Below are positions 1-64,000 of a DNA stretch of 64,000 nucleotides, in pieces. Source of the stretch: Vibrio atlanticus. GTDB taxonomy: Bacteria; Pseudomonadota; Gammaproteobacteria; Enterobacterales; Vibrionaceae. The position numbers and the translations under genes are program-made. The DNA lies in contig NZ_AP025460.1 in the NCBI RefSeq assembly GCF_024347315.1, positions 124,001-188,000 of the forward strand, written 5' to 3'. How positions within the stretch are numbered: position 1 is the first letter of the stretch; each line of letters starts with the position of its first letter. A model generated the notes under the pieces. The model made no database searches, was not told where the DNA came from, and saw nothing but the letters and a program-made list of their open reading frames with translations.

Positions 1-75
1 AATGACGGTGAGTTCCTAGATCCCAGCTTTCATATCCTAGAATTATTGGAGCAGGAACCGATTGCGATCACTTGA
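1..75 (+). CDS. C-terminal end of a gene cut by the window edge, possibly cysQ
   Basis: An open frame runs from base 1 to a TGA at 73-75 and gives a 24-residue tail containing FLDPSFHI. The tail weakly resembles the FLNPGFRV end of CysQ (3'(2'),5'-bisphosphate nucleotidase), and CysQ lies next to nfuA in Vibrio genomes as I recall them. The gene is convergent with nfuA. With so little sequence the assignment is tentative. Confidence 0.4.
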   Translation, partial: NDGEFLDPSFHILELLEQEPIAIT

Positions 76-166
76 ATACCTTACTGCAAATGGTAACGCC
101 TCACTATTGTTGGTATTGAACGGGAAATATACGGTTCAGGAGTGCTTCTGCTGTTTTAAACACAAA

Positions 167-196
167 AAAAGGTTGATGCTTGCGCATCAACCTTTT
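167..196 (-). terminator. Rho-independent terminator of nfuA
   Basis: A 13-bp stem (AAAAGGTTGATGC at 167-179 with its complement at 184-196) has a 4-nt loop. On the minus strand it is followed by a T-run (163-170), so it ends nfuA transcription. It could also work in the other direction for the gene cut at the left edge. Confidence 0.85.
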
Positions 197-286
197 GATT
201 GAATCTTTAACTATCTACTGGCTAAGACTATATGAGTGCTTAGTCGTAGGAGCACTTAGTTGTAAAGTGCCTAGTAGTAAACATGA

Positions 287-871
287 TTAGTAGTAAGAGT
301 GCTCACCGCGATCGTGTTCAGTTGCATCACGAACTGCTGTCAATTCACCTTCGAATTGTTGAAGAAGTTCTTTCTCGATGCCTTCTTTTAGCGTTACATC
401 AACCATTGAGCAACCGTTACAACCACCGCCGAATGCAACGATAGCAGCACCTTCTTCAGTGATCTCTACTAGGCTAACGTGACCGCCGTGGCCAGCAAGC
501 TGTGGGTTCACTTGGGTTTGGATTGCATACTCAACACGCTCTATCAGAGTTGCGTCGTCTGATACTTTACGCATTTTAGCGTTTGGTGCTTTAAGCGTTA
601 GTTGAGAGCCCATTTTGTCAGTCACGAAGTCAATCTCAGCTTCGTCTAGGAATGGCAGGCTTAACTCATCTACGTATGCAGAGAATGCTTCGAAAGACAG
701 TTTTGTATCAGACGCTTCGATAGCATCTGTTGGGCAGTAAGAAACACCACACTCAGCGTTTTGTGTGCCTGGGTTTACCACGAACACACGAATGTTTGTA
801 CCTTCAGGCTGCTGTGACAGCAGATTGGCAAAGTGAGTTTGAGCTGTTTCTGTAATAGTAATATTTGACAC
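287..871 (-). CDS. nfuA: Fe/S biogenesis protein NfuA
   Basis: NfuA is a cytoplasmic carrier that receives a 4Fe-4S cluster and passes it to apo-proteins, mainly under iron or oxidative stress. The N-terminal half is a degenerate A-type (IscA-like) domain with [15 protein letters not shown]. The C-terminal half is an Nfu domain with the cluster-binding CxxC in [15 protein letters not shown] place the start at a GTG (869-871, protein [10 protein letters not shown]), which gives 194 residues against 191 in E. coli; an ATG further upstream would add an unrelated leader. It is followed by a good terminator. comF lies upstream on the same strand with about 110 bp between. Confidence 0.95.
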
Positions 872-980
872 GACGAATACCTGAGTAGATTTGTAGGTTA
901 TTAGCGCCATTCTACTCCTGTCAGACTTGTAATTCAGCCCTTTTTTGTTGGATTGCTGTACAAGTATCGATTCACAGCTT

Positions 981-1694
981 CTATCCAGAGGGCTCAGGAG
1001 TGCGGCAGATGCAGTAAATATCAATCCTTTTCACACCTACTTCAAGTAGTAATTGGCATAATTGATACACTGTACTGCCTGTGGTTACAACATCATCAAT
1101 TATCGCGACGTGAGAAGGGATAGCTCCTTGAAAGTCTTGTTTTCGAAGCGTAAAAGCACTCTTTAGATTGTGTAATCGTGCGGATTTAGTTAGCCCTTGC
1201 TGAGAAGCCGTTGGGCGAATTCGACGGAACAGCACCTCATCTTTAACGCCAAGTTCTCGAGCTGTGTAATTAGCAAGTAACTGACTTTGATTAAAGCCAC
1301 GATGAATATATCGACGCCAATGCAAAGGGACACTGGTGATCAGCGGAGCAGGGTGCTCGATACGTGAAGCCAATAACTTTGACAGATCGCGTGCAAACCA
1401 AAACTTATCGGCGTACTTCATTTGCTGAATGTAACCTGCGGTTGGAAAGCTGTAGTCCCCAACACAATAGAGACGATGCCAAGGTGGAGGCTGTGATAAA
1501 CATTGCCCGCACTGATCTACTGTGATCAGTGTTTTTAAGCCACATCGTTGGCAGCGAGGAACTGGATCAAAGAGTTTGAGACAAGAATTACACCATCTAG
1601 GGTGAGTATCGCTGTGCGACTTATCTAGCTTACACAGGTCGCATTGAGGTGTGACCAGACGTGGTGTGTGTTTTTGTAGCCAATCGGATAACAT
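981..1694 (-). CDS. comF: ComF/GntX family phosphoribosyltransferase-like protein
   Basis: This is a ComF-family protein of 237 residues. The N-terminal third is a zinc-ribbon-like region with several CxxC pairs (CDLCKLD, CNSC, CQRCG, CGQC). The C-terminal half is a PRTase fold with the phosphoribosyl-binding signature [14 protein letters not shown]. In naturally competent bacteria ComF is needed for DNA uptake or processing during transformation; in E. coli the relative GntX has no firm enzymatic role. It diverges from bioH with a 93-bp gap and precedes nfuA, which is the usual gammaproteobacterial bioH-gntX-nfuA grouping. A role in Vibrio competence is inference from the family. Confidence 0.9.
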
Positions 1695-1787
1695 AGCTCG
1701 TGATGCTTTTGGGTTATGGTGTTCCTTTTACTCACAATACTGAAAAGCGCGGATTATCGCTGATGGAAAAAGTAGGGAATATCGAGA

Positions 1788-2564
1788 ATGAGTGACACGT
1801 TATATTGGCATGTTTCTGGGCAAGGGCCTGATTTAGTGTTGGTTCACGGCTGGGGAATGAACGGTGCGGTATGGCAACAAACCGTTGATGCATTACAAGC
1901 TGATTTTCGAGTGCATGTTGTCGATTTACCAGGGTATGGACACAGCGCGCACTGCCACGCTCAAGATCTTGAAGAGATAGCTCAGCAACTATTGGCCGAC
2001 GCGCCCAAGCAAGCGATTTGGGTTGGTTGGTCACTCGGAGGTTTGGTCGCGACGCACATGGCGTTGCATCACTCAGATTACGTAAGCAAATTGGTGACTG
2101 TTGCCAGTTCTCCTAAATTCGCCGCTGCAAAAGAACCCGTGTTATGGCGAGGCATTCAGCCAAACGTATTAAGTGCATTTACCGAACAGCTGGTTGAAGA
2201 TTTCCAAACCACTATCGAACGCTTTATGGCACTGCAAGCCATGGGCAGCCCTTCTGCAAGGCAAGATGTAAAACAACTCAAGCAAGCGGTACTGTCTCGT
2301 CCGCTTCCGAATCCTGATTCTTTATTGGCCGGCTTAAAGATGCTGTCTGATGTTGACTTGCGTGAACAACTGCCGCAGATCTCTGTGCCTATGCTGCGTT
2401 TATACGGTCGATTAGATGGATTGGTGCCAATCAAGGTTGCAAAAGATTTGGGCAATGCTCTGCCTCATACTGAGCAATACATCTTCACGCAGTCTTCACA
2501 TGCGCCGTTTATGACAGAAGCCGATGCCTTTTGCAGTGAACTAGTTAGCTTCGCGCAAAAATAA
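1788..2564 (+). CDS. bioH: Pimeloyl-ACP methyl ester carboxylesterase BioH
   Basis: BioH removes the methyl group from pimeloyl-ACP methyl ester, the step that ends pimelate chain growth in biotin synthesis. The protein is an alpha/beta hydrolase of 258 residues, close to the 256 of E. coli. The nucleophile elbow GWSLGG places the catalytic serine at residue 82; the acid is Asp210 in YGRLDGLVP and the histidine is His238 in SSHAPF, matching the spacing of the E. coli triad. The oxyanion region HGWGMNG lies at residues 20-26. It is divergent from comF. Confidence 0.95.
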   Translation: MSDTLYWHVSGQGPDLVLVHGWGMNGAVWQQTVDALQADFRVHVVDLPGYGHSAHCHAQDLEEIAQQLLADAPKQAIWVGWSLGGLVATHMALHHSDYVSKLVTVASSPKFAAAKEPVLWRGIQPNVLSAFTEQLVEDFQTTIERFMALQAMGSPSARQDVKQLKQAVLSRPLPNPDSLLAGLKMLSDVDLREQLPQISVPMLRLYGRLDGLVPIKVAKDLGNALPHTEQYIFTQSSHAPFMTEADAFCSELVSFAQK

Positions 2565-2738
2565 TCACTAAATTTATTGCTGGATTGGTCGATATATAAC
2601 CTAACCAACGTGTTGCATGATACTCAGACCTAACTCTCTCATGAGTTGATTGCGGTAAGTTGGGCTATGCCTGTTGTGCTGACTCAGTACGACAACGTTA
2701 TGGCAACAGTGATGGGCGATTCTTGAGGAGAGTTCGCG

Positions 2739-3212
2739 ATGATTGTGTCACCTGCAACTGCAGTAAGTGTGCCACTAATCGCCCCGTCCGTTAATGTGCA
2801 AACAGAGCAAGTTGCGCGTGATAATAGAGTCCGAGAACCTGTTGCTCCCGCAGTAGCATTGGCGAGAACCAATGCAGAGCGTAAGGTAAAATCAGACGAT
2901 AAACGAAGGCAGCAGTCGGCTTGGGATCCTTCAGACCATCCAGGTTATGAAATGGAGAACGAGTCAGAGGCCAATTCGGTTAGCCATGAAAAGCCACAAG
3001 ATCCTTTTGACAGGCTGTTCAGCTTATTGGCTCTGAGAACATACAGTGCTGATCAAGGAAAGGGCTATACCATGCGTTTCCGCCTGCCAAAGCATGTTTT
3101 AGATGCGGCGATTCAGGAGGGACAGATGGAGAAACGACGTAAGGTCATAAAATATCATTATGGTCATGCTGTTGCGCCTCATGCCCCATCTGAAATGTTA
3201 GTAGTGCTATGA
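2739..3212 (+). CDS. Conserved hypothetical protein of Vibrio type
   Basis: I do not recognise a functional family. The 157-residue protein has a low-complexity, Ala/Val/Pro-rich N-terminus (residues 1-45), a charged Lys/Arg/Glu-rich middle, and a C-terminal part (about residues 85-157) that looks folded, with FDRLFSLLALRTY and RYTMRF-like segments. No signal peptide or membrane helix is clear. The ATG has a good Shine-Dalgarno (GAGGAGAG, about 8 nt upstream). It stands alone between bioH and tex, with a terminator shared with tex. Confidence 0.7.
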   Translation: MIVSPATAVSVPLIAPSVNVQTEQVARDNRVREPVAPAVALARTNAERKVKSDDKRRQQSAWDPSDHPGYEMENESEANSVSHEKPQDPFDRLFSLLALRTYSADQGKGYTMRFRLPKHVLDAAIQEGQMEKRRKVIKYHYGHAVAPHAPSEMLVVL

Positions 3213-3267
3213 ATCGAAAATTCATGATTCAACTAAATTTCGATGTCTTTTTTGAACACATAATAAA

Positions 3268-3299
3268 AAAACCTGCATACCCTAAGGGATGCAGGTTTT
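3268..3299. terminator. Bidirectional terminator between hypothetical gene and tex
   Basis: The stem AAAACCTGCAT / ATGCAGGTTTT (3268-3278 and 3289-3299) encloses a short loop with an inner CCCT/AGGG pairing. T-runs follow on both strands, so it can end the upstream plus-strand gene and tex on the minus strand. Confidence 0.85.
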
Positions 3300-3338
3300 C
3301 TGTTTTAAGCACATCCGTTTTGCAGACGAGCTAACGGA

Positions 3339-5669
3339 TTACTTTTTCGCTTTAGCGAAGGCTGCTGCGAAAGCACCGCCCATTGCAGCGTTTTGTTGCG
3401 GCTCCTCACGACGGCGTTGTCCACCTTGTGAGTTTTGATTTGGTCGGCTTTGCGTACGAGGCGCACTTGAACGTTGCGCTCGGTTGTCTTGGCCTGGTTC
3501 ATCTTTCATACGCATGCTTAGTGCGATACGTTTACGCTGAACATCCACTTCCATGATCTTCACTTTCACGATATCACCCGCTTTCACCACTTCTCGTGGG
3601 TCAGAGACAAAGCGATCGGTCAGCGCTGAAATGTGTACCAAGCCGTCTTGGTGAACACCAATATCGACGAACGCACCGAAGTTAGCCACGTTTGAAACCA
3701 CGCCTTCTAAGATCATGCCAGGTTCCAAGTCAGACATGCTATTTACGCCATCGGCGAACGTTGCCGTCTTGAACTCAGGACGAGGATCTCGACCCGGTTT
3801 ATCCAGTTCTTTGATGATGTCGGTTACCGTCGGTACACCGAAGTTCTCATTGGTGTAATCAACCGCATGTAAACCACGTAAGAAATCTGTGTTACCCACC
3901 AGAGATTTGATGTCTTTGTGGTTTTTCTCGGCGATGGTTTTCACCAATGGGTAAGCTTCTGGGTGAACCGATGATGCATCTAGCGGGTTCTTACCATCCA
4001 TAATACGTAGGAAGCCAGCACACTGTTCAAAGGCTTTTGGCCCCAAACGAGCGACTTTCTTCAGCGTAGTACGCGCTTCGAAGCGACCATTCTCATCACG
4101 GAAATCCACGATGTTTTGAGCTATGGTGCTAGAAAGACCAGCGACACGAGTTAGAAGCGCAGCAGAAGCGGTATTCACATCAACACCAACGGCGTTTACA
4201 CAGTCTTCGACAATCGCATCTAGGCGCTTAGCAAGCATGGTTTGGCTAACGTCGTGTTGGTATTGGCCCACACCGATCGATTTAGGGTCAATCTTCACAA
4301 GCTCTGCCAGTGGATCTTGTAGACGACGCGCAATAGACACCGCACCACGAATCGATACATCCATGTTCGGGAATTCTTTTGCCGCTAGCTCAGAAGCAGA
4401 ATAAACCGATGCGCCCGCTTCGCTAACAATGATTTTCTGTGCTGTTAGGTTGCCACGCTTAATCACATCAGCCACGAAGCTGTCTGTTTCGCGTGAAGCC
4501 GTACCATTACCAATCGCAATCAAATCAACATTGAACTGACGAACCATCTGCTCAACAACGTGTGCAGATTTGTCGTATTGCTTTTGAGGTGGGTGAGGGT
4601 AAATGGTCTCTGTTGCCAGAACCTTACCGGTTGAATCCACCACGGCGATTTTCGAACCAGTACGTAAACCCGGATCCAAACCTAGGGTTGCACGAGGGCC
4701 AGCAGGCGCCGCCATTAGCAAGTCTTTAAGGTTGGTTGCGAACACTTCAATCGCTTCGATTTCACCGCGTTCTTTCATCGCGCCCATCAACTCAGTTTCC
4801 ATGTGCATAGAAACCTTGATACGCCATGCCCAACTAATCACTTGCTTACGCCATGCATCTGCAGGAGCGCTGCTCAGGGTAATACCATAGTGATCAGAGA
4901 TGATGTTTTCGCAGTATGAACCACGGACGCCTTCTTCTTGTTCTGGGTCTGCATTCATTGCCAACGTTAGGAAGCCTTCATTACGGCCACGCAACATGGC
5001 AAGCGCACGGTGAGAAGGGACTTTATTGAGTGTTTCGTTGTGTTCAAAATAGTCTTTGAACTTCTCGCCAGCTTGCTCTTTGCCTGCCACGACACGTGAA
5101 ACGAGCTCAGAGTTACGTGTTAGATGTTGGCGAATCTTTTCAAGTAGGTTTGCGTCTTCTGCAATACGCTCCATCACGATTGCACGTGCTCCATCGAGTG
5201 CGGCTTTAGTATCAGCAATGCCTTTATCGCTGCTGATGAAGTTAGCGGCTTCGGTTTCAGGATCGTGCTGTGGTTCATTCCAAAGTGTATCGGCAAGTGG
5301 TTCTAAGCCTGCTTCGATTGCGATTTGACCTTTGGTACGACGCTTTGGTTTGTATGGCAGGTATAGATCTTCTAGGCGAGTCTTACTGTCGGCTTGAGTG
5401 ATATCACGCTCCAGTTCTGGCGTGAGCTTGCCTTGGTCTTGAATCGATTTTAGGATCGTTTGGCGACGATCGTCTAGCTCGCGAAGGTATGAAAGGCGAC
5501 TATCAAGGTTACGTAGTTGGGTATCGTCTAAGCCACCCGTGACTTCTTTACGGTAGCGGGCAATAAAGGGAACGGTATTACCGTCGTCAATTAGGTTTAC
5601 TGCGGCGGTGACTTGCTCTGAACGAACATTCAGTTCTTCAGCAATCAGTCGACAGATAGCTTGGCTCAT
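3339..5669 (-). CDS. tex: Tex, S1-domain transcription accessory protein
   Basis: Tex is a conserved cytoplasmic nucleic-acid-binding protein tied to transcription and, in some pathogens, toxin expression. The 776-residue protein shows the family order: an N-terminal helical Tex domain, a YqgF/RNase H-like domain starting near [13 protein letters not shown], a double helix-hairpin-helix region ([29 protein letters not shown]), and a C-terminal S1 domain ([21 protein letters not shown]). After S1 comes a disordered Gln/Arg/Ala-rich tail of about 50 residues. It is transcribed alone and diverges from the CsrB-type sRNA. Confidence 0.95.
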
Positions 5670-5787
5670 CCGATGAATCTCTTATTTAATATCATGACAA
5701 ATACATGGGGGTGAGCGTACGCTTTTTCTAGCTTTGACTGTGTAATTATCCTGTCAGAAGTCCAATTTCCGTTTCTGATACCCACTT

Positions 5788-5805
5788 TGTGCGAGATCTC
5801 TCACA
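5788..5805. promoter_or_regulatory. VarA/UvrY (GacA-type) binding site upstream of csrB
   Basis: TGTGCGAGATCTCTCACA is an 18-bp imperfect palindrome that differs at two positions from the E. coli csrB UvrY site TGTGAGAGATCTCTTACA. Its centre lies about 168 bp upstream of the predicted csrB start, a far-upstream position like that in E. coli. In Vibrio the cognate regulator would be VarA of the VarS/VarA system. Confidence 0.85.
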
Positions 5806-5964
5806 CGTGGTGTGCGACTAAGTCACTTTAAATCGATGAAATCGTCTTAAAATAAACCTAAGTTACTGATTTTATTTGTTTGTGTGTTTGTGGGCGTATT
5901 TCTCACCTGAAATGTTTTTTGGGACTGTCTAGGAAACTTGCCCAAATACCGTAATATTTAACTT

Positions 5965-6274
5965 GTCGACAGGGAGTTGGCAGGAACAGGAAAAAGCCTA
6001 ACGGACTAGGTATCTTCAGGATGAAGATTTGATTACTTAGGATGAGTGGTCAGCAAGGAAGTGATAATCTCTGGATGAGATTCGCCAGTCAGGATGACAG
6101 GCTAGAATGGACACCGCTAGGATGGCGATGAACAAAAAGGAAATTGGTTAAAGGATTTAGCCACTATCAAGGACAGATGCAGGGAGCACCTTATCTCGAA
6201 GAGATAAACAGTAGCCGGATTGCTGCGATAGAGACTTAACCCCGTCAGGCGAAAGCCTAGCGGGGTTTTCTTTT
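5965..6274 (+). ncRNA. csrB: CsrB-family regulatory RNA (CsrA sponge)
   Basis: CsrB RNAs bind many CsrA dimers and so relieve CsrA control of translation. I count 16 GGA motifs across about 310 nt, many in hairpin loops such as CTTC-AGGAT-GAAG (6015-6027), ATCTC-TGGAT-GAGAT and GTC-AGGAT-GAC. The 5' end GTCGACAGGGAGT matches the E. coli CsrB 5' end, and the AGGGAGCA...GTAGC.GGA.TGCTGCGA block near the 3' end also matches. A TAATAT -10 box (5952-5957) sits 8 nt before the start. The 3' end is a terminator (AACCCCG...CGGGGTT, 6238-6267, then T's). Vibrios carry several paralogues (csrB, csrC, csrD); I cannot tell which this is. Confidence 0.92.
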
Positions 6275-6333
6275 ATCTGGCGTTTGGGTTTGCTTGAACA
6301 CTCAGCTCATCGCTAAGTGTTTATTAGGTTTGA

Positions 6334-6816
6334 TTATTCGTCGTCTGCGTAGTGAATCGAATTGATAAACCATTCTTTTATGCCTTCCGGGGTCTTCACC
6401 TCGAACTCATCGTCGACTTCCTTTTTAAGTAAAGCTCTAGCCATAGGTGAGTCGATAGAGATATAGCCTTTGGCATCGCCGTAGATCTCTTCAGGTCCTA
6501 CAATGCGAAACTTCTTAATTTCCCCATCATCATTCTCAATTTCGACCCAAGCACCGAAAAATACCTTACCTTCCTGTTGTGGCGAGTAATCCACGATAGT
6601 GACATCTGGTAGGAATTTGCGTAGGAAACGCACTCGGCGATCAATCTGACGAAGCAAACGCTTATTGAAGGTGTAATCTGCGTTTTCTGAACGATCTCCA
6701 AGGCTTGCAGCCCAAGTGACTATCTTAGTGATTTCAGGACGCTTCTCGTGCCATAAGTGGTCATGTTCTGCTTTGAGCTTGTTATAACCTTCGCGGGTGA
6801 TAAGTTTGGTTTTCAT
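6334..6816 (-). CDS. greB: Transcription elongation factor GreB
   Basis: GreB enters the secondary channel of RNA polymerase and stimulates cleavage of backtracked transcripts. The 160-residue protein has the N-terminal coiled-coil finger, whose tip carries the acidic residues of GDRSENADY, followed by the C-terminal FKBP-like domain (VEIENDDGEIKKFRIVGPEE, SPMARALLKKEVDDEFEV). The basic stretch FNKRLLRQIDRRVRFL is the GreB-type feature that separates it from GreA. It sits between csrB and ompR, divergent from ompR. Confidence 0.95.
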   Translation of the reverse strand: MKTKLITREGYNKLKAEHDHLWHEKRPEITKIVTWAASLGDRSENADYTFNKRLLRQIDRRVRFLRKFLPDVTIVDYSPQQEGKVFFGAWVEIENDDGEIKKFRIVGPEEIYGDAKGYISIDSPMARALLKKEVDDEFEVKTPEGIKEWFINSIHYADDE

Positions 6817-6991
6817 AAATCTGACTTAATGAAATGATGATCTAAGATAGAATATATAGAAAGGCAACATACGTTAACAATTATTTAGGCGACTTTTCCC
6901 TCAATGATGTTACATTTTTAATGTATTGAACTCATTAGACTGTGCCCAAAAGCTTATAACCCAATAAGCGATTAATAGGTGGAACCATTAC

Positions 6992-7711
6992 ATGCAAGAA
7001 AACTACAAAATTTTAGTGGTCGATGACGATGCTCGTTTACGTGCACTGCTAGAACGCTATCTGTCAGAGCAAGGCTTTCAAGTGCGTAGCGTGGCAAACA
7101 GTGAGCAGATGGACCGCCTGTTAACCCGTGAAAACTTTCACTTGATGGTATTGGATTTAATGTTGCCGGGCGAAGACGGTCTTTCTATCTGTCGTCGTCT
7201 AAGAAACGCAAACAACTCGCTACCAATCCTGATGCTGACCGCAAAAGGTGACGAAGTGGATCGCATCGTGGGTTTGGAAGTGGGTGCTGATGATTACCTG
7301 CCAAAACCATTTAACCCACGTGAACTGCTTGCTCGTATCAAAGCGGTAATGCGTCGCCAAGTGATTGAAGCACCGGGCGCGCCAAGCACAGAAGAGTCTG
7401 TGGTTGAGTTTGGTGAGTTCCGCCTAAACCTAGGTACACGTGAAATGTTCCGCGGTGAAGAGCCTATGCCTCTTACCTCAGGTGAATTTGCGGTTCTGAA
7501 GTCACTGGTCACTAACGCTCGTGAGCCAATGTCTCGCGATAAGCTGATGAACATGGCGCGTGGCCGTGAGTATTCAGCGATGGAACGTTCTATCGATGTT
7601 CAGATTTCGCGTTTGCGTCGTCTAGTAGAAGAAGATCCAAGTAAACCTCGTTATATCCAAACGGTGTGGGGCTTGGGTTATGTATTCGTTCCAGATGGCA
7701 AAGCTGTGTAA
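6992..7711 (+). CDS. ompR: Osmolarity response regulator OmpR
   Basis: OmpR is the DNA-binding response regulator paired with EnvZ; it controls outer-membrane porins and acid and osmotic adaptation. The receiver domain shows the acidic pocket VVDDDAR, the phosphoacceptor Asp55 in VLDLMLPGEDG and the conserved Lys in YLPKPFNPREL. The C-terminal winged helix ends in RPRYIQTVWGLGYVF-type sequence. The length is 239 residues, as in E. coli. Unlike E. coli, where envZ overlaps ompR, envZ here is 308 bp away behind a terminator and a repeat. Confidence 0.97.
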   Translation: MQENYKILVVDDDARLRALLERYLSEQGFQVRSVANSEQMDRLLTRENFHLMVLDLMLPGEDGLSICRRLRNANNSLPILMLTAKGDEVDRIVGLEVGADDYLPKPFNPRELLARIKAVMRRQVIEAPGAPSTEESVVEFGEFRLNLGTREMFRGEEPMPLTSGEFAVLKSLVTNAREPMSRDKLMNMARGREYSAMERSIDVQISRLRRLVEEDPSKPRYIQTVWGLGYVFVPDGKAV

Positions 7712-7750
7712 TCTAGCTTTGCTCGTTCTGTGATTCAGAATTTCTTATTT

Positions 7751-7785
7751 ACGGGTCATCTCATTAATATGCGATGGCCCGTTTT
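7751..7785 (+). terminator. Terminator-like hairpin between ompR and envZ
   Basis: ACGGGTCATC (7751-7760) pairs with GATGGCCCGT (7773-7782) through ten pairs, one of them G-U, and TTTT follows. It lies just after ompR, so it should end or attenuate transcription before envZ. Confidence 0.65.
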
Positions 7786-7804
7786 GTATTCAGCACAATG
7801 AGAG

Positions 7805-7966
7805 ATACCAATCGTAGTAAATAACTGCTCATCCTAGCTTGTTAAAACGCTCGATAACTTCGTTAGAAATTTTGATTGTAAAATAACTACTTATCAAAAA
7901 TTGCAGCCTTGTTCTCAAGCCTTTTTTCGGCGCTATTTATGATCATTTACTTACTGTGATTGGTAT
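7805..7966. repeat. 162-bp Vibrio MITE-like repeat in the ompR-envZ gap
   Basis: The element begins ATACCAATCGTAGTAAATAA and ends in the inverted form of ATACCAATCACAGTAAGTAA, giving terminal inverted repeats of about 20 bp with three mismatches. It has no coding capacity. From memory, elements with these ATACCAATC ends are dispersed in many copies in Vibrio genomes. I saw no second copy in this window. Confidence 0.75.
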
Positions 7967-8019
7967 TACAGCTATAGTTCCCACTATATCCCTTTATCAC
8001 CCCTCACTTTAGGTCTTCT

Positions 8020-9315
8020 ATGCGCATACGTAGCTCCTTTACTCAGTCGATAGTGCTCTTCTTAACCCTGTTGGTTGCGAGCCAAATTTTTTCGTATTAC
8101 GCGGTGTTCAATTATGCATTGATGCCGAGTTTGCAGCAGTTTAATAAGATTTTGGCTCACGAACTAAACCTAGTATTGGACCAAGGCAGTGATATCGAGA
8201 TTGATGCGCCACTGCGTCAGCGTGTACTTGAGCAACTTGGAGTAACGGTTCATGCCAAGGACAGTGAAGCGTCGGGCGAGTACTACCATGCGGTCGCGAT
8301 AGACCTGATGAGTGAGGAGATGACCAAAGAGCTCGGCTCTGAAACCGAAGTGCGATTGGTTTTGGGCAAAGAAAGTTACGTGTTGTGGATGGACATTGCG
8401 CAGTTGCCTAACTCCTTGATTCGTATTCCCCTGTCTGAGCTACAAGAAGAAGACTTTGCGCCTCTATTTCGTAACAGCCTGATCATGGCGTTGTTGATTG
8501 TTGCTGGTGGGTGGCTGTTTATCCGCTTGCAAAATCGGCCGTTGATAGCCCTAGAGAAAGCCGCGCAAGGTGTTGGGCGAGGTGATATTCCACCGCCCTT
8601 ACCAGTACAAGGTGCACAAGAGATTCGCTCGGTAACTCGAGCCTTTAATCAGATGTCGAAAGGCATTCAAGAACTCGAAGAAGATAGAGCCCTACTCATG
8701 GCGGGTATCAGCCATGATCTGCGTACACCACTCACGCGTATTCGCTTGGCGACTGAGATGATGTCGCCAGAAGACAGTTATCTAGCGGAAGGGATCATCA
8801 GTGATACTGAAGAGTGCAATGAGATCATCAGTCAGTTTATGGATTACCTAAAACCTGTGGACCGAGACTCATTCCAGGCGGTATTTGTCGATGATATTGC
8901 GCGCGAGGTCTCTAGCTCTGAAGGAGGCTATGAGGTTCAGATTGAAACCGATATTCCAGAAACCATGAAACCTGCGTTGGGCAACCCGATTGCGATGAAA
9001 CGTGCAGTGAGTAACTTGGTGGTGAACGCGCTGCGCTATGGTAATGGTTGGGTCAAGGTATCGACCGGTATGACTGCAGACAATAAGTTAGCTTGGGTGA
9101 CGGTAGAAGATAATGGTCCAGGCATCCCACAAGACCAAGTCGGTAAGTTGTTTGAACCCTTCACCCGTGGTGATACAGCTCGTGGCAGTGAAGGGACTGG
9201 TCTAGGCTTGGCAATTGTGAAACGCATCGTCAGCCAGCATCAAGGTGCGGTGGTGGTGAATAACCGCAGTGAAGGTGGTTTGAAAGCGCAGATCAGTTTC
9301 CCGGTAAAGCCTTAG
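8020..9315 (+). CDS. envZ: Osmosensor histidine kinase EnvZ
   Basis: EnvZ is an inner-membrane sensor kinase that phosphorylates and dephosphorylates OmpR. The 431-residue protein has a first membrane helix (about residues 10-30), a periplasmic sensor (about 31-150), a second helix (about 152-168), a HAMP segment, and the kinase core. The phosphorylated histidine is His232 in [13 protein letters not shown]; the N box is [10 protein letters not shown], and the ATP lid motifs DNGPGIP and [11 protein letters not shown] follow. The distance from ompR and the hairpin between them suggest that it may need its own promoter. Confidence 0.95.
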
Positions 9316-9435
9316 CTATCATCGGTCTGTATTATGGCAACGGGTTCGGTTCGGGGAACGATTAAGAGATCCTCGACTCGGTCATTCTTCCCTCTCGAGG
9401 AATCTCGCTCTTGCTTGATGAAAGTAACGCACATT

Positions 9436-9454
9436 AAAAAGGCTTCCTTGAGGG
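9436..9454. terminator. Left half of envZ/recG terminator, split by the IS
   Basis: This segment and 10960-10978 rejoin, once one 9-bp target copy is removed, into a 12-bp stem (AAAAAGGCTTCC / GGAAGCCTTTTT) with a 5-nt loop. That is a bidirectional terminator for envZ and recG. The insertion sequence now separates the two arms by about 1.5 kb. Confidence 0.8.
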
Positions 9455-10959
9455 ACTGTCTCTTATACACAAATCCCTAAGCCACGCTTGGGGATTTTTT
9501 TTGAACTATTTTTAGGTTTCATGATCTGATCATCTAAGCAATGACAAGGATGATTATCATGACCTATATAGAGCCAACCCTTTGGGCACAAAAACAGTTC
9601 GGTCAAGCCCACCTTAATGACCCTAGACGCACTCAAAGACTCGTTGCTCTCGCAGCCTCACTGGCCGAGCAGCCTGGCGTACCCGTCTCGAAACTCATTA
9701 TCTCCCCTGCTGAAATGGAAGGGGCTTATCGCTTCATCCGTAATGAGCAAATCAAAGCAGAAGATATCGCAGAAGCGGGTTTTTATGTCACCGCACAAGA
9801 AGCATTAGAGCAACAAACACTTCTTGCCTTAGAAGACACCACTTCTCTCAGTTACTCCCATCGCAGCATTCGAGATGAACTCGGGCACTCCAATCAAGGC
9901 AATCGACATCGCGCCATGTTCGTACACTCAACCTTACTTTTTGCTCCCGACACTCAATCTGTTATTGGTTTAATTGAACAACAGCGCTGGACTCGTGATA
10001 TAGAAAAGCGAGGTCAAAGGCACCAGCATGCGACTCGACCATACAAAGAGAAAGAAAGTTATAAGTGGGAACAAGCCTCTCGCCATGTCGCTGAGCGACT
10101 TGGCGATAAAATTTCGGATGTCATTTCTGTGTGCGATAGAGAAGCCGACCTATTTGAATACCTCACTTACAAGCGAGAGCAACAACAAAGGTTCCTCGTT
10201 CGCTCAATGCAAAGCCGCTGTATTGAAGAGCATGATAATCGTCTTTATAGCTATGCCTCTACCCTGTTATCAGCCGGAGAGAAAGTGCTCGAAATACCGC
10301 AAAAAGGCGGTCGTAAAGCTCGCAAGGCTCATTTAGATATCAAATATGCCCCCGTGACACTCAAGTCTCCTGCTAACAAGAAAGAGTTCGATAACATTCC
10401 GCTTTACTACGTGGGATGTATAGAACAAGGAGAGAGTGGTAATAAGCTCGCATGGCACTTACTGACTTCAGAGCCGATAACGAGCAAGGAAGAGGCACTC
10501 AAAATCGTCAGTTATTATGAGCGGCGCTGGCTAATAGAAGATTTTCATAAAGTCTGGAAAAGTGAAGGGACTGAAGTTGAGCAACTGAGAATGCAAAGTA
10601 AGGATAACTTAGAAAGGCTCAGCGTCGTTTTGGCTTTTATCGCGACTCGGTTACTCCAGTTGAGGTTTATGAATGAATCAGACGAGTTATCTAAGAGCAG
10701 TTGTGAGCAGGTATTAAAAGGCAAAGCGTGGAAGTTAATGTGGCTCAAGTTGGAGAGCAAAAAACTACCGAAAGAAGCGCCTAATATATCATGGGCTTAC
10801 AACGGTATTGCTCGGTTAGGTGGTTGGAAGAATACCAAGCGAACAGGTCGCGCTTCTATAAAGACGTTATGGCAAGGATGGCTTAGGTTACAAACCATCC
10901 TTGAAGGGTATGAACTCGCTAAGTCTCTTGATTAACCAGACTTGTGATCAAGAGACAGT
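9455..10959 (+). mobile_element. IS4-family, Tn5/IS50-like insertion sequence
   Basis: The left end reads CTGTCTCTTATACACAA and the right end, inverted, CTGTCTCTTGATCACAA; these closely resemble the outside and inside ends of IS50/Tn5. A 9-bp target duplication CCTTGAGGG flanks the element (9446-9454 and 10960-10968) when one extra A/T is counted with each end. It carries one intact transposase gene, so it looks recent and possibly active. The target was the loop of a terminator hairpin. Confidence 0.93.
9559..10935 (+). CDS. IS4-family transposase, Tn5 Tnp-like
   Basis: The protein is homologous to the Tn5 transposase. It has the N-terminal DNA-binding part (LNDPRRTQRLVALAASLAEQPG, EGAYRFIRN), the first catalytic Asp in LEDTTSLSY, the second in VCDREADLF, and the Glu within the YREK signature YERRWLIEDFHKVWK, so the DDE triad is complete. 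I prefer the ATG at 9559 because AAGGA lies 8 nt upstream; an ATG at 9541 would add six residues. It gives 458 residues and shows no frameshift. It inserts and excises the element by cut and paste; as in Tn5, shorter internal-start products could act as inhibitors, but I do not see direct evidence for one. Confidence 0.93.
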   Translation: MTYIEPTLWAQKQFGQAHLNDPRRTQRLVALAASLAEQPGVPVSKLIISPAEMEGAYRFIRNEQIKAEDIAEAGFYVTAQEALEQQTLLALEDTTSLSYSHRSIRDELGHSNQGNRHRAMFVHSTLLFAPDTQSVIGLIEQQRWTRDIEKRGQRHQHATRPYKEKESYKWEQASRHVAERLGDKISDVISVCDREADLFEYLTYKREQQQRFLVRSMQSRCIEEHDNRLYSYASTLLSAGEKVLEIPQKGGRKARKAHLDIKYAPVTLKSPANKKEFDNIPLYYVGCIEQGESGNKLAWHLLTSEPITSKEEALKIVSYYERRWLIEDFHKVWKSEGTEVEQLRMQSKDNLERLSVVLAFIATRLLQLRFMNESDELSKSSCEQVLKGKAWKLMWLKLESKKLPKEAPNISWAYNGIARLGGWKNTKRTGRASIKTLWQGWLRLQTILEGYELAKSLD

Positions 10960-10978
10960 CCTTGAGGGAAGCCTTTTT
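10960..10978. terminator. Right half of envZ/recG terminator, split by the IS
   Basis: CCTTGAGGG is the second target copy and AAGCCTTTTT completes the broken hairpin. Reading the minus strand, recG no longer meets an intact hairpin directly after its stop codon. Confidence 0.75.
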
Positions 10979-11006
10979 ACGTTTTGGATGACGTTAGTTT
11001 TGCTAA

Positions 11007-13085
11007 TTAAGCCTTAGAGTAAACATCGCGTTCACCCAACCAGCGGTTGATGATTGCCTTGGCGTTGTCTGGGTAGCTATCGTGGATATGACGCGCGATA
11101 CGCTGCACTTCAGGTATCAAACGCTGGTCACGAACTAAGTCGGCAATCTTGAAGTCAGCCAAGCCTGTTTGTTTGGTACCAAGCAATTCACCGGGGCCAC
11201 GAATCTCTAAATCTCTTTGAGCTATCACAAAGCCATCGTTACTTTCACGAAGTACCCCTAATCGCTTCTGAGCGGTTTTAGACAGCGGAGAGTGATACAG
11301 CAGTACACAATGGCTCGCGACTGAACCACGGCCAACACGGCCACGCAGTTGGTGGAGTTGCGCTAGACCAAGACGCTCTGGGTTCTCGATGATCATTAAG
11401 CTCGAATTCGGTACATCCACACCGACTTCAATCACGGTTGTAGCAACTAACAGGTGCAGCTTGTTCTCTTTGAACTCTCGCATCACCGCTTGTTTCTCGG
11501 CGGGTTTCATACGGCCATGGACTAAACCAATTTTTACGTCAGGCAGTTTGCGTTGCAGCTCTTCTGCTGTATCCGCTGCAGCTTGAGCTTCCAGTACTTC
11601 CGATTCATCAATCAGCGTACATACCCAGTAGGCTTGCTTGCCTTCATTGAGACACGCATTTTTCACACGTTCAACAATGTCATCGCGCTTGGTATCAGGA
11701 ATCGCTACGGTTTGAATTGGGGTTCGTCCCGGTGGCAGTTCATCAATAATCGAAGTTTCGAGGTCGGCATAGGCCGTCATTGCTAACGTTCGTGGGATTG
11801 GAGTGGCGGTCATGACTAACTGATGGGGGTAGTAGCCTTGCTTTGCGCCTTTCTCACGCAGTTCTAATCGCTGGTGGACGCCAAATCGGTGTTGCTCATC
11901 AATGATCACTAAACCAAGGTTTTTGAACTCGACATGTTCTTGAAACAAGGCATGTGTGCCGACGATCATCTGAGCTTCGCCGCTGACAATACGTGCTAGC
12001 TCTGTTTCGCGAGCTTTGCCTTTGAGTTTGCCCGCTAGCCAGCCGACTTGAATGCCCATCGCTTCAAACCAATTGGCAAAGTTGATCGCGTGCTGCTCTG
12101 CCAATAGCTCGGTTGGTGCCATCAGTGCCACTTGCTGACCATGTTCGAGTGCGCGAACGGCTGCCAGTGCGGCGACTAAGGTTTTACCTGAACCTACATC
12201 ACCCTGTACTAAACGCATCATAGGGTGTGGCTTTTCAAGGTCAGCTTCGATCTCTTTGGTTACTCGTGCTTGTGCGTTGGTTGGCGAGAATGGCAGCTGA
12301 GCTAACAGTTTATCTTTGAGGGTGTTCACCGGAGGAAAAGGCATTGCCTTGTCTTGCTGCCCTTTGCTACGAACAGACAACATCGACAGGTTTTGAGCCA
12401 GTAACTCTTCCATAATCAGGCGCAGTTGCGCAGGGTGTTTTCCTTCATCAAACAGCTCTAGGTCAATGCCCGGGGGCGGCCTGTGAATGGTATGCAGTGC
12501 TTGTGCGAGGGTAATTTGGTGGTCGTATAGACCAGACGGTAGCAGCTCATTGACGGCTGCTTTATCGATTAACTCTAGAGCTTGGTCTGTGAGGTTACGT
12601 AGCGTGACTTGTCTTAGCCCTTCAGTGGTTGGATACACCGGAGTCAGGTTGGCTTCAACGTCTGGTTGTTGCCTAGGAGCAAAGAATTTGTAATCCGGAT
12701 GGACAATCTCAAGCCCCATATTGCCGCGCTTGATCTCACCATAAGCATGCACTTGTTTGCCTTCGGCAAAGTTATTCTTCATTCCTGCAGTAAAGTTGAA
12801 AAAGCGCAGAGTAATCGTGCCGTTACCGTCGCTGATCTTTACTGCGAGCATCTTACGTTTACCGAAAATGGTATCAACATGCATCACCTTGCCTTGCACA
12901 GCAGCCCACAGCCCGGCATGCAGCTTTACGATGGGATAGATACGAGTTCTATCTTCATAGCGCAAAGGCAGATGAAATAACAGGTCTTGTACATTGTTAA
13001 GCCCAACCTTTTCCAGTTTCTCTGCGACTTTTGCGCCGACTCCAGATAAAGAGTTGAGAGGGATAGCAGATAAAAGCTGTGACAT
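11007..13085 (-). CDS. recG: ATP-dependent DNA helicase RecG
   Basis: RecG reverses stalled replication forks and branch-migrates Holliday junctions. The protein has an N-terminal wedge/OB domain (RYEDRTRIYPIVKL, VQGKVMHVDTIFGKRKMLAVKI) and a superfamily 2 helicase core with Walker A GDVGSGKT, DEQH box IIDEQHRFGVHQR, motif III MTATPIPRTLA and motif VI QLRGRVGRG. I start at the second ATG (MSQLLSAIPLNSL), giving 692 residues, close to the 693 of E. coli; an ATG four codons upstream is possible. It lies downstream of the spoT operon, separated by a terminator. Confidence 0.95.
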   Translation of the reverse strand: MSQLLSAIPLNSLSGVGAKVAEKLEKVGLNNVQDLLFHLPLRYEDRTRIYPIVKLHAGLWAAVQGKVMHVDTIFGKRKMLAVKISDGNGTITLRFFNFTAGMKNNFAEGKQVHAYGEIKRGNMGLEIVHPDYKFFAPRQQPDVEANLTPVYPTTEGLRQVTLRNLTDQALELIDKAAVNELLPSGLYDHQITLAQALHTIHRPPPGIDLELFDEGKHPAQLRLIMEELLAQNLSMLSVRSKGQQDKAMPFPPVNTLKDKLLAQLPFSPTNAQARVTKEIEADLEKPHPMMRLVQGDVGSGKTLVAALAAVRALEHGQQVALMAPTELLAEQHAINFANWFEAMGIQVGWLAGKLKGKARETELARIVSGEAQMIVGTHALFQEHVEFKNLGLVIIDEQHRFGVHQRLELREKGAKQGYYPHQLVMTATPIPRTLAMTAYADLETSIIDELPPGRTPIQTVAIPDTKRDDIVERVKNACLNEGKQAYWVCTLIDESEVLEAQAAADTAEELQRKLPDVKIGLVHGRMKPAEKQAVMREFKENKLHLLVATTVIEVGVDVPNSSLMIIENPERLGLAQLHQLRGRVGRGSVASHCVLLYHSPLSKTAQKRLGVLRESNDGFVIAQRDLEIRGPGELLGTKQTGLADFKIADLVRDQRLIPEVQRIARHIHDSYPDNAKAIINRWLGERDVYSKA

Positions 13086-13195
13086 AACAAGGCTCATAAA
13101 CGTAAGAGAGATAATCTATTCAAGCATTTTACTGGATTTTTGTACAGGCATGAATAGCATGAAGCTAGGGGAACTCTAGAATCGCAGCCACAAAA

Positions 13196-13230
13196 AAATC
13201 CCCTTAAGCGATAAAACATTAAGGGGATTT
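13196..13230 (-). terminator. Terminator of the gmk-rpoZ-spoT operon
   Basis: AAATCCCCTTAA (13196-13207) pairs perfectly with TTAAGGGGATTT (13219-13230). On the minus strand a run of T's follows, so it ends transcription after spoT and separates it from recG. Confidence 0.85.
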
Positions 13231-13264
13231 CAATTCTTAGCAAAGTTGCCAATAAATTCGAACG

Positions 13265-15391
13265 TTAGTTCTTACGACGTCTTACTTTGAGCGCGTGTGG
13301 CATCACACGTAGCTTCTTCATAATGCTCGCTAAATGAACACGATCTTTCGTGGTCAACAAGATAGTCACTGTGTACAAGCGTCCGTCACGTTCTTCGGTT
13401 GAAATACCGTGAATGTTCGAGCCGGTTTTCGAGATAACGTTAGTTAGCTCAGCCAGCGCACCTTGATGGTTCTGTAATTCGACCTGAAGTTCAGCAGTGA
13501 ACTCTTGGTTGTAATCGTCAGACCATTCAACCGCCATGTATTTATCCGGTTCTTTCTGGTAACCACGAACGTTTGGACACGTTTCACGGTGCACCACAAG
13601 ACCACGACCTGGAGATACATGAGCAATAATGTGATCATCTGGAATCGGGTGACAACAGTTGGCGAACGTCAGTAATAGGCCTTCAGCACCACGGATAGGT
13701 AATTTCTTCCTAGGCGTATCGCTGTTGTTTGCCACTTCAGTCAGTTCGTCAGCATCGCCCAATAAACGACGAGCAATAACGATACTCATCAGCTCACCAA
13801 GACCAATCGATGCTAGCAAGTCTTCAATGTTATCGAGACGTAGATCAGACAATACATGTTCGATATTCTCTTGACCGACATCGGCAATAGAGTGTTCACC
13901 AAGTGCATGGTTCAGTAGGCGACGGCCAAGGGTAATCGACTCTTCACGACGCATCGTTTTCAGGACCTGACGGATCTTCGTACGCGCACGTGAGGTCACT
14001 ACGTAGTTGAGCCATGCTGCATTCGGACGTGCGCCCGGAGCACTGATGATCTCAATAGTTTGGCCATTCTTCAGCGATTTGCTGAGTGGGTAAGGGTTCA
14101 TGTCTACACGAGCACCGACACACATGTTGCCGACGTCGGTATGTACCGCGTAAGCAAAATCGACTGCTGTTGCGCCTGCTGGAAGTTCGACAATACGACC
14201 TTTCGGCGTGAATACGAAGATCTCATCTGGGAACAGATCAGATTTAACATTTTCAATGAATTCGAATGAGTTACCTGCGCTTTGTTGCAGCTCAAGTAAG
14301 CTCTGCATCCAACGTTGTGCTTTAACCTGTGCGGTTGTCCCGTTGCTACTGCGTGAGCCATTACCTTTGTACGACCAGTGCGCCGCGACACCTTTATCTG
14401 CCATTTGCTCCATATCTTCAGTACGGATTTGGACCTCAACTGGCACCCCGTGAGGGCCGATCATTGACGTGTGCAGAGATTGGTAGCCGTTGGCTTTTGG
14501 TACCGCAATATAGTCTTTCATTCGGCCAGGACGAGGCTTGTACAGGCTGTGAGCCTGACCAAGTACGCGATAACAAGTATCTGGGGTATCAACCACTACG
14601 CGGAAAGCGTAGATGTCCATAATGGTGTGGAAGCGCTGCTCTTTGGTTTTCATCTTGTTATAGATGGAGAACAGATTCTTCTCACGACCAAGTACGCGAG
14701 CAGGTAAACCGACTTCTTCAAGGCGGCCTTCGATTTCGCTATGGATACGTTGGATCATCTCCTTACGGTTACCACGCGCAGCTTTCACTACGTTTTTCAG
14801 GACGCGATAACGGTTAGGATAAAGGGCTTCGAAGCCCAACTCTTCTAGTTCTGTCTTGATGTTATGAATACCAAGACGATGAGCTAGCGGAGAATAAATC
14901 TCTAGGGTTTCACGAGCAATACGACGCTTCTTATCAGGACGAAGTGCCCCAAGCGTACGCATGTTGTGAGTACGGTCAGCTAATTTGATCAAGATAACGC
15001 GGATGTCTTGCACCATCGCGAGAACCATCTTACGGAAGTTCTCTGCTTGCGCTTCTTTGCGATCACGAAATTTAAGCTTATCCAGCTTAGATACACCATC
15101 AACCAGTTCAGCAACGGTATTGCCGAATTGAGCTTCTAGCTCCTCTTTTGTAACTTCAGTGTCTTCAATTACATCGTGGAGTAGGGCTGCTTGCAGAGTT
15201 TCGATATCCAGACGCATTTCTGCCAGGATTCTTGAAACAGCTACAGGGTGAATAATGTATGGTTCACCCGTTGAACGGGTTTGCCCTTCATGGGCGTCTC
15301 TCGCTACCACATAAGATTGACGCAGAGCCTCAACTTGAGGCTCTGTTAGGTATTCTTGGGCAACGTCTTTGAGGCTATCGAATAGATACAA
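13265..15391 (-). CDS. spoT: Bifunctional (p)ppGpp synthetase/hydrolase SpoT
   Basis: SpoT makes and degrades (p)ppGpp in response to nutrient limits other than amino-acid starvation. The 708-residue protein has the HD hydrolase domain (HDVIEDTEVTKEE; the metal-binding HD), the synthetase domain (YKPRPGRMKDYIAVPKANGY), a TGS domain (DEIFVFTPKGRIVELPAGAT), a helical and zinc-finger-like region with NCCHPIPDD, and a C-terminal ACT domain (NHQGALAELTNVISKTGSNI). Retention of the HD motif makes it SpoT rather than RelA. It is the last gene of gmk-rpoZ-spoT. Confidence 0.96.
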   Translation of the reverse strand: MYLFDSLKDVAQEYLTEPQVEALRQSYVVARDAHEGQTRSTGEPYIIHPVAVSRILAEMRLDIETLQAALLHDVIEDTEVTKEELEAQFGNTVAELVDGVSKLDKLKFRDRKEAQAENFRKMVLAMVQDIRVILIKLADRTHNMRTLGALRPDKKRRIARETLEIYSPLAHRLGIHNIKTELEELGFEALYPNRYRVLKNVVKAARGNRKEMIQRIHSEIEGRLEEVGLPARVLGREKNLFSIYNKMKTKEQRFHTIMDIYAFRVVVDTPDTCYRVLGQAHSLYKPRPGRMKDYIAVPKANGYQSLHTSMIGPHGVPVEVQIRTEDMEQMADKGVAAHWSYKGNGSRSSNGTTAQVKAQRWMQSLLELQQSAGNSFEFIENVKSDLFPDEIFVFTPKGRIVELPAGATAVDFAYAVHTDVGNMCVGARVDMNPYPLSKSLKNGQTIEIISAPGARPNAAWLNYVVTSRARTKIRQVLKTMRREESITLGRRLLNHALGEHSIADVGQENIEHVLSDLRLDNIEDLLASIGLGELMSIVIARRLLGDADELTEVANNSDTPRKKLPIRGAEGLLLTFANCCHPIPDDHIIAHVSPGRGLVVHRETCPNVRGYQKEPDKYMAVEWSDDYNQEFTAELQVELQNHQGALAELTNVISKTGSNIHGISTEERDGRLYTVTILLTTKDRVHLASIMKKLRVMPHALKVRRRKN

Positions 15392-15450
15392 ATTAAAGGC
15401 CCGGAAGGTTAATTAGTTCGAATGACGTTGATTCTATCAGCGAATATGAG

Positions 15451-15723
15451 CTATCGAGTGTGAGCGATGCTGCTTACTGCTGCAAGCTCAGCCGCTTCTT
15501 GCTCTTGTTGCTCTTGACGCTCACGAGCATCTAGTACGTCTTTAGTGATAAGACCTTCTTCGATTTCGCGAAGAGCGATAACCGTTGGCTTATCGTTTTC
15601 TTCAGGCACTAGTGAATCTTTGCCGCCAGTTTGCATTTGACGTGCGCGGCGAGCCGCAATAAGAACTAGGTCGAAACGGTTGCCAACTTTTTCAACAGCG
15701 TCTTGAACAGTTACGCGTGCCAT
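15451..15723 (-). CDS. rpoZ: RNA polymerase omega subunit
   Basis: The omega subunit supports assembly of the beta' subunit into RNA polymerase and contributes to the ppGpp site. The 90-residue protein has the conserved [29 protein letters not shown] start and [10 protein letters not shown] motif. It lies between gmk and spoT, the standard arrangement linking the polymerase subunit with the ppGpp enzyme. Confidence 0.97.
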
Positions 15724-15842
15724 GAGGACTCCAAATAGTAATTAACTAATAAATTTTTGATGACGAGAAAGTATACAAGTTTAACTAGAGACTTTCTAGT
15801 TCACCGTATACTTATCTCAATGGAAAATCTAGGGGATCTAGA

Positions 15843-16466
15843 TTATTCCGCCAATAAAGCAGTAAGCATGCCGCTGTATTTCGCTGCTTGCTTATCTTCT
15901 TTTAAGCGCTCCGCACGAATGATAGCTCTGAAGTCCATTAGGGCTGCATCAAAGTCATCATTCACGATCACATAATCGTATTCTGCATAGTGAGAAATCT
16001 CAGATTTTGCTTCGCTCATGCGTTTTGCAATAACTTCGTCGCTGTCTTGACCGCGAACATTCAAACGACGCTCTAGCTCGCCATTTGATGGTGGAAGAAT
16101 GAAGACACTCTTCGCTTGAGGCATTTGTTCACGGATCTGACGAGCACCTTGCCAGTCGATATCTAGGAATACATCGATACCGCGGTCTAGGTTTTCTTCA
16201 ATCCAAACGCGTGAAGTACCGTAGTAGTTGCCGAAAACTTCAGCGTACTCTAGGAATTCACCTTTATTAATAAGGTCTTCAAAATGATGCTTCTCTACGA
16301 AGTGGTAGTGAACACCATTTTCTTCACCAGGGCGCATACCGCGAGTGGTGTGTGAAACAGATACCTTCATTGCGTAGGTTGGATTGGTTTCTAGCATTGC
16401 TGAGATCAAGCTCGACTTACCTGCGCCACTAGGTGCAGATACGATGTAAAGAGTACCTTTGCCCAT
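15843..16466 (-). CDS. gmk: Guanylate kinase
   Basis: Gmk converts GMP and ATP to GDP and ADP. The 207-residue protein has the P-loop [11 protein letters not shown] at residues 10-20, the GMP-binding [19 protein letters not shown] stretch, and the lid region [17 protein letters not shown]. It is the first gene of the gmk-rpoZ-spoT group and diverges from the purine permease gene. Confidence 0.97.
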
Positions 16467-16763
16467 CTGTATATTTCCACTGTTGGTTGGATTGAGTGAG
16501 GGCGATAAACCGACACTATAAAAGATAGCACTGACTCTAATTTTTGTTCCGATGGTTGCATCTAAAAAGGGATAACAAGTAAAACTAATAGAGACAACTG
16601 GTGAAAATTAGGTCAGAAAAATGGAGGCGAAGAGTAGCATATTTAGATGATTGAGAACAACTGGCTTGATCGTTATTTATTCTCAAATGATCCTTTGTCT
16701 GATCTTCCTATAAATGTAATGACTGATCATGTTCAGTTTTTTATGTGATCTGAACAAAATTTG

Positions 16764-16809
16764 TTGAAGTTTTAATATCAACCCTTACAATCCGCGCAAA
16801 CGATTAAAT
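16764..16809 (+). promoter_or_regulatory. Promoter with PurR-like operator for the purine permease
   Basis: TTGAAG (16764-16769), a 16-bp spacer and TACAAT (16786-16791) form a good sigma-70 promoter with a start expected near 16798. Over that start lies GCGCAAACGATTAAAT (16794-16809), which agrees with the E. coli PurR consensus ANGCAANCGNTTNCNT at nine of eleven fixed positions. Repression by PurR with hypoxanthine or guanine fits the downstream permease. Confidence 0.65.
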
Positions 16810-16810
16810 G

Positions 16811-16873
16811 CTGTATATGTTTGATGAAATGGATCAAATGTTTCTACTACCGAGCCTACCTTGGTGACTACAG
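16811..16873 (+). promoter_or_regulatory. Purine riboswitch aptamer, guanine type
   Basis: The sequence folds as a purine aptamer. P1 is CTGTA/TACAG (16811-16815 with 16869-16873). P2 is TTTGAT/ATCAAA with loop GAAATGG. J2/3 is TGTTTCTACT, close to the conserved GTTTCTACC. P3 is ACCGA/TTGGT with loop GCCTACC, so the two loops offer GG and CC for the kissing contact. J3/1 is GAC, and the C at 16868 corresponds to C74 of the B. subtilis xpt aptamer, which selects guanine or hypoxanthine rather than adenine. J1/2 is one base shorter than usual. Downstream, CTACA (16868-16872) can pair with TGTAG (16881-16885), a plausible switch that breaks P1. Confidence 0.78.
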
Positions 16874-16948
16874 TTTTTAGTGTAGAGATCCCTCTATTCT
16901 CACAGCATTTGAATCTCAAATTTCTTAATTCAATACATAGGTTTTGTT

Positions 16949-18319
16949 GTGAATACCGACTCCACCCTGAAAGCCCAGAAGACATCTGGCTCACTTGACA
17001 CCCTGTTCAAACTCTCAGAGAGAAAGACCACGATCAGCACTGAGCTATACGCAGGTTTTATTACCTTCTTAGCGATGAGTTATATCTTGGCGGTTAACCC
17101 AGCAATTTTGGGTGGCATTCCGGGAATGGACAAAGGTGCAGTCTTTACGGCGACCGCTCTTTCTGCTGCTATTGCAACGCTTATCATGGGCATTTGGGGT
17201 AACTATCCAGTCATGCTAGCACCTGGCATGAGCATGAATGGCTTCTTCAAAGGTTTATTGTTAAGTGGTTCAGTGGCGGTACTTTGGAATGAAGCATTAT
17301 TTGGCATCTTCCTATCGGGTATTCTTTATCTTGCCTTCTCATTGACTAATATCCGTAAGTCGATGATTGAATCGATTCCTGAAGATTTGAAGCTGGCGAT
17401 TACTGTGTCTCTCGGCTTGTTCATTGCTTTCTTAGGCCTTAAGAATGCGGGTATCATCGTTTCTAATCCGTTCGTACTGGTTGGTTTAGGTGACATTTCC
17501 GATCCAAAAGTGATCATCGCTTATGTGAGTATCTTCATTGCATTGGGCTGTATGGTTCGTGACATCAAGCTAGCAACATTCATCTCATTCGTTTCTGCTA
17601 TCGTGTTGACCATTCTTGCTGATGTATTCATGGGCACATCAAACGCGCCAATCCCTGACCAATTCGTTTCAATGCCACCAAGTATGGCAGGCAGCTTTGG
17701 CGCTATCTTTGACTTCTCAGCTTTTACGCCTGAGAAAATGTTCGATTTGTTGTTCATCGTACTTATCTTCTTGATTGTCGATTTCTTCGATGGATTGAGC
17801 ACGATTGTGGGTGTTGGCCGTGATGCAGGTATCATCGACAAAGACGGTAAAGTGCCGAATGCAAAATCGGCGCTAGTGGCTGATGCGGGCGGTACTGTGA
17901 TTGGTTCAATTCTAGGTACCACATCGATTACTGCTTTCTCTGAATCGGGTATTGCCTCTTCTCAAGGTGCGAAAACAGGTTTAGCGGCAGTCATGGTGGC
18001 TGGCCTATTCCTAGTGTCTCTATTCCTATACCCAATCTTCTCTATCTTCTCAGCGGCAATGGTCGCGCCTGCGATGGTTGTGGTAGGCATCTACATGGTG
18101 GGTCGTCTTGGTCAGATTAACTGGGAAAAGAAAGAGTCACGCATTGCAGCTTTCTTCACCATCATGTTCACAGTGCTAAGCTTCTCACCAGCGAACGGTA
18201 TGGCGATGGGTTTCATCAGCTACGCATTCACAATGGTTGTTGCAGGTAAGCGCAAAGAAGTGCACCCATTGATCTACGGCCTGTGTGTGGTGTTCTTAAC
18301 GTATCTGATTCTGTTGTAA
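16949..18319 (+). CDS. NCS2/AzgA-family purine permease
   Basis: This inner-membrane proton-coupled transporter of 456 residues belongs to the AzgA-like branch of nucleobase transporters, which move hypoxanthine, guanine or adenine. The family features are ELYAGFITFLAMSYILAVNP near the N-terminus, LAPGMSMNGFF at about residues 90-100, VDFFDGLSTIVGVGRDAG and TTSITAFSESGIASSQGAKTGLAAV. About 12 membrane segments are visible. The start is a GTG with AGG about 10 nt upstream. A PurR-like operator and a guanine-type riboswitch precede it, which supports a guanine or hypoxanthine substrate; this is inference. Confidence 0.9.
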   Translation: MNTDSTLKAQKTSGSLDTLFKLSERKTTISTELYAGFITFLAMSYILAVNPAILGGIPGMDKGAVFTATALSAAIATLIMGIWGNYPVMLAPGMSMNGFFKGLLLSGSVAVLWNEALFGIFLSGILYLAFSLTNIRKSMIESIPEDLKLAITVSLGLFIAFLGLKNAGIIVSNPFVLVGLGDISDPKVIIAYVSIFIALGCMVRDIKLATFISFVSAIVLTILADVFMGTSNAPIPDQFVSMPPSMAGSFGAIFDFSAFTPEKMFDLLFIVLIFLIVDFFDGLSTIVGVGRDAGIIDKDGKVPNAKSALVADAGGTVIGSILGTTSITAFSESGIASSQGAKTGLAAVMVAGLFLVSLFLYPIFSIFSAAMVAPAMVVVGIYMVGRLGQINWEKKESRIAAFFTIMFTVLSFSPANGMAMGFISYAFTMVVAGKRKEVHPLIYGLCVVFLTYLILL

Positions 18320-18362
18320 GGTTAGTCCGCCACTAGGAAGTTGATAAGTAAAAAACAAGTCG

Positions 18363-18394
18363 ATGGCTCTGCAGTGAATGTGGGGCCATTTTTG
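18363..18394 (+). terminator. Terminator of the purine permease gene
   Basis: ATGGCTC (18363-18369) pairs with GGGCCAT (18383-18389), and TTTTTG follows. Confidence 0.7.
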
Positions 18395-18461
18395 TATTCG
18401 TCGCTTCTCTAGAGCGCATGCTAATGTAGAGACTGGATTAATTATTTTTTGAAGAGTGACT

Positions 18462-18887
18462 ATGCCTTCTCACTTACCTAAATCTTTTAGTAAGCCGTTT
18501 TTAAAAGTATTTCACATTATGGAAGCGGTATTACTGGTAGCGATCACGCTCGCGACCTTGTTTGCGATGGTCGAAGAGTTCATGCATGTTTTTGCTGAAC
18601 GTCGAGTGCAATTGACCGATATTCTACTGATGTTCATCTATTTAGAAGTGTTGGCGATGGTTCAGCAGTTTGTGATGAACGGTAAGATCCCGGTTCGATA
18701 TCCGATTTACATCGCGATGATGGCGATTGCTCGTTACATTACTCTGGGCATGAAAGAGTTGGATGCAGTACTCATCGTTTGGTTGTCTGTTGCAGCGTTT
18801 ATCTTAGCAGCAGCAACACTTTTGATTCGAGTAGGGCACCATTACTGGCCATATGTGGATCTTCGAACCAAGCAGCCGGATGAGTAA
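18462..18887 (+). CDS. psiE: PsiE-family phosphate-starvation-inducible membrane protein
   Basis: The 141-residue protein has four predicted membrane helices (about residues 17-37, 50-70, 82-100, 108-128) and the PsiE-like signature LEVLAMVQQFVMNGKIPVRYPIYIAMMAIARYI. The biochemical role of PsiE is unknown. I use the ATG at 18462 rather than the GTG two codons upstream, because GAAGAG sits at a normal distance. A decayed copy of the 3' third of this gene lies at 31943-32050, on the far side of the sugar cluster. Confidence 0.85.
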   Translation: MPSHLPKSFSKPFLKVFHIMEAVLLVAITLATLFAMVEEFMHVFAERRVQLTDILLMFIYLEVLAMVQQFVMNGKIPVRYPIYIAMMAIARYITLGMKELDAVLIVWLSVAAFILAAATLLIRVGHHYWPYVDLRTKQPDE

Positions 18888-18918
18888 TTCAATTAACTGA
18901 AATATGATGATCTAAAAA

Positions 18919-18945
18919 ATTCGCCCAGCACTGCTGGGCGAATTC
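18919..18945. terminator. Bidirectional terminator between psiE and the sugar cluster
   Basis: AATTCGCCCAGC (18919-18930) pairs perfectly with GCTGGGCGAATT (18934-18945) around a 3-nt loop. An A-run lies to the left, so the T-run is better on the minus strand; it ends the sugar operon and probably psiE as well. Confidence 0.85.
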
Positions 18946-18976
18946 ATTTAGTAACATACTAACCTGATAAGCAGTG

Positions 18977-20395
18977 TTAGAAGTTATAGATCAGTGCGAT
19001 TTCAACACGGGAAATGTCATCACTGCTACTGCCGACTACGTCACGTGTGTAGTCGCTATCTAATGCGTAGTACATATTTAACTCAGACTTTAAGTTGCCT
19101 GTGATGTAATTATGGAATTGCAGATAGAACTGGGTGTAAGCGTATTTTTCGTCAGACTCTGCACCAAATAATACATCTTGGTTGAGTGTGTAGATTGCAT
19201 CATCTGTGTTGGCACGCCATGTCGACATAAAGCCAGCGATGATGGATTGTTTCGGCTGATACTCAATCACAGTGTAAGAACCGACCTGCATTGCGTTACC
19301 GTAAGCGCCATCATGCGCGAAACCCAGTGGGTCACCTGTCCACAAAGGGTTAAACGTGTTCACTTTGTCGCTGTTTTTATCTGAACCTGATGCGTAATGT
19401 AGGTTCAGACCTAAGCGATAGTTCCAGTCTGCTTTCCAGTTGTAGTTCAAATCGGCATAAGCCATGTAGGCTGAGATATCTTTACCTGCATGATCACCAA
19501 ATTGATAAACACCGTCGAGCATGTAACCAACCCCTTCACTCACAAAGTCATGGGCATGTAAGCCTAAAACTTGAATGTCGACGTCACCGTCTGGTGCATT
19601 AACAAAGCTTTCATTGGTGAGTTTATTACTCATTATGTAGGCTTGCATTGCCCCGAAGTCAGTTCTCCAATTAGCGAATAAGCCGGTCGATTTTTTGCCA
19701 TTGGTTTTATCATCCCAGTTGTCACCGAAGCTGCCATCTTTGTAGAGAGGGAATACTTCCTCGCCGTAGTATGCGTCAAAATTGATGCCTGCTACGCTGT
19801 ATTTTGCGCTGGCTGCATTCCAACTTGATTGAACTGGCGTTGGTTCACGGTTCATCATTTGCCATTCATTTAAGTATATTTCTTGGCGACCAAGGCGGGT
19901 ACTTAGGTATTGCTCACCGTCATCGAGTAATTTGAATTCGGTAAACAACTGGTGGAAGTCAGTACCGGCATCGTCTATTGGACCCGGACTATCGAGGTTA
20001 GTGTAATTGGTTCGAATTTCACCAAATACACGCATCCAGTCTTGGTAAGTCACATCGGTGGAGAATTGCATGCGAGTACGCAGTTCATTTTTCTTGCGGT
20101 TTTCTCCGTCGTACATGTGATTCCAACGGTTATCGACTGCGGCTTTTACATTGCCGCTAAATGAGACTTTCCAGTCACCACTGTCATCAATATCCAAGCG
20201 TTTGAGTTTTTCTGAAAAGCTTTTTTGACTTTCGTCTAGACCATCGACATAGCTCCAGTCCTCATTGGCTCTATCTCCCCAGAAGACGATAGGGTTGCGC
20301 TCAGACCAGCTTGATGTTGTATTTTCGTTTGCGTGTAGGACGCCAGAAACACAAAGAGCAAGTAAAGTAACTGCATGTTTTGTCATTGCTTTCAT
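18977..20395 (-). CDS. Outer-membrane porin, alginate-export (AlgE-like) type
   Basis: The protein starts with a signal peptide (TKHAVTLLALCVSGVLHANE) and is rich in alternating beta strands ending in aromatic residues, closing with SRVEIALIYNF and a C-terminal Phe, as in outer-membrane barrels. RTRMQFSTDVTYQDWMRVFGEIR and RLGRQEIYLNEWQMMNREPTPVQSSW match the pattern of the alginate-export porin family. I prefer the ATG at 20395 (MKAMTKH), leaving 472 residues; an ATG five codons upstream also exists. It is the last gene of the cluster, 121 bp after the PTS gene, and probably lets its substrate across the outer membrane. The real solute is unknown. Confidence 0.8.
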   Translation of the reverse strand: MKAMTKHAVTLLALCVSGVLHANENTTSSWSERNPIVFWGDRANEDWSYVDGLDESQKSFSEKLKRLDIDDSGDWKVSFSGNVKAAVDNRWNHMYDGENRKKNELRTRMQFSTDVTYQDWMRVFGEIRTNYTNLDSPGPIDDAGTDFHQLFTEFKLLDDGEQYLSTRLGRQEIYLNEWQMMNREPTPVQSSWNAASAKYSVAGINFDAYYGEEVFPLYKDGSFGDNWDDKTNGKKSTGLFANWRTDFGAMQAYIMSNKLTNESFVNAPDGDVDIQVLGLHAHDFVSEGVGYMLDGVYQFGDHAGKDISAYMAYADLNYNWKADWNYRLGLNLHYASGSDKNSDKVNTFNPLWTGDPLGFAHDGAYGNAMQVGSYTVIEYQPKQSIIAGFMSTWRANTDDAIYTLNQDVLFGAESDEKYAYTQFYLQFHNYITGNLKSELNMYYALDSDYTRDVVGSSSDDISRVEIALIYNF

Positions 20396-20516
20396 TTTTA
20401 TATTTCCCATATTTCAGGTGCACGAATCCCTTCCTGTGACTTGTAGTCACAGGAGGAATTGTCAGTTATTGGTTTCTATAGATTCGTAACAGTAGGGTTA
20501 CGGAAGTTGCGCTTAG

Positions 20517-22100
20517 CTAAGAGTCGACACCAAGGGCTTCTTTGATACCAGAGGCAATCGTAATAACGTTGGCTCCATATATCACTTGAATGCCTTTATT
20601 CATTCTGACGACACCAATTGCGTTGAGCTGTTGTTTCCAAACTTTATCGCTTGCCGTTAGTGATTCGTCATGCAGCGAAACACGCAGTCGAGTTGCACAG
20701 TTTGTCACGTTCTCAATGTTGTCAGCTCCACCCAGTGCCTTAATGATTTCAACAGGCAGTCCTTTTGAGGTCTGCTCCTTTTTCTTTTTAAAGTCTTCTT
20801 TTGAATACAGGGCGATATCACCATCTTCTTCTTCGCGACCTGGAGTTTTTGAATCAAACTTCAGGATGAAGAACTTGAATGTGTAGAAGTAAATCGCGAA
20901 GTATAGTGGGATAATCCACAATAGAGCCCAAGCATGAACCTTTTCAGGTTGTAGTAGGTTAGGCACCATAAATAGCAGCTGATTACCGTGAATTGAAACA
21001 CCCATCATTTCGGTGATCACATAAGCAAGACCATTTAGCGGAACATGCACTGCAAAGAATAGGAATGGTTGGACGAATAGGAAGGTATATTCTAGTGGCT
21101 CGGTAATACCGATAACAGCAGCCGTAAATACCGCAGGCACCATGATAGCGGCTACCTTCTTACGATTGGCTGTTTTTGCTGTTACGTACATTGCATAAGC
21201 AGCACCCGTCAAGCCACCAATTTGGATTGGAATACGACCGCTGGTAAAGTTATGTGTAATGTAGCTCGTTGCCTCTGGTGAACTCATTTGGCCATTCATG
21301 ATGTTACGAACACCTTCGTAAACAACACCATCAATCTCCATTACGCCACCAACACGAGTGTATTCAATAGGGAAGGCGATAAGGTGATGTAAGCCAAATG
21401 GCAATAAGCCTTTGTCAAATACGCCAAATAGGAAAGAGCCAAAAATACCTGAGCTAGTAATCAAGGTAGTGATGGACTGCAGTGCCCCAGCGATCGGTGG
21501 CCAAGCGTAGTAAACAAACAGCGCGATAGGCATGATAGCGAAGTAAGCAAAAATCACTACGGCACGAGGGCCTGAGAAGAAGCTCAAGAGTGCAGGCATT
21601 TCGAATTTGTAGTAACGGTTGTGGATCCAAGCCGTAATACAACCAACAAGAATACCGCTAAAGATCCCCATGTTGTAAGCGAAGATACCTAAAGACTCAC
21701 CCCATAAAGAGTTGAAGTTTTGCGCTGCTACTTTGTCGTAGCCAGCATCATTCATTAATGACGCAACGCTTGTAGTTTCTTGAGTCCATCCGTGAAATGC
21801 AGCGATCGATCCGATAGCGACGTTGAAACACATGAACATGGTAAAGCCAGTGAAGGCTGCCCAACCTTTTTCAGATTTCGCCAGCGCGAACGCTAGACCA
21901 ATCGCAAAGAAAGGCGGTAGATTGCGCATGACCATCAAGCCAAGATCTAACATCAGCTTAAAGAATGCCCAAATAACAGAGTCGGTAGCAGACATTTGGT
22001 TTACAACACCAGCGCCCACACCAATAAATATACCTGCGATAACCAGTACGATGATGGATACCATCATACCTCCAGCAAGTGCTTGAACCTTATCTCTCAT
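20517..22100 (-). CDS. PTS sugar transporter, EIICB fusion
   Basis: This permease phosphorylates its sugar during uptake. Residues 1-400 are a glucose/maltose/GlcNAc-superfamily EIIC domain with about ten membrane helices and typical motifs GLLPFGLHHLIAFP and GITEPLEYTFLFV. After a charged linker (about 405-440) comes an EIIB domain with the phosphorylated Cys468 in NVTNCATRLRVSL. No EIIA domain or gene is nearby, so the general glucose EIIA (Crr) must serve. It follows the M20 peptidase gene by 9 bp with a good ribosome site (TAGGAG). The substrate cannot be read from sequence; the enzymes upstream point to a pentose- or pentitol-related compound. Confidence 0.9.
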   Translation of the reverse strand: MRDKVQALAGGMMVSIIVLVIAGIFIGVGAGVVNQMSATDSVIWAFFKLMLDLGLMVMRNLPPFFAIGLAFALAKSEKGWAAFTGFTMFMCFNVAIGSIAAFHGWTQETTSVASLMNDAGYDKVAAQNFNSLWGESLGIFAYNMGIFSGILVGCITAWIHNRYYKFEMPALLSFFSGPRAVVIFAYFAIMPIALFVYYAWPPIAGALQSITTLITSSGIFGSFLFGVFDKGLLPFGLHHLIAFPIEYTRVGGVMEIDGVVYEGVRNIMNGQMSSPEATSYITHNFTSGRIPIQIGGLTGAAYAMYVTAKTANRKKVAAIMVPAVFTAAVIGITEPLEYTFLFVQPFLFFAVHVPLNGLAYVITEMMGVSIHGNQLLFMVPNLLQPEKVHAWALLWIIPLYFAIYFYTFKFFILKFDSKTPGREEEDGDIALYSKEDFKKKKEQTSKGLPVEIIKALGGADNIENVTNCATRLRVSLHDESLTASDKVWKQQLNAIGVVRMNKGIQVIYGANVITIASGIKEALGVDS

Positions 22101-22109
22101 AATTTACTC

Positions 22110-23540
22110 CTAAAGTGATATGAGAACTTTCACGTATATTGTTATTGCTCTTTTTAATGACTCGAGGCTGAGCCTTTCATTGGGCTCATGGACACGAGTC
22201 ACATCACCAGGAAAAGTAGGTCCGAATGCCACACCATTGTTTAGCGCGCGCGCGTAAGAAGCTGCACCTTTGCTAAAGCATTGAGCGTCCATTTTGGTAA
22301 CTTCGGAATAAGCTTTTCCCATTGCTTGGATAAGTTCACTTTCGGGTGAGAGGTAAGATAGAGGTAAGTACTGGTGTTCAATCAATCTCACTCCGTATTG
22401 TTGGGATACATACTGGAGTTGGGTACGAGCTTGATCGATAGTCAGTCCTTTAGGAAACCGAAAATCAAAATCCAAGTTGTAGCCATGTTGATTCAAATTG
22501 AGGGAGGAGACACAGCATGTAGTCGACCCCATTTCATTATCTTGGTGTGCTAGCCCTAATTTCGAAGCATCATTGGAATCACTAAAACACGCGTCTAGTA
22601 AATCAATTAAATTTCGAGAGTTAGTGTCTAACCCTTCAACATGTCGCATGTGACGAACAAACTGATCCATACAGTTATCGACCTTATGCGGGTTGCGAGA
22701 TTTCTCCCACGGCGTTGACAACTCAACGCAGTACAACTCCTTTTGTTGGTGGTTATCACTTTGTGCCACATTGGCAAGAGTGACCGTTGCTGAAGCTTCA
22801 AATGTTGCTGCTACTTCAGCCGCTTTTTCTCCTGTCAGATAAATCGATAATTGATAGCAGGTGGATGTTCTGTCACGCTCACTTTCAATGCTTACGATCT
22901 GACAAGTTCCTAGGTCATTGTGAGTTGGGAATTCTCGTTGTAATGACGCATACAGGATACCTTTTTCTCCATTAACGATTGGGAAGTCGCCATCTGGAGA
23001 GAAACCATAATCCGGTTGAGGGTTATGATTAAAATAATGTTCTACACATTCCCAAGTTGTCTCTTCTGCGCCGCCGATGATCACTCTTATTTTTTTGTCG
23101 AGTGTTACATCAAGCGCTTTAAACATCTTGAGAATATACAGACTGGCCATTAACGGGCCTTTGTTGTCGGTAACGCCTCGTCCTAATAAGTCATCACCGT
23201 GTTGGTGCATCTCAAATGCAGGTGTCAACCACGCGTTTAAATCACCAGCTTCGACTACGTCAACATGATGTAATATGCCTATTTCTTGTGAGCCTTCGCC
23301 ATAGCTGATGTCCAAGGCATAACCATCATGATCACGGACTTCAAACCCTTCTCGTTTCGCCCAATTAATTAGAAAATTGAATGCGTTTCTAATTGGTAAA
23401 CCAAAAGGAGCACTAGGTGAACAGCTACTGATATCACGTACAGACGGAATAGCAATTAGCTCAGATAGATCACGCGTAAACGTTTCAATATTTGAATCAA
23501 AATAGCGCAGTGTTTGAGCTGAAAAATTGCTTTCCGTCAT
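22110..23540 (-). CDS. M20-family dipeptidase, PepV/Sapep-like
   Basis: This 476-residue protein is a metallopeptidase of the M20A group. Metal ligands are visible in GILHHVDVVEAG (His and the catalytic Asp), LLGRGVTDNKGP (bridging Asp), IGGAEETTWECVEHYF (catalytic and binding Glu) and GFSPDGDFPIVNGEKG (Asp). The order and spacing fit PepV and Sapep dipeptidases, with a long insert holding the dimer/lid domain. A peptidase inside a sugar-phosphate operon is unusual. It could free a sugar or amine from an amino-acid conjugate, or act on an N-acyl group; that is speculation from location. Confidence 0.88.
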   Translation of the reverse strand: MTESNFSAQTLRYFDSNIETFTRDLSELIAIPSVRDISSCSPSAPFGLPIRNAFNFLINWAKREGFEVRDHDGYALDISYGEGSQEIGILHHVDVVEAGDLNAWLTPAFEMHQHGDDLLGRGVTDNKGPLMASLYILKMFKALDVTLDKKIRVIIGGAEETTWECVEHYFNHNPQPDYGFSPDGDFPIVNGEKGILYASLQREFPTHNDLGTCQIVSIESERDRTSTCYQLSIYLTGEKAAEVAATFEASATVTLANVAQSDNHQQKELYCVELSTPWEKSRNPHKVDNCMDQFVRHMRHVEGLDTNSRNLIDLLDACFSDSNDASKLGLAHQDNEMGSTTCCVSSLNLNQHGYNLDFDFRFPKGLTIDQARTQLQYVSQQYGVRLIEHQYLPLSYLSPESELIQAMGKAYSEVTKMDAQCFSKGAASYARALNNGVAFGPTFPGDVTRVHEPNERLSLESLKRAITIYVKVLISL

Positions 23541-23620
23541 GTTTTATTCCTAAATTATCCTTACTGACATGCTTGTAAATAGACTTGCAAGCGAGGTCTC
23601 ATTTTGATTATAAATCCCAG

Positions 23621-24334
23621 CTATTGAACGTGTTGCTTTGATAATAAATACGTACCTTCTGCATTCGAAAAAGCCATGGAATCGGCCGTTCTTTGCGCGA
23701 AAATACCGTTCTCGACGACGCCAGGAATAGCGTTAATTTGGAGTTCTAATCGCTTTGGTTCAGCGATGTCCAAATGAGCAACATCGAGAATGATATTGCC
23801 GTTATCAGTGGTGCAGTCTTGGCGCAACGTCGGGTGTCCACCAAGGCTTTGTAAGGCATTAAACACAGCGGTTTGTGCGGCAGGTAAAACCTCTACAGGG
23901 AGTGGAAACTTTCCGAGTTGAGTGACCAATCGACCGCTATCTGCGATGGTGATGAAGCTTAGAGCAAGCGTCGCGAGTACTTTTTCACGAGCCAGTGCTG
24001 CACCACCACCTTTCACGGTCATGCCGGTTGTAAGACCTTCATCAATGCCATCAATGTAGAAATCAACACGGCCACATTCAGATATGGATATCTCATTCAG
24101 CCCTGCAGAGGATAAAGCTCGACTTGAGCGAACCGAACTGGATACGCAGTGAGCAAACTCAGCGCCACTTTCTTTCAATAGTTGAATGAATACTTCAACT
24201 GTTGCACCTGTGCCGATACCAATCACGCTAGAAGGTGTTAGCGTTTTTAGGACTTGCTCTAAGGCTACTTTTGCAGCCTTAGTTCGCAGGCAGTCTTGGC
24301 TTTGGTTTTCAATAAAGCGTTGTGCCATGCTCAT
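23621..24334 (-). CDS. rpiA: Ribose-5-phosphate isomerase A
   Basis: RpiA interconverts ribose 5-phosphate and ribulose 5-phosphate. The 237-residue protein has the GIGTGATVEVFIQLL phosphate loop (GTGST-like), the YIDGIDEGLT motif with the catalytic Asp pair, and KGGGAALAREKV with the catalytic Lys and Glu. It lacks little relative to the usual 219 residues and has a short N-terminal extension. It starts one base after the tkt stop codon, so the two are translationally coupled. It is likely a second, cluster-specific copy, since a housekeeping rpiA is expected elsewhere. Confidence 0.9.
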   Translation of the reverse strand: MSMAQRFIENQSQDCLRTKAAKVALEQVLKTLTPSSVIGIGTGATVEVFIQLLKESGAEFAHCVSSSVRSSRALSSAGLNEISISECGRVDFYIDGIDEGLTTGMTVKGGGAALAREKVLATLALSFITIADSGRLVTQLGKFPLPVEVLPAAQTAVFNALQSLGGHPTLRQDCTTDNGNIILDVAHLDIAEPKRLELQINAIPGVVENGIFAQRTADSMAFSNAEGTYLLSKQHVQ

Positions 24335-24335
24335 A

Positions 24336-26330
24336 TTACTTCTCCAGAACCGCTAGGGATTTTTCAACGATGTTTTCAACCGTAAATCCAAACATTTCGA
24401 AGAGTTGTTCTGCTGGTGCTGATTCACCAAAGCTTGTCATTCCCACAATGTCGCCGTGTAGCCCGACATACTTGAACCAGTAGTCACGGATACCTGCCTC
24501 TATGGCAACTCGTGCTGTCACATGGCTTGGTAAAACCTGTTCCTTGTATTCCGCGCTTTGTGCGTCAAAAATATCGGTGGCCGGCATTGAAACTACGCGG
24601 CAGCGAATATGGCTGAGTTGTGCTTTTGCTTCCATGGCAAGTGCCACTTCAGAGCCGGTTGCAATCAAAATAAGTTGTGGTTCGCCTTCACAGTCAGAAA
24701 GGATGTATCCACCTTTCGCTACATTGGAAAGCGTGTCTTGATCACGCTCGAATTGAACAAGATTCTGGCGAGAGAAAATCAATGACGTTGGACCATCAAA
24801 ACGTTCGATAGCAGACTTCCAAGCCACCGCGGTTTCTACTTGGTCGCAAGGACGCCAAGTGCTCATGTTTGGGGTAAGTCGAAGCGATGCGATTTGTTCA
24901 ACCGGTTGGTGTGTCGGACCATCTTCCCCCAAACCGATAGAGTCATGGGTATAAACGAAGATACTGCGTTGCTTCATTAGTGCTGCCATACGAAGCGCGT
25001 TACGAGCGTACTCCATGAACATCAAGAACGTACCGCCGTATGGGATAAAGCCTCCATGCAACGCCACGCCATTCATCATTGCAGACATCGCAAATTCACG
25101 AACGCCGTAACTCAAGTAGTTTCCTGACGCATCTTGAGCGGTAATTGCTTTTGAGCCTGACCAGTTAGTTAAGTTTGAAGGGGTTAAATCGGCAGAACCT
25201 CCCAAAAACTCTGGCAGTAATGGTCCGAATGCTTCAATAGTATTTTGTGATGCTTTGCGAGTCGCGATGGTTTGTGGATTCGCTTGCAAAGTCTGGATTA
25301 GGTCTTGAGTGTGCTGATCCCAATTTTCAGGTAATAGGTTCTGGCTACGACGCAAAAACTCAGCGGCTAATTCTGGGTGCGCCTCTTGATAAGCATTGAA
25401 ACGTGTTTGCCAATCATCTTCATTGCTTTGTCCTTTCTCTTTCCCATCCCATGCTTGGTATACATCTTGAGGAATTTCAAATTCAGGATGGTCCCAGCCG
25501 AGGTTGAGTCGAACCAATGCGACTTCATCAGCACCTAACGGAGCACCATGACAGTCATGACTGGCTGACTTGTTTGGTGAGCCAAAACCAATCACGGTTT
25601 TGCAGCAAATTAAGGTTGGTTTATCTGTTACGGCTTTAGCTTCAGTAATCGCTTTGTGAATATCATCAGCGTTATGACCATCAACATCAGCAATAACATG
25701 CCAACCGTAGGCTTCAAAACGTTTTGGTGTGTCATCAGAGAACCAGCCGTCGACTTCGCCATCAATCGAAATGCCATTGTCATCCCAAAAAACGACCAGT
25801 TTCCCTAGTCCAAGCGTACCGGCAAGTGAACATGCTTCATGAGAAATACCTTCCATCATGCAGCCGTCGCCCATGAACACGTAGGTGTGGTGATCAACAA
25901 TGTCGTGGCCTTCACGGTTGAACTGTTCAGCCAGCACTTTTTCAGCCAAAGCCATGCCGACACCGTTGGTGATGCCTTGTCCTAATGGGCCGGTAGTGGT
26001 TTCAATACCTGGAGCGTAACCGTATTCAGGGTGACCTGCGGTTTTACTGTGTAATTGACGGAAAGATTTGATGTCATCCATTGATAGCTCGTAACCAGAT
26101 AGGTGTAACAAGCTATAGATAAGCATTGAGCCATGGCCATTCGACAAGATAAAACGGTCGCGGTCGGCCCAGTTAGGGTTGCTCGGATTGTGTTTTAGAA
26201 AATCACGCCATAGAACTTCAGCGATATCGGCCATGCCCATCGGTGCTCCGGGGTGGCCCGAGCCTGCTTTTTGTACAGCGTCCATGCTTAGAACGCGAAT
26301 AGCGTCGGCTAATTTAGTTCGTGTAATCAT
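24336..26330 (-). CDS. tkt: Transketolase
   Basis: Transketolase moves two-carbon units between sugar phosphates using thiamine diphosphate. The 664-residue protein shows the full family pattern: [32 protein letters not shown] at the N-terminus, the diphosphate site [16 protein letters not shown] and [13 protein letters not shown], the pyrimidine-domain [16 protein letters not shown] with [16 protein letters not shown], and a C-terminal domain with [13 protein letters not shown]. It lies between tal and rpiA in one unit. It is probably a dedicated copy in addition to a housekeeping tkt. Confidence 0.95.
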
Positions 26331-26340
26331 TATGCTTCTC

Positions 26341-27294
26341 CTACAGGCGTGCTTCGATCATGGTTTCTAACTTGCCTTGATCGACTGCAAAGTTACGGAT
26401 GCCTTCGGCGAGCTTTTCTGTTGCCATCGGGTCTTGGTTCATCTCCCAGCGGAACTGTGCTTCAGTCATAGCTGTTGGTGTCTCTTTGATGGTGTCACGG
26501 TCGGCAAAGAGTAGGCGCTCAACAGAGCCTTCTTGTGCTGCAAGTTGGTCTAAAATTGCAGGGCCTATGGTCAAACGGTCACAGCCCGCTAATGCTAGGA
26601 CTTCATCGGCATTGCGGAAGCTCGCGCCCATCACAACCGTGTTGTAGCCATGATCTTTGTAGTAGTTGTAAATTTCAGAGACTGAAACGACACCAGGATC
26701 TTCATGAGGAAGGTACTCTTTTTTATCGGTATTGGTTTTGTACCAATCTAGGATACGACCGACAAAAGGTGAGATTAAGAAAACACCGGCTTCTGCACAG
26801 GCTTTGGCTTGTGCAAAGTTGAACAGCAGCGTTAGGTTGCAGTTGATGCCTTCTTTCTCTAGCTCTTGAGCTGCTCGAATGCCTTCCCAAGTTGACGCTA
26901 ACTTAATTAGGATTCGGTCGTTACTGATGCCAGCTTCGTTATACATGCCGATAAGCTTACGAGCTTTTGCCAAGCTTGCGACTCTGTCGAATGACATACG
27001 AGCGTCGACTTCTGTTGAGATGCGCCCCGGTACCGTTTTTAGAATTTCTAAACCAATGTTGACCGCCAGTTTGTCTCCAGCGTCGATCAACTGTTGTGAT
27101 TTGTCGTTGCTTTGTGCTTTTGCCCAAGTGATCGCATCGGCGATTAAGTGATCGTATTGCGGCATTTCTGCGGCTTTTAGTACTAGAGATGGGTTGGTTG
27201 TGGCGTCTTCAGGTTGAAATGCAGCAATAGCATCAATATCACCTGTGTCGGCAACGACAGTGGTGTGCTTTTTCAGTTGTTCTAATTTATTCAT
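26341..27294 (-). CDS. tal: Transaldolase
   Basis: Transaldolase moves a dihydroxyacetone unit between sugar phosphates. The 317-residue protein matches class Tal[28 protein letters not shown] near the start, VDARMSFD, the Schiff-base lysine in [12 protein letters not shown] and the late motif [31 protein letters not shown]. Its ATG overlaps the stop codon of the HAD phosphatase gene by 4 bp, so the two are coupled; tkt follows after 10 bp. Confidence 0.95.
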
Positions 27295-28034
27295 CGTTCA
27301 TTCTCGGTAAGTTGGTTTATCAATTGCAGTAGCGTTTGATCATTCATCGAACTCAGCACCACGTTGGCTAGCGAGACATCGAGGTGACGAGTGAGCAAAT
27401 TGGTTACTGCAACTGTTGGTATTCCTGCCGATCGAGCCGCCATAATTCCAGGAGGGGAATCTTCGAAAGCGATGGCTTGATGGGCAGATACACCGAGTTG
27501 TTCTAATGCCGCTAAATACACATCGGGATGTGGTTTCCGTCTATCTGAGGCAATGTCTTCTGCTCCGATAAAACAGTCAAAATAGGGTGTAAGGTTCAAA
27601 CGATTCAGAATTGGCATGTAATGTTCAGCCTCTGAGCTGGTGGCCAGTGCAATGCTCAATGAGTGTGATTTAGCAAAGTCTAGATACTGACGGACACCTT
27701 CTCGTTCTGTTATTGAAGCAATTAATTGGTAGGCATGAGCGATCACTCGATCGCGAATTTGTGAATCGGACAGCTTTTGATTCGACGCTTTGTTGAATAG
27801 TTGATAAAGGTAGGTTGCTGGCGCTGAGCTCCCAACTAGGCCAGCAACCTGGAGTGGCGAAACTTCAACGCCGTATGGTTTTAACAAAGCCTCCCAGGCT
27901 TTGAACATACAGGTTTCGGTATCGACGAGAAGGCCATCGAAGTCAAAGACCAACGCTTTCAGGTTACTGGCAATGAATTCCTCTCTTTCCAATTTCAAAG
28001 CTGTATGACCTAAAGTGTTGTTCTTGCACTCCAT
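27291..28034 (-). CDS. HAD-family sugar-phosphate phosphatase or mutase
   Basis: The protein belongs to the beta-phosphoglucomutase-like subfamily of HAD enzymes. Motif I is [12 protein letters not shown] (nucleophile and acid Asp), a helical cap follows (residues about 40-105), motif II is [11 protein letters not shown], motif III lies near [10 protein letters not shown] and motif IV is [15 protein letters not shown]. Its length of 247 residues is typical. The place in the operon, overlapping tal, suggests a phosphorylated pentose or pentitol as substrate; the sequence does not tell which. Confidence 0.85.
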
Positions 28035-28087
28035 GTTTCAATCTCCATTTTCTTTAATTATGACAAACGTGAATTTGTGACTGTCGC

Positions 28088-29248
28088 TTATTCAACCAAA
28101 CTGGCCTGCAATACTTTTTTCATTTCTTCACCACTGGTTAGTGGTAGATCAAAGCAAAAAGCCGGCTCCAACTTTTGAACATCTTCTTTGGTGACACCTA
28201 CTTGAGTTAAGTTCGATTCAAGACCGATACGTTCAAGGAATTTCACAAGAGCAGCCGCTAATGATTGAGCTTTTTCTTCGGTACTTCCCACAGCACCAAA
28301 TAACTCAGCCACTTGAGCAAATCTCTCTGGTTGCTTGCGCCATTGAAGTTGTACATAAGCTGGATAAACCACTGCGAGTGTTAATCCATGTGGTAGGTTT
28401 GTTTTGCTACTACCTAAGATTTCGCCTAAAGGGTGTGGTGCCCCCGCACCGCCATTAGCTAGCGAGATCCCGCCAAGTGTGTCTGCTTTCGCGAGTTGGC
28501 AGCGGCCATGTAAATTTGCGCCGTTGTCGACAACACTCGGTAGGTGATCAATGACAAGCTTCATTGCTTCTAACGCCATACCATCAACAAATGGAGATGG
28601 TCGAGTACCCGTAAATGATTCAAACGCATGTGAAAAAGCATCAAATCCGGTCATAGCTGTCATACGTGGAGGCAGTGTCAGCATGAGCTCTGGATCGATT
28701 AACGCTTCACAAGGGAAAAATTCAGGGTGAAACAGTGTTAGCTTTGCATGTTGCTCAAGGTCGGTAATCACTGCCGCTTGCGTCACTTGAGAGCCAGTTC
28801 CCGATGTTGTAGGTACAGCGATCAAAGGTACGACTTTCGCGGGTAGTGGGTTGACGTCCCCAAACGGTGAATCATAAGTGGCAAACCAATGGGCCCAATC
28901 TAGAGACTCTGCATTGATCGTTGCCGAAATGATTTTTGCTGTATCAATCGATGAACCACCACCAATGGCCAAAACCACATCACAGTTATTTCCGATGGCC
29001 ACTTGGCGGCCAAGTTCAACGACGGTTGTAGGCGGATTCGGTACGACACCATCAAAATGAGTCACTTCAATTCCTTGCTCTGAAAGCAAAGTAAAAATGC
29101 GGTCATAGGCTGGCTTTACTGCATCAAAAATAGGTTCGGATACTACTAGGCAACGTGTGCCATATTGAGCGATAAGCTGACCTATTTTCTGAATCTCACC
29201 CGCACCAAAGGTTAGCTTGGTCGGTTGATAGTGTTGAAACTGTGTCAT
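28088..29248 (-). CDS. Iron-containing alcohol dehydrogenase
   Basis: The 386-residue protein is a group III (Fe-ADH) NAD(P)-dependent dehydrogenase. The nucleotide-binding loop is AIGGGSSIDTAK, the second loop is VPTTSGTGSQVTQAAVI, and metal ligands lie in TGFDAFSHAFESFTG, GGAGAPHPLGEILG and LPHGLTLAVVYPAY. In this cluster it most likely oxidises a sugar alcohol or its phosphate to a ketose for entry into the pentose-phosphate set. That substrate is inferred from neighbours, not from the protein. Confidence 0.9.
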   Translation of the reverse strand: MTQFQHYQPTKLTFGAGEIQKIGQLIAQYGTRCLVVSEPIFDAVKPAYDRIFTLLSEQGIEVTHFDGVVPNPPTTVVELGRQVAIGNNCDVVLAIGGGSSIDTAKIISATINAESLDWAHWFATYDSPFGDVNPLPAKVVPLIAVPTTSGTGSQVTQAAVITDLEQHAKLTLFHPEFFPCEALIDPELMLTLPPRMTAMTGFDAFSHAFESFTGTRPSPFVDGMALEAMKLVIDHLPSVVDNGANLHGRCQLAKADTLGGISLANGGAGAPHPLGEILGSSKTNLPHGLTLAVVYPAYVQLQWRKQPERFAQVAELFGAVGSTEEKAQSLAAALVKFLERIGLESNLTQVGVTKEDVQKLEPAFCFDLPLTSGEEMKKVLQASLVE

Positions 29249-29363
29249 GGTTTAATCCTTGGTAGTGGTGCCAAACCCGAGCATAGAGGGGGGTAGGTTT
29301 AGCACCGTTATTTCTAGATTGCTGTGGCGCATCGATTCGATAGAAACTGCGCTAGGCAATTAC

Positions 29364-30095
29364 TTAAACGGTTTCGACTTCTTTTGTGTCTGCCGCTGCT
29401 TTATCTTCCAGTTGGTCGATTGCAGCGCGGAAGTCACGAACGCCTGCTGTGATGCCGTCTTTGTGGCCAAAGATATTTGTCGATGCAACCATCACATCAA
29501 TATCTTCATTAAGCAGTTCTTCGATGTTGTGGTTACGGATACCGCCATCTACACATAGCTCACAGTTAGGGTTGCGTTCGTTGATGAGTTCACGTGCTTC
29601 GCGGATCATTGCAATCGCAGATTTGCGCCATAACCATTCATCATCGCCATCAGTAATGCCGTGAATAACAATGTGTAAACGGTCTAGGTAGTAGATAGAT
29701 TCTTTAACAAATGACACTGGCGTTAATGCACCAACGGTTAAACCAAATTTCATTCCGTGGTTTTGACAGTACTTAATGATGTAACACAGAGGAGCACCGA
29801 TAAAATGCTCAGCTGGTAGAATCAGCATGTCTGCACCAGCAGCTGCGATTTTATCGATAAATAATTTGTCGCAATCTTTGAAGTAAGCGTGAACTTCAAT
29901 TGGCTTTTCAGTGTAAGGACGAATGCCTTCAACAATTTGATGCCCCCCCATCAATTGCAGGTTTTTCAGGTCATGCATATCTGCTGCATCACAGTGGATG
30001 TAATCGGCACCAGCATCAGATACTTCTTTCACTACGTCTGCAATGTGGCCGTAATCTACGTGTGCTAATCCTGCGGCAATTTTTACTTTTTTCAT
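29364..30095 (-). CDS. Ribulose-phosphate 3-epimerase family protein
   Basis: The 243-residue TIM barrel is related to Rpe and AlsE. Metal and catalytic positions are kept: DYIHCDAAD (His and Asp), IEVHAYF (His) and LCVDGGIRNHNI (Asp). It diverges from housekeeping Rpe in the loop MHDLKNLQLMGGH and lacks the usual PGFGGQ phosphate loop, where it has HGITDGDDEW instead. It may therefore act on a ketose phosphate other than ribulose 5-phosphate, such as allulose 6-phosphate. It has an acidic C-terminal tail with KAAADTKEVETV. Confidence 0.8.
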   Translation of the reverse strand: MKKVKIAAGLAHVDYGHIADVVKEVSDAGADYIHCDAADMHDLKNLQLMGGHQIVEGIRPYTEKPIEVHAYFKDCDKLFIDKIAAAGADMLILPAEHFIGAPLCYIIKYCQNHGMKFGLTVGALTPVSFVKESIYYLDRLHIVIHGITDGDDEWLWRKSAIAMIREARELINERNPNCELCVDGGIRNHNIEELLNEDIDVMVASTNIFGHKDGITAGVRDFRAAIDQLEDKAAADTKEVETV

Positions 30096-30104
30096 GATTT
30101 ATCC

Positions 30105-30947
30105 TTAGTAACTAAAAGTGTTTTGGCATGTGTGTTGGCCTTCTTGCACTATCAAGCGAAGGTACTGGCCAATTCCACAGCCGTTGTTATTGGTAACAAT
30201 TAGATTAGCCATGCCTTTTAAAGCAGGGCTGGCATTAGCCATTGCGACAGGTTCTCCGACAAGTCGGAACATAGAGGCATCGTTGTCCCCATCCCCAAAA
30301 GCAATGGTGTTATGAGATGAAATTCTTTGGTCATTTAGCCACTGTTGAAGAGCGTGACCTTTGGTGGCTGCTTTAGACGTAATGTCCAATTTATTCGGTG
30401 TTGATAAGTCAGCTTGGAAGTGCGTTTTTAAGGAATCTCGTAACTGGTTTAGAGATTCTTTGTCTTGGCTAGACACTAATACTTTGTATACATCGCCACT
30501 GCGAGCGATGAGTTCGGTCAGCGTTGGGATAATCTGCAGCTCCATTGCGGCATTAATAACCTCAGCCTTTTTTTCTAAACCCTTTGTATGAGTTGATTCT
30601 TTTTGAGCAAAGATGCCTTTACTTGAATAGATGGTGAAGGCGAAATGTCCATCATTCAGTAAGCTCAACAGGCCCGTTAGTGATTCATGACTAATTGTGT
30701 GCTGATGTTGAACACGTTGTGTTTTAGGGTCATAAATATAGGCACCATTGCAGCAGATGATTGGTAGCGATAATTGAAGCTGGTCAACATATGGCATCAT
30801 CAGCTGGTGCGGTCTACCACTCGCCAAGCTCACCTGATATCCATTATTAACGGCAAGACAAATCGCTTGTTTGTTAGTCACGCAGATCTGCTCAGCATCA
30901 CTTAACAGTGTTCCATCTAAATCAATCATTACTGCTTGGTATTTCAT
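30105..30947 (-). CDS. Cof-type HAD phosphatase
   Basis: This is a class IIB HAD hydrolase of about 280 residues with motif I VMIDLDGTLLSD, motif II SLASGRPHQLM, cap domain in the middle, a conserved Lys in SKAATKGHALQQWL and motif IV IAFGDGDNDASMF. I start at the ATG at 30947 because GGAGAG lies just upstream; a longer frame upstream lacks a ribosome site. As first gene of the cluster it sits 10 bp before the epimerase. Such enzymes remove phosphate from sugar phosphates and often have broad range. Confidence 0.88.
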   Translation of the reverse strand: MKYQAVMIDLDGTLLSDAEQICVTNKQAICLAVNNGYQVSLASGRPHQLMMPYVDQLQLSLPIICCNGAYIYDPKTQRVQHQHTISHESLTGLLSLLNDGHFAFTIYSSKGIFAQKESTHTKGLEKKAEVINAAMELQIIPTLTELIARSGDVYKVLVSSQDKESLNQLRDSLKTHFQADLSTPNKLDITSKAATKGHALQQWLNDQRISSHNTIAFGDGDNDASMFRLVGEPVAMANASPALKGMANLIVTNNNGCGIGQYLRLIVQEGQHTCQNTFSY

Positions 30948-31063
30948 TTTACTCTCCAGTGACTTCTTATGACGCAAATCGACTATAAATGGTCAAATGC
31001 AGTCACGTAAAGTCATTTTTGATTTATTGTGAACAAAATAATGGTTCCGATCACACATTTCGA

Positions 31064-31150
31064 GTCAAATTAATTCAAAGGAGTTCATTTTGAGAATCTA
31101 ATTGCTCAAAAGTTCATAATGCGTCAAAATAATTCAAAAGAACTTAATGG
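31064..31150. promoter_or_regulatory. Candidate operators of the sugar cluster repressor
   Basis: Two direct repeats of about 28 bp (31064-31091 and 31123-31150) share GTCAAA.TAATTCAAA.GA and agree at 20 of 28 positions, spaced 59 bp apart. A third partial match, CTCAAAAGTTCAT, lies between them (31105-31117). The repeats fill the gap between the divergent enzyme operon and the DeoR gene, where a DeoR-family repressor would be expected to bind and loop. Confidence 0.55.
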
Positions 31151-31158
31151 TATGAACA

Positions 31159-31935
31159 ATGAATGAAGCTCAGCGTCATAGAAGCTTGTTAGATCATCTA
31201 ACGAGTCATACGTTTATAACGACAAATGACTATGTGAAGATGTTAGATATCTCTTTATCTACAGCTCGTCGGGACATTACAAAGTTGGCGGAAGAAGGGA
31301 GGCTGAAAAAAATCCGTAATGGGGCAGAGGTAATCAATTTTGACTCGTCCCTAGCCGCAACTCATGCACCAAGCAGCTTTATCCCCTGCGAAACAGATAT
31401 AGAAAGCTATGTAGCGAAAAAGCGAATTGCTAAAGCTGCGGCAGATATGTGTGAAGAACACGACAGTATTATTGTGAGTGGTAGCAATACGACTTTTTTG
31501 ATGGGAGAGCATTTAGCGCATCGTGATGTGCAAGTTGTGACGAATTTTATGCCATTGGCTTATCAGCTGATTAGTCAAGATCATCAAAGTATCATCATAC
31601 TTGGTGGCCAATATCTACCCGAACGTCAGATCACTATTTCTCCAGATGAAGAAGCAGCAGATGACCATAAAAGTCGTTTTGTCTTCTTTACGGGTACGGG
31701 TGTTACGACAGCTGGTGTGCATACCTCTGATCTATTGGTCTATATGGCAGAGAAAAAGCTGCTGGAGTATGGTGATCGTATTGTGGCTCTGATAGATAGC
31801 AGCAAAGTAGGTAAGCATGGTGGGAAGTTACTCGCTACCGCTTCTCAGATTGACACATTGATTACAGATGACGGCGCTGACCCTAAGGTGCTTGATGCTT
31901 TACGAGAACTTGGTGTGAAGATACTGGTAGTTTAG
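31159..31935 (+). CDS. DeoR-family repressor, UlaR-like
   Basis: The 258-residue protein has an N-terminal helix-turn-helix (ITTNDYVKMLDISLSTARRDITKLAEEGRLKKIRNGA) and a C-terminal sugar-phosphate sensor domain (IAKAAADMCEEHDSIIVSGSNTTFLMGEHL; ALIDSSKVGKHGGKL). It resembles UlaR of E. coli over its length, including KKIRNGAEVI and the IIILGGQY stretch. It is divergent from the sugar operon and separated from it by the repeats described above, so it probably represses the cluster until a phosphorylated sugar binds. Confidence 0.9.
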   Translation: MNEAQRHRSLLDHLTSHTFITTNDYVKMLDISLSTARRDITKLAEEGRLKKIRNGAEVINFDSSLAATHAPSSFIPCETDIESYVAKKRIAKAAADMCEEHDSIIVSGSNTTFLMGEHLAHRDVQVVTNFMPLAYQLISQDHQSIIILGGQYLPERQITISPDEEAADDHKSRFVFFTGTGVTTAGVHTSDLLVYMAEKKLLEYGDRIVALIDSSKVGKHGGKLLATASQIDTLITDDGADPKVLDALRELGVKILVV

Positions 31936-31942
31936 TTACGTG

Positions 31943-32050
31943 GAGAGTGCTGTTGCGGCGTTTGTTTTTGCTTTTGTCGTACTCTTGATTCTAGTAGAAC
32001 ATTATTACTGGCCGTGTGTGTGTTGTCCGAACCAAACCGCGGAAGAGTAA
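31943..32050 (+). pseudogene. Decayed 3' remnant of psiE
   Basis: The frame from 31943 to a TAA at 32048-32050 encodes ESAVAAFVFAFVVLLI and then LVEHYYWPCV, matching the PsiE C-terminus LSVAAFILAAATLLI and RVGHHYWPYV encoded at 18780-18887. Nucleotides such as CTTGATTC.AGTAG and CATTA.TACTGGCC are also kept. It has no start of its own and begins 8 bp after the DeoR stop, so only the 3' third survives. Together with intact psiE it brackets the whole sugar cluster. Confidence 0.8.
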
Positions 32051-32359
32051 ATTTCTTCAGATCATAGCTTTGTAAATGAAGTTCAGTGATGTTGTGGGGC
32101 TGAATAGAAGTTAATTGAACAAAAAATAGTCATTTTATTCAAATAACGCTTTACAACCTGGTCAGGATCACCAAGAATGTGCTTGCTCTGTTTTCAGGGT
32201 TATTAAATGAAACATCCAGTTGTAAAGTAAAACCCTTAGTATTGCTTCATTGTTATTCTCAGTGTTTCCCTTGGCTTCATAGATACATTAAATAATTCAA
32301 GCTTTCAGCGCATCGCACTTTTGGCGATTAATTTTTTATTTTTATATAAGGGACACATC

Positions 32360-32572
32360 ATGTCTAACAAAACAAACGGCGTAGTAAAATGGTTTAACGA
32401 AGAGAAAGGCTTCGGTTTCCTAACTCAAGACAACGGCGGCGCTGACGTATTCGTACACTTCCGTGCAATCGCTTCTGAAGGTTTCAAGACTCTTAAAGAA
32501 GGCCAACAAGTGTCTTTCGAAGTAGAGCAAGGCCAAAAAGGTCTTCAAGCTGCAAACGTTGTAGCTCTATAA
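32360..32572 (+). CDS. Cold-shock protein, CspA family
   Basis: The 70-residue protein is a single cold-shock domain that binds single-stranded RNA and DNA, with RNP1 KGFGFLTQ and RNP2 VFVHFRAI. The ATG at 32360 has AAGGGAC 7 nt upstream; an in-frame codon upstream would add an unlikely hydrophobic leader. The about 300 nt before it hold no gene apart from the psiE remnant, so a long structured leader, usual for cspA mRNAs, is likely, although I cannot fix its start. Confidence 0.95.
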
Positions 32573-32583
32573 GATTTTAAGTC

Positions 32584-32611
32584 GGCGCAGGTTGCAATAG
32601 CAACTTGCGTC
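32584..32611 (+). terminator. Terminator of the cold-shock gene
   Basis: GGCGCAGGTTGC (32584-32595) pairs with GCAACTTGCGTC (32600-32611), including two G-U pairs, around AATA; a T/C-rich stretch follows. Confidence 0.6.
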
Positions 32612-32810
32612 ACTTTCTCTCTCAAACCAGTTTCCCCTCAGTTTTACCGTAACATTCTCCTCCACTTGCAACACCTCCTCTAAATATTAAAAATCCTTTT
32701 GTACACCTGATCAGTTCTATCTATCGCTGTATCTATTTTTTGTGCTAAGTACATCTCCTGCGTAACAACCTGCTCAACTTACTCATCCTGATTGTCATTA
32801 TTGTATCCAT

Positions 32811-32837
32811 AAAAAAAGCCCCTAAAACTAGGAGCTT
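32811..32837 (-). terminator. Original chromosomal terminator of yicC, now past the island
   Basis: AAGCCCCTA (32816-32824) pairs with TAGGAGCTT (32829-32837) with one mismatch, and on the minus strand a run of seven T's follows. No minus-strand gene ends here now. In the empty site, yicC would end about 65 bp upstream of it. Confidence 0.7.
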
Positions 32838-32900
32838 ATCTTGATCTAATCAACACTGATTCAGCTAGTGGCTATCCACAGTGTGTTACTGACGAACTGT

Positions 32901-32920
32901 TATTCAATGTTCTGGATCTG
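32901..32920. repeat. attL of the yicC island
   Basis: TATTCAATGTTCTGGATCTG, identical to 41331-41350. The preceding base (32900) is T, so in the empty site the yicC reading frame would read GAA TAA, still a stop. Confidence 0.92.
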
Positions 32921-33050
32921 AATGTATTTTATCGAGATTAAGCCAAATTAAATCAATGTGTTATGTTCTTATTATTGGTTTTTTTGATATTTACCTGCCA
33001 TTTCTGTCACCTTTTTTGTGCAAGATTTTTGTTTGATTTTTGAGATCAAA

Positions 33051-33072
33051 AAACGCCACATATGTGGCGTTT
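33051..33072 (-). terminator. Terminator of the relaxase operon
   Basis: AAACGCCACATATGTGGCGTTT is a perfect 22-bp palindrome; on the minus strand it runs into a row of T's. It lies 30 bp after the 122-residue gene. Confidence 0.8.
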
Positions 33073-33101
33073 AAGTATAGCTTTGTTAGAGCCTACGAAG
33101 G

Positions 33102-33470
33102 TCAAAACGATAAATCTGAGGAATCATCCCATTGATGTCTTTTGAGCTCAGCTAGAGCTGTGGCTCGTTCTCCCTCACGGGGAATACCATTCAGTCTTTC
33201 GTGATGAGAGCGAGGACAGTACGCGTACATATCAGAAGATTCAAATTTTCTAATCATATCTTGCTTAAAAAGCTCTACTTCATGTAAGAACTCTTCCGAG
33301 CGACTTAGATCACCATTTATGATTAATCTTTTAAAGACCTCTTGGATTAGTTCATAGTATTGATCATGCATGATGCTGAAGTAGGGATGACTTATATGAG
33401 TATCCCTTAGTTCCTTTTTATAGTTATGTAGTGCATTAATCATTGTTTTTTCGTTATTTACCAAGCTCAT
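33102..33470 (-). CDS. Hypothetical protein cotranscribed with the relaxase
   Basis: I do not recognise this 122-residue protein. It appears helical and charged (LHNYKKELRDTHISHPYFSIMHDQYYELIQEVFKRL), and the C-terminal part holds YAYCPRSHHERL, with a lone Cys and His pair that does not make a clear zinc site. Its start overlaps the end of the relaxase gene by 17 bp, so the two are translationally coupled and probably work together, for example in DNA processing or mobilization. No signal peptide or membrane helix is seen. Confidence 0.65.
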   Translation of the reverse strand: MSLVNNEKTMINALHNYKKELRDTHISHPYFSIMHDQYYELIQEVFKRLIINGDLSRSEEFLHEVELFKQDMIRKFESSDMYAYCPRSHHERLNGIPREGERATALAELKRHQWDDSSDLSF

Positions 33471-34260
33471 TATATGTACCTTTGTTGTAGTTATTATTGG
33501 TATTAGTGTTTATTATTTCTTTTTCTCTTTGACTCAGTATTTTTTTTGTCTTTAGTAGTTTATTCAGAGTTAAAGATAATCTTTTTGATGCTGACTTTTC
33601 TAGGGCCCACTCTTGCCGCGTCAAGCGCCTCTTTTTTGGGCCGATTCTGGTTAACCCACAGAAGACGCCAACTTGTTCTTGATATTCATCTTGGTATTCT
33701 CTCATTGCATTTTTATATGCTCTGACCTTTTCTTTAGCAGAGGCCGAATCTAATTTATCACGAGCTTGTATGCCTTGATGAACCGTGCTGATATTAAGGT
33801 GATTAGAAGAGCTATCTAATTCCGGTACAACGTAAAAATGGCAATGTGGAAAACCGTCATTTTCATCAGTATGGAGCACTAGGGATTTGTACCTCGAACC
33901 ATATTTTTTCTTCAAAAACTGATGATTGAGTTTTATCCACATCCTAAACTTATTACAGTTTGGATTAAATATGCTTAGTGCTTTAGGGTAGCTAACGACT
34001 CCTGCCAGTATTATTTGTGCATCTTTGCGAAGCTTTCTGCCTATCTTATCTTTTGCTTTTTTAGCTTGAGACTCTGCTTGTTTTACAACGTCAGTTGGTT
34101 TTTTTCCATAGAGCAAATGATACGGCTTTGGTTGTTCTATATGTGGGCATGCACCTACAGCTCGTTCGCATTCTTCAGCAATCGCTTTAGCTGATTGTTT
34201 TTTATTGTTTCTTGAAGATATACTTGCATAAGTTTCTATATGTATAAATTGATAACTCAT
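33454..34260 (-). CDS. MobV/Pre-like relaxase
   Basis: The 268-residue protein carries HTDENDGFPHCHFYVVPEL at residues 130-148. This matches the HxDE...PHxH motif of MobV (Pre/Mob) relaxases: His130, Asp132, Glu133, His139 and His141. The N-terminal half shows a basic region (KKAKDKIGRKLRKDAQIIL) and the C-terminal third is Lys/Asn-rich. MobV enzymes nick one strand at an oriT so that a plasmid or island can be moved by a helper transfer system. Palindromes lie in the 440 bp just upstream. It is shorter than plasmid MobV proteins (often above 400 residues), so it may be a minimal form, or a rolling-circle initiator instead. Confidence 0.72.
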   Translation of the reverse strand: MSYQFIHIETYASISSRNNKKQSAKAIAEECERAVGACPHIEQPKPYHLLYGKKPTDVVKQAESQAKKAKDKIGRKLRKDAQIILAGVVSYPKALSIFNPNCNKFRMWIKLNHQFLKKKYGSRYKSLVLHTDENDGFPHCHFYVVPELDSSSNHLNISTVHQGIQARDKLDSASAKEKVRAYKNAMREYQDEYQEQVGVFCGLTRIGPKKRRLTRQEWALEKSASKRLSLTLNKLLKTKKILSQREKEIINTNTNNNYNKGTYNELGK

Positions 34261-34341
34261 TTTAATGGCACCTTTATTGTTATTATGATGGCGCTAAAAT
34301 AACAAAAAATCTTTTTGTTATTTTAAGTGTCTAACTAGATT

Positions 34342-34364
34342 ATTAAGAGCGTTAGCGTCTTAAT
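34342..34364. repeat. Inverted repeat upstream of the relaxase
   Basis: ATTAAGA and TCTTAAT form 7-bp arms around the 9-nt loop GCGTTAGCG. It lies between the relaxase start and the larger palindrome and may belong to the same transfer or control region. Confidence 0.45.
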
Positions 34365-34444
34365 CAGACGTTTATGAAGTATGAATAAACATAGTCTGTC
34401 ACTATGTTTATATTATGAGCTATTAATTGTTATAGGTAAATAAA

Positions 34445-34477
34445 AATATTAACATACGGCTAACGTATACTAATATT
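34445..34477. other. Candidate oriT palindrome upstream of the relaxase
   Basis: AATATTAACATACG (34445-34458) and CGTATACTAATATT (34464-34477) are 14-bp inverted arms with two mismatches and a 5-nt centre. pMV158-type MobV origins also carry an inverted repeat just upstream of the mob gene. The role is inferred from position and shape only. Confidence 0.4.
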
Positions 34478-34611
34478 ATTACTGACTTTTAATTTTTGGG
34501 GGGTAAAATAACTTTGCGGCCAACTGGAAATATCTTGGTTTGTTAATTTTAACTTACCACTAGGTATTATTAATTAAGTTGATTTTAGGTGTGTTAGGAT
34601 TTGGGTTGATT

Positions 34612-34629
34612 CGGCAAGTATTCTTGCCG
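34612..34629. repeat. Perfect hairpin in the island intergenic region
   Basis: CGGCAAG-TATT-CTTGCCG is a perfect 7-bp stem with a 4-nt loop in AT-rich DNA (the 34630-34700 stretch is almost all A and T). No T-run follows, so it is not a typical terminator; it may be a protein-binding or origin element. Confidence 0.45.
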
Positions 34630-34701
34630 GCCTAATAACCTTGAAATCAAATTAAATCTAATTAAATATTGATTTCAATAAATCTATTTTTAATTGAAAA
34701 T

Positions 34702-35007
34702 TTAAATTGAGCAATTTCCTTTCCTTCTTTTCCTTCCTATTTCAAACATACTTTTTACTTCTTTTTCAAGCTCATCTCTATCGACTTGATAGCTGTTGGC
34801 TATATGTTCGATGCTTTTGCAATGTTGCCACATGACGCGAGGGCTAAACTCAATTTGATTTTCATATTTTGTACAACATCGTTCCCTCTCTTTATGTTTA
34901 TCAATGATGAAGTAAGTGTTGCAGATCCATTCGCCCTTAGGTGACTTCTTTCCTCTCAGTCGGCTTATGTACTCTTGTGCGGCCATCATCAATGTTAATT
35001 TACTCAT
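34702..35007 (-). CDS. Hypothetical island protein
   Basis: This 101-residue protein has no family that I recognise. It is basic, with CCTKYENQIEFSPRVMWQHCKSIEHIANSYQVDRDELEKEV in the middle and a Lys/Arg-rich end (GRKRRKGNCSI). The ordering of short helices could form a DNA-binding fold, but that is a guess. It lies 66 bp downstream of the AlpA-type gene on the same strand. Confidence 0.6.
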   Translation of the reverse strand: MSKLTLMMAAQEYISRLRGKKSPKGEWICNTYFIIDKHKERERCCTKYENQIEFSPRVMWQHCKSIEHIANSYQVDRDELEKEVKSMFEIGRKRRKGNCSI

Positions 35008-35073
35008 ACTTGTTTTCCTCTTTCGATTAGTTGTGCCAGCCTAGCGGCTGAACTAAGCCATATCATTTAGTGT

Positions 35074-35298
35074 TTATGCTGCTGCATCGAGTTTGTTTAC
35101 TTCGAGCCAGTTTTCAATATCGCTAAAGCGCCACCCAATTAATCGTGATCTAATGGCGACAGGAGATGGAAAATTTTTATCTTGTCTCAAACGCCATAAA
35201 GTTGTCTTACTTACACCTAGTAAATTGGCCAACTCTGTTTGTCTAATTAATCTGATATTGTTAATAATGTCGTTTGTTGGGTGTGTTAAATTGTTCAT
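35074..35298 (-). CDS. AlpA-family regulator/excisionase
   Basis: The 74-residue protein is a single MerR-like winged helix-turn-helix of the AlpA type: IRLIRQTELANLLGVSKTTLWRLRQDKNFPSPVAI followed by GWRFSDIENWLE. AlpA proteins of integrated elements activate integrase expression or act as the directionality factor for excision. The gene is divergent from the sigma-like gene. Either role would fit the island. Confidence 0.85.
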   Translation of the reverse strand: MNNLTHPTNDIINNIRLIRQTELANLLGVSKTTLWRLRQDKNFPSPVAIRSRLIGWRFSDIENWLEVNKLDAAA

Positions 35299-35418
35299 GT
35301 ACTCTTCCTGTCTAGTTGATCCTCTATAGGTTAGGAGTCCCTTAGGAGGGCATGACCGGAAAATTTATTTAGATAAAATTTCATTTAATTTTTAACCAAT
35401 TGATATTAAGGGTTTTTT

Positions 35419-36111
35419 TTGGAAGGTAATAGAAAGCTTCTTGAGCTAATAGTTGATGCAGCTAATGGCGGTGAAAGGGAATTTAACAAGCTGGTGACTC
35501 TTTATTCAGAACGAGTTCATCTGGAAATTTCTAAATTCATGAAAAAAAACGACTTTCATAAGATACTCTACGTAGACTATGAAATGGCAATTGACGATGT
35601 AGCTGCAACCGTTTGGTTAGAAATGCACAAGACTATCAAAAGGGGGAAGTTGTCTTTTGACGAGGTAAGCTCGTTTAATAATTACCTAGAAATTGTCTGT
35701 CGTCATAGGACTTATAGGTTTATGGCGAAGCGAATATCCCACCGTACGTATAAAGGAAAGTTGATAGAGCAAAAGCATGAGTACAGTGATGATAATGATA
35801 TAGGAAAGTTAATTGGAGATAGAAGAATCAATGATTCAAACCGAAAAATGATTAGGTTTGAAAGCCTAGATGAAATGGAAGGAGTGCTTGAATCTATAAA
35901 TAGACAGTCTCCTGAAGACGCATTGATTGACGAACAACTATCCCGAACAATTTTGGAGAGCCTTACAGAGCAAGAGCGTAATGTATTTGAGCTTATGCTG
36001 GAAAAAGATTATCAAACAGATGTTGCCAATGAGCTGGGTGTGGATGTAAGGACTATTTTTAACAGAGTTAAAGCTATTGAAACTAAGGCAAAAAGGCATC
36101 GAAGAAAATAA
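35419..36111 (+). CDS. Sigma-70-like (ECF-type) regulator
   Basis: The 230-residue protein begins at a TTG with AAGGG 6 nt upstream. Residues about 15-100 look like sigma region 2 (GEREFNKLVTLYSERVHLEI, VAATVWLEMHKTI) and residues 175-226 like region 4 with a helix-turn-helix (LTEQERNVFELMLEKDYQTDVANELGVDVRTIFNRVK). No anti-sigma gene is next to it. It directly precedes the retron promoter region and may drive island genes, but I see no target promoter motif that I can trust. Confidence 0.72.
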   Translation: MEGNRKLLELIVDAANGGEREFNKLVTLYSERVHLEISKFMKKNDFHKILYVDYEMAIDDVAATVWLEMHKTIKRGKLSFDEVSSFNNYLEIVCRHRTYRFMAKRISHRTYKGKLIEQKHEYSDDNDIGKLIGDRRINDSNRKMIRFESLDEMEGVLESINRQSPEDALIDEQLSRTILESLTEQERNVFELMLEKDYQTDVANELGVDVRTIFNRVKAIETKAKRHRRK

Positions 36112-36237
36112 CGTGTCAGTGTTACTTTTGATTTATCTTTAGTTAATGATTAGTAAGCCTTTGTTTAATATTTATTTTTTCCGAAAATCGATACTAACAA
36201 GTGATATTTTTAAATTAGATAGTACTATTAAGAGCTT

Positions 36238-36266
36238 TTGCTTTCTTTTACCGAATCAACTAAAAT
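36238..36266 (+). promoter_or_regulatory. Promoter of the retron RNA
   Basis: TTGCTT (36238-36243), a 17-bp spacer and TAAAAT (36261-36266) form a sigma-70-type promoter. The expected start, about 36272, coincides with the first base of the a1 repeat. Confidence 0.7.
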
Positions 36267-36271
36267 CAGGT

Positions 36272-36453
36272 AGCTCTTTAGTGTAATTTAGATTGAATTT
36301 CAAAAGTTTAGTCTAGTCTGGCGATGCGCCAAACTCTCATTTATTGGGCACATTTGCAGTTGCGGAACAACATTTTAGACCCGTAACCGCTGCTCATGCT
36401 TCACAGACGCTTACGGATCTAAAATGTTATTCCGCGGCTTCTAGTAAAGAGCT
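36272..36453 (+). ncRNA. Retron msr-msd RNA
   Basis: The flanking inverted repeats a1 (AGCTCTTTA, 36272-36280) and a2 (TAAAGAGCT, 36445-36453) are perfectly complementary. The G after a1 (36281, in TTTAG) is the probable branching guanosine. The msr contains the small hairpin TGGCG-ATG-CGCCA (36319-36331). The msd holds a long hairpin: 36362-36386 with 36411-36435, 25-nt arms with 23 pairs, two C-A mismatches and a 24-nt loop. The reverse transcriptase gene follows, so reverse transcription would give a branched msDNA of roughly 80-90 nt. Exact ends of the DNA are inferred. Confidence 0.9.
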
Positions 36454-36457
36454 CTGT

Positions 36458-36485
36458 GTGACTTGGGAGCTTTCTCCCAAGTCAC
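36458..36485 (+). other. Hairpin between retron RNA and reverse transcriptase gene
   Basis: GTGACTTGGGAG (36458-36469) pairs perfectly with CTCCCAAGTCAC (36474-36485) around CTTT. Only CTTTAAC follows, with no real T-run, so it may be an attenuator or a processing or stability element that separates the RNA from the mRNA. Confidence 0.65.
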
Positions 36486-36506
36486 CTTTAACAAAACAAG
36501 AACTTA

Positions 36507-37451
36507 ATGGATTTGAAACTTTATCAATACCTTAACGAACGGAATCTAAACTTCAAAAGCCTTCTTGAAGCTACTCCGTCTAAACACTATAAGGTTTATA
36601 AGATCCCAAAAAAGCGCCTAGGTTTTAGAACCATTGCGCAACCCACGCCTGCCGTAAAAATTATCCAAAAAGAAATAGTAGATTACCTAACGCCTAAAGT
36701 ATCGATACATACTTCTGCAACAGCTTACGTTCCCGGAAGAAGTGTTAAGGATAATGCTCTTGTACATGTTAAGTCCAACTTCTTGCTTAAGGTCGACTTA
36801 GAAAATTTCTTTAATAACATCACACCTAAAATGCTATTTAAGTCATTGAAAAAACAGGGTATTGTTGTTTCCGGGGTGGATCTTATTGTATTGCAGCAAT
36901 TTTTATTTTGGAACATTAGTAAGAAAAGAAGTGGAAAGCTAGCTTTAAGTGTAGGAGCTCCAAGTTCACCTTTTGTGTCAAATGTGGTTATGCTTTCTTT
37001 TGATGAGAGAATGACCAAACTATGTAGGAAGTCAGGAATAAACTATAGTCGTTATGCTGATGACTTGACTTTCTCTACGACCCAGAAAGGGCTTCTCTTT
37101 GAGCATTTATTTGTTGTACGAAAGGCACTGAAGAAAGAGTTTGGTGCAAGGCTAGTTTTGAATGAGTCCAAAACCGTTTTCTCCTCTAAAGCGCATAATA
37201 GACATGTGACCGGGATAACTTTAACTAACAATAACAAAATCTCACTAGGTAGAGAGAGAAAGCGATACATCTCAGCTTTAGTTCATAAGTTTAAGCTTGG
37301 TTTGCTAGATGTAGAAGACACCCTCCATCTACAAGGACTCATATCGTATGCAAATCATATAGAAGCGAGCTTTGTTCAAAAAATGTCAATCAAATATGGT
37401 GATAATGTTTTGACTGAAATCATCAAATATTCTGGAGAGAATGATGTCTAG
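36507..37451 (+). CDS. Retron reverse transcriptase
   Basis: The 314-residue enzyme copies the msd part of the RNA into single-stranded DNA, primed from the 2'-OH of the branching G. Retron-specific marks are NAXXH as NALVH (residues 83-87) and VTG (234-236, HVTGITLT). Polymerase motifs are KVDLENFF with Asp97, the GAPSSP motif (150-155) and YADD (183-186) with two catalytic Asp residues. The basic C-terminus with RERKRYISALVHKFK recognises msr. The size fits retron RTs. It overlaps the ATPase gene and forms one operon with it and the HNH gene. Confidence 0.96.
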   Translation: MDLKLYQYLNERNLNFKSLLEATPSKHYKVYKIPKKRLGFRTIAQPTPAVKIIQKEIVDYLTPKVSIHTSATAYVPGRSVKDNALVHVKSNFLLKVDLENFFNNITPKMLFKSLKKQGIVVSGVDLIVLQQFLFWNISKKRSGKLALSVGAPSSPFVSNVVMLSFDERMTKLCRKSGINYSRYADDLTFSTTQKGLLFEHLFVVRKALKKEFGARLVLNESKTVFSSKAHNRHVTGITLTNNNKISLGRERKRYISALVHKFKLGLLDVEDTLHLQGLISYANHIEASFVQKMSIKYGDNVLTEIIKYSGENDV

Positions 37452-39069
37452 CACGCTAAGTCGGCAAATTAAGCAGGTTATGTCTAAATCAGAGTCTGGT
37501 AGCTTCGCAGCTTCAGCGCAGCTAGTTGAAATTTTTGAAGGTGGTTTGATGGGAGCCCCTATTGATGAATCTAAAGTTCAACACTACCGTCTTAAGTGTG
37601 CAGAACAATTAGCAAGTGCTAGTTTGAGGCTTTCTTCAATTAAACTCATTGATTATCGTGGGTTTTCAAACATTGAAATCCCCTTTAATAAAAAATCAAA
37701 TACGATTGTTATTATTGGAAACAATGGTAGCGGTAAGTCGAGTGTACTGAACGCTATTCAAAAATCTTTAACGCACTTTGTATCTCGATTATCCACAAGA
37801 TCTTACAATGGTGATCAGTTGGATGAGTTTGATATAGCTGTCGGTGCTAACTACGCAACTGTTATTCCAGAGTTTCAAGTTGATGGAACTAATTTTAGCT
37901 TTGAGTTATCTCAAAGTAGACCAATGCTCGAGCCTAAGAAAAAAAGTAAGTTCAAAGAGCTAAATGACATCGGGAACTTGTATCGACTTGCTAATACTGT
38001 GAATGAAGACCTTTCATTTCCACTTTTGGCGAGTTACACCGTAGAAAGAGCTAACGATGTTACGACCAAAGATATAGAAGAATCTGAAGAGATTCTGAGT
38101 AACCAAACTTGGGATAAGTCGAAAGCATATAGTAAGAGTTTGACAGGTAAAGCTGACTTTAAGTTGTTTTTTCGATGGTTTAAGGAGCAGGTTGAGTCGG
38201 AAAATGAGGAAGGTAGTGAAGTTAGGGTTATAAAGGCCAAAATTGAATCTAAAGAGGATGAGATAAATAGCAAATTAATGACCTCGATTCTATCAGACCC
38301 TAAGACTGCGGCTGTGGGAGAAGGATTAATAATGCAATATCGAGAGCAGATAAACATCCTTCAAGAAGAGCTCAATCAAAAATCCAACATTGGTAACAAA
38401 GCGCTAGATAGTGTTAGAAATGCTGTCTATAAGTTCCTTCCTGGGTTTTCCGACTTAAAACTCAAAAGAGCGCCATTAGATATGGTTATCAATAAAGATG
38501 GTCAGGAATTTAGTGTGTTGCAATTGTCACAAGGTGAAAAAAGCCTTTTGGCTCTAGTTGCCGATATTTCTAGAAGATTGACAATGTTGAACCCTTTGCT
38601 AAGCAATCCTTTAGAGGGTAGTGGATTAGTACTAATTGACGAAGTAGATCTTCACCTCCACCCTTCTTGGCAACAGAAAGTTATTCAACGTTTAGAGAAT
38701 ACTTTTCCTAATATTCAATTCATAGTTACAACTCATAGCCCTCAGGTATGTCATACACTGGATAGCGATAATATATGGTTACTGAAAGATGGTAAAAAAT
38801 TTAAAGCTCCTAAAGGGGTTAGAGGTGCTATATCTTCATGGGTATTGAGAAACCTTTTTTATGTAGAAGAGCGGCCACCTGAAGATGAAATAACTCAACT
38901 ACTTAGTAGATATAAAAAGTTGGTTTATGCTGATAGGTATAATACTGAAGATGCTAGAAGTATGAGAAAAGTGCTAATCGATAACTTTGGTAAAGATTAC
39001 GATACCATCATTGAACTAGACCTTTATATTGAGAACAAAGAGTGGGAGCAAGAGTTTGAGGACGATTAA
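37444..39069 (+). CDS. ptuA: PtuA-like ATPase of the retron defence system
   Basis: This 541-residue ABC-type/SMC-like ATPase has Walker A IGNNGSGKS, signature LSQGEKSLLALVADI, Walker B GLVLIDEVDLHLHP and the His switch VTTHSPQ. A long insert (about residues 200-315) with QVESENEEGSEVRVIKAKIESKEDEI is likely a coiled coil. Together with an HNH nuclease it matches PtuA of the Septu system, which in type I-A retrons (Ec78, Vc95) is joined to an RT. I use the second of two adjacent ATGs because GGAG is 6 nt upstream. It overlaps the RT gene by 8 bp. Confidence 0.92.
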   Translation: MSSTLSRQIKQVMSKSESGSFAASAQLVEIFEGGLMGAPIDESKVQHYRLKCAEQLASASLRLSSIKLIDYRGFSNIEIPFNKKSNTIVIIGNNGSGKSSVLNAIQKSLTHFVSRLSTRSYNGDQLDEFDIAVGANYATVIPEFQVDGTNFSFELSQSRPMLEPKKKSKFKELNDIGNLYRLANTVNEDLSFPLLASYTVERANDVTTKDIEESEEILSNQTWDKSKAYSKSLTGKADFKLFFRWFKEQVESENEEGSEVRVIKAKIESKEDEINSKLMTSILSDPKTAAVGEGLIMQYREQINILQEELNQKSNIGNKALDSVRNAVYKFLPGFSDLKLKRAPLDMVINKDGQEFSVLQLSQGEKSLLALVADISRRLTMLNPLLSNPLEGSGLVLIDEVDLHLHPSWQQKVIQRLENTFPNIQFIVTTHSPQVCHTLDSDNIWLLKDGKKFKAPKGVRGAISSWVLRNLFYVEERPPEDEITQLLSRYKKLVYADRYNTEDARSMRKVLIDNFGKDYDTIIELDLYIENKEWEQEFEDD

Positions 39070-39829
39070 TAAATCTACTGATGACAATATGCTCACTGAC
39101 TATGCTTCTGAATTCCCCAATGCTGAATGGGACGACTTTAGAACACACAATAATGGTGAATCGTATACTGTTATTAAAAACCTAATTTTCTTAGAGCAAT
39201 ATGAAATATGTGCGTATTGCGAAATTAGTTTAAAAGATGAAGAACCTCATAATAAAAGAGTAGAGCATTTTAGATCTAAATCGGACCATTCCACTACGCA
39301 TAACGTTCATTTAGACTGGTTTAACCTTATAGGTGTCTGTTTAGGCGGAACAGACTATAAAAATAGAGAGAAATACGATCTTCCCGAGAACTTAAGTTGT
39401 GATTCCCACAAGTCACATTTTGAAGGTGTAAAAAAAGTCACAGATAAAGATTGGAATGGGAAAGTACTTTCGCCTTTGAACATGCCTTGTGATCAAGCTT
39501 TGTTTTTTTTTGAAAAGGAATCTGGAAGGTTAATCCCGAATGAAGTCAAATGTAATCAAATCGTAATTGAGGGTAACTTGCATGGTTCTACGTTATTACT
39601 CGTAGAGGAGACAATAAAGGTCTTCAATTTGAATTGTGACCGTCTGAACAAAGCTCGTTTGAAATTATTTCGCCAACTTCAACATAAAATAAAAGAAGCT
39701 CGAAAAAATGGAGATTTGGGAATCATTGAAAGATTTGTTGCTAGTTGGAGGCGAGATTCACCGCTATTTTTTCAAACGAGCAGGGATGCGATACTGTTAG
39801 ATAATAAGATTACAGCACGTTATTTGTGA
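39056..39829 (+). CDS. ptuB: PtuB-like HNH nuclease of the retron defence system
   Basis: The 257-residue protein starts at a TTG with GGAG 7 nt upstream and overlaps the ATPase gene by 14 bp; an ATG at 39029 would add nine residues. The HNH domain has EICAYCEISL (CxxC zinc pair), RVEHFRSKSDH (catalytic His), and NLIGVCLGG followed by SCDSHKSHFEG. PtuB is the nuclease part of Septu. In retron-Septu it is held inactive by the msDNA and is released when a phage disturbs that DNA; which substrate it cuts here is inferred from the Ec78 system. Confidence 0.92.
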   Translation: MRTINKSTDDNMLTDYASEFPNAEWDDFRTHNNGESYTVIKNLIFLEQYEICAYCEISLKDEEPHNKRVEHFRSKSDHSTTHNVHLDWFNLIGVCLGGTDYKNREKYDLPENLSCDSHKSHFEGVKKVTDKDWNGKVLSPLNMPCDQALFFFEKESGRLIPNEVKCNQIVIEGNLHGSTLLLVEETIKVFNLNCDRLNKARLKLFRQLQHKIKEARKNGDLGIIERFVASWRRDSPLFFQTSRDAILLDNKITARYL

Positions 39830-39912
39830 ATGCTATAATCAAATGTCGTTAGTAGCTGAAATCAGTATCTCGTTAACTCTTGTGCGTGACTAATATTTCT
39901 TACACTCTCGAC

Positions 39913-41145
39913 TTAGGCTATATCTGAAACCTGTATTGCTAGTTTTTTTAGTGCTTCTGCTCTCTCACTAAAATAGTCATAATGGTCATATACACTTTCT
40001 ACACCTTTGAGTTTGTGGTTAAGGCATTTCTCTGCAATATGAGGGAGCACTCTCAATTCTGCTAATAAGCTACGACATGTCCTCCTTAAATCGTGGATAA
40101 CAAAGTGATCAATCCCTTTATTACCGAGTATGTTGGGAAGTTCTCGCTTGGATTTTTTTATGTAACCCTGATTGCCAAATAGTTTTGCTAGAGCATGATT
40201 CAGAGTGTCATCTGAGATATACCCCCGACGTTTACTAAATCTTCTAGAAGGGAATAGGTATTCGGAACCGTTTGCTTTGATTGATAGCTCTCTGAACCAA
40301 GGTAATACTTCTTCAGGTAGTGGGATAGAGATCGCTTTACCTGTTTTAGTCCGCTCCTCTGGGAGATGCCAAGTTTTGGTTTCAAAGTTGAATTCATTCC
40401 ATTTAGCTGCAATTAATTCCCCTTTTCTAATGCCCAGAGTTACAAGTAAGCAGAATGCTAGATAATTATCTCTGTTAAACACATGATGGTTTTCTCTCAT
40501 TGCATTCAGGGTTATCTCAAGTTCCTTAAAAGATAGACTCCTAGATCGAGATTTCTCACTACCTCCTGCATCTCTAATCGATAGCGCACCAGCGGGGTTA
40601 AACTTAATAGCTCCTTCCTTAATCGCTCTATTAAAGATTTGTTTACAGTAGGCGAGAGCATCGTTGGCAATAGAAGGGCGTCCACTCTGGCTAATTTTGT
40701 CGACGATAGCGAGTATATCTAGAGGTTCAACTTTCTTTATCGAGAGATCTCCAATCATAGGGGCGATTTCTTTTTTATACACTCGTCGTGGTATCTGTGG
40801 GTTTTTTAGTTCACGTTCACATATACTTAACCATTTCTCAGCTATGTTGTTCACAGTGATGTAGGTTTTTCGATTCAGACGTTTTTTTTCTGCAAGTGGA
40901 TCTATGCCTTGATTGATTTTTACTCTTGTTTCTGCCGCTTTATCTCTAGCATCTTTAAGGGATATTTCATCAGCCCTGCTTCCATATCTACCAAGAGTGA
41001 ACTCCTTCCTAGTTTTATTGATGCTATACCTCAGAATCCAAAATCCGGTGCCTTCTGCACTAACTCGGAAGTAGAGACCTCTTCCTAAACTCTTTTTAAC
41101 GGGCTTACCGAGTTTTTGAAGTTTTTTTAGTTCAGAATCTTGCAT
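39913..41145 (-). CDS. int: Tyrosine integrase of the island
   Basis: The 410-residue recombinase has an N-terminal arm-binding domain (GRGLYFRVSAEGTGFWILRYSINKTRKEFTLGRYG), a SAM-like core-binding domain and the catalytic domain. The catalytic residues are Arg in TLGIRKGEL, the HxxR pair HDLRRT and the tyrosine in HKLKGVESVYDHYDYF. It lies next to attR and reads away from yicC, as expected for P4-type island integrases. It inserts the element at the 20-bp core in yicC and, with a directionality factor, excises it. Confidence 0.95.
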   Translation of the reverse strand: MQDSELKKLQKLGKPVKKSLGRGLYFRVSAEGTGFWILRYSINKTRKEFTLGRYGSRADEISLKDARDKAAETRVKINQGIDPLAEKKRLNRKTYITVNNIAEKWLSICERELKNPQIPRRVYKKEIAPMIGDLSIKKVEPLDILAIVDKISQSGRPSIANDALAYCKQIFNRAIKEGAIKFNPAGALSIRDAGGSEKSRSRSLSFKELEITLNAMRENHHVFNRDNYLAFCLLVTLGIRKGELIAAKWNEFNFETKTWHLPEERTKTGKAISIPLPEEVLPWFRELSIKANGSEYLFPSRRFSKRRGYISDDTLNHALAKLFGNQGYIKKSKRELPNILGNKGIDHFVIHDLRRTCRSLLAELRVLPHIAEKCLNHKLKGVESVYDHYDYFSERAEALKKLAIQVSDIA

Positions 41146-41264
41146 ATGAGCAACTTATCAATTTGGTGGCAGATATACTAACTGTAGCTGATAACTCTAT
41201 TGCCTGTCACCCAATCTGCCACCATTAAAATGAAATATTAAGAAACTTTGTGAACCGGAATGAA

Positions 41265-41289
41265 AAAGGGATTCAAAAAGAATCCCTTT
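41265..41289 (-). terminator. Island-borne terminator behind yicC
   Basis: AAAGGGATTC (41265-41274) pairs with GAATCCCTTT (41280-41289); on the minus strand T's follow. It lies 40 bp beyond the yicC stop inside the island and substitutes for the terminator now 8.5 kb away. Confidence 0.75.
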
Positions 41290-41329
41290 AAATTAGATGT
41301 TTAGATTTAGTGTGAAGCGTTGTGAAACC

Positions 41330-42196
41330 CTATTCAATGTTCTGGATCTGCTCACGCATCTGTTCGATAAGAACTTTAAGCTCAACGCCCGATGCTGTGA
41401 TGTCTGTGCTGATAGACTTAGATGCTAGCGTGTTTGATTCACGGTTGAACTCTTGCATCATGAAGTCAAGCTTACGGCCACAAGCGCCACCTTTTTTCAA
41501 TACTACATTTGCTTCTTTCACGTGAGAGTCTAGACGGTCTAGCTCTTCTGCTACGTCTGACTTCTGAGCCAGTAGGATAAGCTCTTGTTCAACACGAGAA
41601 CCTTCAAGTTCAATTTTCGCATCTTCAAATTTGGTAAGAAGACGCTCACGTTGCCATTCTAGGATCTCAGGCATGCGTGCACGAACTTTCACGACTTCTT
41701 CAGTGATTGCATCTAAGCGCTGTACGATGAGCGCCTTCATGTTTTCACCTTCACGAGCACGAGCGTCAATGAACTCTGCAATAGCATCGTTGAATGCTTC
41801 CAAAAGATCTTTGTTGATGGCATCCATGTCTTGCTCTGGCGTTTCCATCACGCCAGGCCAATTCATGACTTGGAATGGGTTCAGACGGCTGTCTTCACCT
41901 GTCATCGTCATTACTTGGTTCGCAGCATTGATTACTTGCTGAGCCAAACCTTCGTTAATGCTTAACTCGCCTTTCGCTGCTGGGTTTGCTTCAAAACGTA
42001 GGTTACATTCAACCTTGCCGCGCGCTAGACGCTTACGGAAACGCTCACGTAGGATTGGCTCTAAACCACGGAACTGTTCAGGCATACGGAAGTAAGTTTC
42101 TAGGTAGCGTTGGTTTACACTACGGATTTCCCATACTGCTGTACCCCAATCGCCTTTTACTTCTTTGCGCGCGTACGCGGTCATACTATAAATCAT
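41330..42196 (-). CDS. yicC: YicC-family protein (endoribonuclease-like)
   Basis: YicC is a conserved RNA-associated protein; relatives act as endoribonucleases that affect small RNA turnover. I start at MIYSMTAYARKEVKGDWG, which gives 288 residues (E. coli 287); a longer frame upstream has no homology. The C-terminus EFNRESNTLASKSI...MREQIQNIE is intact. The last codons form the attachment core of the island, and the stop is TAG because the third base comes from the island. It is divergent from rph. Confidence 0.95.
   Translation of the reverse strand: MIYSMTAYARKEVKGDWGTAVWEIRSVNQRYLETYFRMPEQFRGLEPILRERFRKRLARGKVECNLRFEANPAAKGELSINEGLAQQVINAANQVMTMTGEDSRLNPFQVMNWPGVMETPEQDMDAINKDLLEAFNDAIAEFIDARAREGENMKALIVQRLDAITEEVVKVRARMPEILEWQRERLLTKFEDAKIELEGSRVEQELILLAQKSDVAEELDRLDSHVKEANVVLKKGGACGRKLDFMMQEFNRESNTLASKSISTDITASGVELKVLIEQMREQIQNIE
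41331..41350. repeat. attR of the yicC island
   Basis: TATTCAATGTTCTGGATCTG covers the last six sense codons and first two bases of the stop of yicC. It is identical to 32901-32920. Confidence 0.92.
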
Positions 42197-42478
42197 CGAA
42201 TTTTCCTGTCTTTTATCATTCTGAAAATAACGCGCACGCATAGTATCACGATATGGTGTGCTCCCGAAGCTTGTCGATTTTCCGTTATAAATAGCCTTCA
42301 CGGTAAGTATCTTTGAGTCGTAAGTCGCCTTAAGTAGTAGGCCACTTTGAATGGTAAATAGATTTGAAAGATAAACTGCTATATAATCTTGCCCCAATCA
42401 AAACTGTCTCACCCCTTTCTTAGGTGATGCACTCTTTCGATAGTAAATCACTTCAGACTGTTAATAAGGTAGATACCA

Positions 42479-43195
42479 ATGCGTCCAAATGACCGCGCTG
42501 TAGATCAAATTCGTCCAATTAAAATTACTCGTAACTACACTGCTTATGCTGAAGGTTCTGTATTAGTTGAGTTCGGCAACACTAAAGTTCTATGTAATGC
42601 GACGGTAGAAGAAAACGTACCGCGTTGGTTGAAAGGCCAAGGAAAGGGTTGGGTAACGGCTGAATACGGCATGCTTCCACGTGCGACGCACACTCGTAAC
42701 CGTCGTGAAGCGGCGAGCGGTAAGCAAGGTGGTCGTACGATGGAAATCCAACGTCTGATCGCTCGTAGCCTACGTGCTGTTGTTGACTTGAAAGTAATGG
42801 GTGAAATCATGATCACTGTCGATTGTGATGTTATCCAAGCAGACGGCGGTACTCGTACTGCTTCTATCTCAGGTGCAAGCGTTGCAATGGCTGATGCTAT
42901 CAACAGCCTACTAGCAAGCGGCAAACTGAAAAAGAACCCAATGAAAGGCCACGTAGCGGCAGTTTCAGTGGGAATCGTTGGTGCACAAGCACTGTGTGAC
43001 CTTGAGTACGTTGAAGACTCAGCAGCCGATACCGATATGAACGTTGTAATGACGGAAGACGGTAAGATGATTGAGATTCAAGGCACCGCAGAAGGCGAAC
43101 CGTTCAGCCACGAAGAGCTGATGCAGCTTTTAGCCCTGGCGAATAAGGGCATTACCGATATCGTCGAAGCGCAGAAAGCTGCGTTGGCCGACTAG
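42479..43195 (+). CDS. rph: RNase PH
   Basis: RNase PH trims the 3' ends of tRNA precursors with phosphate. The 238-residue protein has [21 protein letters not shown] at the start, the [23 protein letters not shown] stretch and the phosphate/active-site region [19 protein letters not shown]. It is divergent from yicC and upstream of pyrE, from which it is separated by a strong terminator. Confidence 0.96.
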
Positions 43196-43202
43196 TTTTT
43201 AG

Positions 43203-43232
43203 ATAGCTCCTTTCACAAGGAGCTATTTTTTT
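43203..43232 (+). terminator. Terminator or attenuator between rph and pyrE
   Basis: ATAGCTCCTT (43203-43212) pairs with AAGGAGCTAT (43217-43226) and seven T's follow. In E. coli the same gap carries the pyrE attenuator, which responds to UTP; here no clear short leader peptide ending at the hairpin is seen other than rph itself, whose stop is 8 bp before the stem. Confidence 0.85.
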
Positions 43233-43301
43233 GTCTGTAAAACCCGAAAGGGTAGTGCAGAGCGTAAGTTAAGTTTTATTGAATAAACGTAGAGGAAGAA
43301 C

Positions 43302-43943
43302 ATGAAAGCATATCAACGTGAATTTATTGAATTTGCACTAGAGAAAGAAGTACTTAAGTTTGGTGAGTTTACTTTAAAGTCTGGCCGTAAGAGCCCTTAC
43401 TTCTTCAATGCTGGATTGTTTAATACAGGTCGCGACTTAGCGCGTTTAGGTCGCTTCTACGCAGCAGCATTGGCAGATTCGGGTATTGAGTTCGATGTAC
43501 TATTTGGCCCTGCATACAAAGGCATCCCAATCGCAACAACAACAGCGGTTGCATTGGCGGATCACCACGATGTGGACACGCCTTACTGCTTCAACCGTAA
43601 AGAAGCGAAGAACCACGGTGAAGGTGGCAACCTAGTGGGTAGCGAACTTGAAGGTCGTATCATGTTAGTGGATGACGTGATCACTGCAGGTACTGCGATC
43701 CGTGAGTCGATGGAAATCATCCAAGCAAACGGCGCTGACTTAGCGGGTGTTCTAGTTGCGATTGACCGTCAAGAGAAGGGCAAAGGTGAGTTGTCTGCGA
43801 TTCAAGAAGTAGAGCGTGACTTCGGTTGTGCAATTATCTCAATCGTTAGCCTGACTGACTTAGTGACTTTTCTTGAAGAGAAAGGCACCGACGCAGTACA
43901 TCTTGAGTCAGTGAAAGCGTACCGAGCTCAATACGGAATCTAA
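43302..43943 (+). CDS. pyrE: Orotate phosphoribosyltransferase
   Basis: PyrE joins orotate and PRPP to make OMP in pyrimidine synthesis. The 213-residue enzyme has the PRPP motif [17 protein letters not shown] and the catalytic loop region [29 protein letters not shown] near the start is typical. It is followed by a strong terminator. Confidence 0.97.
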
Positions 43944-44004
43944 TTCCTAAACTGAAGAAGTTGAACCTAATAGTTTAGTGCCTTAGGTTTAGAGATTAAA
44001 AAGA

Positions 44005-44041
44005 AAAATGCCCGAGAGATGAAACTCTTTCGGGCATTTTT
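44005..44041. terminator. Bidirectional terminator between pyrE and lpxL
   Basis: AAAATGCCCGA pairs with TCGGGCATTTT, with a small bulge in the upper stem (GAG/CTC), and T-runs flank it on both strands. Confidence 0.85.
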
Positions 44042-44075
44042 TTACTTAAATCTTATTGGACAGAACAAGGCTCGC

Positions 44076-45026
44076 TTACTTGTAACGAATGCCTTTTTCC
44101 GCTTCTGGATCTTCCATGGTTTTGAAGCGCTTGTGTAGCCACATCCATTGTTCTGGGGCTCTTAAGATAATCTTCTCAAGATAGCGGTTCATATACGCTG
44201 CTGCCGCTTTTTCATCTTTCTGCGGATAGTTATCTTCGATTGATTCGTCGGCCATGATTTCATATTTTCCGTCGGCATTTCTAAAGCCAGACCCAATAAC
44301 GACCGCGCATCGACTGGTGTAAGCCAAAATGCTGGTTCCAGTGGTGGTGCTTGCATCCTCTACTGCAAAGAAAGGTACGAATACAGATTTATTGCGACCG
44401 TAGTCATGATCAGGGAGATAGAATAGGCGATCTCCGTTACGCAGAACACGTATCATCTTTTTCACATCTTTACGATCGATTGTCTTGTTGCCATTGTGAG
44501 TTCTGCCCCAAAACTGAATGAGATTATATGCTGCATTATTATGCGGACGGTAAACCCCGTATCCCTGAAGTCCAATTATAGCAAAAGCACGTCCGGTAAT
44601 TTCAAGGTTGAGAGCGTGCACACAACAAAGTAGAACGCCTTTGCCATTTTTACTGTGAGCTCTCATTGCAGAGGTATCTTTATCAACCAATAGCATTTTA
44701 AATCGCCACGTAGGCCAAAACCAAGTAATGCCGGTTTCAATCAAGGCTAATCCAGTATTTTTGAAGTTTTCTTTAACTAATTGATTTATTTCTTCTATGG
44801 GCTTTTCAGGGAAGGCCAGCTCCATATTACGAGTTGCAATATCAACCCGTTTTTTACCAAAACGCACGCCTAGTAAGCCAAGTCGCTGCCCTAAGGAGAG
44901 CAACACACGGTAAGGTAGCAGGTTAACAATTAGAGCCAACAACCCAAAGCCTAGCCATACGGGCCAGTATTTAGGGTGAAGCAGTAAGAGTGAAAATTCA
45001 GGCTTATCATATGTGGTTTTGTTCAT
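44076..45026 (-). CDS. lpxL: Lipid A lauroyl-type acyltransferase LpxL
   Basis: This inner-membrane enzyme adds a secondary acyl chain to Kdo2-lipid IVA. The 316-residue protein has one N-terminal membrane helix (about residues 22-40) and the LABLAT fold. The catalytic HX4E motif is VHALNLE; VYRPHNNAAYNLIQFWGRTHN, DRKDVKKMIRVLRNG and YLPDHDYGRNKSVFVPFFAVEDASTTTGTS all match LpxL more than LpxM. It follows slmA on the same strand after 22 bp. Confidence 0.9.
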   Translation of the reverse strand: MNKTTYDKPEFSLLLLHPKYWPVWLGFGLLALIVNLLPYRVLLSLGQRLGLLGVRFGKKRVDIATRNMELAFPEKPIEEINQLVKENFKNTGLALIETGITWFWPTWRFKMLLVDKDTSAMRAHSKNGKGVLLCCVHALNLEITGRAFAIIGLQGYGVYRPHNNAAYNLIQFWGRTHNGNKTIDRKDVKKMIRVLRNGDRLFYLPDHDYGRNKSVFVPFFAVEDASTTTGTSILAYTSRCAVVIGSGFRNADGKYEIMADESIEDNYPQKDEKAAAAYMNRYLEKIILRAPEQWMWLHKRFKTMEDPEAEKGIRYK

Positions 45027-45048
45027 ATATTTGGCTTAATGCTGATTA

Positions 45049-45639
45049 CTATTCGATTTGTGCACTCAGAAGTGCCCAATACTCTTCAAAGTTCGCTGTC
45101 GGTTGATATTTGAAGTCCGAGCGAACAAATCGATTTAAACTTCCTTCAACCTGACCTAACAATTGAGCCGCTAAGATTTTTTCATCAACCGGGAATGACT
45201 TCCCTTCGCGAAGCTTTCTTTCTCGTAGAATTTGACGAAGTTGCGTCTCAATACGTTCGAAAAGCTGATTGATGCGATCGCGTAGGCGTTCATTTTCAAA
45301 CATTAGAGCATGACCAGATAAAATTCGAGTCAGGCCTGGGTTACGTTCTGAGAAAACCAAGATAAGTTGTAGCACTAGGCGTATGCGCTCTAGTGTGTCT
45401 TTCTCTTCATCTAGAATACGGTTGATTCGAGACATCAACGCTTCTTCAATGAACTCGATCAAGCCTTCAAACATGCGAGCTTTGCTTGGGAAGTGGCGGT
45501 ATAACGCAGCTTCAGAAACACCAACTTGCTTGGCCAACTTTACCGTTGTGATACGAGAAGCACCTTCGGTCGATTCCAACATTTGTGCTAGAGCTTGCAG
45601 GATTTCTTCACGACGGTTTGATTTTCGAGTACCGGCCAT
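45049..45639 (-). CDS. slmA: Nucleoid occlusion factor SlmA
   Basis: SlmA is a TetR-type DNA-binding protein that sits at SBS sites on the chromosome and blocks FtsZ ring assembly over DNA. The 196-residue protein has the helix-turn-helix [34 protein letters not shown] and the helical C-terminal dimer domain that ends in [12 protein letters not shown]. It lies downstream of coaBC, as in E. coli and V. cholerae. Confidence 0.96.
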
Positions 45640-45777
45640 CTATTTACTTCCTTTCCTAAAGATGAGGATTGAGTGAAGAAGGATTATAAACACCATTCAA
45701 TTCTGTTCCTAGTTTTGTAAGACCTAGGTCAACAGAATCGAGAGGTGTCAGCGTATTGTCAGGGTAAAATTGTGCGT

Positions 45778-47019
45778 TTATACGTCAATAAGCTGTTGGA
45801 TCTGATTAAGGATCTGGAAACCAAGAGAGTCTTTGCTATCTAGAGGTAGAGATTTATCGCCACCTTTCCAATAAAGGTGTAACTCATTACTACTACTATT
45901 AAAGCCTTGGCCTTCGACAGAAACATCGTTAGCACAAATCATATCGAGGTTCTTTCTTTCCAATTTTCCGCGCGCATACTTCTCGACATCTTGAGTTTCT
46001 GCTGCGAAGCCGACAGTAAATGGACGATCTTCGGTCATTGAGGCAACGGAAGCCACAATGTCTGGGTTCTTAACCATTTGAATGGTCATGTCATCTTTAC
46101 CATCGACTTTTTTAAGCTTCTGGTCTGCAATGGCCTCCGGGCGGTAATCGGCAACCGCAGCGCAGCTGATGAAAATATCATGCTGAGCAGCATTGGCATT
46201 CACGGCATCAAACATCTGTTGTGCGCTGTCTACATCAATGCGATTAACCTTGTTTGGCGTCGCTAATGAAACAGGGCCACTGATTAGAGTCACTGTTGCG
46301 CCTTGTTTCGCGGCCGCTTCAGCCAGTGCATAGCCCATCTTGCCTGAGCTGTGGTTAGTAATGTAACGCACCGGGTCGATGGCTTCACGAGTTGGACCCG
46401 CAGTAATTAACACCGAACGGCCAGTCAGAGGTTTAGGTTGGAAGAAGTCTTCACAACGATGGACCAGTTGCATTGGCTCTAACATACGCCCCATACCAAC
46501 ATCGCCACAGGCCTGTTCACCAGCTGCCGGGCCCCAGATTTCACATCCACGACGTTTTAGCGTTGCGATGTTCTCTTGAGTCGCAGGGTGGCTGTACATT
46601 TGTTGGTTCATTGCTGGGGATACCGCAACTGGCGCATCGGTTGCTAAAACCAAAGTGGTCAGTAGGTCGTTACCCATGCCTGCGGTCATACGCGCAATAA
46701 GGTCTGCGGTTGCGGGTGCTAATAAGACTAGGTCAGCCCATTTCGCCAGTTCGATGTGCCCCATGGAAGCTTCAGCAGCAGGATCAAGCAAACTATCAGA
46801 CACTGGCCTTCCAGAGACAGCTTGCATGGTGAGAGGAGTAATGAACTCCTTAGCCGCATTAGTCATGACGACTTGTACCTGCGCACCACGTTCGATTAAG
46901 CGTCGAGTCAGTTCGGCACATTTATACGCAGCGATACCACCACTAATGCCAAGTAGGATTTTTTTTCCAGCTAGGCCTTGTTGGTCAGCGTTATCCAGTT
47001 GATTAACCAATGTTTGCAT
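45778..47019 (-). CDS. coaBC: Bifunctional CoaBC (Dfp)
   Basis: The protein makes 4'-phosphopantetheine in coenzyme A synthesis: CoaC decarboxylates and CoaB adds cysteine. The N-terminal flavoprotein (CoaC) half has [35 protein letters not shown] and GMGRM. The C-terminal CoaB half has [30 protein letters not shown] and the [19 protein letters not shown] stretch. Length 413 residues against 406 in E. coli; the N-terminus is slightly extended. It is divergent from radC. Confidence 0.96.
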
Positions 47020-47242
47020 GATTCTGTTCCTTAATTTCTCTGGGACTAACGATATCAGAACAAAGGATTAGTGCCTAGAAGCAGAATTGGAACAGGTTTG
47101 ACACTCATCAAGTTGATGTTATCAAACTTATCAATTACACGGTTTTGCTAGGCATTAGTCTTCTTTATAAAGCTGTGGAAGCTCTCCGTAGACAAACGGA
47201 TTAGGCTGATGGATCGTATTCATCACCCTAGATAGCCTTTAT

Positions 47243-47917
47243 ATGCCTATAAGTAAAATGCCTGTTGAGTCGATGCCAAGAGAAAAGTTACTGAGTAGAG
47301 GCCCCGACTCCTTAAGTGATGCGGAGTTGTTAGCTATATTTCTTCGAACGGGCACACAAGGAATGAATGTTTTAGAGCTATCAGACAAGTTGATCAAAGA
47401 TTTTGGTTCGCTTCGCCATCTTTTTTCTGCAACGGAGGCTGAGTTTTGTGCCCATAAAGGGATGGGGCAGGCGAAATATGTCCAGTTGCAGGCTGTTTTG
47501 GAGATGACGCAACGTTATTTGGCCGAGACTTTATCTCGAGGGGATGCACTAACTAGCCCAAGTCACACCAAGTTGTATCTTTCGAGTATATTGCGTGATC
47601 GCCAGCGAGAAGCCTTCTACATATTGTTCCTAGATAACCAAAACAGAGTAATAAAGGATGAAGTGATGTTTGAAGGAACCATCGATGCAGCATCTGTTTA
47701 CCCGAGAGAAGTGGTTAAACGGGCACTTCATCATAATGCTGCCGCTTTAATCCTAGCGCACAACCATCCTTCCGGTGTCGCAGAGCCAAGCCAAGCAGAT
47801 AGGCGAATTACACGTAGATTAACCGACGCATTGGCACTAGTGGACATCCGAATTCTCGACCATTTTGTCGTTGGAGATGGCGAAGTTATCTCTTTTGCAG
47901 AGCGCGGATGGATTTGA
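47243..47917 (+). CDS. radC: RadC-family JAB/MPN domain protein
   Basis: The 224-residue protein has an N-terminal helix-hairpin-helix-like region ([18 protein letters not shown]) and a JAB1/MPN metalloprotease-like domain with the zinc motif [17 protein letters not shown]. The former link to DNA repair was not confirmed; its role is unknown. It sits between coaBC and the rpmBG operon, its standard place. Confidence 0.95.
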
Positions 47918-48058
47918 ATCACATTTTAGGTTGTTAGTTGCGTTAAATCTGCTATCATTCCGCCCACATTTTAGAACCTTAAATCAGCTCTGATTACTCA
48001 AATAGCTGCCCTGTTCAAAAAAAGATCACGAAATCCTTAAAAAGGATCTGTTCGGGTC

Positions 48059-48087
48059 TTGAGCAATGCATGTCAAGTTAGTATAAT
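48059..48087 (+). promoter_or_regulatory. Strong promoter of the rpmB-rpmG operon
   Basis: TTGAGC (48059-48064), a 17-bp spacer and a perfect TATAAT (48082-48087) are followed by a start near 48094, leaving a leader of about 115 nt before rpmB. Nothing else is evident in the 292-bp gap after radC. Confidence 0.8.
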
Positions 48088-48209
48088 ACGCGACCTTTGA
48101 TAGCCTTGAATGGATTTTCCATTATGGTTTTTACCTCTATTTTCAGAATTGATAGAGAGGTTCGGCCACCAAGGTTGATATCGAGCTGAAACGATTTGGA
48201 GAGACATTC

Positions 48210-48446
48210 ATGTCCCGAGTATGTCAAGTAACTGGTAAGCGTCCAGTAACGGGTAATAACCGTTCACACGCACGCAATGCTACCAAGCGTCGTTTTCTGC
48301 CGAACCTACAAACTCACCGTTTCTGGGTAGAGAGCGAAAAACGTTTTGTTAAACTACGTCTAACTGCTAAAGGCATGCGTATTATTGATAAGAAAGGCAT
48401 CGATGCTGTTCTTGTTGATATCCGTGCACGTGGCGAAAACGTTTAA
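48210..48446 (+). CDS. rpmB: 50S ribosomal protein L28
   Basis: The 78-residue protein has [34 protein letters not shown] and is the usual length of L28. It starts the rpmB-rpmG operon under a strong promoter. Confidence 0.98.
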
Positions 48447-48459
48447 GAGGAATTAAGCA

Positions 48460-48627
48460 ATGGCTAAAGGCATTCGTGAGAAAATCCGTCTAGTATCTTC
48501 TGCTGGAACTGGTCACTTCTACACAACTGACAAGAACAAGCGTAACATGCCAGGCAAATTTGAGATCAAAAAGTTTGATCCAGTAGTTCGCCAGCACGTT
48601 ATGTACAAAGAAGCTAAAATCAAGTAA
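48460..48627 (+). CDS. rpmG: 50S ribosomal protein L33
   Basis: The 55-residue protein [18 protein letters not shown]... ends in VMYKEAKIK and has [22 protein letters not shown], as expected for L33. It follows rpmB after 13 bp with the ribosome site AGAGGAATT. It lacks the CxxC pairs of the zinc-binding L33 type. Confidence 0.97.
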
Positions 48628-48670
48628 TTGATAGCCCCTTTGTCTCTTCTTTTATAGAAGAATAAATTAA

Positions 48671-48697
48671 AAACCCAGCTTATAGCTGGGTTTTTTT
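48671..48697 (+). terminator. Terminator of rpmBG
   Basis: AAACCCAGCT (48671-48680) pairs with AGCTGGGTTT (48684-48693), loop TAT, and seven T's in a row end the transcript. Confidence 0.9.
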
Positions 48698-48830
48698 ATA
48701 TCTAAAATTTGAGTTACTCAATTATTCTTGTGTGATATAGCGTCTGATAGATAGAAAACCGTACAACATAGAAAGTATTGCCACTTTCACGATATACTGA
48801 TTACTCAATAGATTAGATGAGCAGAATCAG

Positions 48831-49415
48831 ATGAGATATCGTGGACGTCGATGGAACAACATACTCATGTTCAGTGTGATCGCTTTTATTGGGGTGTTAA
48901 ATCTTCCAACTTTGATCAAAACGTACCTTATCGAGCCTGAACCTGAAGTTAAGATCAGCGGTTCTTATCCTTCTCTTTTAAATCCAACAGCTGAGCTTCA
49001 AGCTTTGCATTTTGCTAATTGGTCAGTTGTACTCGAAGACGATCATTGGGCTTATCAATTTAAAGACACAGTGCTTCCTCAAACTACCAGTGCACAAGAG
49101 TTGTCACAGAGATGGCAGGAACTTGTGGGCACCGAAGTTGACTCTCAAACCTATACCGATCTCTCACCACAATTGAATACCCCGCACACCATTGAGGTGT
49201 GGTATCAAGATCAAGAAGAACCACAACGTATTACTTATTATCAGCTGCCTCAGTTCTGGTTGCTAAAAAACTGGAATGATCAGTGGTTGGCGGTGTCTAT
49301 TGAAGAGAGTTACTTGTTTCCAAGCTTTGGCTCAGAAGATTCATTTAAATCAGACCATCTCTTTAAAGCAGACAAGCTATCTATATCAGACAAATCACCT
49401 AAATCGGACGACTAA
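48831..49415 (+). CDS. Conserved hypothetical membrane-anchored protein
   Basis: I do not recognise a functional family. The 194-residue protein has one N-terminal membrane anchor (about residues 11-30, after RGRRWNN) and then a soluble part rich in Trp and Tyr that would lie in the periplasm ([47 protein letters not shown]). The last 30 residues are Ser/Asp/Lys-rich with degenerate repeats of SDK or KSD type, probably unstructured. It ends 2 bp before mutM, so it is cotranscribed with it. Confidence 0.75.
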
Positions 49416-49417
49416 CT

Positions 49418-50227
49418 ATGCCTGAATTACCCGAAGTCGAAGTGAGCCGCATGGGGATCTCGCCTCATTTAGTCGGTGAGAAGATTAAAGCGCTTACCTT
49501 TCGAACGCCTAAGCTGCGCTGGGATATTCCTCAAGAACTTAAGCGATTAGAAGGGCAGGTGATTCGCTCTATCTCACGCCGAGCTAAGTATTTATTGATA
49601 GAAACCGATACCGGAACAGCCATTGTTCACCTTGGGATGTCTGGCTCACTGCGCGTGTTAGACGCCGATTTCCCGCCAGCAAAACACGATCACGTGGATC
49701 TTAAGTTAACCAATGGCAAGATCTTGCGTTATAACGATCCGCGTCGCTTTGGTGCGTGGTTATGGTCGGCGCCTGATGAGATACATACTGTATTACTTGG
49801 TTCTGGTCCTGAGCCACTAACTGACGACTTCAACGCCGATTACATTGCTGAGAAAGCAGAAAAGCGTAAGGTCGCCGTCAAACAGTTCATTATGGACAAC
49901 AAAGTCGTGGTCGGTGTGGGTAATATCTACGCCAATGAAGCGCTATTTTCTTCACGTATTAATCCTTTGCGCTCTGCAAGTAAGGTTACAAAACAAGAGT
50001 GGCTCTTGTTAACTAAAGAGATCAAGCAAGTACTCACGACGGCTATCAGACAGGGTGGAACAACGCTAAAAGACTTTGCCCAAGCGGATGGAAAACCGGG
50101 ATATTTTGCTCAAGAGCTGCAGGTTTATGGTAAGGCTGGTGAACAGTGTCCTAACTGTGAAGAGCTGATTCAGGAACTTAAAATAGGGCAAAGAAACACG
50201 TTTTATTGCTCTAGCTGTCAGGTATAG
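49418..50227 (+). CDS. mutM: Formamidopyrimidine-DNA glycosylase MutM
   Basis: MutM removes 8-oxoguanine and formamidopyrimidines and cuts the abasic strand. The 269-residue protein begins MPELPEVE, which after Met removal gives the catalytic Pro1 and Glu2. The lysine of the KxxxxDx loop region (KHDHVDLKL), the H2TH motif ([13 protein letters not shown]) and the C-terminal zinc finger (CPNCEEL...FYCSSC) are intact. Confidence 0.97.
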
Positions 50228-50229
50228 AT

Positions 50230-50439
50230 GTGTCCTTCTCAATACAGAAGTTGATATCACTTGAAGCTGTGTCTAGGGCACTTTATCTGATAAAATTACG
50301 GGTATTATTGTGGAATTTGTCGTCTTCATTTCTAAAGGCAGAGTCTACCTCTAGAGCTTTGTTGATAATTCCTTACCTATGGCTGCTGACTTTGCCTTCG
50401 TTACATTACGCAAAAATAAAATATAAAGAGAAACTATGA
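50230..50439 (+). CDS. Possible small hydrophobic ORF between mutM and the LPS genes
   Basis: A GTG at 50230 opens a 69-codon frame that ends in TGA overlapping the ATG of the GT90 gene (ATGA). The protein would be hydrophobic in the middle (LIKLRVLLWNLSSSFL, ALLIIPYLWLLTLPSL). No family is recognised and no good ribosome site precedes the GTG. The ATGA overlap is compatible with translational coupling but could be chance. Confidence 0.25.
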   Translation: MSFSIQKLISLEAVSRALYLIKLRVLLWNLSSSFLKAESTSRALLIIPYLWLLTLPSLHYAKIKYKEKL

Positions 50440-51386
50440 AGATATTTTATTATCTAAAACATGCCTTGCTCTCTATCGCACCTCGTTTGTATTTTTCAAA
50501 ACAGTTTGAAAAGCTGGAAAAGTCATATTCCGGTCAAGCTGACTATATAAAAAGCAGAGTAAATTATTATGTGAAAGGGCTCGGCGACTTTGATAAGGCT
50601 AGTCTAAGCTGCGAGATTAGTAATTATTCTCGAAAAGGCTACACATCTTATTTCTTTGATCTTAAAGAGTTTCTTCATTATTTTCCAAAGTACTTTCGTT
50701 TCAGTTACTACTTTGGTGATGAAACGCATATAGAGCCAGTTCCAACTTTATTTAAAGCTCGTCCGATTGATGGGAACAATAGTAACTCTGTACTATTTAA
50801 ATTAGATAAGCGTCGTCATTTCCGATTCGTGGATGATAGCTTAAGTTTTTCTGATAAAAAAAATATGGCTGTGTTTCGTGGTGCCGTGACTCAACCACAC
50901 AGAATTCGTTTTATGGAAACTCTGTATGGTCATCCACTGATGAATGCAGGTCAATCGAATACTTCAGAGCAACACCCAGAGTGGCAACAGCCATTTATGA
51001 CAGTAGAAGAGCAGCTTCAATACAAATTCATTATTTGTCTTGAAGGGAACGATGTTGCATCAAACTTGAAATGGGCAATGTCTTCAAACTCACTTGTCGT
51101 TACTCCAAAAATGAAATTTGAAACGTGGTTTATGGAAGGCACTCTGCAGCCAGGCATACATTATGTAGAGGTGAAGGATGACTGGTCGGATTTTGAGCAA
51201 AAAATCAAATACTATTTAGACAACCCTAAAGAGTCTGAACAGATGATCAAAAATGCGCATGAATACCTTGCTCCTTTCCAAGATGAACAACTAGAAAAAT
51301 TGGTTTGCATTAAAACACTTCAAGAATATTTTAGACTATCTGGCCAAGCTATTAACGAACACGCTATTAACGAGCAAGACAAATGA
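50436..51386 (+). CDS. Glycosyltransferase family 90 (CAP10-like) LPS core enzyme
   Basis: The 316-residue protein has the GT90 features: FRGAVTQPHRIRFME, and YKFIICLEGNDVASNLKWAMSSNSLVVTPKMKFETWFMEGTLQPGIHYVEV near the C-terminus. GT90 enzymes of this LpsA type transfer a sugar, often glucose or xylose, to the LPS core on the cytoplasmic face of the membrane. It is the first gene of the LPS cluster and overlaps waaF by 4 bp. Confidence 0.85.
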   Translation: MKIFYYLKHALLSIAPRLYFSKQFEKLEKSYSGQADYIKSRVNYYVKGLGDFDKASLSCEISNYSRKGYTSYFFDLKEFLHYFPKYFRFSYYFGDETHIEPVPTLFKARPIDGNNSNSVLFKLDKRRHFRFVDDSLSFSDKKNMAVFRGAVTQPHRIRFMETLYGHPLMNAGQSNTSEQHPEWQQPFMTVEEQLQYKFIICLEGNDVASNLKWAMSSNSLVVTPKMKFETWFMEGTLQPGIHYVEVKDDWSDFEQKIKYYLDNPKESEQMIKNAHEYLAPFQDEQLEKLVCIKTLQEYFRLSGQAINEHAINEQDK

Positions 51387-52438
51387 AAATTCTGATTATT
51401 GGCCCGTCATGGGTTGGAGACATGGTCATGTCTCAAGGCTTATATATTGAGTTGCAAAGACAGTATCCTGACGCAAAAATTGATGTTTTAGCGCCAGCGT
51501 GGTGTAAGCCTATTTTGGAAAGAATGCCACAAGTCAATCAAGCTCTTGAAATGCCACTAGGGCATGGGCAATTTGATCTGAAATCTCGTTATAAGATCGG
51601 CAAATCGTTGAGGGAAGTACAGTACGATAAAGCGTACGTATTACCTAACTCCGCGAAATCAGCTTTAATTCCCCTGTTTGCACGCGTTCCTGAACGAGTT
51701 GGCTGGAAAGGTGAAATGCGTTTTGGTTTGCTTAATGACGTTAGAACCAATAAAAAAGCGTTTCAATACATGTTAGAGCGATATGTAGCGTTAGCGCACC
51801 CTAAAGCTGAAATGACGGGTAGTGGTTGTTTAGGTGAATTGTCATCATTACCTTTTCCAAGCCTACAAGTTGTTGACTCCAGCCAACAAGAGGCTATGGA
51901 GCAATTTGGTTTAAACAATCAAAGGCCTATCCTTGGTTTATGTCCTGGTGCTGAGTTTGGCCCTGCGAAACGTTGGCCTGATAATCACTTTGCAACAGCA
52001 GCGACAGCGATGATAAAGCAAGGTTACCAAGTGTGGTTGTTTGGCTCGGCTAAAGATCGTGAAGTAACCCAAAAGATAATCGAACAAGTCCCTGTTAATA
52101 TGCAGCAGCATTGCTTCAATTTAGCTGGAGATACGAGCTTAATTCAGGCTGTAGACTTGATCGGGGCTTGTCGTACTGTCGTTAGCAATGATTCTGGGTT
52201 GATGCATGTGGCCGCCGCGGTGGGCTGTAATGTCGTGGCTGTTTATGGCTCTAGTTCACCTAAATATACGCCTCCGCTAACCAACAAACTGGCGATCATC
52301 AATACCGATATTGAGTGCCGACCTTGCTTTGAACGAACTTGTCCCAAGCAGCACCTAAAGTGCCTAACTGAGTTAATGCCGAGTAGAGTCATTAGTGCTA
52401 TTGAGCAGTTTGATGTTATTTCCCAAGGCAAAATATAA
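51383..52438 (+). CDS. waaF: ADP-heptose--LPS heptosyltransferase II
   Basis: WaaF adds the second heptose to the inner core. The 351-residue GT9 enzyme begins MKILIIGPSWVGDMVMSQGL, and has PNSAKSALIPLFA, VGWKGEMRFGLLND, LGLCPGAEFGPAKRWP and NDSGLMHVAAAVG, all close to E. coli RfaF. The cysteine-rich end CRPCFERTCPKQHLKCL is a family feature. It overlaps the GT90 gene by 4 bp and precedes waaA by 13 bp. Confidence 0.96.
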   Translation: MKILIIGPSWVGDMVMSQGLYIELQRQYPDAKIDVLAPAWCKPILERMPQVNQALEMPLGHGQFDLKSRYKIGKSLREVQYDKAYVLPNSAKSALIPLFARVPERVGWKGEMRFGLLNDVRTNKKAFQYMLERYVALAHPKAEMTGSGCLGELSSLPFPSLQVVDSSQQEAMEQFGLNNQRPILGLCPGAEFGPAKRWPDNHFATAATAMIKQGYQVWLFGSAKDREVTQKIIEQVPVNMQQHCFNLAGDTSLIQAVDLIGACRTVVSNDSGLMHVAAAVGCNVVAVYGSSSPKYTPPLTNKLAIINTDIECRPCFERTCPKQHLKCLTELMPSRVISAIEQFDVISQGKI

Positions 52439-52451
52439 ATAAGGTCGTTAT

Positions 52452-53771
52452 ATGAGCATCGTCGTTCGTTGGGCCTATACCGCGCTACTTTTCCTTGTTA
52501 GCCCTATTCTGCTTTGGGGCCTATATCGCTCCAAAGCAAACAAACCGCCTTTTGGTCATCGCTGGAAAGAGCATTTCGGATTTACACCGCCTATTAAGAA
52601 TAGACAGTCGGGTGTGATTTGGATTCATGCCGTTTCAGTAGGGGAAGTGCTGGCGAGTAAGAAGTTAGTTGAACAACTGGCGATACAAAACCCAGATAAA
52701 AGAATACTGATCACTACAACAACGAGCACAGGCGCTGAACTGGTAGAAAAGATGAGCGGTTCGATTAGCCACCGTTATATGCCTATTGATTTTAGTTGGT
52801 GTGTTCAACGTTTTATCAACCGCATTCAGCCAGACAACATGCTCATTATTGAAACGGAATTATGGCCGAACACCATTAACACCGTTGCTAAAAATGATAT
52901 TCCGATGATATTAGTCAATGGACGATTATCAGAAAAATCAGCCAGTAATTATCAAAAAATGAGTTCGTTAATTTATCCGACAATTTCTAAGTTAAGTTTA
53001 ATATTGACGGTACACTCTGATGATAAATCTCGATTTGAGTTACTAGGTGCGCCGAGCGAAAAAGTCATTGTCACAGGCTCAATCAAGTACGATGTGTCGA
53101 TTGATAATAATATAATCGCACAAGGTGAACATCTTAGAAGTATTTTTGGACAGGGTAGGCAGATTTTCGCCGCCGCGAGCACTCATGCGGGCGAAGATGA
53201 ACAAATATTTAGAGCTTACCAGCAAGCCAAAAGAGAACTGCCAAAATTACTCTTAGTGATAGTACCTCGTCACCCTGAACGGTTTGATTCAGTTGCTGAA
53301 TTGGCCAAAAACCGAGGCTTAGTTTTGGTTCGTCGAACCGAAGTTGTTGACGAGTTACCGCTTGATGTCGATGTCTACCTAGGAGATACGATGGGAGAGC
53401 TTATGGTTTTGCTTTCTGCGAGCGATCTTGTCTTTATGGGAGGAAGCCTACTTGGAAAGAAAGTAGGAGGGCATAACTTCATCGAACCTGCGCTGCTTCA
53501 AAAATACTGCTTAACAGGGCCGAGCTATTTCAATTTTGCAGACCTAGCGAATCAATTGATCGAGTCAAGCGCACTGTCTGTTGTAGCCGATGAGAATGAG
53601 CTTGCTTTACAAATGATCAGTGCATTATCCAAGCCTAAAGAGTTAATTGAAAAAGGGCGAATAGGCTATGGTATAGTTCAACAGAATCAAGGTGCGTTAC
53701 AACAAACACTCCAATTGATACATCATTCAGCCACCAATAATCAGTCAACCAATATTGAGACATCACCATGA
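52452..53771 (+). CDS. waaA: Kdo transferase WaaA
   Basis: WaaA adds Kdo to lipid IVA at the inner membrane, and its product is the substrate of LpxL, LpxM, KdkA and the heptosyltransferases in this window. The 439-residue GT30 protein has an N-terminal anchor (about residues 4-22), the IHAVSVGEV motif with catalytic acidic residues near it, IETELWPN, and the nucleotide-binding FMGGSLLGKKVGGHNFIEPA. Its stop overlaps the GT25 gene by 4 bp. Confidence 0.96.
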   Translation: MSIVVRWAYTALLFLVSPILLWGLYRSKANKPPFGHRWKEHFGFTPPIKNRQSGVIWIHAVSVGEVLASKKLVEQLAIQNPDKRILITTTTSTGAELVEKMSGSISHRYMPIDFSWCVQRFINRIQPDNMLIIETELWPNTINTVAKNDIPMILVNGRLSEKSASNYQKMSSLIYPTISKLSLILTVHSDDKSRFELLGAPSEKVIVTGSIKYDVSIDNNIIAQGEHLRSIFGQGRQIFAAASTHAGEDEQIFRAYQQAKRELPKLLLVIVPRHPERFDSVAELAKNRGLVLVRRTEVVDELPLDVDVYLGDTMGELMVLLSASDLVFMGGSLLGKKVGGHNFIEPALLQKYCLTGPSYFNFADLANQLIESSALSVVADENELALQMISALSKPKELIEKGRIGYGIVQQNQGALQQTLQLIHHSATNNQSTNIETSP

Positions 53772-54508
53772 TCAAAACTTTTGTTATCCATGTAAGCAAA
53801 GGCTACGAAGAACGTAGAAAACATATAGATAAGCACCTGCCAGAAGTGGGCATCACTGATTACGAATATATGTTAGCTGGTGATATCGATGATCTATCTG
53901 ATGACGTTAGAAATGGTTTTTTTGACGACTCACTGAGGCTCCCTGAGAAGTCTTGCTTTTATAAGCACTACTTAGTGATGAAAAAAGTCGTAGAAGAACA
54001 AATTCCACAAGTATTAGTGTTAGAAGATGATGCTTTTTTAAATAGCGATTTTATTGAGCAACTAGAAGCTTTCCAAAGCGAGCTTGCTGGTGAAGAAAAG
54101 TATCTTGTAAATATTGAAGAGGCGTCGAGTTTAGTACCCACATCAGTAAGAGTACCAAATCAACATCTGTACTTGTGTAAAACGAACAAGCTTACTGGTG
54201 GTTTGCTTTATGACCTTAGTTTTGCTCGCGCAATGGTAGAGCATATGGAAAACAATATAACCGACGCACCTATTGATGGTTATATTGGTAATGAACGAAC
54301 GACATTAGAGTACAATATTTTTTGGACACACCCACCTTTGGTTCGTCAGGGCAGTAAAACCGGTGCATTTGATAGTGAGTTGAGTGGTAGAACCTCAGGG
54401 CTTTATGCGACGGTGAGAAGTTGGTTTAAAGAGGGATACCGAACTCATGTTCGAAGCCATGTCAGCAGCAAGCACAAAGCACTTTTTAAAAATATTACGA
54501 AGTACTAA
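53768..54508 (+). CDS. Glycosyltransferase family 25 protein
   Basis: The 246-residue protein starts MIKTFVIHVSKGYEERRKHIDKHL, the usual GT25 opening, and has a catalytic-type acidic stretch VLVLEDDAFLNSDF. GT25 enzymes such as Lob1 and LgtB add galactose or other hexoses to LPS outer core sugars. It is coupled to waaA by a 4-bp overlap, so it most likely decorates the core made by this cluster. Confidence 0.85.
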   Translation: MIKTFVIHVSKGYEERRKHIDKHLPEVGITDYEYMLAGDIDDLSDDVRNGFFDDSLRLPEKSCFYKHYLVMKKVVEEQIPQVLVLEDDAFLNSDFIEQLEAFQSELAGEEKYLVNIEEASSLVPTSVRVPNQHLYLCKTNKLTGGLLYDLSFARAMVEHMENNITDAPIDGYIGNERTTLEYNIFWTHPPLVRQGSKTGAFDSELSGRTSGLYATVRSWFKEGYRTHVRSHVSSKHKALFKNITKY

Positions 54509-54511
54509 ATT

Positions 54512-55405
54512 ATGAAATCAGAATTGGCTAGAAAACACTTAACATTTGTCATTTATGGCAATGATAGAACTTACTATCAAGGCGCAAGGTTTTGCATTTT
54601 GTCTTTTTTAGCCAATTGGGTTGAGGCAAATGGAACTAGGCCTGAAATTTCTGTTCTAGCGGAAGAACCTGAGCACTTCGCTAATATGCCAATTAAAGTG
54701 TTTCCGATATCGCCTGATCAAAAGGCTGAATGGAGTCTAGACAATACTTATCACTTTAGAATCAAAAACCGCGGCTTAAAATATCTTTGTGATAATTTAG
54801 AGTTGAGTCCTGAAGATAAACTGCTTTTTTTAGATACAGATACGTACTTTAACGTGCCAACAAACGTTTACTTCGACTCTATATCGGATAAAAACGCGTT
54901 ACTGTTTTGCTCAGAAGTGAACATCAATACTTTGCCAAGCACCAATGAGTATTCACATATCAGAGATAGAGATATAAAACTTATGGATGGCAGTGTCTAC
55001 CGCACCAATCCAGACTCAGTTATGTGGGCGTCGGCAGTCATTGGTATCACCGGAAAAAACTCATCGGCTTTTGATTATGCCGATGTGTTGATTCAAGCGT
55101 TACGTCAAGAAGGGTGTGAGGCACACACTTTAGAGCAGTTTGCGCTATCTGAAGCGCTCTCTACACAGGTGAATATTGAACCAGCGAAAGCTTGGCTCAA
55201 TCATTATTCAACGAGTGGGCGAAAAGACTGGGCGAGAACGGTGTTGGAACAGTTCTTTGAAGAACATGGAGATAAAACATTTGAAGAGCAAATACGCTTA
55301 GCTAAAGAAGTGTCCTTCAAGCGCCCTCTTGCTGAAGTGATTCGAGGGCATATCTATAAAAAGAAAAAGAAACTTCGTAAGTTATTTGGTTTGAAAGAAG
55401 AATAA
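54512..55405 (+). CDS. Probable GT-A glycosyltransferase of the LPS cluster
   Basis: The 297-residue protein looks like a nucleotide-diphospho-sugar transferase: it has a Rossmann-like start (TFVIYGNDRTYYQGARFCILSFLANW), and a DxD-type motif in LLFLDTDTYF at about residue 112 for metal and sugar nucleotide. The end is basic (IYKKKKKLRKLFGL), which could hold it to the membrane. The exact family is not clear to me. It lies 3 bp after GT25 and ends 1 bp before the convergent kdkA stop. Confidence 0.68.
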   Translation: MKSELARKHLTFVIYGNDRTYYQGARFCILSFLANWVEANGTRPEISVLAEEPEHFANMPIKVFPISPDQKAEWSLDNTYHFRIKNRGLKYLCDNLELSPEDKLLFLDTDTYFNVPTNVYFDSISDKNALLFCSEVNINTLPSTNEYSHIRDRDIKLMDGSVYRTNPDSVMWASAVIGITGKNSSAFDYADVLIQALRQEGCEAHTLEQFALSEALSTQVNIEPAKAWLNHYSTSGRKDWARTVLEQFFEEHGDKTFEEQIRLAKEVSFKRPLAEVIRGHIYKKKKKLRKLFGLKEE

Positions 55406-55406
55406 A

Positions 55407-56129
55407 TCATAGGCTTTCAAGGGTACTCATTTTGTACCCTTGTTCAATTTGTGAAAAATCAAAGTGCTGAGCATCAATCTTTCCTAACCGAACTTCTTTT
55501 TCGAATGAGCGCTCGAGTCGCTTTAGATTACTCACTTTCCAGCTATTACCTGTTTGCGTTAGGCATTTATCAAAATCGATAATCCAAACCTTGCCTGCTT
55601 TATCAACGAGAATGTTATGGATATTGAGGTCGGTATGATTGACCCCGGCATCGTGCATTTTTCGAATTTGATGACCAATATCGTTGAAATGGGAATCGGA
55701 TAGTTTTTTGTTTGATAGTATCTTTACTAAGTCTTCTGCGTCGGAAATCTTTTCAATTAAAATATCGGCTTTGTAAACGAGCCCTTCTTGCGAAACTTTC
55801 GCAGCAACGGGTGTCGGGACATTAACTTTATGTGTGGCTAGAAGCTCAAGTAACATTAACTCTTGGTATGCTCGTGAGCTCTCTAATCCAGTAAATAAAT
55901 AGCTGTCTCTAACTAGCTTTCCAAACAAGCCGCCGCGGTGATAATGTCGAAGAGCGAAATCGCTTTTTTCTCCCTTAACAAACCATGTTGTTCCTCTACC
56001 TTGAGCGTGCCCCAGTATTGCTTGATTCGCCTTCCAATAATCTACAGAAAAAGCCAATTCAACGTCTTCGGTGAGTAATTTAGGATTATACCAGTACGTT
56101 GTTTTATGGATTTGCTTTGTTGTAAACAT
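55407..56129 (-). CDS. kdkA: Kdo kinase KdkA
   Basis: KdkA phosphorylates O-4 of the single Kdo residue found in Vibrio and Haemophilus type LPS. The 240-residue protein is a protein-kinase-like enzyme with the HxDxxxxN catalytic loop as HTDLNIHNIL, the metal-binding WIIDFDKC and the glycine loop GRGTTWFVKG followed by FALRHYHRGG. It is the only core gene here on the minus strand and has its own promoter region, diverging from the GT9 gene. Confidence 0.93.
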   Translation of the reverse strand: MFTTKQIHKTTYWYNPKLLTEDVELAFSVDYWKANQAILGHAQGRGTTWFVKGEKSDFALRHYHRGGLFGKLVRDSYLFTGLESSRAYQELMLLELLATHKVNVPTPVAAKVSQEGLVYKADILIEKISDAEDLVKILSNKKLSDSHFNDIGHQIRKMHDAGVNHTDLNIHNILVDKAGKVWIIDFDKCLTQTGNSWKVSNLKRLERSFEKEVRLGKIDAQHFDFSQIEQGYKMSTLESL

Positions 56130-56200
56130 GAATCACTGTCTCGTATTGGGGAGTTTATGGCATACTTGGTAGAACAGTATATCAAACGCCGAACAGATTA

Positions 56201-57301
56201 ATGAACGATTCATGTAGTTACCAAAAAATATTAGTTGTTGCCACTCATTGCATTGGTGATAGTTTGTTGATCTCTGCTTTTACCCATAGTCTGAGAAAAG
56301 CGTTTCCGACCGCCATAATAGATGTGTTAGTTAATGCTAGAGGGGAGATGGTTTTTGGTACCAATCCAGACGTTGACTCTTTAGTTGAAATTCCGCCAAG
56401 AGCATCCGTTAAGGACTATTACCGGATTTTAAAAACGCATGGTCGATATGATTTAGTCGTCAATGAAATGCTTAATGATAGAACCGCTATCTATAGTTTT
56501 ATCTTTGGTAAGAAAAGACTTGGTGCAATTGATGAATCGCTTTCTGGCGCCTGGGTTAAAAAGTTAATTTATACTCATTACATTAAAGAACAGCATCGCT
56601 TTGAGCATAAAATGAGTCGCGTTGCTCGTATGCTGGATACCATAGATGTTAATTGTATTGCACGGCTTGTGTCTCCCGAAGAGTTATTACCTTCAGCAGT
56701 TCAAAAGAGATTGCCATCAAACTACATTGTTGTACATGCGCCATCCTCCAACGAAATTAAGCAGTGGCCAGTCTCGTATTGGGTTGAAGTCATCAATCGT
56801 CTGATATCTTCAGGTTATAATATTGTCTTATCTGGCGCTAAATTAGAACGAGACGAGACCATTGTTGAACAAATCATTAGCCAAGTTCCTGAATCGAATC
56901 AACTGGTCAGTGTTTTGGGGGAATTATCATTAGCTCAAACTTCGGTATTAATAAAACACAGTGATGGTTTTCTTGGACCTGACAGTGGCCCGGGTCACCT
57001 CGCATCAGGTTACTCTATCCCAATTGTATCTATTATTAGCGTGGCGCCAGCAAGCATGTGGTCACCTTGGCCATATGAAGAGCCAATTGATGTAACGAAC
57101 AATTTATACAGCAATGGTGTTAGCTCCCAAAGAGTCGCTAATATTAGACTTGTGCAATCTGAACGCAACTGCGTCCCTTGCTATAAAAACAGATGTCAGA
57201 TTAGCGATGATGTCTATTCGCCATGCCTTCAAGATATCAAGCCAGATAACGTTGTTTCTGCTGTTCTAGAAATGATGCCATTGGAATCGATCAATGAATA
57301 A
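56201..57301 (+). CDS. GT9 heptosyltransferase-like protein
   Basis: The 366-residue protein is a GT9 (ADP-heptose transferase) family member: ILVVATHCIGDSLLISAFTHSLRKAFP at the start and DGFLGPDSGPGHLASGYSIPIVSI in the nucleotide domain. A Cys-rich tail (RNCVPCYKNRCQISDDVYSPCLQDIKPD) resembles that of WaaF. It is probably a WaaQ- or other heptose-adding enzyme; the acceptor is not known from the sequence. It overlaps the next GT9 gene by 8 bp. Confidence 0.82.
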   Translation: MNDSCSYQKILVVATHCIGDSLLISAFTHSLRKAFPTAIIDVLVNARGEMVFGTNPDVDSLVEIPPRASVKDYYRILKTHGRYDLVVNEMLNDRTAIYSFIFGKKRLGAIDESLSGAWVKKLIYTHYIKEQHRFEHKMSRVARMLDTIDVNCIARLVSPEELLPSAVQKRLPSNYIVVHAPSSNEIKQWPVSYWVEVINRLISSGYNIVLSGAKLERDETIVEQIISQVPESNQLVSVLGELSLAQTSVLIKHSDGFLGPDSGPGHLASGYSIPIVSIISVAPASMWSPWPYEEPIDVTNNLYSNGVSSQRVANIRLVQSERNCVPCYKNRCQISDDVYSPCLQDIKPDNVVSAVLEMMPLESINE

Positions 57302-58358
57302 CGCTCTTTCTGCTCCAAAATCTATTTGTATTCTGCGTTTATCTGCCATTGGTGACGTTTGTCATGCCCTTTCTGTGGTGCAACTTATTCAAGCTACCTA
57401 TCCAGAATGTCAGATCACGTGGGTGATGGGAAAAATCGAAGCTCAATTACTTGGTGATATACCTGGAATTCAAGTTGTCGTGTTTGATAAAAAACGCGGC
57501 CTAAAAGGAATGAAAGAAGTATGGGGATCCCTGCGTCCAACTCGGTTTGATTATTTACTGCATATGCAAGTTGCATTAAGAGCCAGTCTGTTAACGTTAG
57601 GAATAAAGGCAAAAGTAAAACTTGGTTTTAGTTGGACACGTGCCAAAGAGGGGCAGTGGCTCTTTACCAACAGCAAGCTACCAAAAACGGACGCATCTCA
57701 TGTGTTGGATAATTTCTCTGAATTTGCTTACTTTTTGGGGTGTTCCAAACAGGTGCCGACATGGGATCTTGCTTTGTCTGATGAAGATCAAAGACTATCG
57801 ATGGAGCTTGCGCATGAGCCGTATATTGTTATTAGCCCTGCCGCGAGTAAAGATGAGAGAAACTGGTTAGTTGAGCGCTATGCCGCTGTCGCCGATCACG
57901 CTTATCAGTTAGGCTTTAAAGTGGTTTTTTGTGGTGCTCCAACGGATAGAGAGCGCAATTTAACCGACAATATCTCTCAGCACATGACATCACCTTGTAT
58001 TAACTTAGTAGGCTCAACCTCGTTAAAGCAGCTTACCGCAGTGATTGGTCAATCCAGTGTTGTGATCGCTCCTGATTCAGGGCCTGCACACATTGCGACG
58101 ACTCAAGGTGTCCCCGTGATTGGTTTGTATGCGCACAGTAACCCAATGCGAACAGGGCCTTATCATAGTTTAGACAGTGTGGTTTCTGTCTATGAACAGG
58201 TTGCTGAAGAGCAACACGGTAAAGCGGTTGACGAGCTTCCATGGGGAACCCGAGTAAAAGGAAAAGATCTTATGGCTCTTATTTCAACAGAATCGGTGAT
58301 TGAGCAGCTAGACCGTGTATTAGGCCGATTGAAAAACAAGAAAACATCCAGTGAATAA
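57294..58358 (+). CDS. GT9 heptosyltransferase, WaaC-related
   Basis: The 354-residue protein has the heptosyltransferase I-like start ICILRLSAIGDVCHALSVVQLIQATYPECQITWVMGK, the middle VKLGFSWTRAKEGQWLFTN and the donor-binding VVIAPDSGPAHIATTQGVPVIGLYAHSNPMRTGPY. WaaC adds the first heptose to Kdo. No other WaaC candidate is seen in the window, so this gene may have that role, although a sideways heptose transfer is also possible. It precedes coaD by 9 bp. Confidence 0.8.
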   Translation: MNNALSAPKSICILRLSAIGDVCHALSVVQLIQATYPECQITWVMGKIEAQLLGDIPGIQVVVFDKKRGLKGMKEVWGSLRPTRFDYLLHMQVALRASLLTLGIKAKVKLGFSWTRAKEGQWLFTNSKLPKTDASHVLDNFSEFAYFLGCSKQVPTWDLALSDEDQRLSMELAHEPYIVISPAASKDERNWLVERYAAVADHAYQLGFKVVFCGAPTDRERNLTDNISQHMTSPCINLVGSTSLKQLTAVIGQSSVVIAPDSGPAHIATTQGVPVIGLYAHSNPMRTGPYHSLDSVVSVYEQVAEEQHGKAVDELPWGTRVKGKDLMALISTESVIEQLDRVLGRLKNKKTSSE

Positions 58359-58367
58359 AGGAATGTC

Positions 58368-58856
58368 ATGAAAATAGCAATATACCCAGGTACTTTTGAT
58401 CCAGTGACTAACGGCCACTATGACTTAATTAAACGTGCTGCATGTATGTTTGAAAAGCTTGTCATTGGTGTCGCAGAGAGCCCAAGTAAAGCCACCTTAT
58501 TTAGCTTAGATGAGCGTGTGGCCTTATTGCGAGAAACTTGCCATGAATTACCTAATGTTTCCGTCGAAGGTTTTAGCGGTTTACTGGTTGATTTCGCGAC
58601 CGAGCAAAACGCCTCAATTTTGGTGCGTGGCTTAAGAACAACCATGGACTTTGAGTATGAATTTGGTTTGACGACAATGTATCGTCGGTTAAAACCAGAA
58701 CTAGAGAGCCTGTTTTTGACACCTTCAGAAGAGTTTGCTTTTTTATCATCAACATTGGTTCGTGAAGTCGCTATTCATGGTGGAGACATAGAGCAATTTG
58801 TTCCAGAGTGTGTTCATCAAGCTGTTGTCGCTAAAGTAAAAGCTTTTAAAAATTAA
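58368..58856 (+). CDS. coaD: Phosphopantetheine adenylyltransferase
   Basis: CoaD adenylates 4'-phosphopantetheine to dephospho-CoA. The 162-residue protein has the nucleotidyl-transferase TxGH-type site as [31 protein letters not shown] and the SSTLVRE motif. The Vibrio version is linked to LPS genes just as E. coli coaD lies next to waaA. CoaBC, the preceding enzyme pair of the same pathway, is encoded at 45778-47019. Confidence 0.97.
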
Positions 58857-58862
58857 GTGATT

Positions 58863-59831
58863 ATGAATATTTTAATGTATACAAGAGCCACGTTACCTGT
58901 GGTGAATTATGGTGGAACGGAACGAGTCATTTGGGACTTAGTTTATGCTTTGCATCTTGCCGGGCACCGAGTGACGCTGCTCGCTGGCAAAGGCACAAAA
59001 TGTGATTGGGCGAGAGTCATCGAGTATCAACCGAATGTACCACTGCAAAGTCAGCTTCCAAATGATATTGATGTTGTGCATTTCCACTCTGATCTAGAGC
59101 CTATCTCTTATCCCTACATTTTAACTCAGCATGGTAATTCAGACGGCCCTATTGACCCTAACACCGTCTTTGTTTCATCTCAGCATGCAAAAAATCATGG
59201 TGCACAAGCTTATGTTTACAATGGCTTGAATTGGGACAACTACCAAAAGCCTAACTTTAACTTGAAACGAGAACGTTTCCATTTTCTTGGGAAAGCGGCG
59301 TGGCGAGTTAAAAATGTTCAAGGTGCCATTGATATTACCAAGAAAGCTGGCCAGCAGCTTGATGTCTTGGGAGGGCATCGCTTGAACCTAAAAATGGGTT
59401 TCAGATTGACATTAGATCGTCATGTTCGTTTTTTAGGGATGGTGGACGATACAATGAAATCTCAGATCATGACTCAGTCAAAAGGTCTGATTTTCCCCGT
59501 GACTTGGCATGAACCGTTTGGCTTAGCGATTACAGAGAGTTTGTATTTTGGTTGCCCAGTGTTTGGTACACCTTATGGCTCATTGCCGGAATTAGTTTCT
59601 AGTGAGGTAGGTCTTTTATCGAGCTGTGAACAAGAGCTCGTAGAAGGGGTCTTAAATTCTGACACCTATGATTCAGCTCGTTGTAATGAATACGCGAGAG
59701 ATCAATTCAATGCCAATGTCATGGCTACAGAGTATGTTAGTTATTACGAGAAGGTAGTTGAAGGTAATAAAGCCAATAGTGCATTAGGAAGTATTGTCGA
59801 GTCTTTTAAAAGGTTGCCTTATGAACGATAA
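58863..59831 (+). CDS. Glycosyltransferase family 4 protein
   Basis: The 322-residue GT-B enzyme has the acceptor-side start MNILMYTRATLPVVNYGGTERVIWDLVYALHLAGHRVTLLA and the donor-side E..E motif in FPVTWHEPFGLAITESLYFGCPVFGTPYGSLPELV. I use the ATG at 58863; a GTG two codons upstream is also in frame. It lies 6 bp after coaD and overlaps the next gene by 11 bp. It most likely adds an outer-core sugar. Confidence 0.85.
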   Translation: MNILMYTRATLPVVNYGGTERVIWDLVYALHLAGHRVTLLAGKGTKCDWARVIEYQPNVPLQSQLPNDIDVVHFHSDLEPISYPYILTQHGNSDGPIDPNTVFVSSQHAKNHGAQAYVYNGLNWDNYQKPNFNLKRERFHFLGKAAWRVKNVQGAIDITKKAGQQLDVLGGHRLNLKMGFRLTLDRHVRFLGMVDDTMKSQIMTQSKGLIFPVTWHEPFGLAITESLYFGCPVFGTPYGSLPELVSSEVGLLSSCEQELVEGVLNSDTYDSARCNEYARDQFNANVMATEYVSYYEKVVEGNKANSALGSIVESFKRLPYER

Positions 59832-60708
59832 ATTGAAACCGAAACTGGTTTTTGTAGGCTATAAGCAACAGTATGAAAAACTAGAAATTGACGTGCTATC
59901 GTCTGATTATGAAAAGCATCATATTTTCCTAAGTAAGTGGCTAGTTAAATTAGTTTCCTTTTTATTTTTCTATAGTAAAGAACACTATCATGAGGCTTAT
60001 GGAGCGATCATGAGACGAAAAATAAAGGCACTAAATGGCTTCGATGTCATATTCACCACCGATTCTCTGAGAGATATAAAGTCGATATCAAAGATTGATG
60101 GAAGGAAGGTGATTGTTTTTAGAAATGTCACAGATGGAAGCCTGAACCATCACCTAAAAGATTTCGAAACGTATACTTTTGACGAAGGTGATGCAGAAAA
60201 GTATGACTTTAAGCATATTTACCTACCTATGCCTCAGCTAAAAATCATCGATGAGATAGCAAAATCATCTGATTACGATGTTTCTTTTGTTGGGGTGGAT
60301 AAAGGAAGGAAAGAAAAGGTTCAAAAAATAAAAGGTGCATTAGATGGTTTTAAGTGCAATTTTATTGTTTTTGATAAAAAACCGTCTTATTCCTATGTTG
60401 AATACCTAACCGTGATGCTCAATACCAAATGTGTATTGGAAATGGTTCTTGATGGACAGACGTCTGATACTATGAGGGTTAAAGAAGCATTGTATGCTCG
60501 AAAAAAAGTAATCACGAATAATTTGAGTCTTTATAATCACCCTTTATACTCAAAAGATAACTTTCTTATCTTTGACTCTCTAAGTGAATTGGCCAGTAAT
60601 ATTGAAAGCTTTATTTCTAGCGAATTTGATGAATCAGTTTTGATTAAGCTTGAAGATTACACTGTTGATGGTTTTTATCACAAACTCCTATCTGGTAATG
60701 GCGAATAG
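59821..60708 (+). CDS. GT-B-like LPS biosynthesis protein of unknown activity
   Basis: The 295-residue protein has a GT-B look: a Rossmann-like start (KPKLVFVGYKQQYEKLEIDV), a second domain with YDVSFVGVDKGRKEKVQKIKGAL and MRVKEALYARKKVITNN near the end, where donor-binding residues lie in this fold. I cannot name the family. The codon use and AT content are higher than in the housekeeping genes, as usual for surface polysaccharide genes. The start is set at ATG 59821 inside the end of the GT4 gene. Confidence 0.62.
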   Translation: MNDKLKPKLVFVGYKQQYEKLEIDVLSSDYEKHHIFLSKWLVKLVSFLFFYSKEHYHEAYGAIMRRKIKALNGFDVIFTTDSLRDIKSISKIDGRKVIVFRNVTDGSLNHHLKDFETYTFDEGDAEKYDFKHIYLPMPQLKIIDEIAKSSDYDVSFVGVDKGRKEKVQKIKGALDGFKCNFIVFDKKPSYSYVEYLTVMLNTKCVLEMVLDGQTSDTMRVKEALYARKKVITNNLSLYNHPLYSKDNFLIFDSLSELASNIESFISSEFDESVLIKLEDYTVDGFYHKLLSGNGE

Positions 60709-60715
60709 ACTCATT

Positions 60716-61390
60716 ATGAAAAAAATCATACGCAAGATTAAGAAGCTAATATTCATTCGTGACCAAAAAAAGCATAGGAACTTCCTTTCTCGAAAATCAA
60801 ACTTTACAGACACTCAATTTGAAGGCTGTAACTCCATAGCAAATGATTGTGATGTGAATGCTTCATATATTGGATTCGGTACTTATATTGATACTCGTTG
60901 TGATATGAATAATGTCAAAATAGGCCGATTTTGTTCGATTGCTAATAATGTGAAAATTGTTCTAAATAACCATCCGGTCAATGATTATGTGTCGACTCAC
61001 CCTTGTTTTCATCGTTCAGAACACCGATTGATGCAAAAACAAGGATTGGACTTTAACAAAGGCATTATTTACCCGCACACTAGATATGTTGAAGAGCATT
61101 ATCAAGTCGTTGTAGGTTCGGATGTCTGGATCGGTGAAGGAGTAAAAATACTCCCTGGAGTGACTATCGGGCATGGTGCTGTTATTGCAACAGGCTCTAT
61201 TGTGACCAAAGATGTTGAAGCATTCAGTATTGTGGGTGGTGTTCCTGCGAAGGAAATTAAGAAGCGCTTTACTGAAGAGGAAAGGGAAGCTCTTTTAATG
61301 GAACGGTGGTGGGAATGGCCACTTGAAAAAATCAAAGAGCATCAAGAGGCCTTCATTAACATCAAAGATTTCAAACGATTGATTAGTTAG
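60716..61390 (+). CDS. Hexapeptide acyltransferase, probable O-acetyltransferase
   Basis: The protein is a left-handed beta-helix acyltransferase of the LbetaH/CatB-like type: repeats such as IGFGTYID, VKIGRFCSIANNVKI, and VVGSDVWIGEGVKILPGVTIGHGAVIATGSIVTKDV, with catalytic His in LNNHPVNDYVSTHPCF. It probably acetylates a sugar of the LPS core or O chain. I place the start at 60716 (MKKIIRKIKKL), 224 residues; an ATG at 60698 inside the previous gene is also possible, and ribosome sites are weak for both. Confidence 0.82.
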   Translation: MKKIIRKIKKLIFIRDQKKHRNFLSRKSNFTDTQFEGCNSIANDCDVNASYIGFGTYIDTRCDMNNVKIGRFCSIANNVKIVLNNHPVNDYVSTHPCFHRSEHRLMQKQGLDFNKGIIYPHTRYVEEHYQVVVGSDVWIGEGVKILPGVTIGHGAVIATGSIVTKDVEAFSIVGGVPAKEIKKRFTEEEREALLMERWWEWPLEKIKEHQEAFINIKDFKRLIS

Positions 61391-61438
61391 AGTTGTCTAA
61401 TTAATCAATCGAGTCTATATGCCTACGTGTAGGTTTAT

Positions 61439-61471
61439 ACCCATATGTAGGTTAATAACCCACATATGGGT
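61439..61471. repeat. Inverted repeat at the 3' end of lpxM
   Basis: ACCCATATGTAGGT (61439-61452) and ACCCACATATGGGT (61458-61471) pair with one mismatch around a 5-nt loop. It overlaps the last lpxM codons. No T-run follows on either strand. Just upstream, CCTACGTGTAGG (61422-61433) is a second palindrome. It may end both convergent genes weakly. Confidence 0.5.
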
Positions 61472-62405
61472 CTTGTCCATTCCTACGTGTTTTTAACAAC
61501 TTTAAAATCCACATGTACTGCTCAGGTTTCGGATTAACAAAACCTTCAACGACTTCATTCATTGCTCTAGCGTCTTGATGTTCATCGCCAGATAACTCAA
61601 TGGGTGCTTTGATTTCAATTTCGTATTTACCCGTCTCAATATTATAGCTGGCAAAGGTTGGAACGATCTTCGCTCGGCTTACTTTCGCTAGTTTTCCAAG
61701 TCCAGGCAAGGTGGCTTTTTCAGTCGCAAAGAAATCTGAAAATACACTTTGCTCTGGGCCATGGTCTTGATCTGGCAGGTAATATCCCAAGTAGCCATCT
61801 TTGACTGATTTGATAAAAGGTTTAATGCCGCCACTGCGATCATAAACTCGTCCGCCATACTGAACTCTTTGCTTGTGCATGAGCCAGTCGGTCAGAGGGT
61901 TTTTCTGGCTATTGGCCATCGCAGAAACGGGTAAGCCTCTTGAAGCTAAAAGGATTGCCGGAATGTCGATGCACCAAGAGTGAGGTACTAGCAAAATAGC
62001 ACTTTGATTGTCTTGCTGTAGCTGCTGTAAGTGCTCTAAGCCAATGATTTCTGAGTGTGCCTCAAGCCAACGTTTACTGCGTAATGATATGGCAGGAAAA
62101 CCAAGTAAAAACGCGCCCGCAGTTGTTAGGCAATTGGTTAGAATCGTTTCACGCTCTTGAATAGACTTTTCTGGAAAACAAAGCGCGAGGTTTATACGTG
62201 CCTTTTGTACTGAGCCACGTTGCTTCTTCGTCATTTTTGTCGCCACGAATTTTGCTATGGCTACTCGAATCGAGTTTGGCAGCAAAGAAATGGGCAGGCA
62301 TAGGCATAGCCCGAGCCAAGTTCCCCAGTGTTTTGGTGATAAAAACGCACTGATGAATTTAGGGTTGTATGCTTTAAGATCGTAGTCGTCGCGTTGAGTT
62401 GTCAC
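61452..62405 (-). CDS. lpxM: Lipid A acyltransferase LpxM-type
   Basis: This second late acyltransferase of the window adds the last secondary acyl chain to Kdo-lipid A. The 317-residue protein has an N-terminal membrane helix and the HX4D motif of LpxM as PHSWCID. GGIKPFIKSVKDGYLGYYLPDQDHGPEQSVFSDFFATEKATLPGLGKLAKV and QYMWILKLLKTRRNG match E. coli LpxM closely. In V. cholerae the protein at this position has been called LpxN, which transfers a hydroxylated chain; chain specificity cannot be read here. Confidence 0.9.
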   Translation of the reverse strand: MTTQRDDYDLKAYNPKFISAFLSPKHWGTWLGLCLCLPISLLPNSIRVAIAKFVATKMTKKQRGSVQKARINLALCFPEKSIQERETILTNCLTTAGAFLLGFPAISLRSKRWLEAHSEIIGLEHLQQLQQDNQSAILLVPHSWCIDIPAILLASRGLPVSAMANSQKNPLTDWLMHKQRVQYGGRVYDRSGGIKPFIKSVKDGYLGYYLPDQDHGPEQSVFSDFFATEKATLPGLGKLAKVSRAKIVPTFASYNIETGKYEIEIKAPIELSGDEHQDARAMNEVVEGFVNPKPEQYMWILKLLKTRRNGQDPYVGY

Positions 62406-62480
62406 TGTAAACCTTTAACTGGCGATATATATTGAACAAGCTAACAGTATACCGTTAGCTTGTTTTCGGGAGAGTGTAAT

Positions 62481-63422
62481 CTAGCGATTAACTGACTGCA
62501 TGTACTCGCTGACGCCTTCAGCAACCGATTTAAATTGAACATCGCAACCGGCATTACGCAACTTAGTTAAATCAGCTTGAGTAAACTCTTGGTAAGCACC
62601 TTTCAAATGATCAGGGAATGGGATGGTTTCAATCTCTCCCTTACCGTGATGCTTAATCACCGCTTTTGCGACTTCTTCAAATGATTCGGCATTACCTGTA
62701 CCTAGGTTGAAGATACCTGATACTCCATTTTTTAAGAACCACAGGTTTACGGCCGCAACATCACCAACATACACAAAATCACGCTTGAAGGTTTCGCTTC
62801 CTGCGAATAATTTCGGGTTTTCACCGGCGTTCATTTGATTGTTTAGGTGGAATGCGACAGAAGCCATGCTGCCTTTGTGCTGTTCACGTGGACCGTAGAC
62901 ATTGAAGTATCGAAACCCAGTAATTTGAGAAAGCGTTTCGTTGTGTGCGGTTGCATCTGCAGTTAAGCGACGCACATAGTTATCAAATTGCTGTTTTGAA
63001 TAGCCGTATACGTTTAGCGCGCCTTCGTACTGCGGCTCTTCAATAAAGGTATCGGTTTCACCATAAGTGGCAGCAGAAGAAGCATACAAGAACGGAATCT
63101 CGCGCTCGATACAGTAATGCAGCAACTCTTTCGAGTATTCGTAGTTGTTGAGCATCATGTATTTGCCATCCCACTCTGTGGTCGCAGAACATGCACCTTC
63201 ATGGAAAATTGCTTCAATATGACCGAAATCATCACCAGCCATAACTTGAGTTAGAAAGTCATCACGATCCATGTAATCGGTGATATCTAGGTCAACCAGG
63301 TTCTTAAATTTTTTGCCATCTTTTAAGTTGTCGACAACTAGAATATCGTTGTGGCCTGCTTTATTGAGTGCCTTAACAATATTGCTGCCAATCATGCCTG
63401 CACCACCAGTTACGATAATCAT
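62481..63422 (-). CDS. hldD: ADP-L-glycero-D-manno-heptose 6-epimerase
   Basis: HldD makes the ADP-L-glycero-D-manno-heptose used by the heptosyltransferases of this cluster. The 313-residue short-chain reductase starts [20 protein letters not shown] with the NAD-binding GxxGxxG, and has the catalytic Tyr/Lys in YGYSKQQFD, with [23 protein letters not shown] in the substrate site. The start at 63422 has AGGAAG just upstream; a longer frame upstream has none. Confidence 0.96.
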
Positions 63423-63587
63423 ATTTCTTCCTACTTTTTTGAATACAAACTCACACGAGTATAGCAAGGAACAAACGAAGCGAGCTAGCGGAATAATTCT
63501 TTAATTCTAGTGTAATGTAGTGATGTTAATTGAGATATTCTATCCATTTTCGTCAGAGCTAATTCGACCAGATGTGAACAGGTCGAT

Positions 63588-63629
63588 CTATCTGTTTAGT
63601 GGCGATATACTGAACCACTAAACGGATAG
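63588..63629. promoter_or_regulatory. Palindromic operator upstream of the TetR gene
   Basis: CTATCTGTTTAGTGG (63588-63602) and CCACTAAACGGATAG (63615-63629) are 15-bp inverted arms with one mismatch and a 12-bp centre. The palindrome ends 14 bp before the TetR start and is well placed for autoregulation. Confidence 0.65.
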
Positions 63630-63643
63630 GGATCTAATTACTA

Positions 63644-64000
63644 ATGAAAACACGTGACAAGATTGTTTACGCAGCTCTAGAGCTTTTTAATGAGCACGGC
63701 GAGCGTAGTATTACGACCAATCATATTGCTGAGCACATCGAAATCAGCCCAGGTAACCTCTACTACCACTTCCGCAACAAACAAGAAATTGTACGTGATA
63801 TCTTTACTCTCTACTCGACTGAGTTACTTGAAAGGTTTACTCCGATTCAAGGGCAGCAAGAAAGCCTGACGCTACTAAAAAGCTACTTAGATTCAATCTT
63901 CACATTGATGTGGAAGTACCGATTCTTCTATGCGAACCTGCCTGAAATATTATCTCGTGATGAAAAACTGCATCTTGATTACATGGCCGTTCAAGAAAAG
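63644..64000 (+). CDS. TetR-family regulator, truncated by the window edge
   Basis: The 119 codons seen encode MKTRDKIVYAALELFNEHGE and a TetR helix-turn-helix (ITTNHIAEHIEISPGNLYYHFRNKQEIVRDIF), followed by the start of the helical ligand domain. The reading frame is open to the edge of the window. It is divergent from hldD, and the large palindrome just upstream is probably its operator. Targets and ligand are not known. Confidence 0.88.
   Translation, partial: MKTRDKIVYAALELFNEHGERSITTNHIAEHIEISPGNLYYHFRNKQEIVRDIFTLYSTELLERFTPIQGQQESLTLLKSYLDSIFTLMWKYRFFYANLPEILSRDEKLHLDYMAVQEK

Follow-up and report, generated by a model that had tools for sequence, protein, structure and literature searches.

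The window analysed here is a 64,000-nucleotide stretch of the Vibrio atlanticus chromosome. At the yicC 3' end it holds an element of 8,430 bp bounded by 20-bp att repeats. Inside the element, a retron RNA (36272–36453; msr hairpins and a long msd hairpin) is followed downstream by genes for a reverse transcriptase (RT), PtuA and PtuB. The features are as follows, with coordinates and strand.

32901–32920, no strand: left att repeat TATTCAATGTTCTGGATCTG, with an identical 20-bp copy at 41331
33102–33470, minus: island ORF of 122 aa, unknown (ORF call)
33454–34260, minus: MobV-like relaxase-like ORF (NF041497, 49.6 bits, below the cut-off of 100)
34702–35007, minus: island ORF of 101 aa, unknown (ORF call)
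35074–35298, minus: AlpA-like excisionase/regulator (PF05930, 41.2 bits, above the cut-off of 21; phrog_66)
35419–36111, plus: sigma-70-like ORF of a small family (TIGR02937, 41.4 bits, just under 42.9)
36238–36266, plus: putative promoter TTGCTT-17-TAAAAT (agrees with the consensus at 8 of 12 bases; first hexamer 3 of 6)
36272–36280, plus: a1 repeat, exact complement to a2
36281, plus: presumed branching G in TTTAG, invariant in six Ec83-type alignment rows (two are near-copies)
36282–36346, plus: msr with two hairpins, 3' end TTTATTG (fold and alignment; Rfam msr match sub-threshold)
36346–36350, plus: msr segment GGGCA (X), covering the template for the msDNA 3' end, proposed partner of 36391–36395 (family-level covariation)
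36347–36444, plus: predicted msDNA template, 98 nt (length rule calibrated on the Ec83 locus L024)
36362–36435, plus: msd hairpin; TGCTC at 36391–36395 lies in its apical loop region (inverted repeat, compensatory pairs)
36445–36453, plus: a2 repeat, exact complement to a1
36507–37451, plus: retron reverse transcriptase, 314 aa (PADLOC RT_I-A, NF038233)
37441–39069, plus: PtuA ATPase, 542 aa, start ATG at 37441 or 37444 (NF041760, Ec83-type clade)
39056–39829, plus: PtuB HNH nuclease, start TTG 39056, or TTG 39029 in the longer form (NF041761)
39913–41145, minus: tyrosine integrase of a yicC-targeting family (PF00589, PF13356, PF22022)
41331–41350, no strand: right att repeat, overlapping the yicC 3' end

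The integrase and the att repeats at the yicC 3' end mark the element as a yicC island, and yicC is present at all 20 fetched loci of this integrase family, the window's included. By its gene content, the retron operon appears to be cargo of an 8.4-kb integrative element that is probably mobilizable. This agrees with the initial annotation, which had placed a complete retron-Septu system on a mobile island and is supported by the att repeats, the integrase family and the curated matches. As far as the accounts available to us go, yicC-integrating mobilizable genomic islands of Vibrio share the tyrosine integrase and the insertion at the yicC 3' end, whereas the window's element differs in its MobV-like relaxase-like ORF (sub-cut-off) and its retron cargo. 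With E values up to 0.001 accepted, four family libraries gave no match for the 122-aa or the 101-aa ORF. The sigma-70-like ORF upstream of the retron was set aside as a retron partner because the search found only five proteins of its family, its own included, and, in a scan confined to the genus, 2 of 227 genomes with it (its own and one broken piece).

All three proteins exceed curated family cut-offs. The best RT model is PADLOC RT_I-A (1e-128), and the match to NF038233, the retron St85 RT family, reaches 302.9 bits (cut-off 235), so that comparison with retron RT families, proposed earlier as a check, places the enzyme among retrons. PtuA scores 532 bits against NF041760 (cut-off 500), and the longer form of PtuB scores 164.6 bits against NF041761 (cut-off 150). 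ATPase_I-A and HNH_I-A are strong PADLOC matches alongside the Septu PtuA/PtuB models. An RT followed by PtuA and PtuB, each above its cut-off, is the arrangement of type I-A (retron-Septu) systems. Retron RTs carry the motif set NAxxH, YADD and VTG, and the motifs noticed earlier were re-read intact in all three proteins: NALVH, YADD and VTG in the RT; Walker A, LSQGEK, Walker B and THSPQ in PtuA; and CAYC and VEHF in PtuB. The genes overlap, as first described, but the lengths given then (8 and 14 bp) depend on the starts chosen: RT and PtuA share 8 or 11 bp according to which of two ATGs is used, and PtuA and PtuB share 14 bp from TTG 39056 or 41 bp from TTG 39029. GGGAG lies upstream of TTG 39056, which is also where the Ec83 PtuB match begins when the longer form is the query.

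The RNA upstream of these genes supplies a further retron feature, a neighbouring msr-msd RNA with a1/a2 repeats and a branching G. The a1 repeat AGCTCTTTA is the exact reverse complement of a2 TAAAGAGCT over 9 bp, and G36281 is the presumed branching nucleotide because of its TTTAG context; both had been picked out in the initial annotation and were confirmed in the sequence. The msd hairpin reported with them is likewise borne out by an inverted repeat of 28 nt (36362–36389 and 36408–36435; 89% complementary) and by compensatory changes at 14 of 54 consensus pairs in an alignment of six Ec83-type loci (the window's and five others, of which two are near-copies). These RNA elements are common to all six. 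The predicted fold has −71 kcal/mol (z −6.06), and none of 200 shuffled sequences folds equally well. A covariance-model comparison, also suggested at the outset, gave an Rfam msr match at 36273–36352, but its 43.9 bits fall under the gathering score of 52; that score is reached by the homologous RNAs of four related loci (L001, L022, L024 and L042). The promoter described earlier is weak by consensus and no more than plausible; it lies below the threshold of our scan (9 of 12 bases with 4 per hexamer), which found no promoter in 36050–36520.

Comparison with known retrons points to Ec83 of E. coli (Retron-Eco4; PDB 9e8z, 9e90, 9e91 and 9o4a). The closest solved structures for RT, PtuA and PtuB are all Ec83 chains (354, 634 and 230 bits). 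PtuA is 51–58% identical to Ec83-type proteins and no more than 37% to any other protein in the comparison. The Ec83 locus in our set is L024, whose PtuA is identical to 9e8z_C over 542 residues and whose RT matches the solved Ec83 RT over its full 312 residues (687 bits). The order RNA-RT-PtuA-PtuB is the same there, with identities to the window of 52% (RT), 51% (PtuA) and 44% (PtuB), and the msr core, the a1/a2 repeats and the branching context are also alike. In contrast, the window's msd exceeds that of L024 by about 15 nt and has an apical insert of 16 nt, and the window's system sits in the yicC island whereas L024 adjoins a tRNA-Thr gene. Ec78 (Retron-Eco7; PDB 9l7p, 9nnb and 9vhe) is a type I-A operon of the same kind with an RT match of about 270 bits, but PtuA reaches at most 185 bits against it, compared to 634 for Ec83, and no Ec78-named chain is among the four PtuB structure matches at E up to 0.001. 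The retron of Vibrio phage 10N.261.55.B9_PE001 is likewise an RT-PtuA-PtuB operon that a small mobile genome carries as cargo; its RT is 50% identical, but its PtuA only 35%. Thus the type I-A likeness recognized in the initial annotation, with PtuA and PtuB, stands, but a match to Ec78 or Vc95 in particular is not supported: in structure comparisons that included Ec78, all three proteins are nearest Ec83, and the PtuA tree joins the window and Ec83 in one clade (support 100/100). This clade holds 11 rows for 7 loci, four rows being copies or pieces of two loci, and L022 and L135 are flagged in the tree as long branches of unsure placement. The window's system therefore looks like an apparently complete type I-A retron-Septu of the Ec83 branch.

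We consider it very probable that the operon is an Ec83-branch anti-phage system, carried as cargo of the yicC element, that works by arrest and release. Anatomy and membership come from the sequence, while how synthesis is primed, how the nuclease is held inactive, what triggers it and what it attacks are carried over from published accounts of Ec83 and other retrons. The RT would use the 2'-OH of G36281 as its primer and copy the msd into a hairpin DNA of a predicted ~98 nt. The PtuA-PtuB nuclease would be kept inactive in a complex with the RT and the msDNA. Phage infection would lead to loss of msDNA, the complex would fall apart, and the freed nuclease would cut DNA and stop phage growth. 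For Ec83, 'arrest-and-release' with degradation of ssDNA is described in secondary sources: a review (PMC12948488), a commentary (PMC13158370) and an Eco8 study (PMC12887533).

A different outcome, in which released PtuAB depletes tRNA-Tyr and aborts infection, would follow from Ec78 (Eco7)-like action. The two systems have the type I-A architecture in common, Eco7 PtuAB is reported to deplete tRNA-Tyr (PMC11555353), and PtuA at E ≤ 1e-60 occurs in 9 of 227 genus genomes, 7 of them outside the Ec83 type (206–248 bits); among 369 genomes drawn from the class, the window's own is the only one with such a match. We regard this action as very unlikely here, given that all three proteins are nearest Ec83 and that tRNA sequencing with Eco4 (Ec83) PtuAB, in the same paper, found no tRNA down-regulated. 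The mechanism therefore probably differs from that of Ec78, and release of the nuclease on msDNA loss is predicted rather than depletion of tRNA-Tyr.

The operon is also cargo of a small element, Eco7 acts as a tripartite toxin-antitoxin (PMC11555353), and toxicity is reported for the accessory protein of Eco4 by itself (PMC8989520). Together these observations would fit an addiction module, in which RT-msDNA and PtuAB mainly stabilize the island and phage defence is secondary or lost. Against such a role, which we judge unlikely, the genes and the motifs inspected are all intact, and phage defence is established for Ec83 itself (PMC11555353 and PMC8989520). Island stabilization and phage defence are compatible roles and not mutually exclusive.

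Returning to the arrest-and-release reading, Ec83 as the nearest relative leads us to predict msDNA of about 98 nt rather than 80–90 nt, possibly unbranched. The shorter estimate, made in the initial annotation, is thus probably too low by a length rule whose calibration is Ec83 (L024) alone; L104, tried as Ec78 for a second calibration point, was rejected when it proved not to be Ec78. Templates of 93 nt, which would yield 95 nt, may correspond to Vc95, a link by name alone. The predicted msDNA starts with CTAGAA, and its 5' end differs from Ec83 at the cleavage site TTGA/A, which was not found at the corresponding place; the cut by which msDNA is released in Ec83 may therefore be absent here. 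According to PMC6868368, cleavage of Ec83 msDNA falls after nucleotide 4 (before nucleotide 5), and most of the msDNA is freed from its RNA. Since Ec83 msDNA is mostly RNA-free and ~98 nt is predicted here, an assay for branched msDNA of 80–90 nt could miss the product. Ec83-type retrons are a known class, to which the window adds, judging from its sequence, an island-borne Vibrio relative with a longer predicted msDNA. Such a relative is useful for learning which msDNA features the Septu effector requires.

According to PMC8989520, it is not yet understood what makes retron RTs halt at one precise nucleotide. Among relatives of the window's retron, the msr nucleotides that template the msDNA 3' end are complementary to the apical loop of the msd and co-vary with it. 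We tentatively propose, as a serious possibility, that in retrons of type I-A and related members of the St85 family this msr segment pairs with the msd loop as RNA, either in trans or as the RNA is being transcribed or reverse transcribed, and that the contact could fix the point at which reverse transcription ends. We found no description of such a contact in the literature, and it is apparently new. If true, base pairing exactly where synthesis stops in another retron group would let simple compensatory mutations test that question.

The comparison drew on 133 locus records, many of them copies of one locus, in which an RT matched at E ≤ 1e-40; 38 had no RNA parsed by our search pattern and are absent from the counts. 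The unrestricted permutation set comprised 43 sequences. Permutation within clusters failed as a control for phylogeny, because single linkage merged all 43 into one cluster and the test repeated the unrestricted one, and sister-pair swaps were used instead. In these swaps the own partner was preferred in 21 of 23 pairs, although 4 of the 21 differ by ≤0.2 kcal/mol (one printed as 0.0). No other msr window scanned had this covariation with the loop. The signal belongs to the family: in the window alone the pairing of GGGCA with the loop is not significant (1584 of 5000 shuffled loops bind equally well), and the window and its sister L122 form one of the two pairs that go against it. Pairing is strong in relatives such as L034 and L131, but weak in Ec83 (−1.6 kcal/mol) and also in L022, L111, L116, L124 and L130, among others; for L022 and L124 alike, 15 of 21 other loops bind better than their own.

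The complementarity might instead have been selected in the msDNA, between its 3' end and its own loop, or been left by template-driven mutation. Strand symmetry lends itself to this, as what is complementary in RNA is complementary in msDNA too, and Palka et al. (PMC8989520) argue that in Eco1 tertiary structure, not RNA secondary structure, causes termination. In addition, the msd stem of 21–37 bp among relatives separates the two segments in cis; for the RNA proposal this length makes the contact hard within one folded molecule, hence in trans or while the stem is open. An origin in the msDNA seems to us somewhat unlikely, because the kind of mismatch tolerated favours RNA-RNA pairing. Watson-Crick pairs alone give z 2.98 (48 of 20,000 permutations), G-U pairs raise it to 5.34 (0 of 20,000) and A-C pairs, the DNA equivalent, lower it to 2.12 (377 of 20,000). 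The best windows hold 13 G-U pairs to 1 A-C; the corresponding figures for non-self pairs are 212 and 94, base composition in itself leaning towards G-U there.

The initial annotation proposed a complete retron-Septu system on a mobile island, and this reading proved real and well founded: the RNA elements, the three genes, their motifs and the flanking repeats are all in place, as follows.

32901-32920 and 41331-41350: 20-bp perfect repeats flanking an 8,430-bp element
35419-36111: sigma-70-like ORF, score just below the cut-off
36272-36453: retron leader with exact 9-bp a1/a2 repeats, a pair of hairpins in the msr and a long one in the msd
36281: presumed branching G, in a TTTAG context
36507-37451: reverse transcriptase (RT), 3' of the leader, 314 aa
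37441-39069: PtuA, 542 aa, overlapping the RT gene by 8-11 bp
39056-39829: PtuB from a TTG at 39056, 257 aa, overlapping ptuA by 14 bp (41 bp if the start is the TTG at 39029)
39913-41145: tyrosine integrase, just within the right repeat
elsewhere in the element: an AlpA-like protein, a MobV-like ORF (below cut-off) and two ORFs without assignment

The leader folds far better than its shuffled versions (z -6.06; 0 of 200 as good). RT, PtuA and PtuB each pass the NCBIfam cut-off of their own family, match the PADLOC type I-A models and carry all the catalytic motifs sought; the genes overlap, as had been described. The right repeat overlaps the final codons of yicC. A related integrase (E <= 1e-100) occurs in 30 of 227 genus genomes, the window's own included, and yicC adjoins it in all 20 loci returned from these 30 genomes (L058-L077, again including the window's). 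The sigma-70-like family is very small: searching 5.8 billion proteins yielded five, counting the window's, and one other genus genome has a broken piece.

Judged by its sequence, the system belongs to a known kind of retron and its nearest relative is Ec83. The likeness to Ec78 and Vc95 first suggested holds for the type I-A operon and is not supported for nearest kinship. The top solved-structure matches of RT, PtuA and PtuB are Ec83 chains (354, 634 and 230 bits), and the E. coli NCTC11023 locus (L024) encodes the Ec83 RT and PtuA as in those structures; the closest named RTs come from Vibrio. In a PtuA tree of 69 rows, not all from distinct loci, the window clusters at 100/100 with loci L024, L025, L001, L042/L003, L022 and L135, the last two being flagged long branches of unsure placement. 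PtuA identity is 51-58% to members of this Ec83-type clade and at most 37% to all other rows, own copies aside. The Ec83 branch is uncommon: among 227 genus genomes, nine match PtuA at E <= 1e-60 and two of these (the window's included) hold the Ec83 type, and among 369 genomes sampled from the class the window's own is the only match at that threshold. All six RNAs of the Ec83 type, which include two near-copies, can be aligned along their whole length, with at least one compensatory double change at 14 of 54 consensus pairs.

This kinship bears on mechanism. According to published accounts, the msDNA of Ec83 keeps PtuAB inactive until infection causes its loss, releasing PtuAB to degrade ssDNA (PMC12948488, PMC13158370, PMC12887533), and Eco4 (Ec83) and Eco7 (Ec78) are both activated by dissociation (PMC12887533). 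Eco7 PtuAB depletes tRNA-Tyr, whereas tRNA sequencing found no tRNA down-regulated by Eco4 PtuAB (PMC11555353). Because the nearest kin is Ec83, whose PtuAB, unlike that of Ec78, lowered no tRNA, we predict the Ec83 mode by analogy: msDNA would hold the window's PtuAB inactive, and its loss upon infection would free PtuAB to degrade ssDNA.

In L024, the template lying between TTATTG and TAAAG measures 83 nt, which matches the number in the name Ec83. This rule, calibrated on that one case, predicts an msDNA of 98 nt for the window (36347-36444), longer than the 80-90 nt or so initially expected, and 97-101 nt for four other long-loop Ec83-type loci. Ec83 msDNA is reported to be clipped close to the 5' end and largely detached from RNA (PMC6868368, PMC8989520). 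The cleavage site of Ec83 is TTGA/A. The window's predicted msDNA starts CTAGAA, so its product may be either branched or unbranched.

The part that could be new is a family-wide covariation between msr and msd loop. It concerns the nucleotides directly after the msr motif TTATTG (here X, tested with the motif's last G), which, under the same one-case length rule, are predicted to template the msDNA 3' end. A first set held 44 distinct retron RNAs found by pattern, or 43 once one with an N was removed (22 below 75% identity). X paired with its own msd apical loop at a mean of -7.15 kcal/mol, against -5.07 with the loops of others (z -5.11; none of 20,000 permutations did as well). Adding loci and relaxing the pattern raised the parsed RNAs to 49, with six new and one earlier one lost; L069, a false hit, and one parse of 190 nt were removed, so that 47 remained, with 23 representatives. 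Counting Watson-Crick pairs only, these 23 gave a z of 2.98; it was 5.34 when G-U was allowed as well and 2.12 when A-C, which corresponds to wobble in DNA, was allowed. For 17 of the 23, X found its best partner no more than 11 nt from the centre of the loop; the expected share was about 34%. Disjoint sister pairs were also compared, each matched on the remainder of the RNA: the own partner was better in 21 of 23 and worse in two (Wilcoxon p 9e-5), the margin being at most 0.2 kcal/mol in four of the 21. When 25 windows of nine nt, placed between -60 and +12, were scanned, the signal was confined to -6 to +6.

These 22-23 representatives share descent, discovery and tests overlap in most sequences, and 38 of 133 RT locus records yielded no parsed RNA. 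In the window alone the pairing (GGGCA, 36346-36350, with TGCTC, 36391-36395) does not reach significance, since 1584 of 5000 shuffles do as well, and the window's sister pair belongs to the two that run against the trend; the pairing is also weak in Ec83. Since the msd stem spans 21-37 bp and its base lies no further than 16 nt from the msr motif, pairing inside one folded RNA seems unlikely, and contact would need two RNAs or an open stem. For Eco1, a different retron type, PMC8989520 reports P2, P3 and P4c loops reactive in chemical mapping and a stop site without a stem; its authors conclude that termination is not caused by RNA secondary structure, and suggest instead a tertiary structure formed by the DNA together with what is left of the template. 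We found no report of msr/loop pairing in the literature covered, including accessible parts of PMC11754653 and PMC8989520; most subscription papers and two 2025 structure papers fall outside it.

The Rfam model RF02058 (STnc400, 'Gammaproteobacterial sRNA') aligns to the msd half and a2 of the window (36355-36495; 44.8 bits, cut-off 80). Of 17 loci scanned, only L138 passes the cut-off (97.8 bits), the match (385-508) directly following the msr match (311-383). STnc400 probably represents the msd part of a retron transcript rather than a separate sRNA.

Filamentous phages of Vibrio and Pseudomonas also carry retrons: Vibrio phage 10N.261.55.B9_PE001 has a type I-A operon (L026), and PfAC01 phages (L102/L163) have an St85-type effector with RT. 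The window's genome holds five RVT_1 matches (G000, contigs C1 and C2), one of which (C1:242487-243041) has four stop codons. Matches to the purine riboswitch and cspA thermoregulator families, both over cut-off, lie at 16791-16890 and 32186-32614 of the window.
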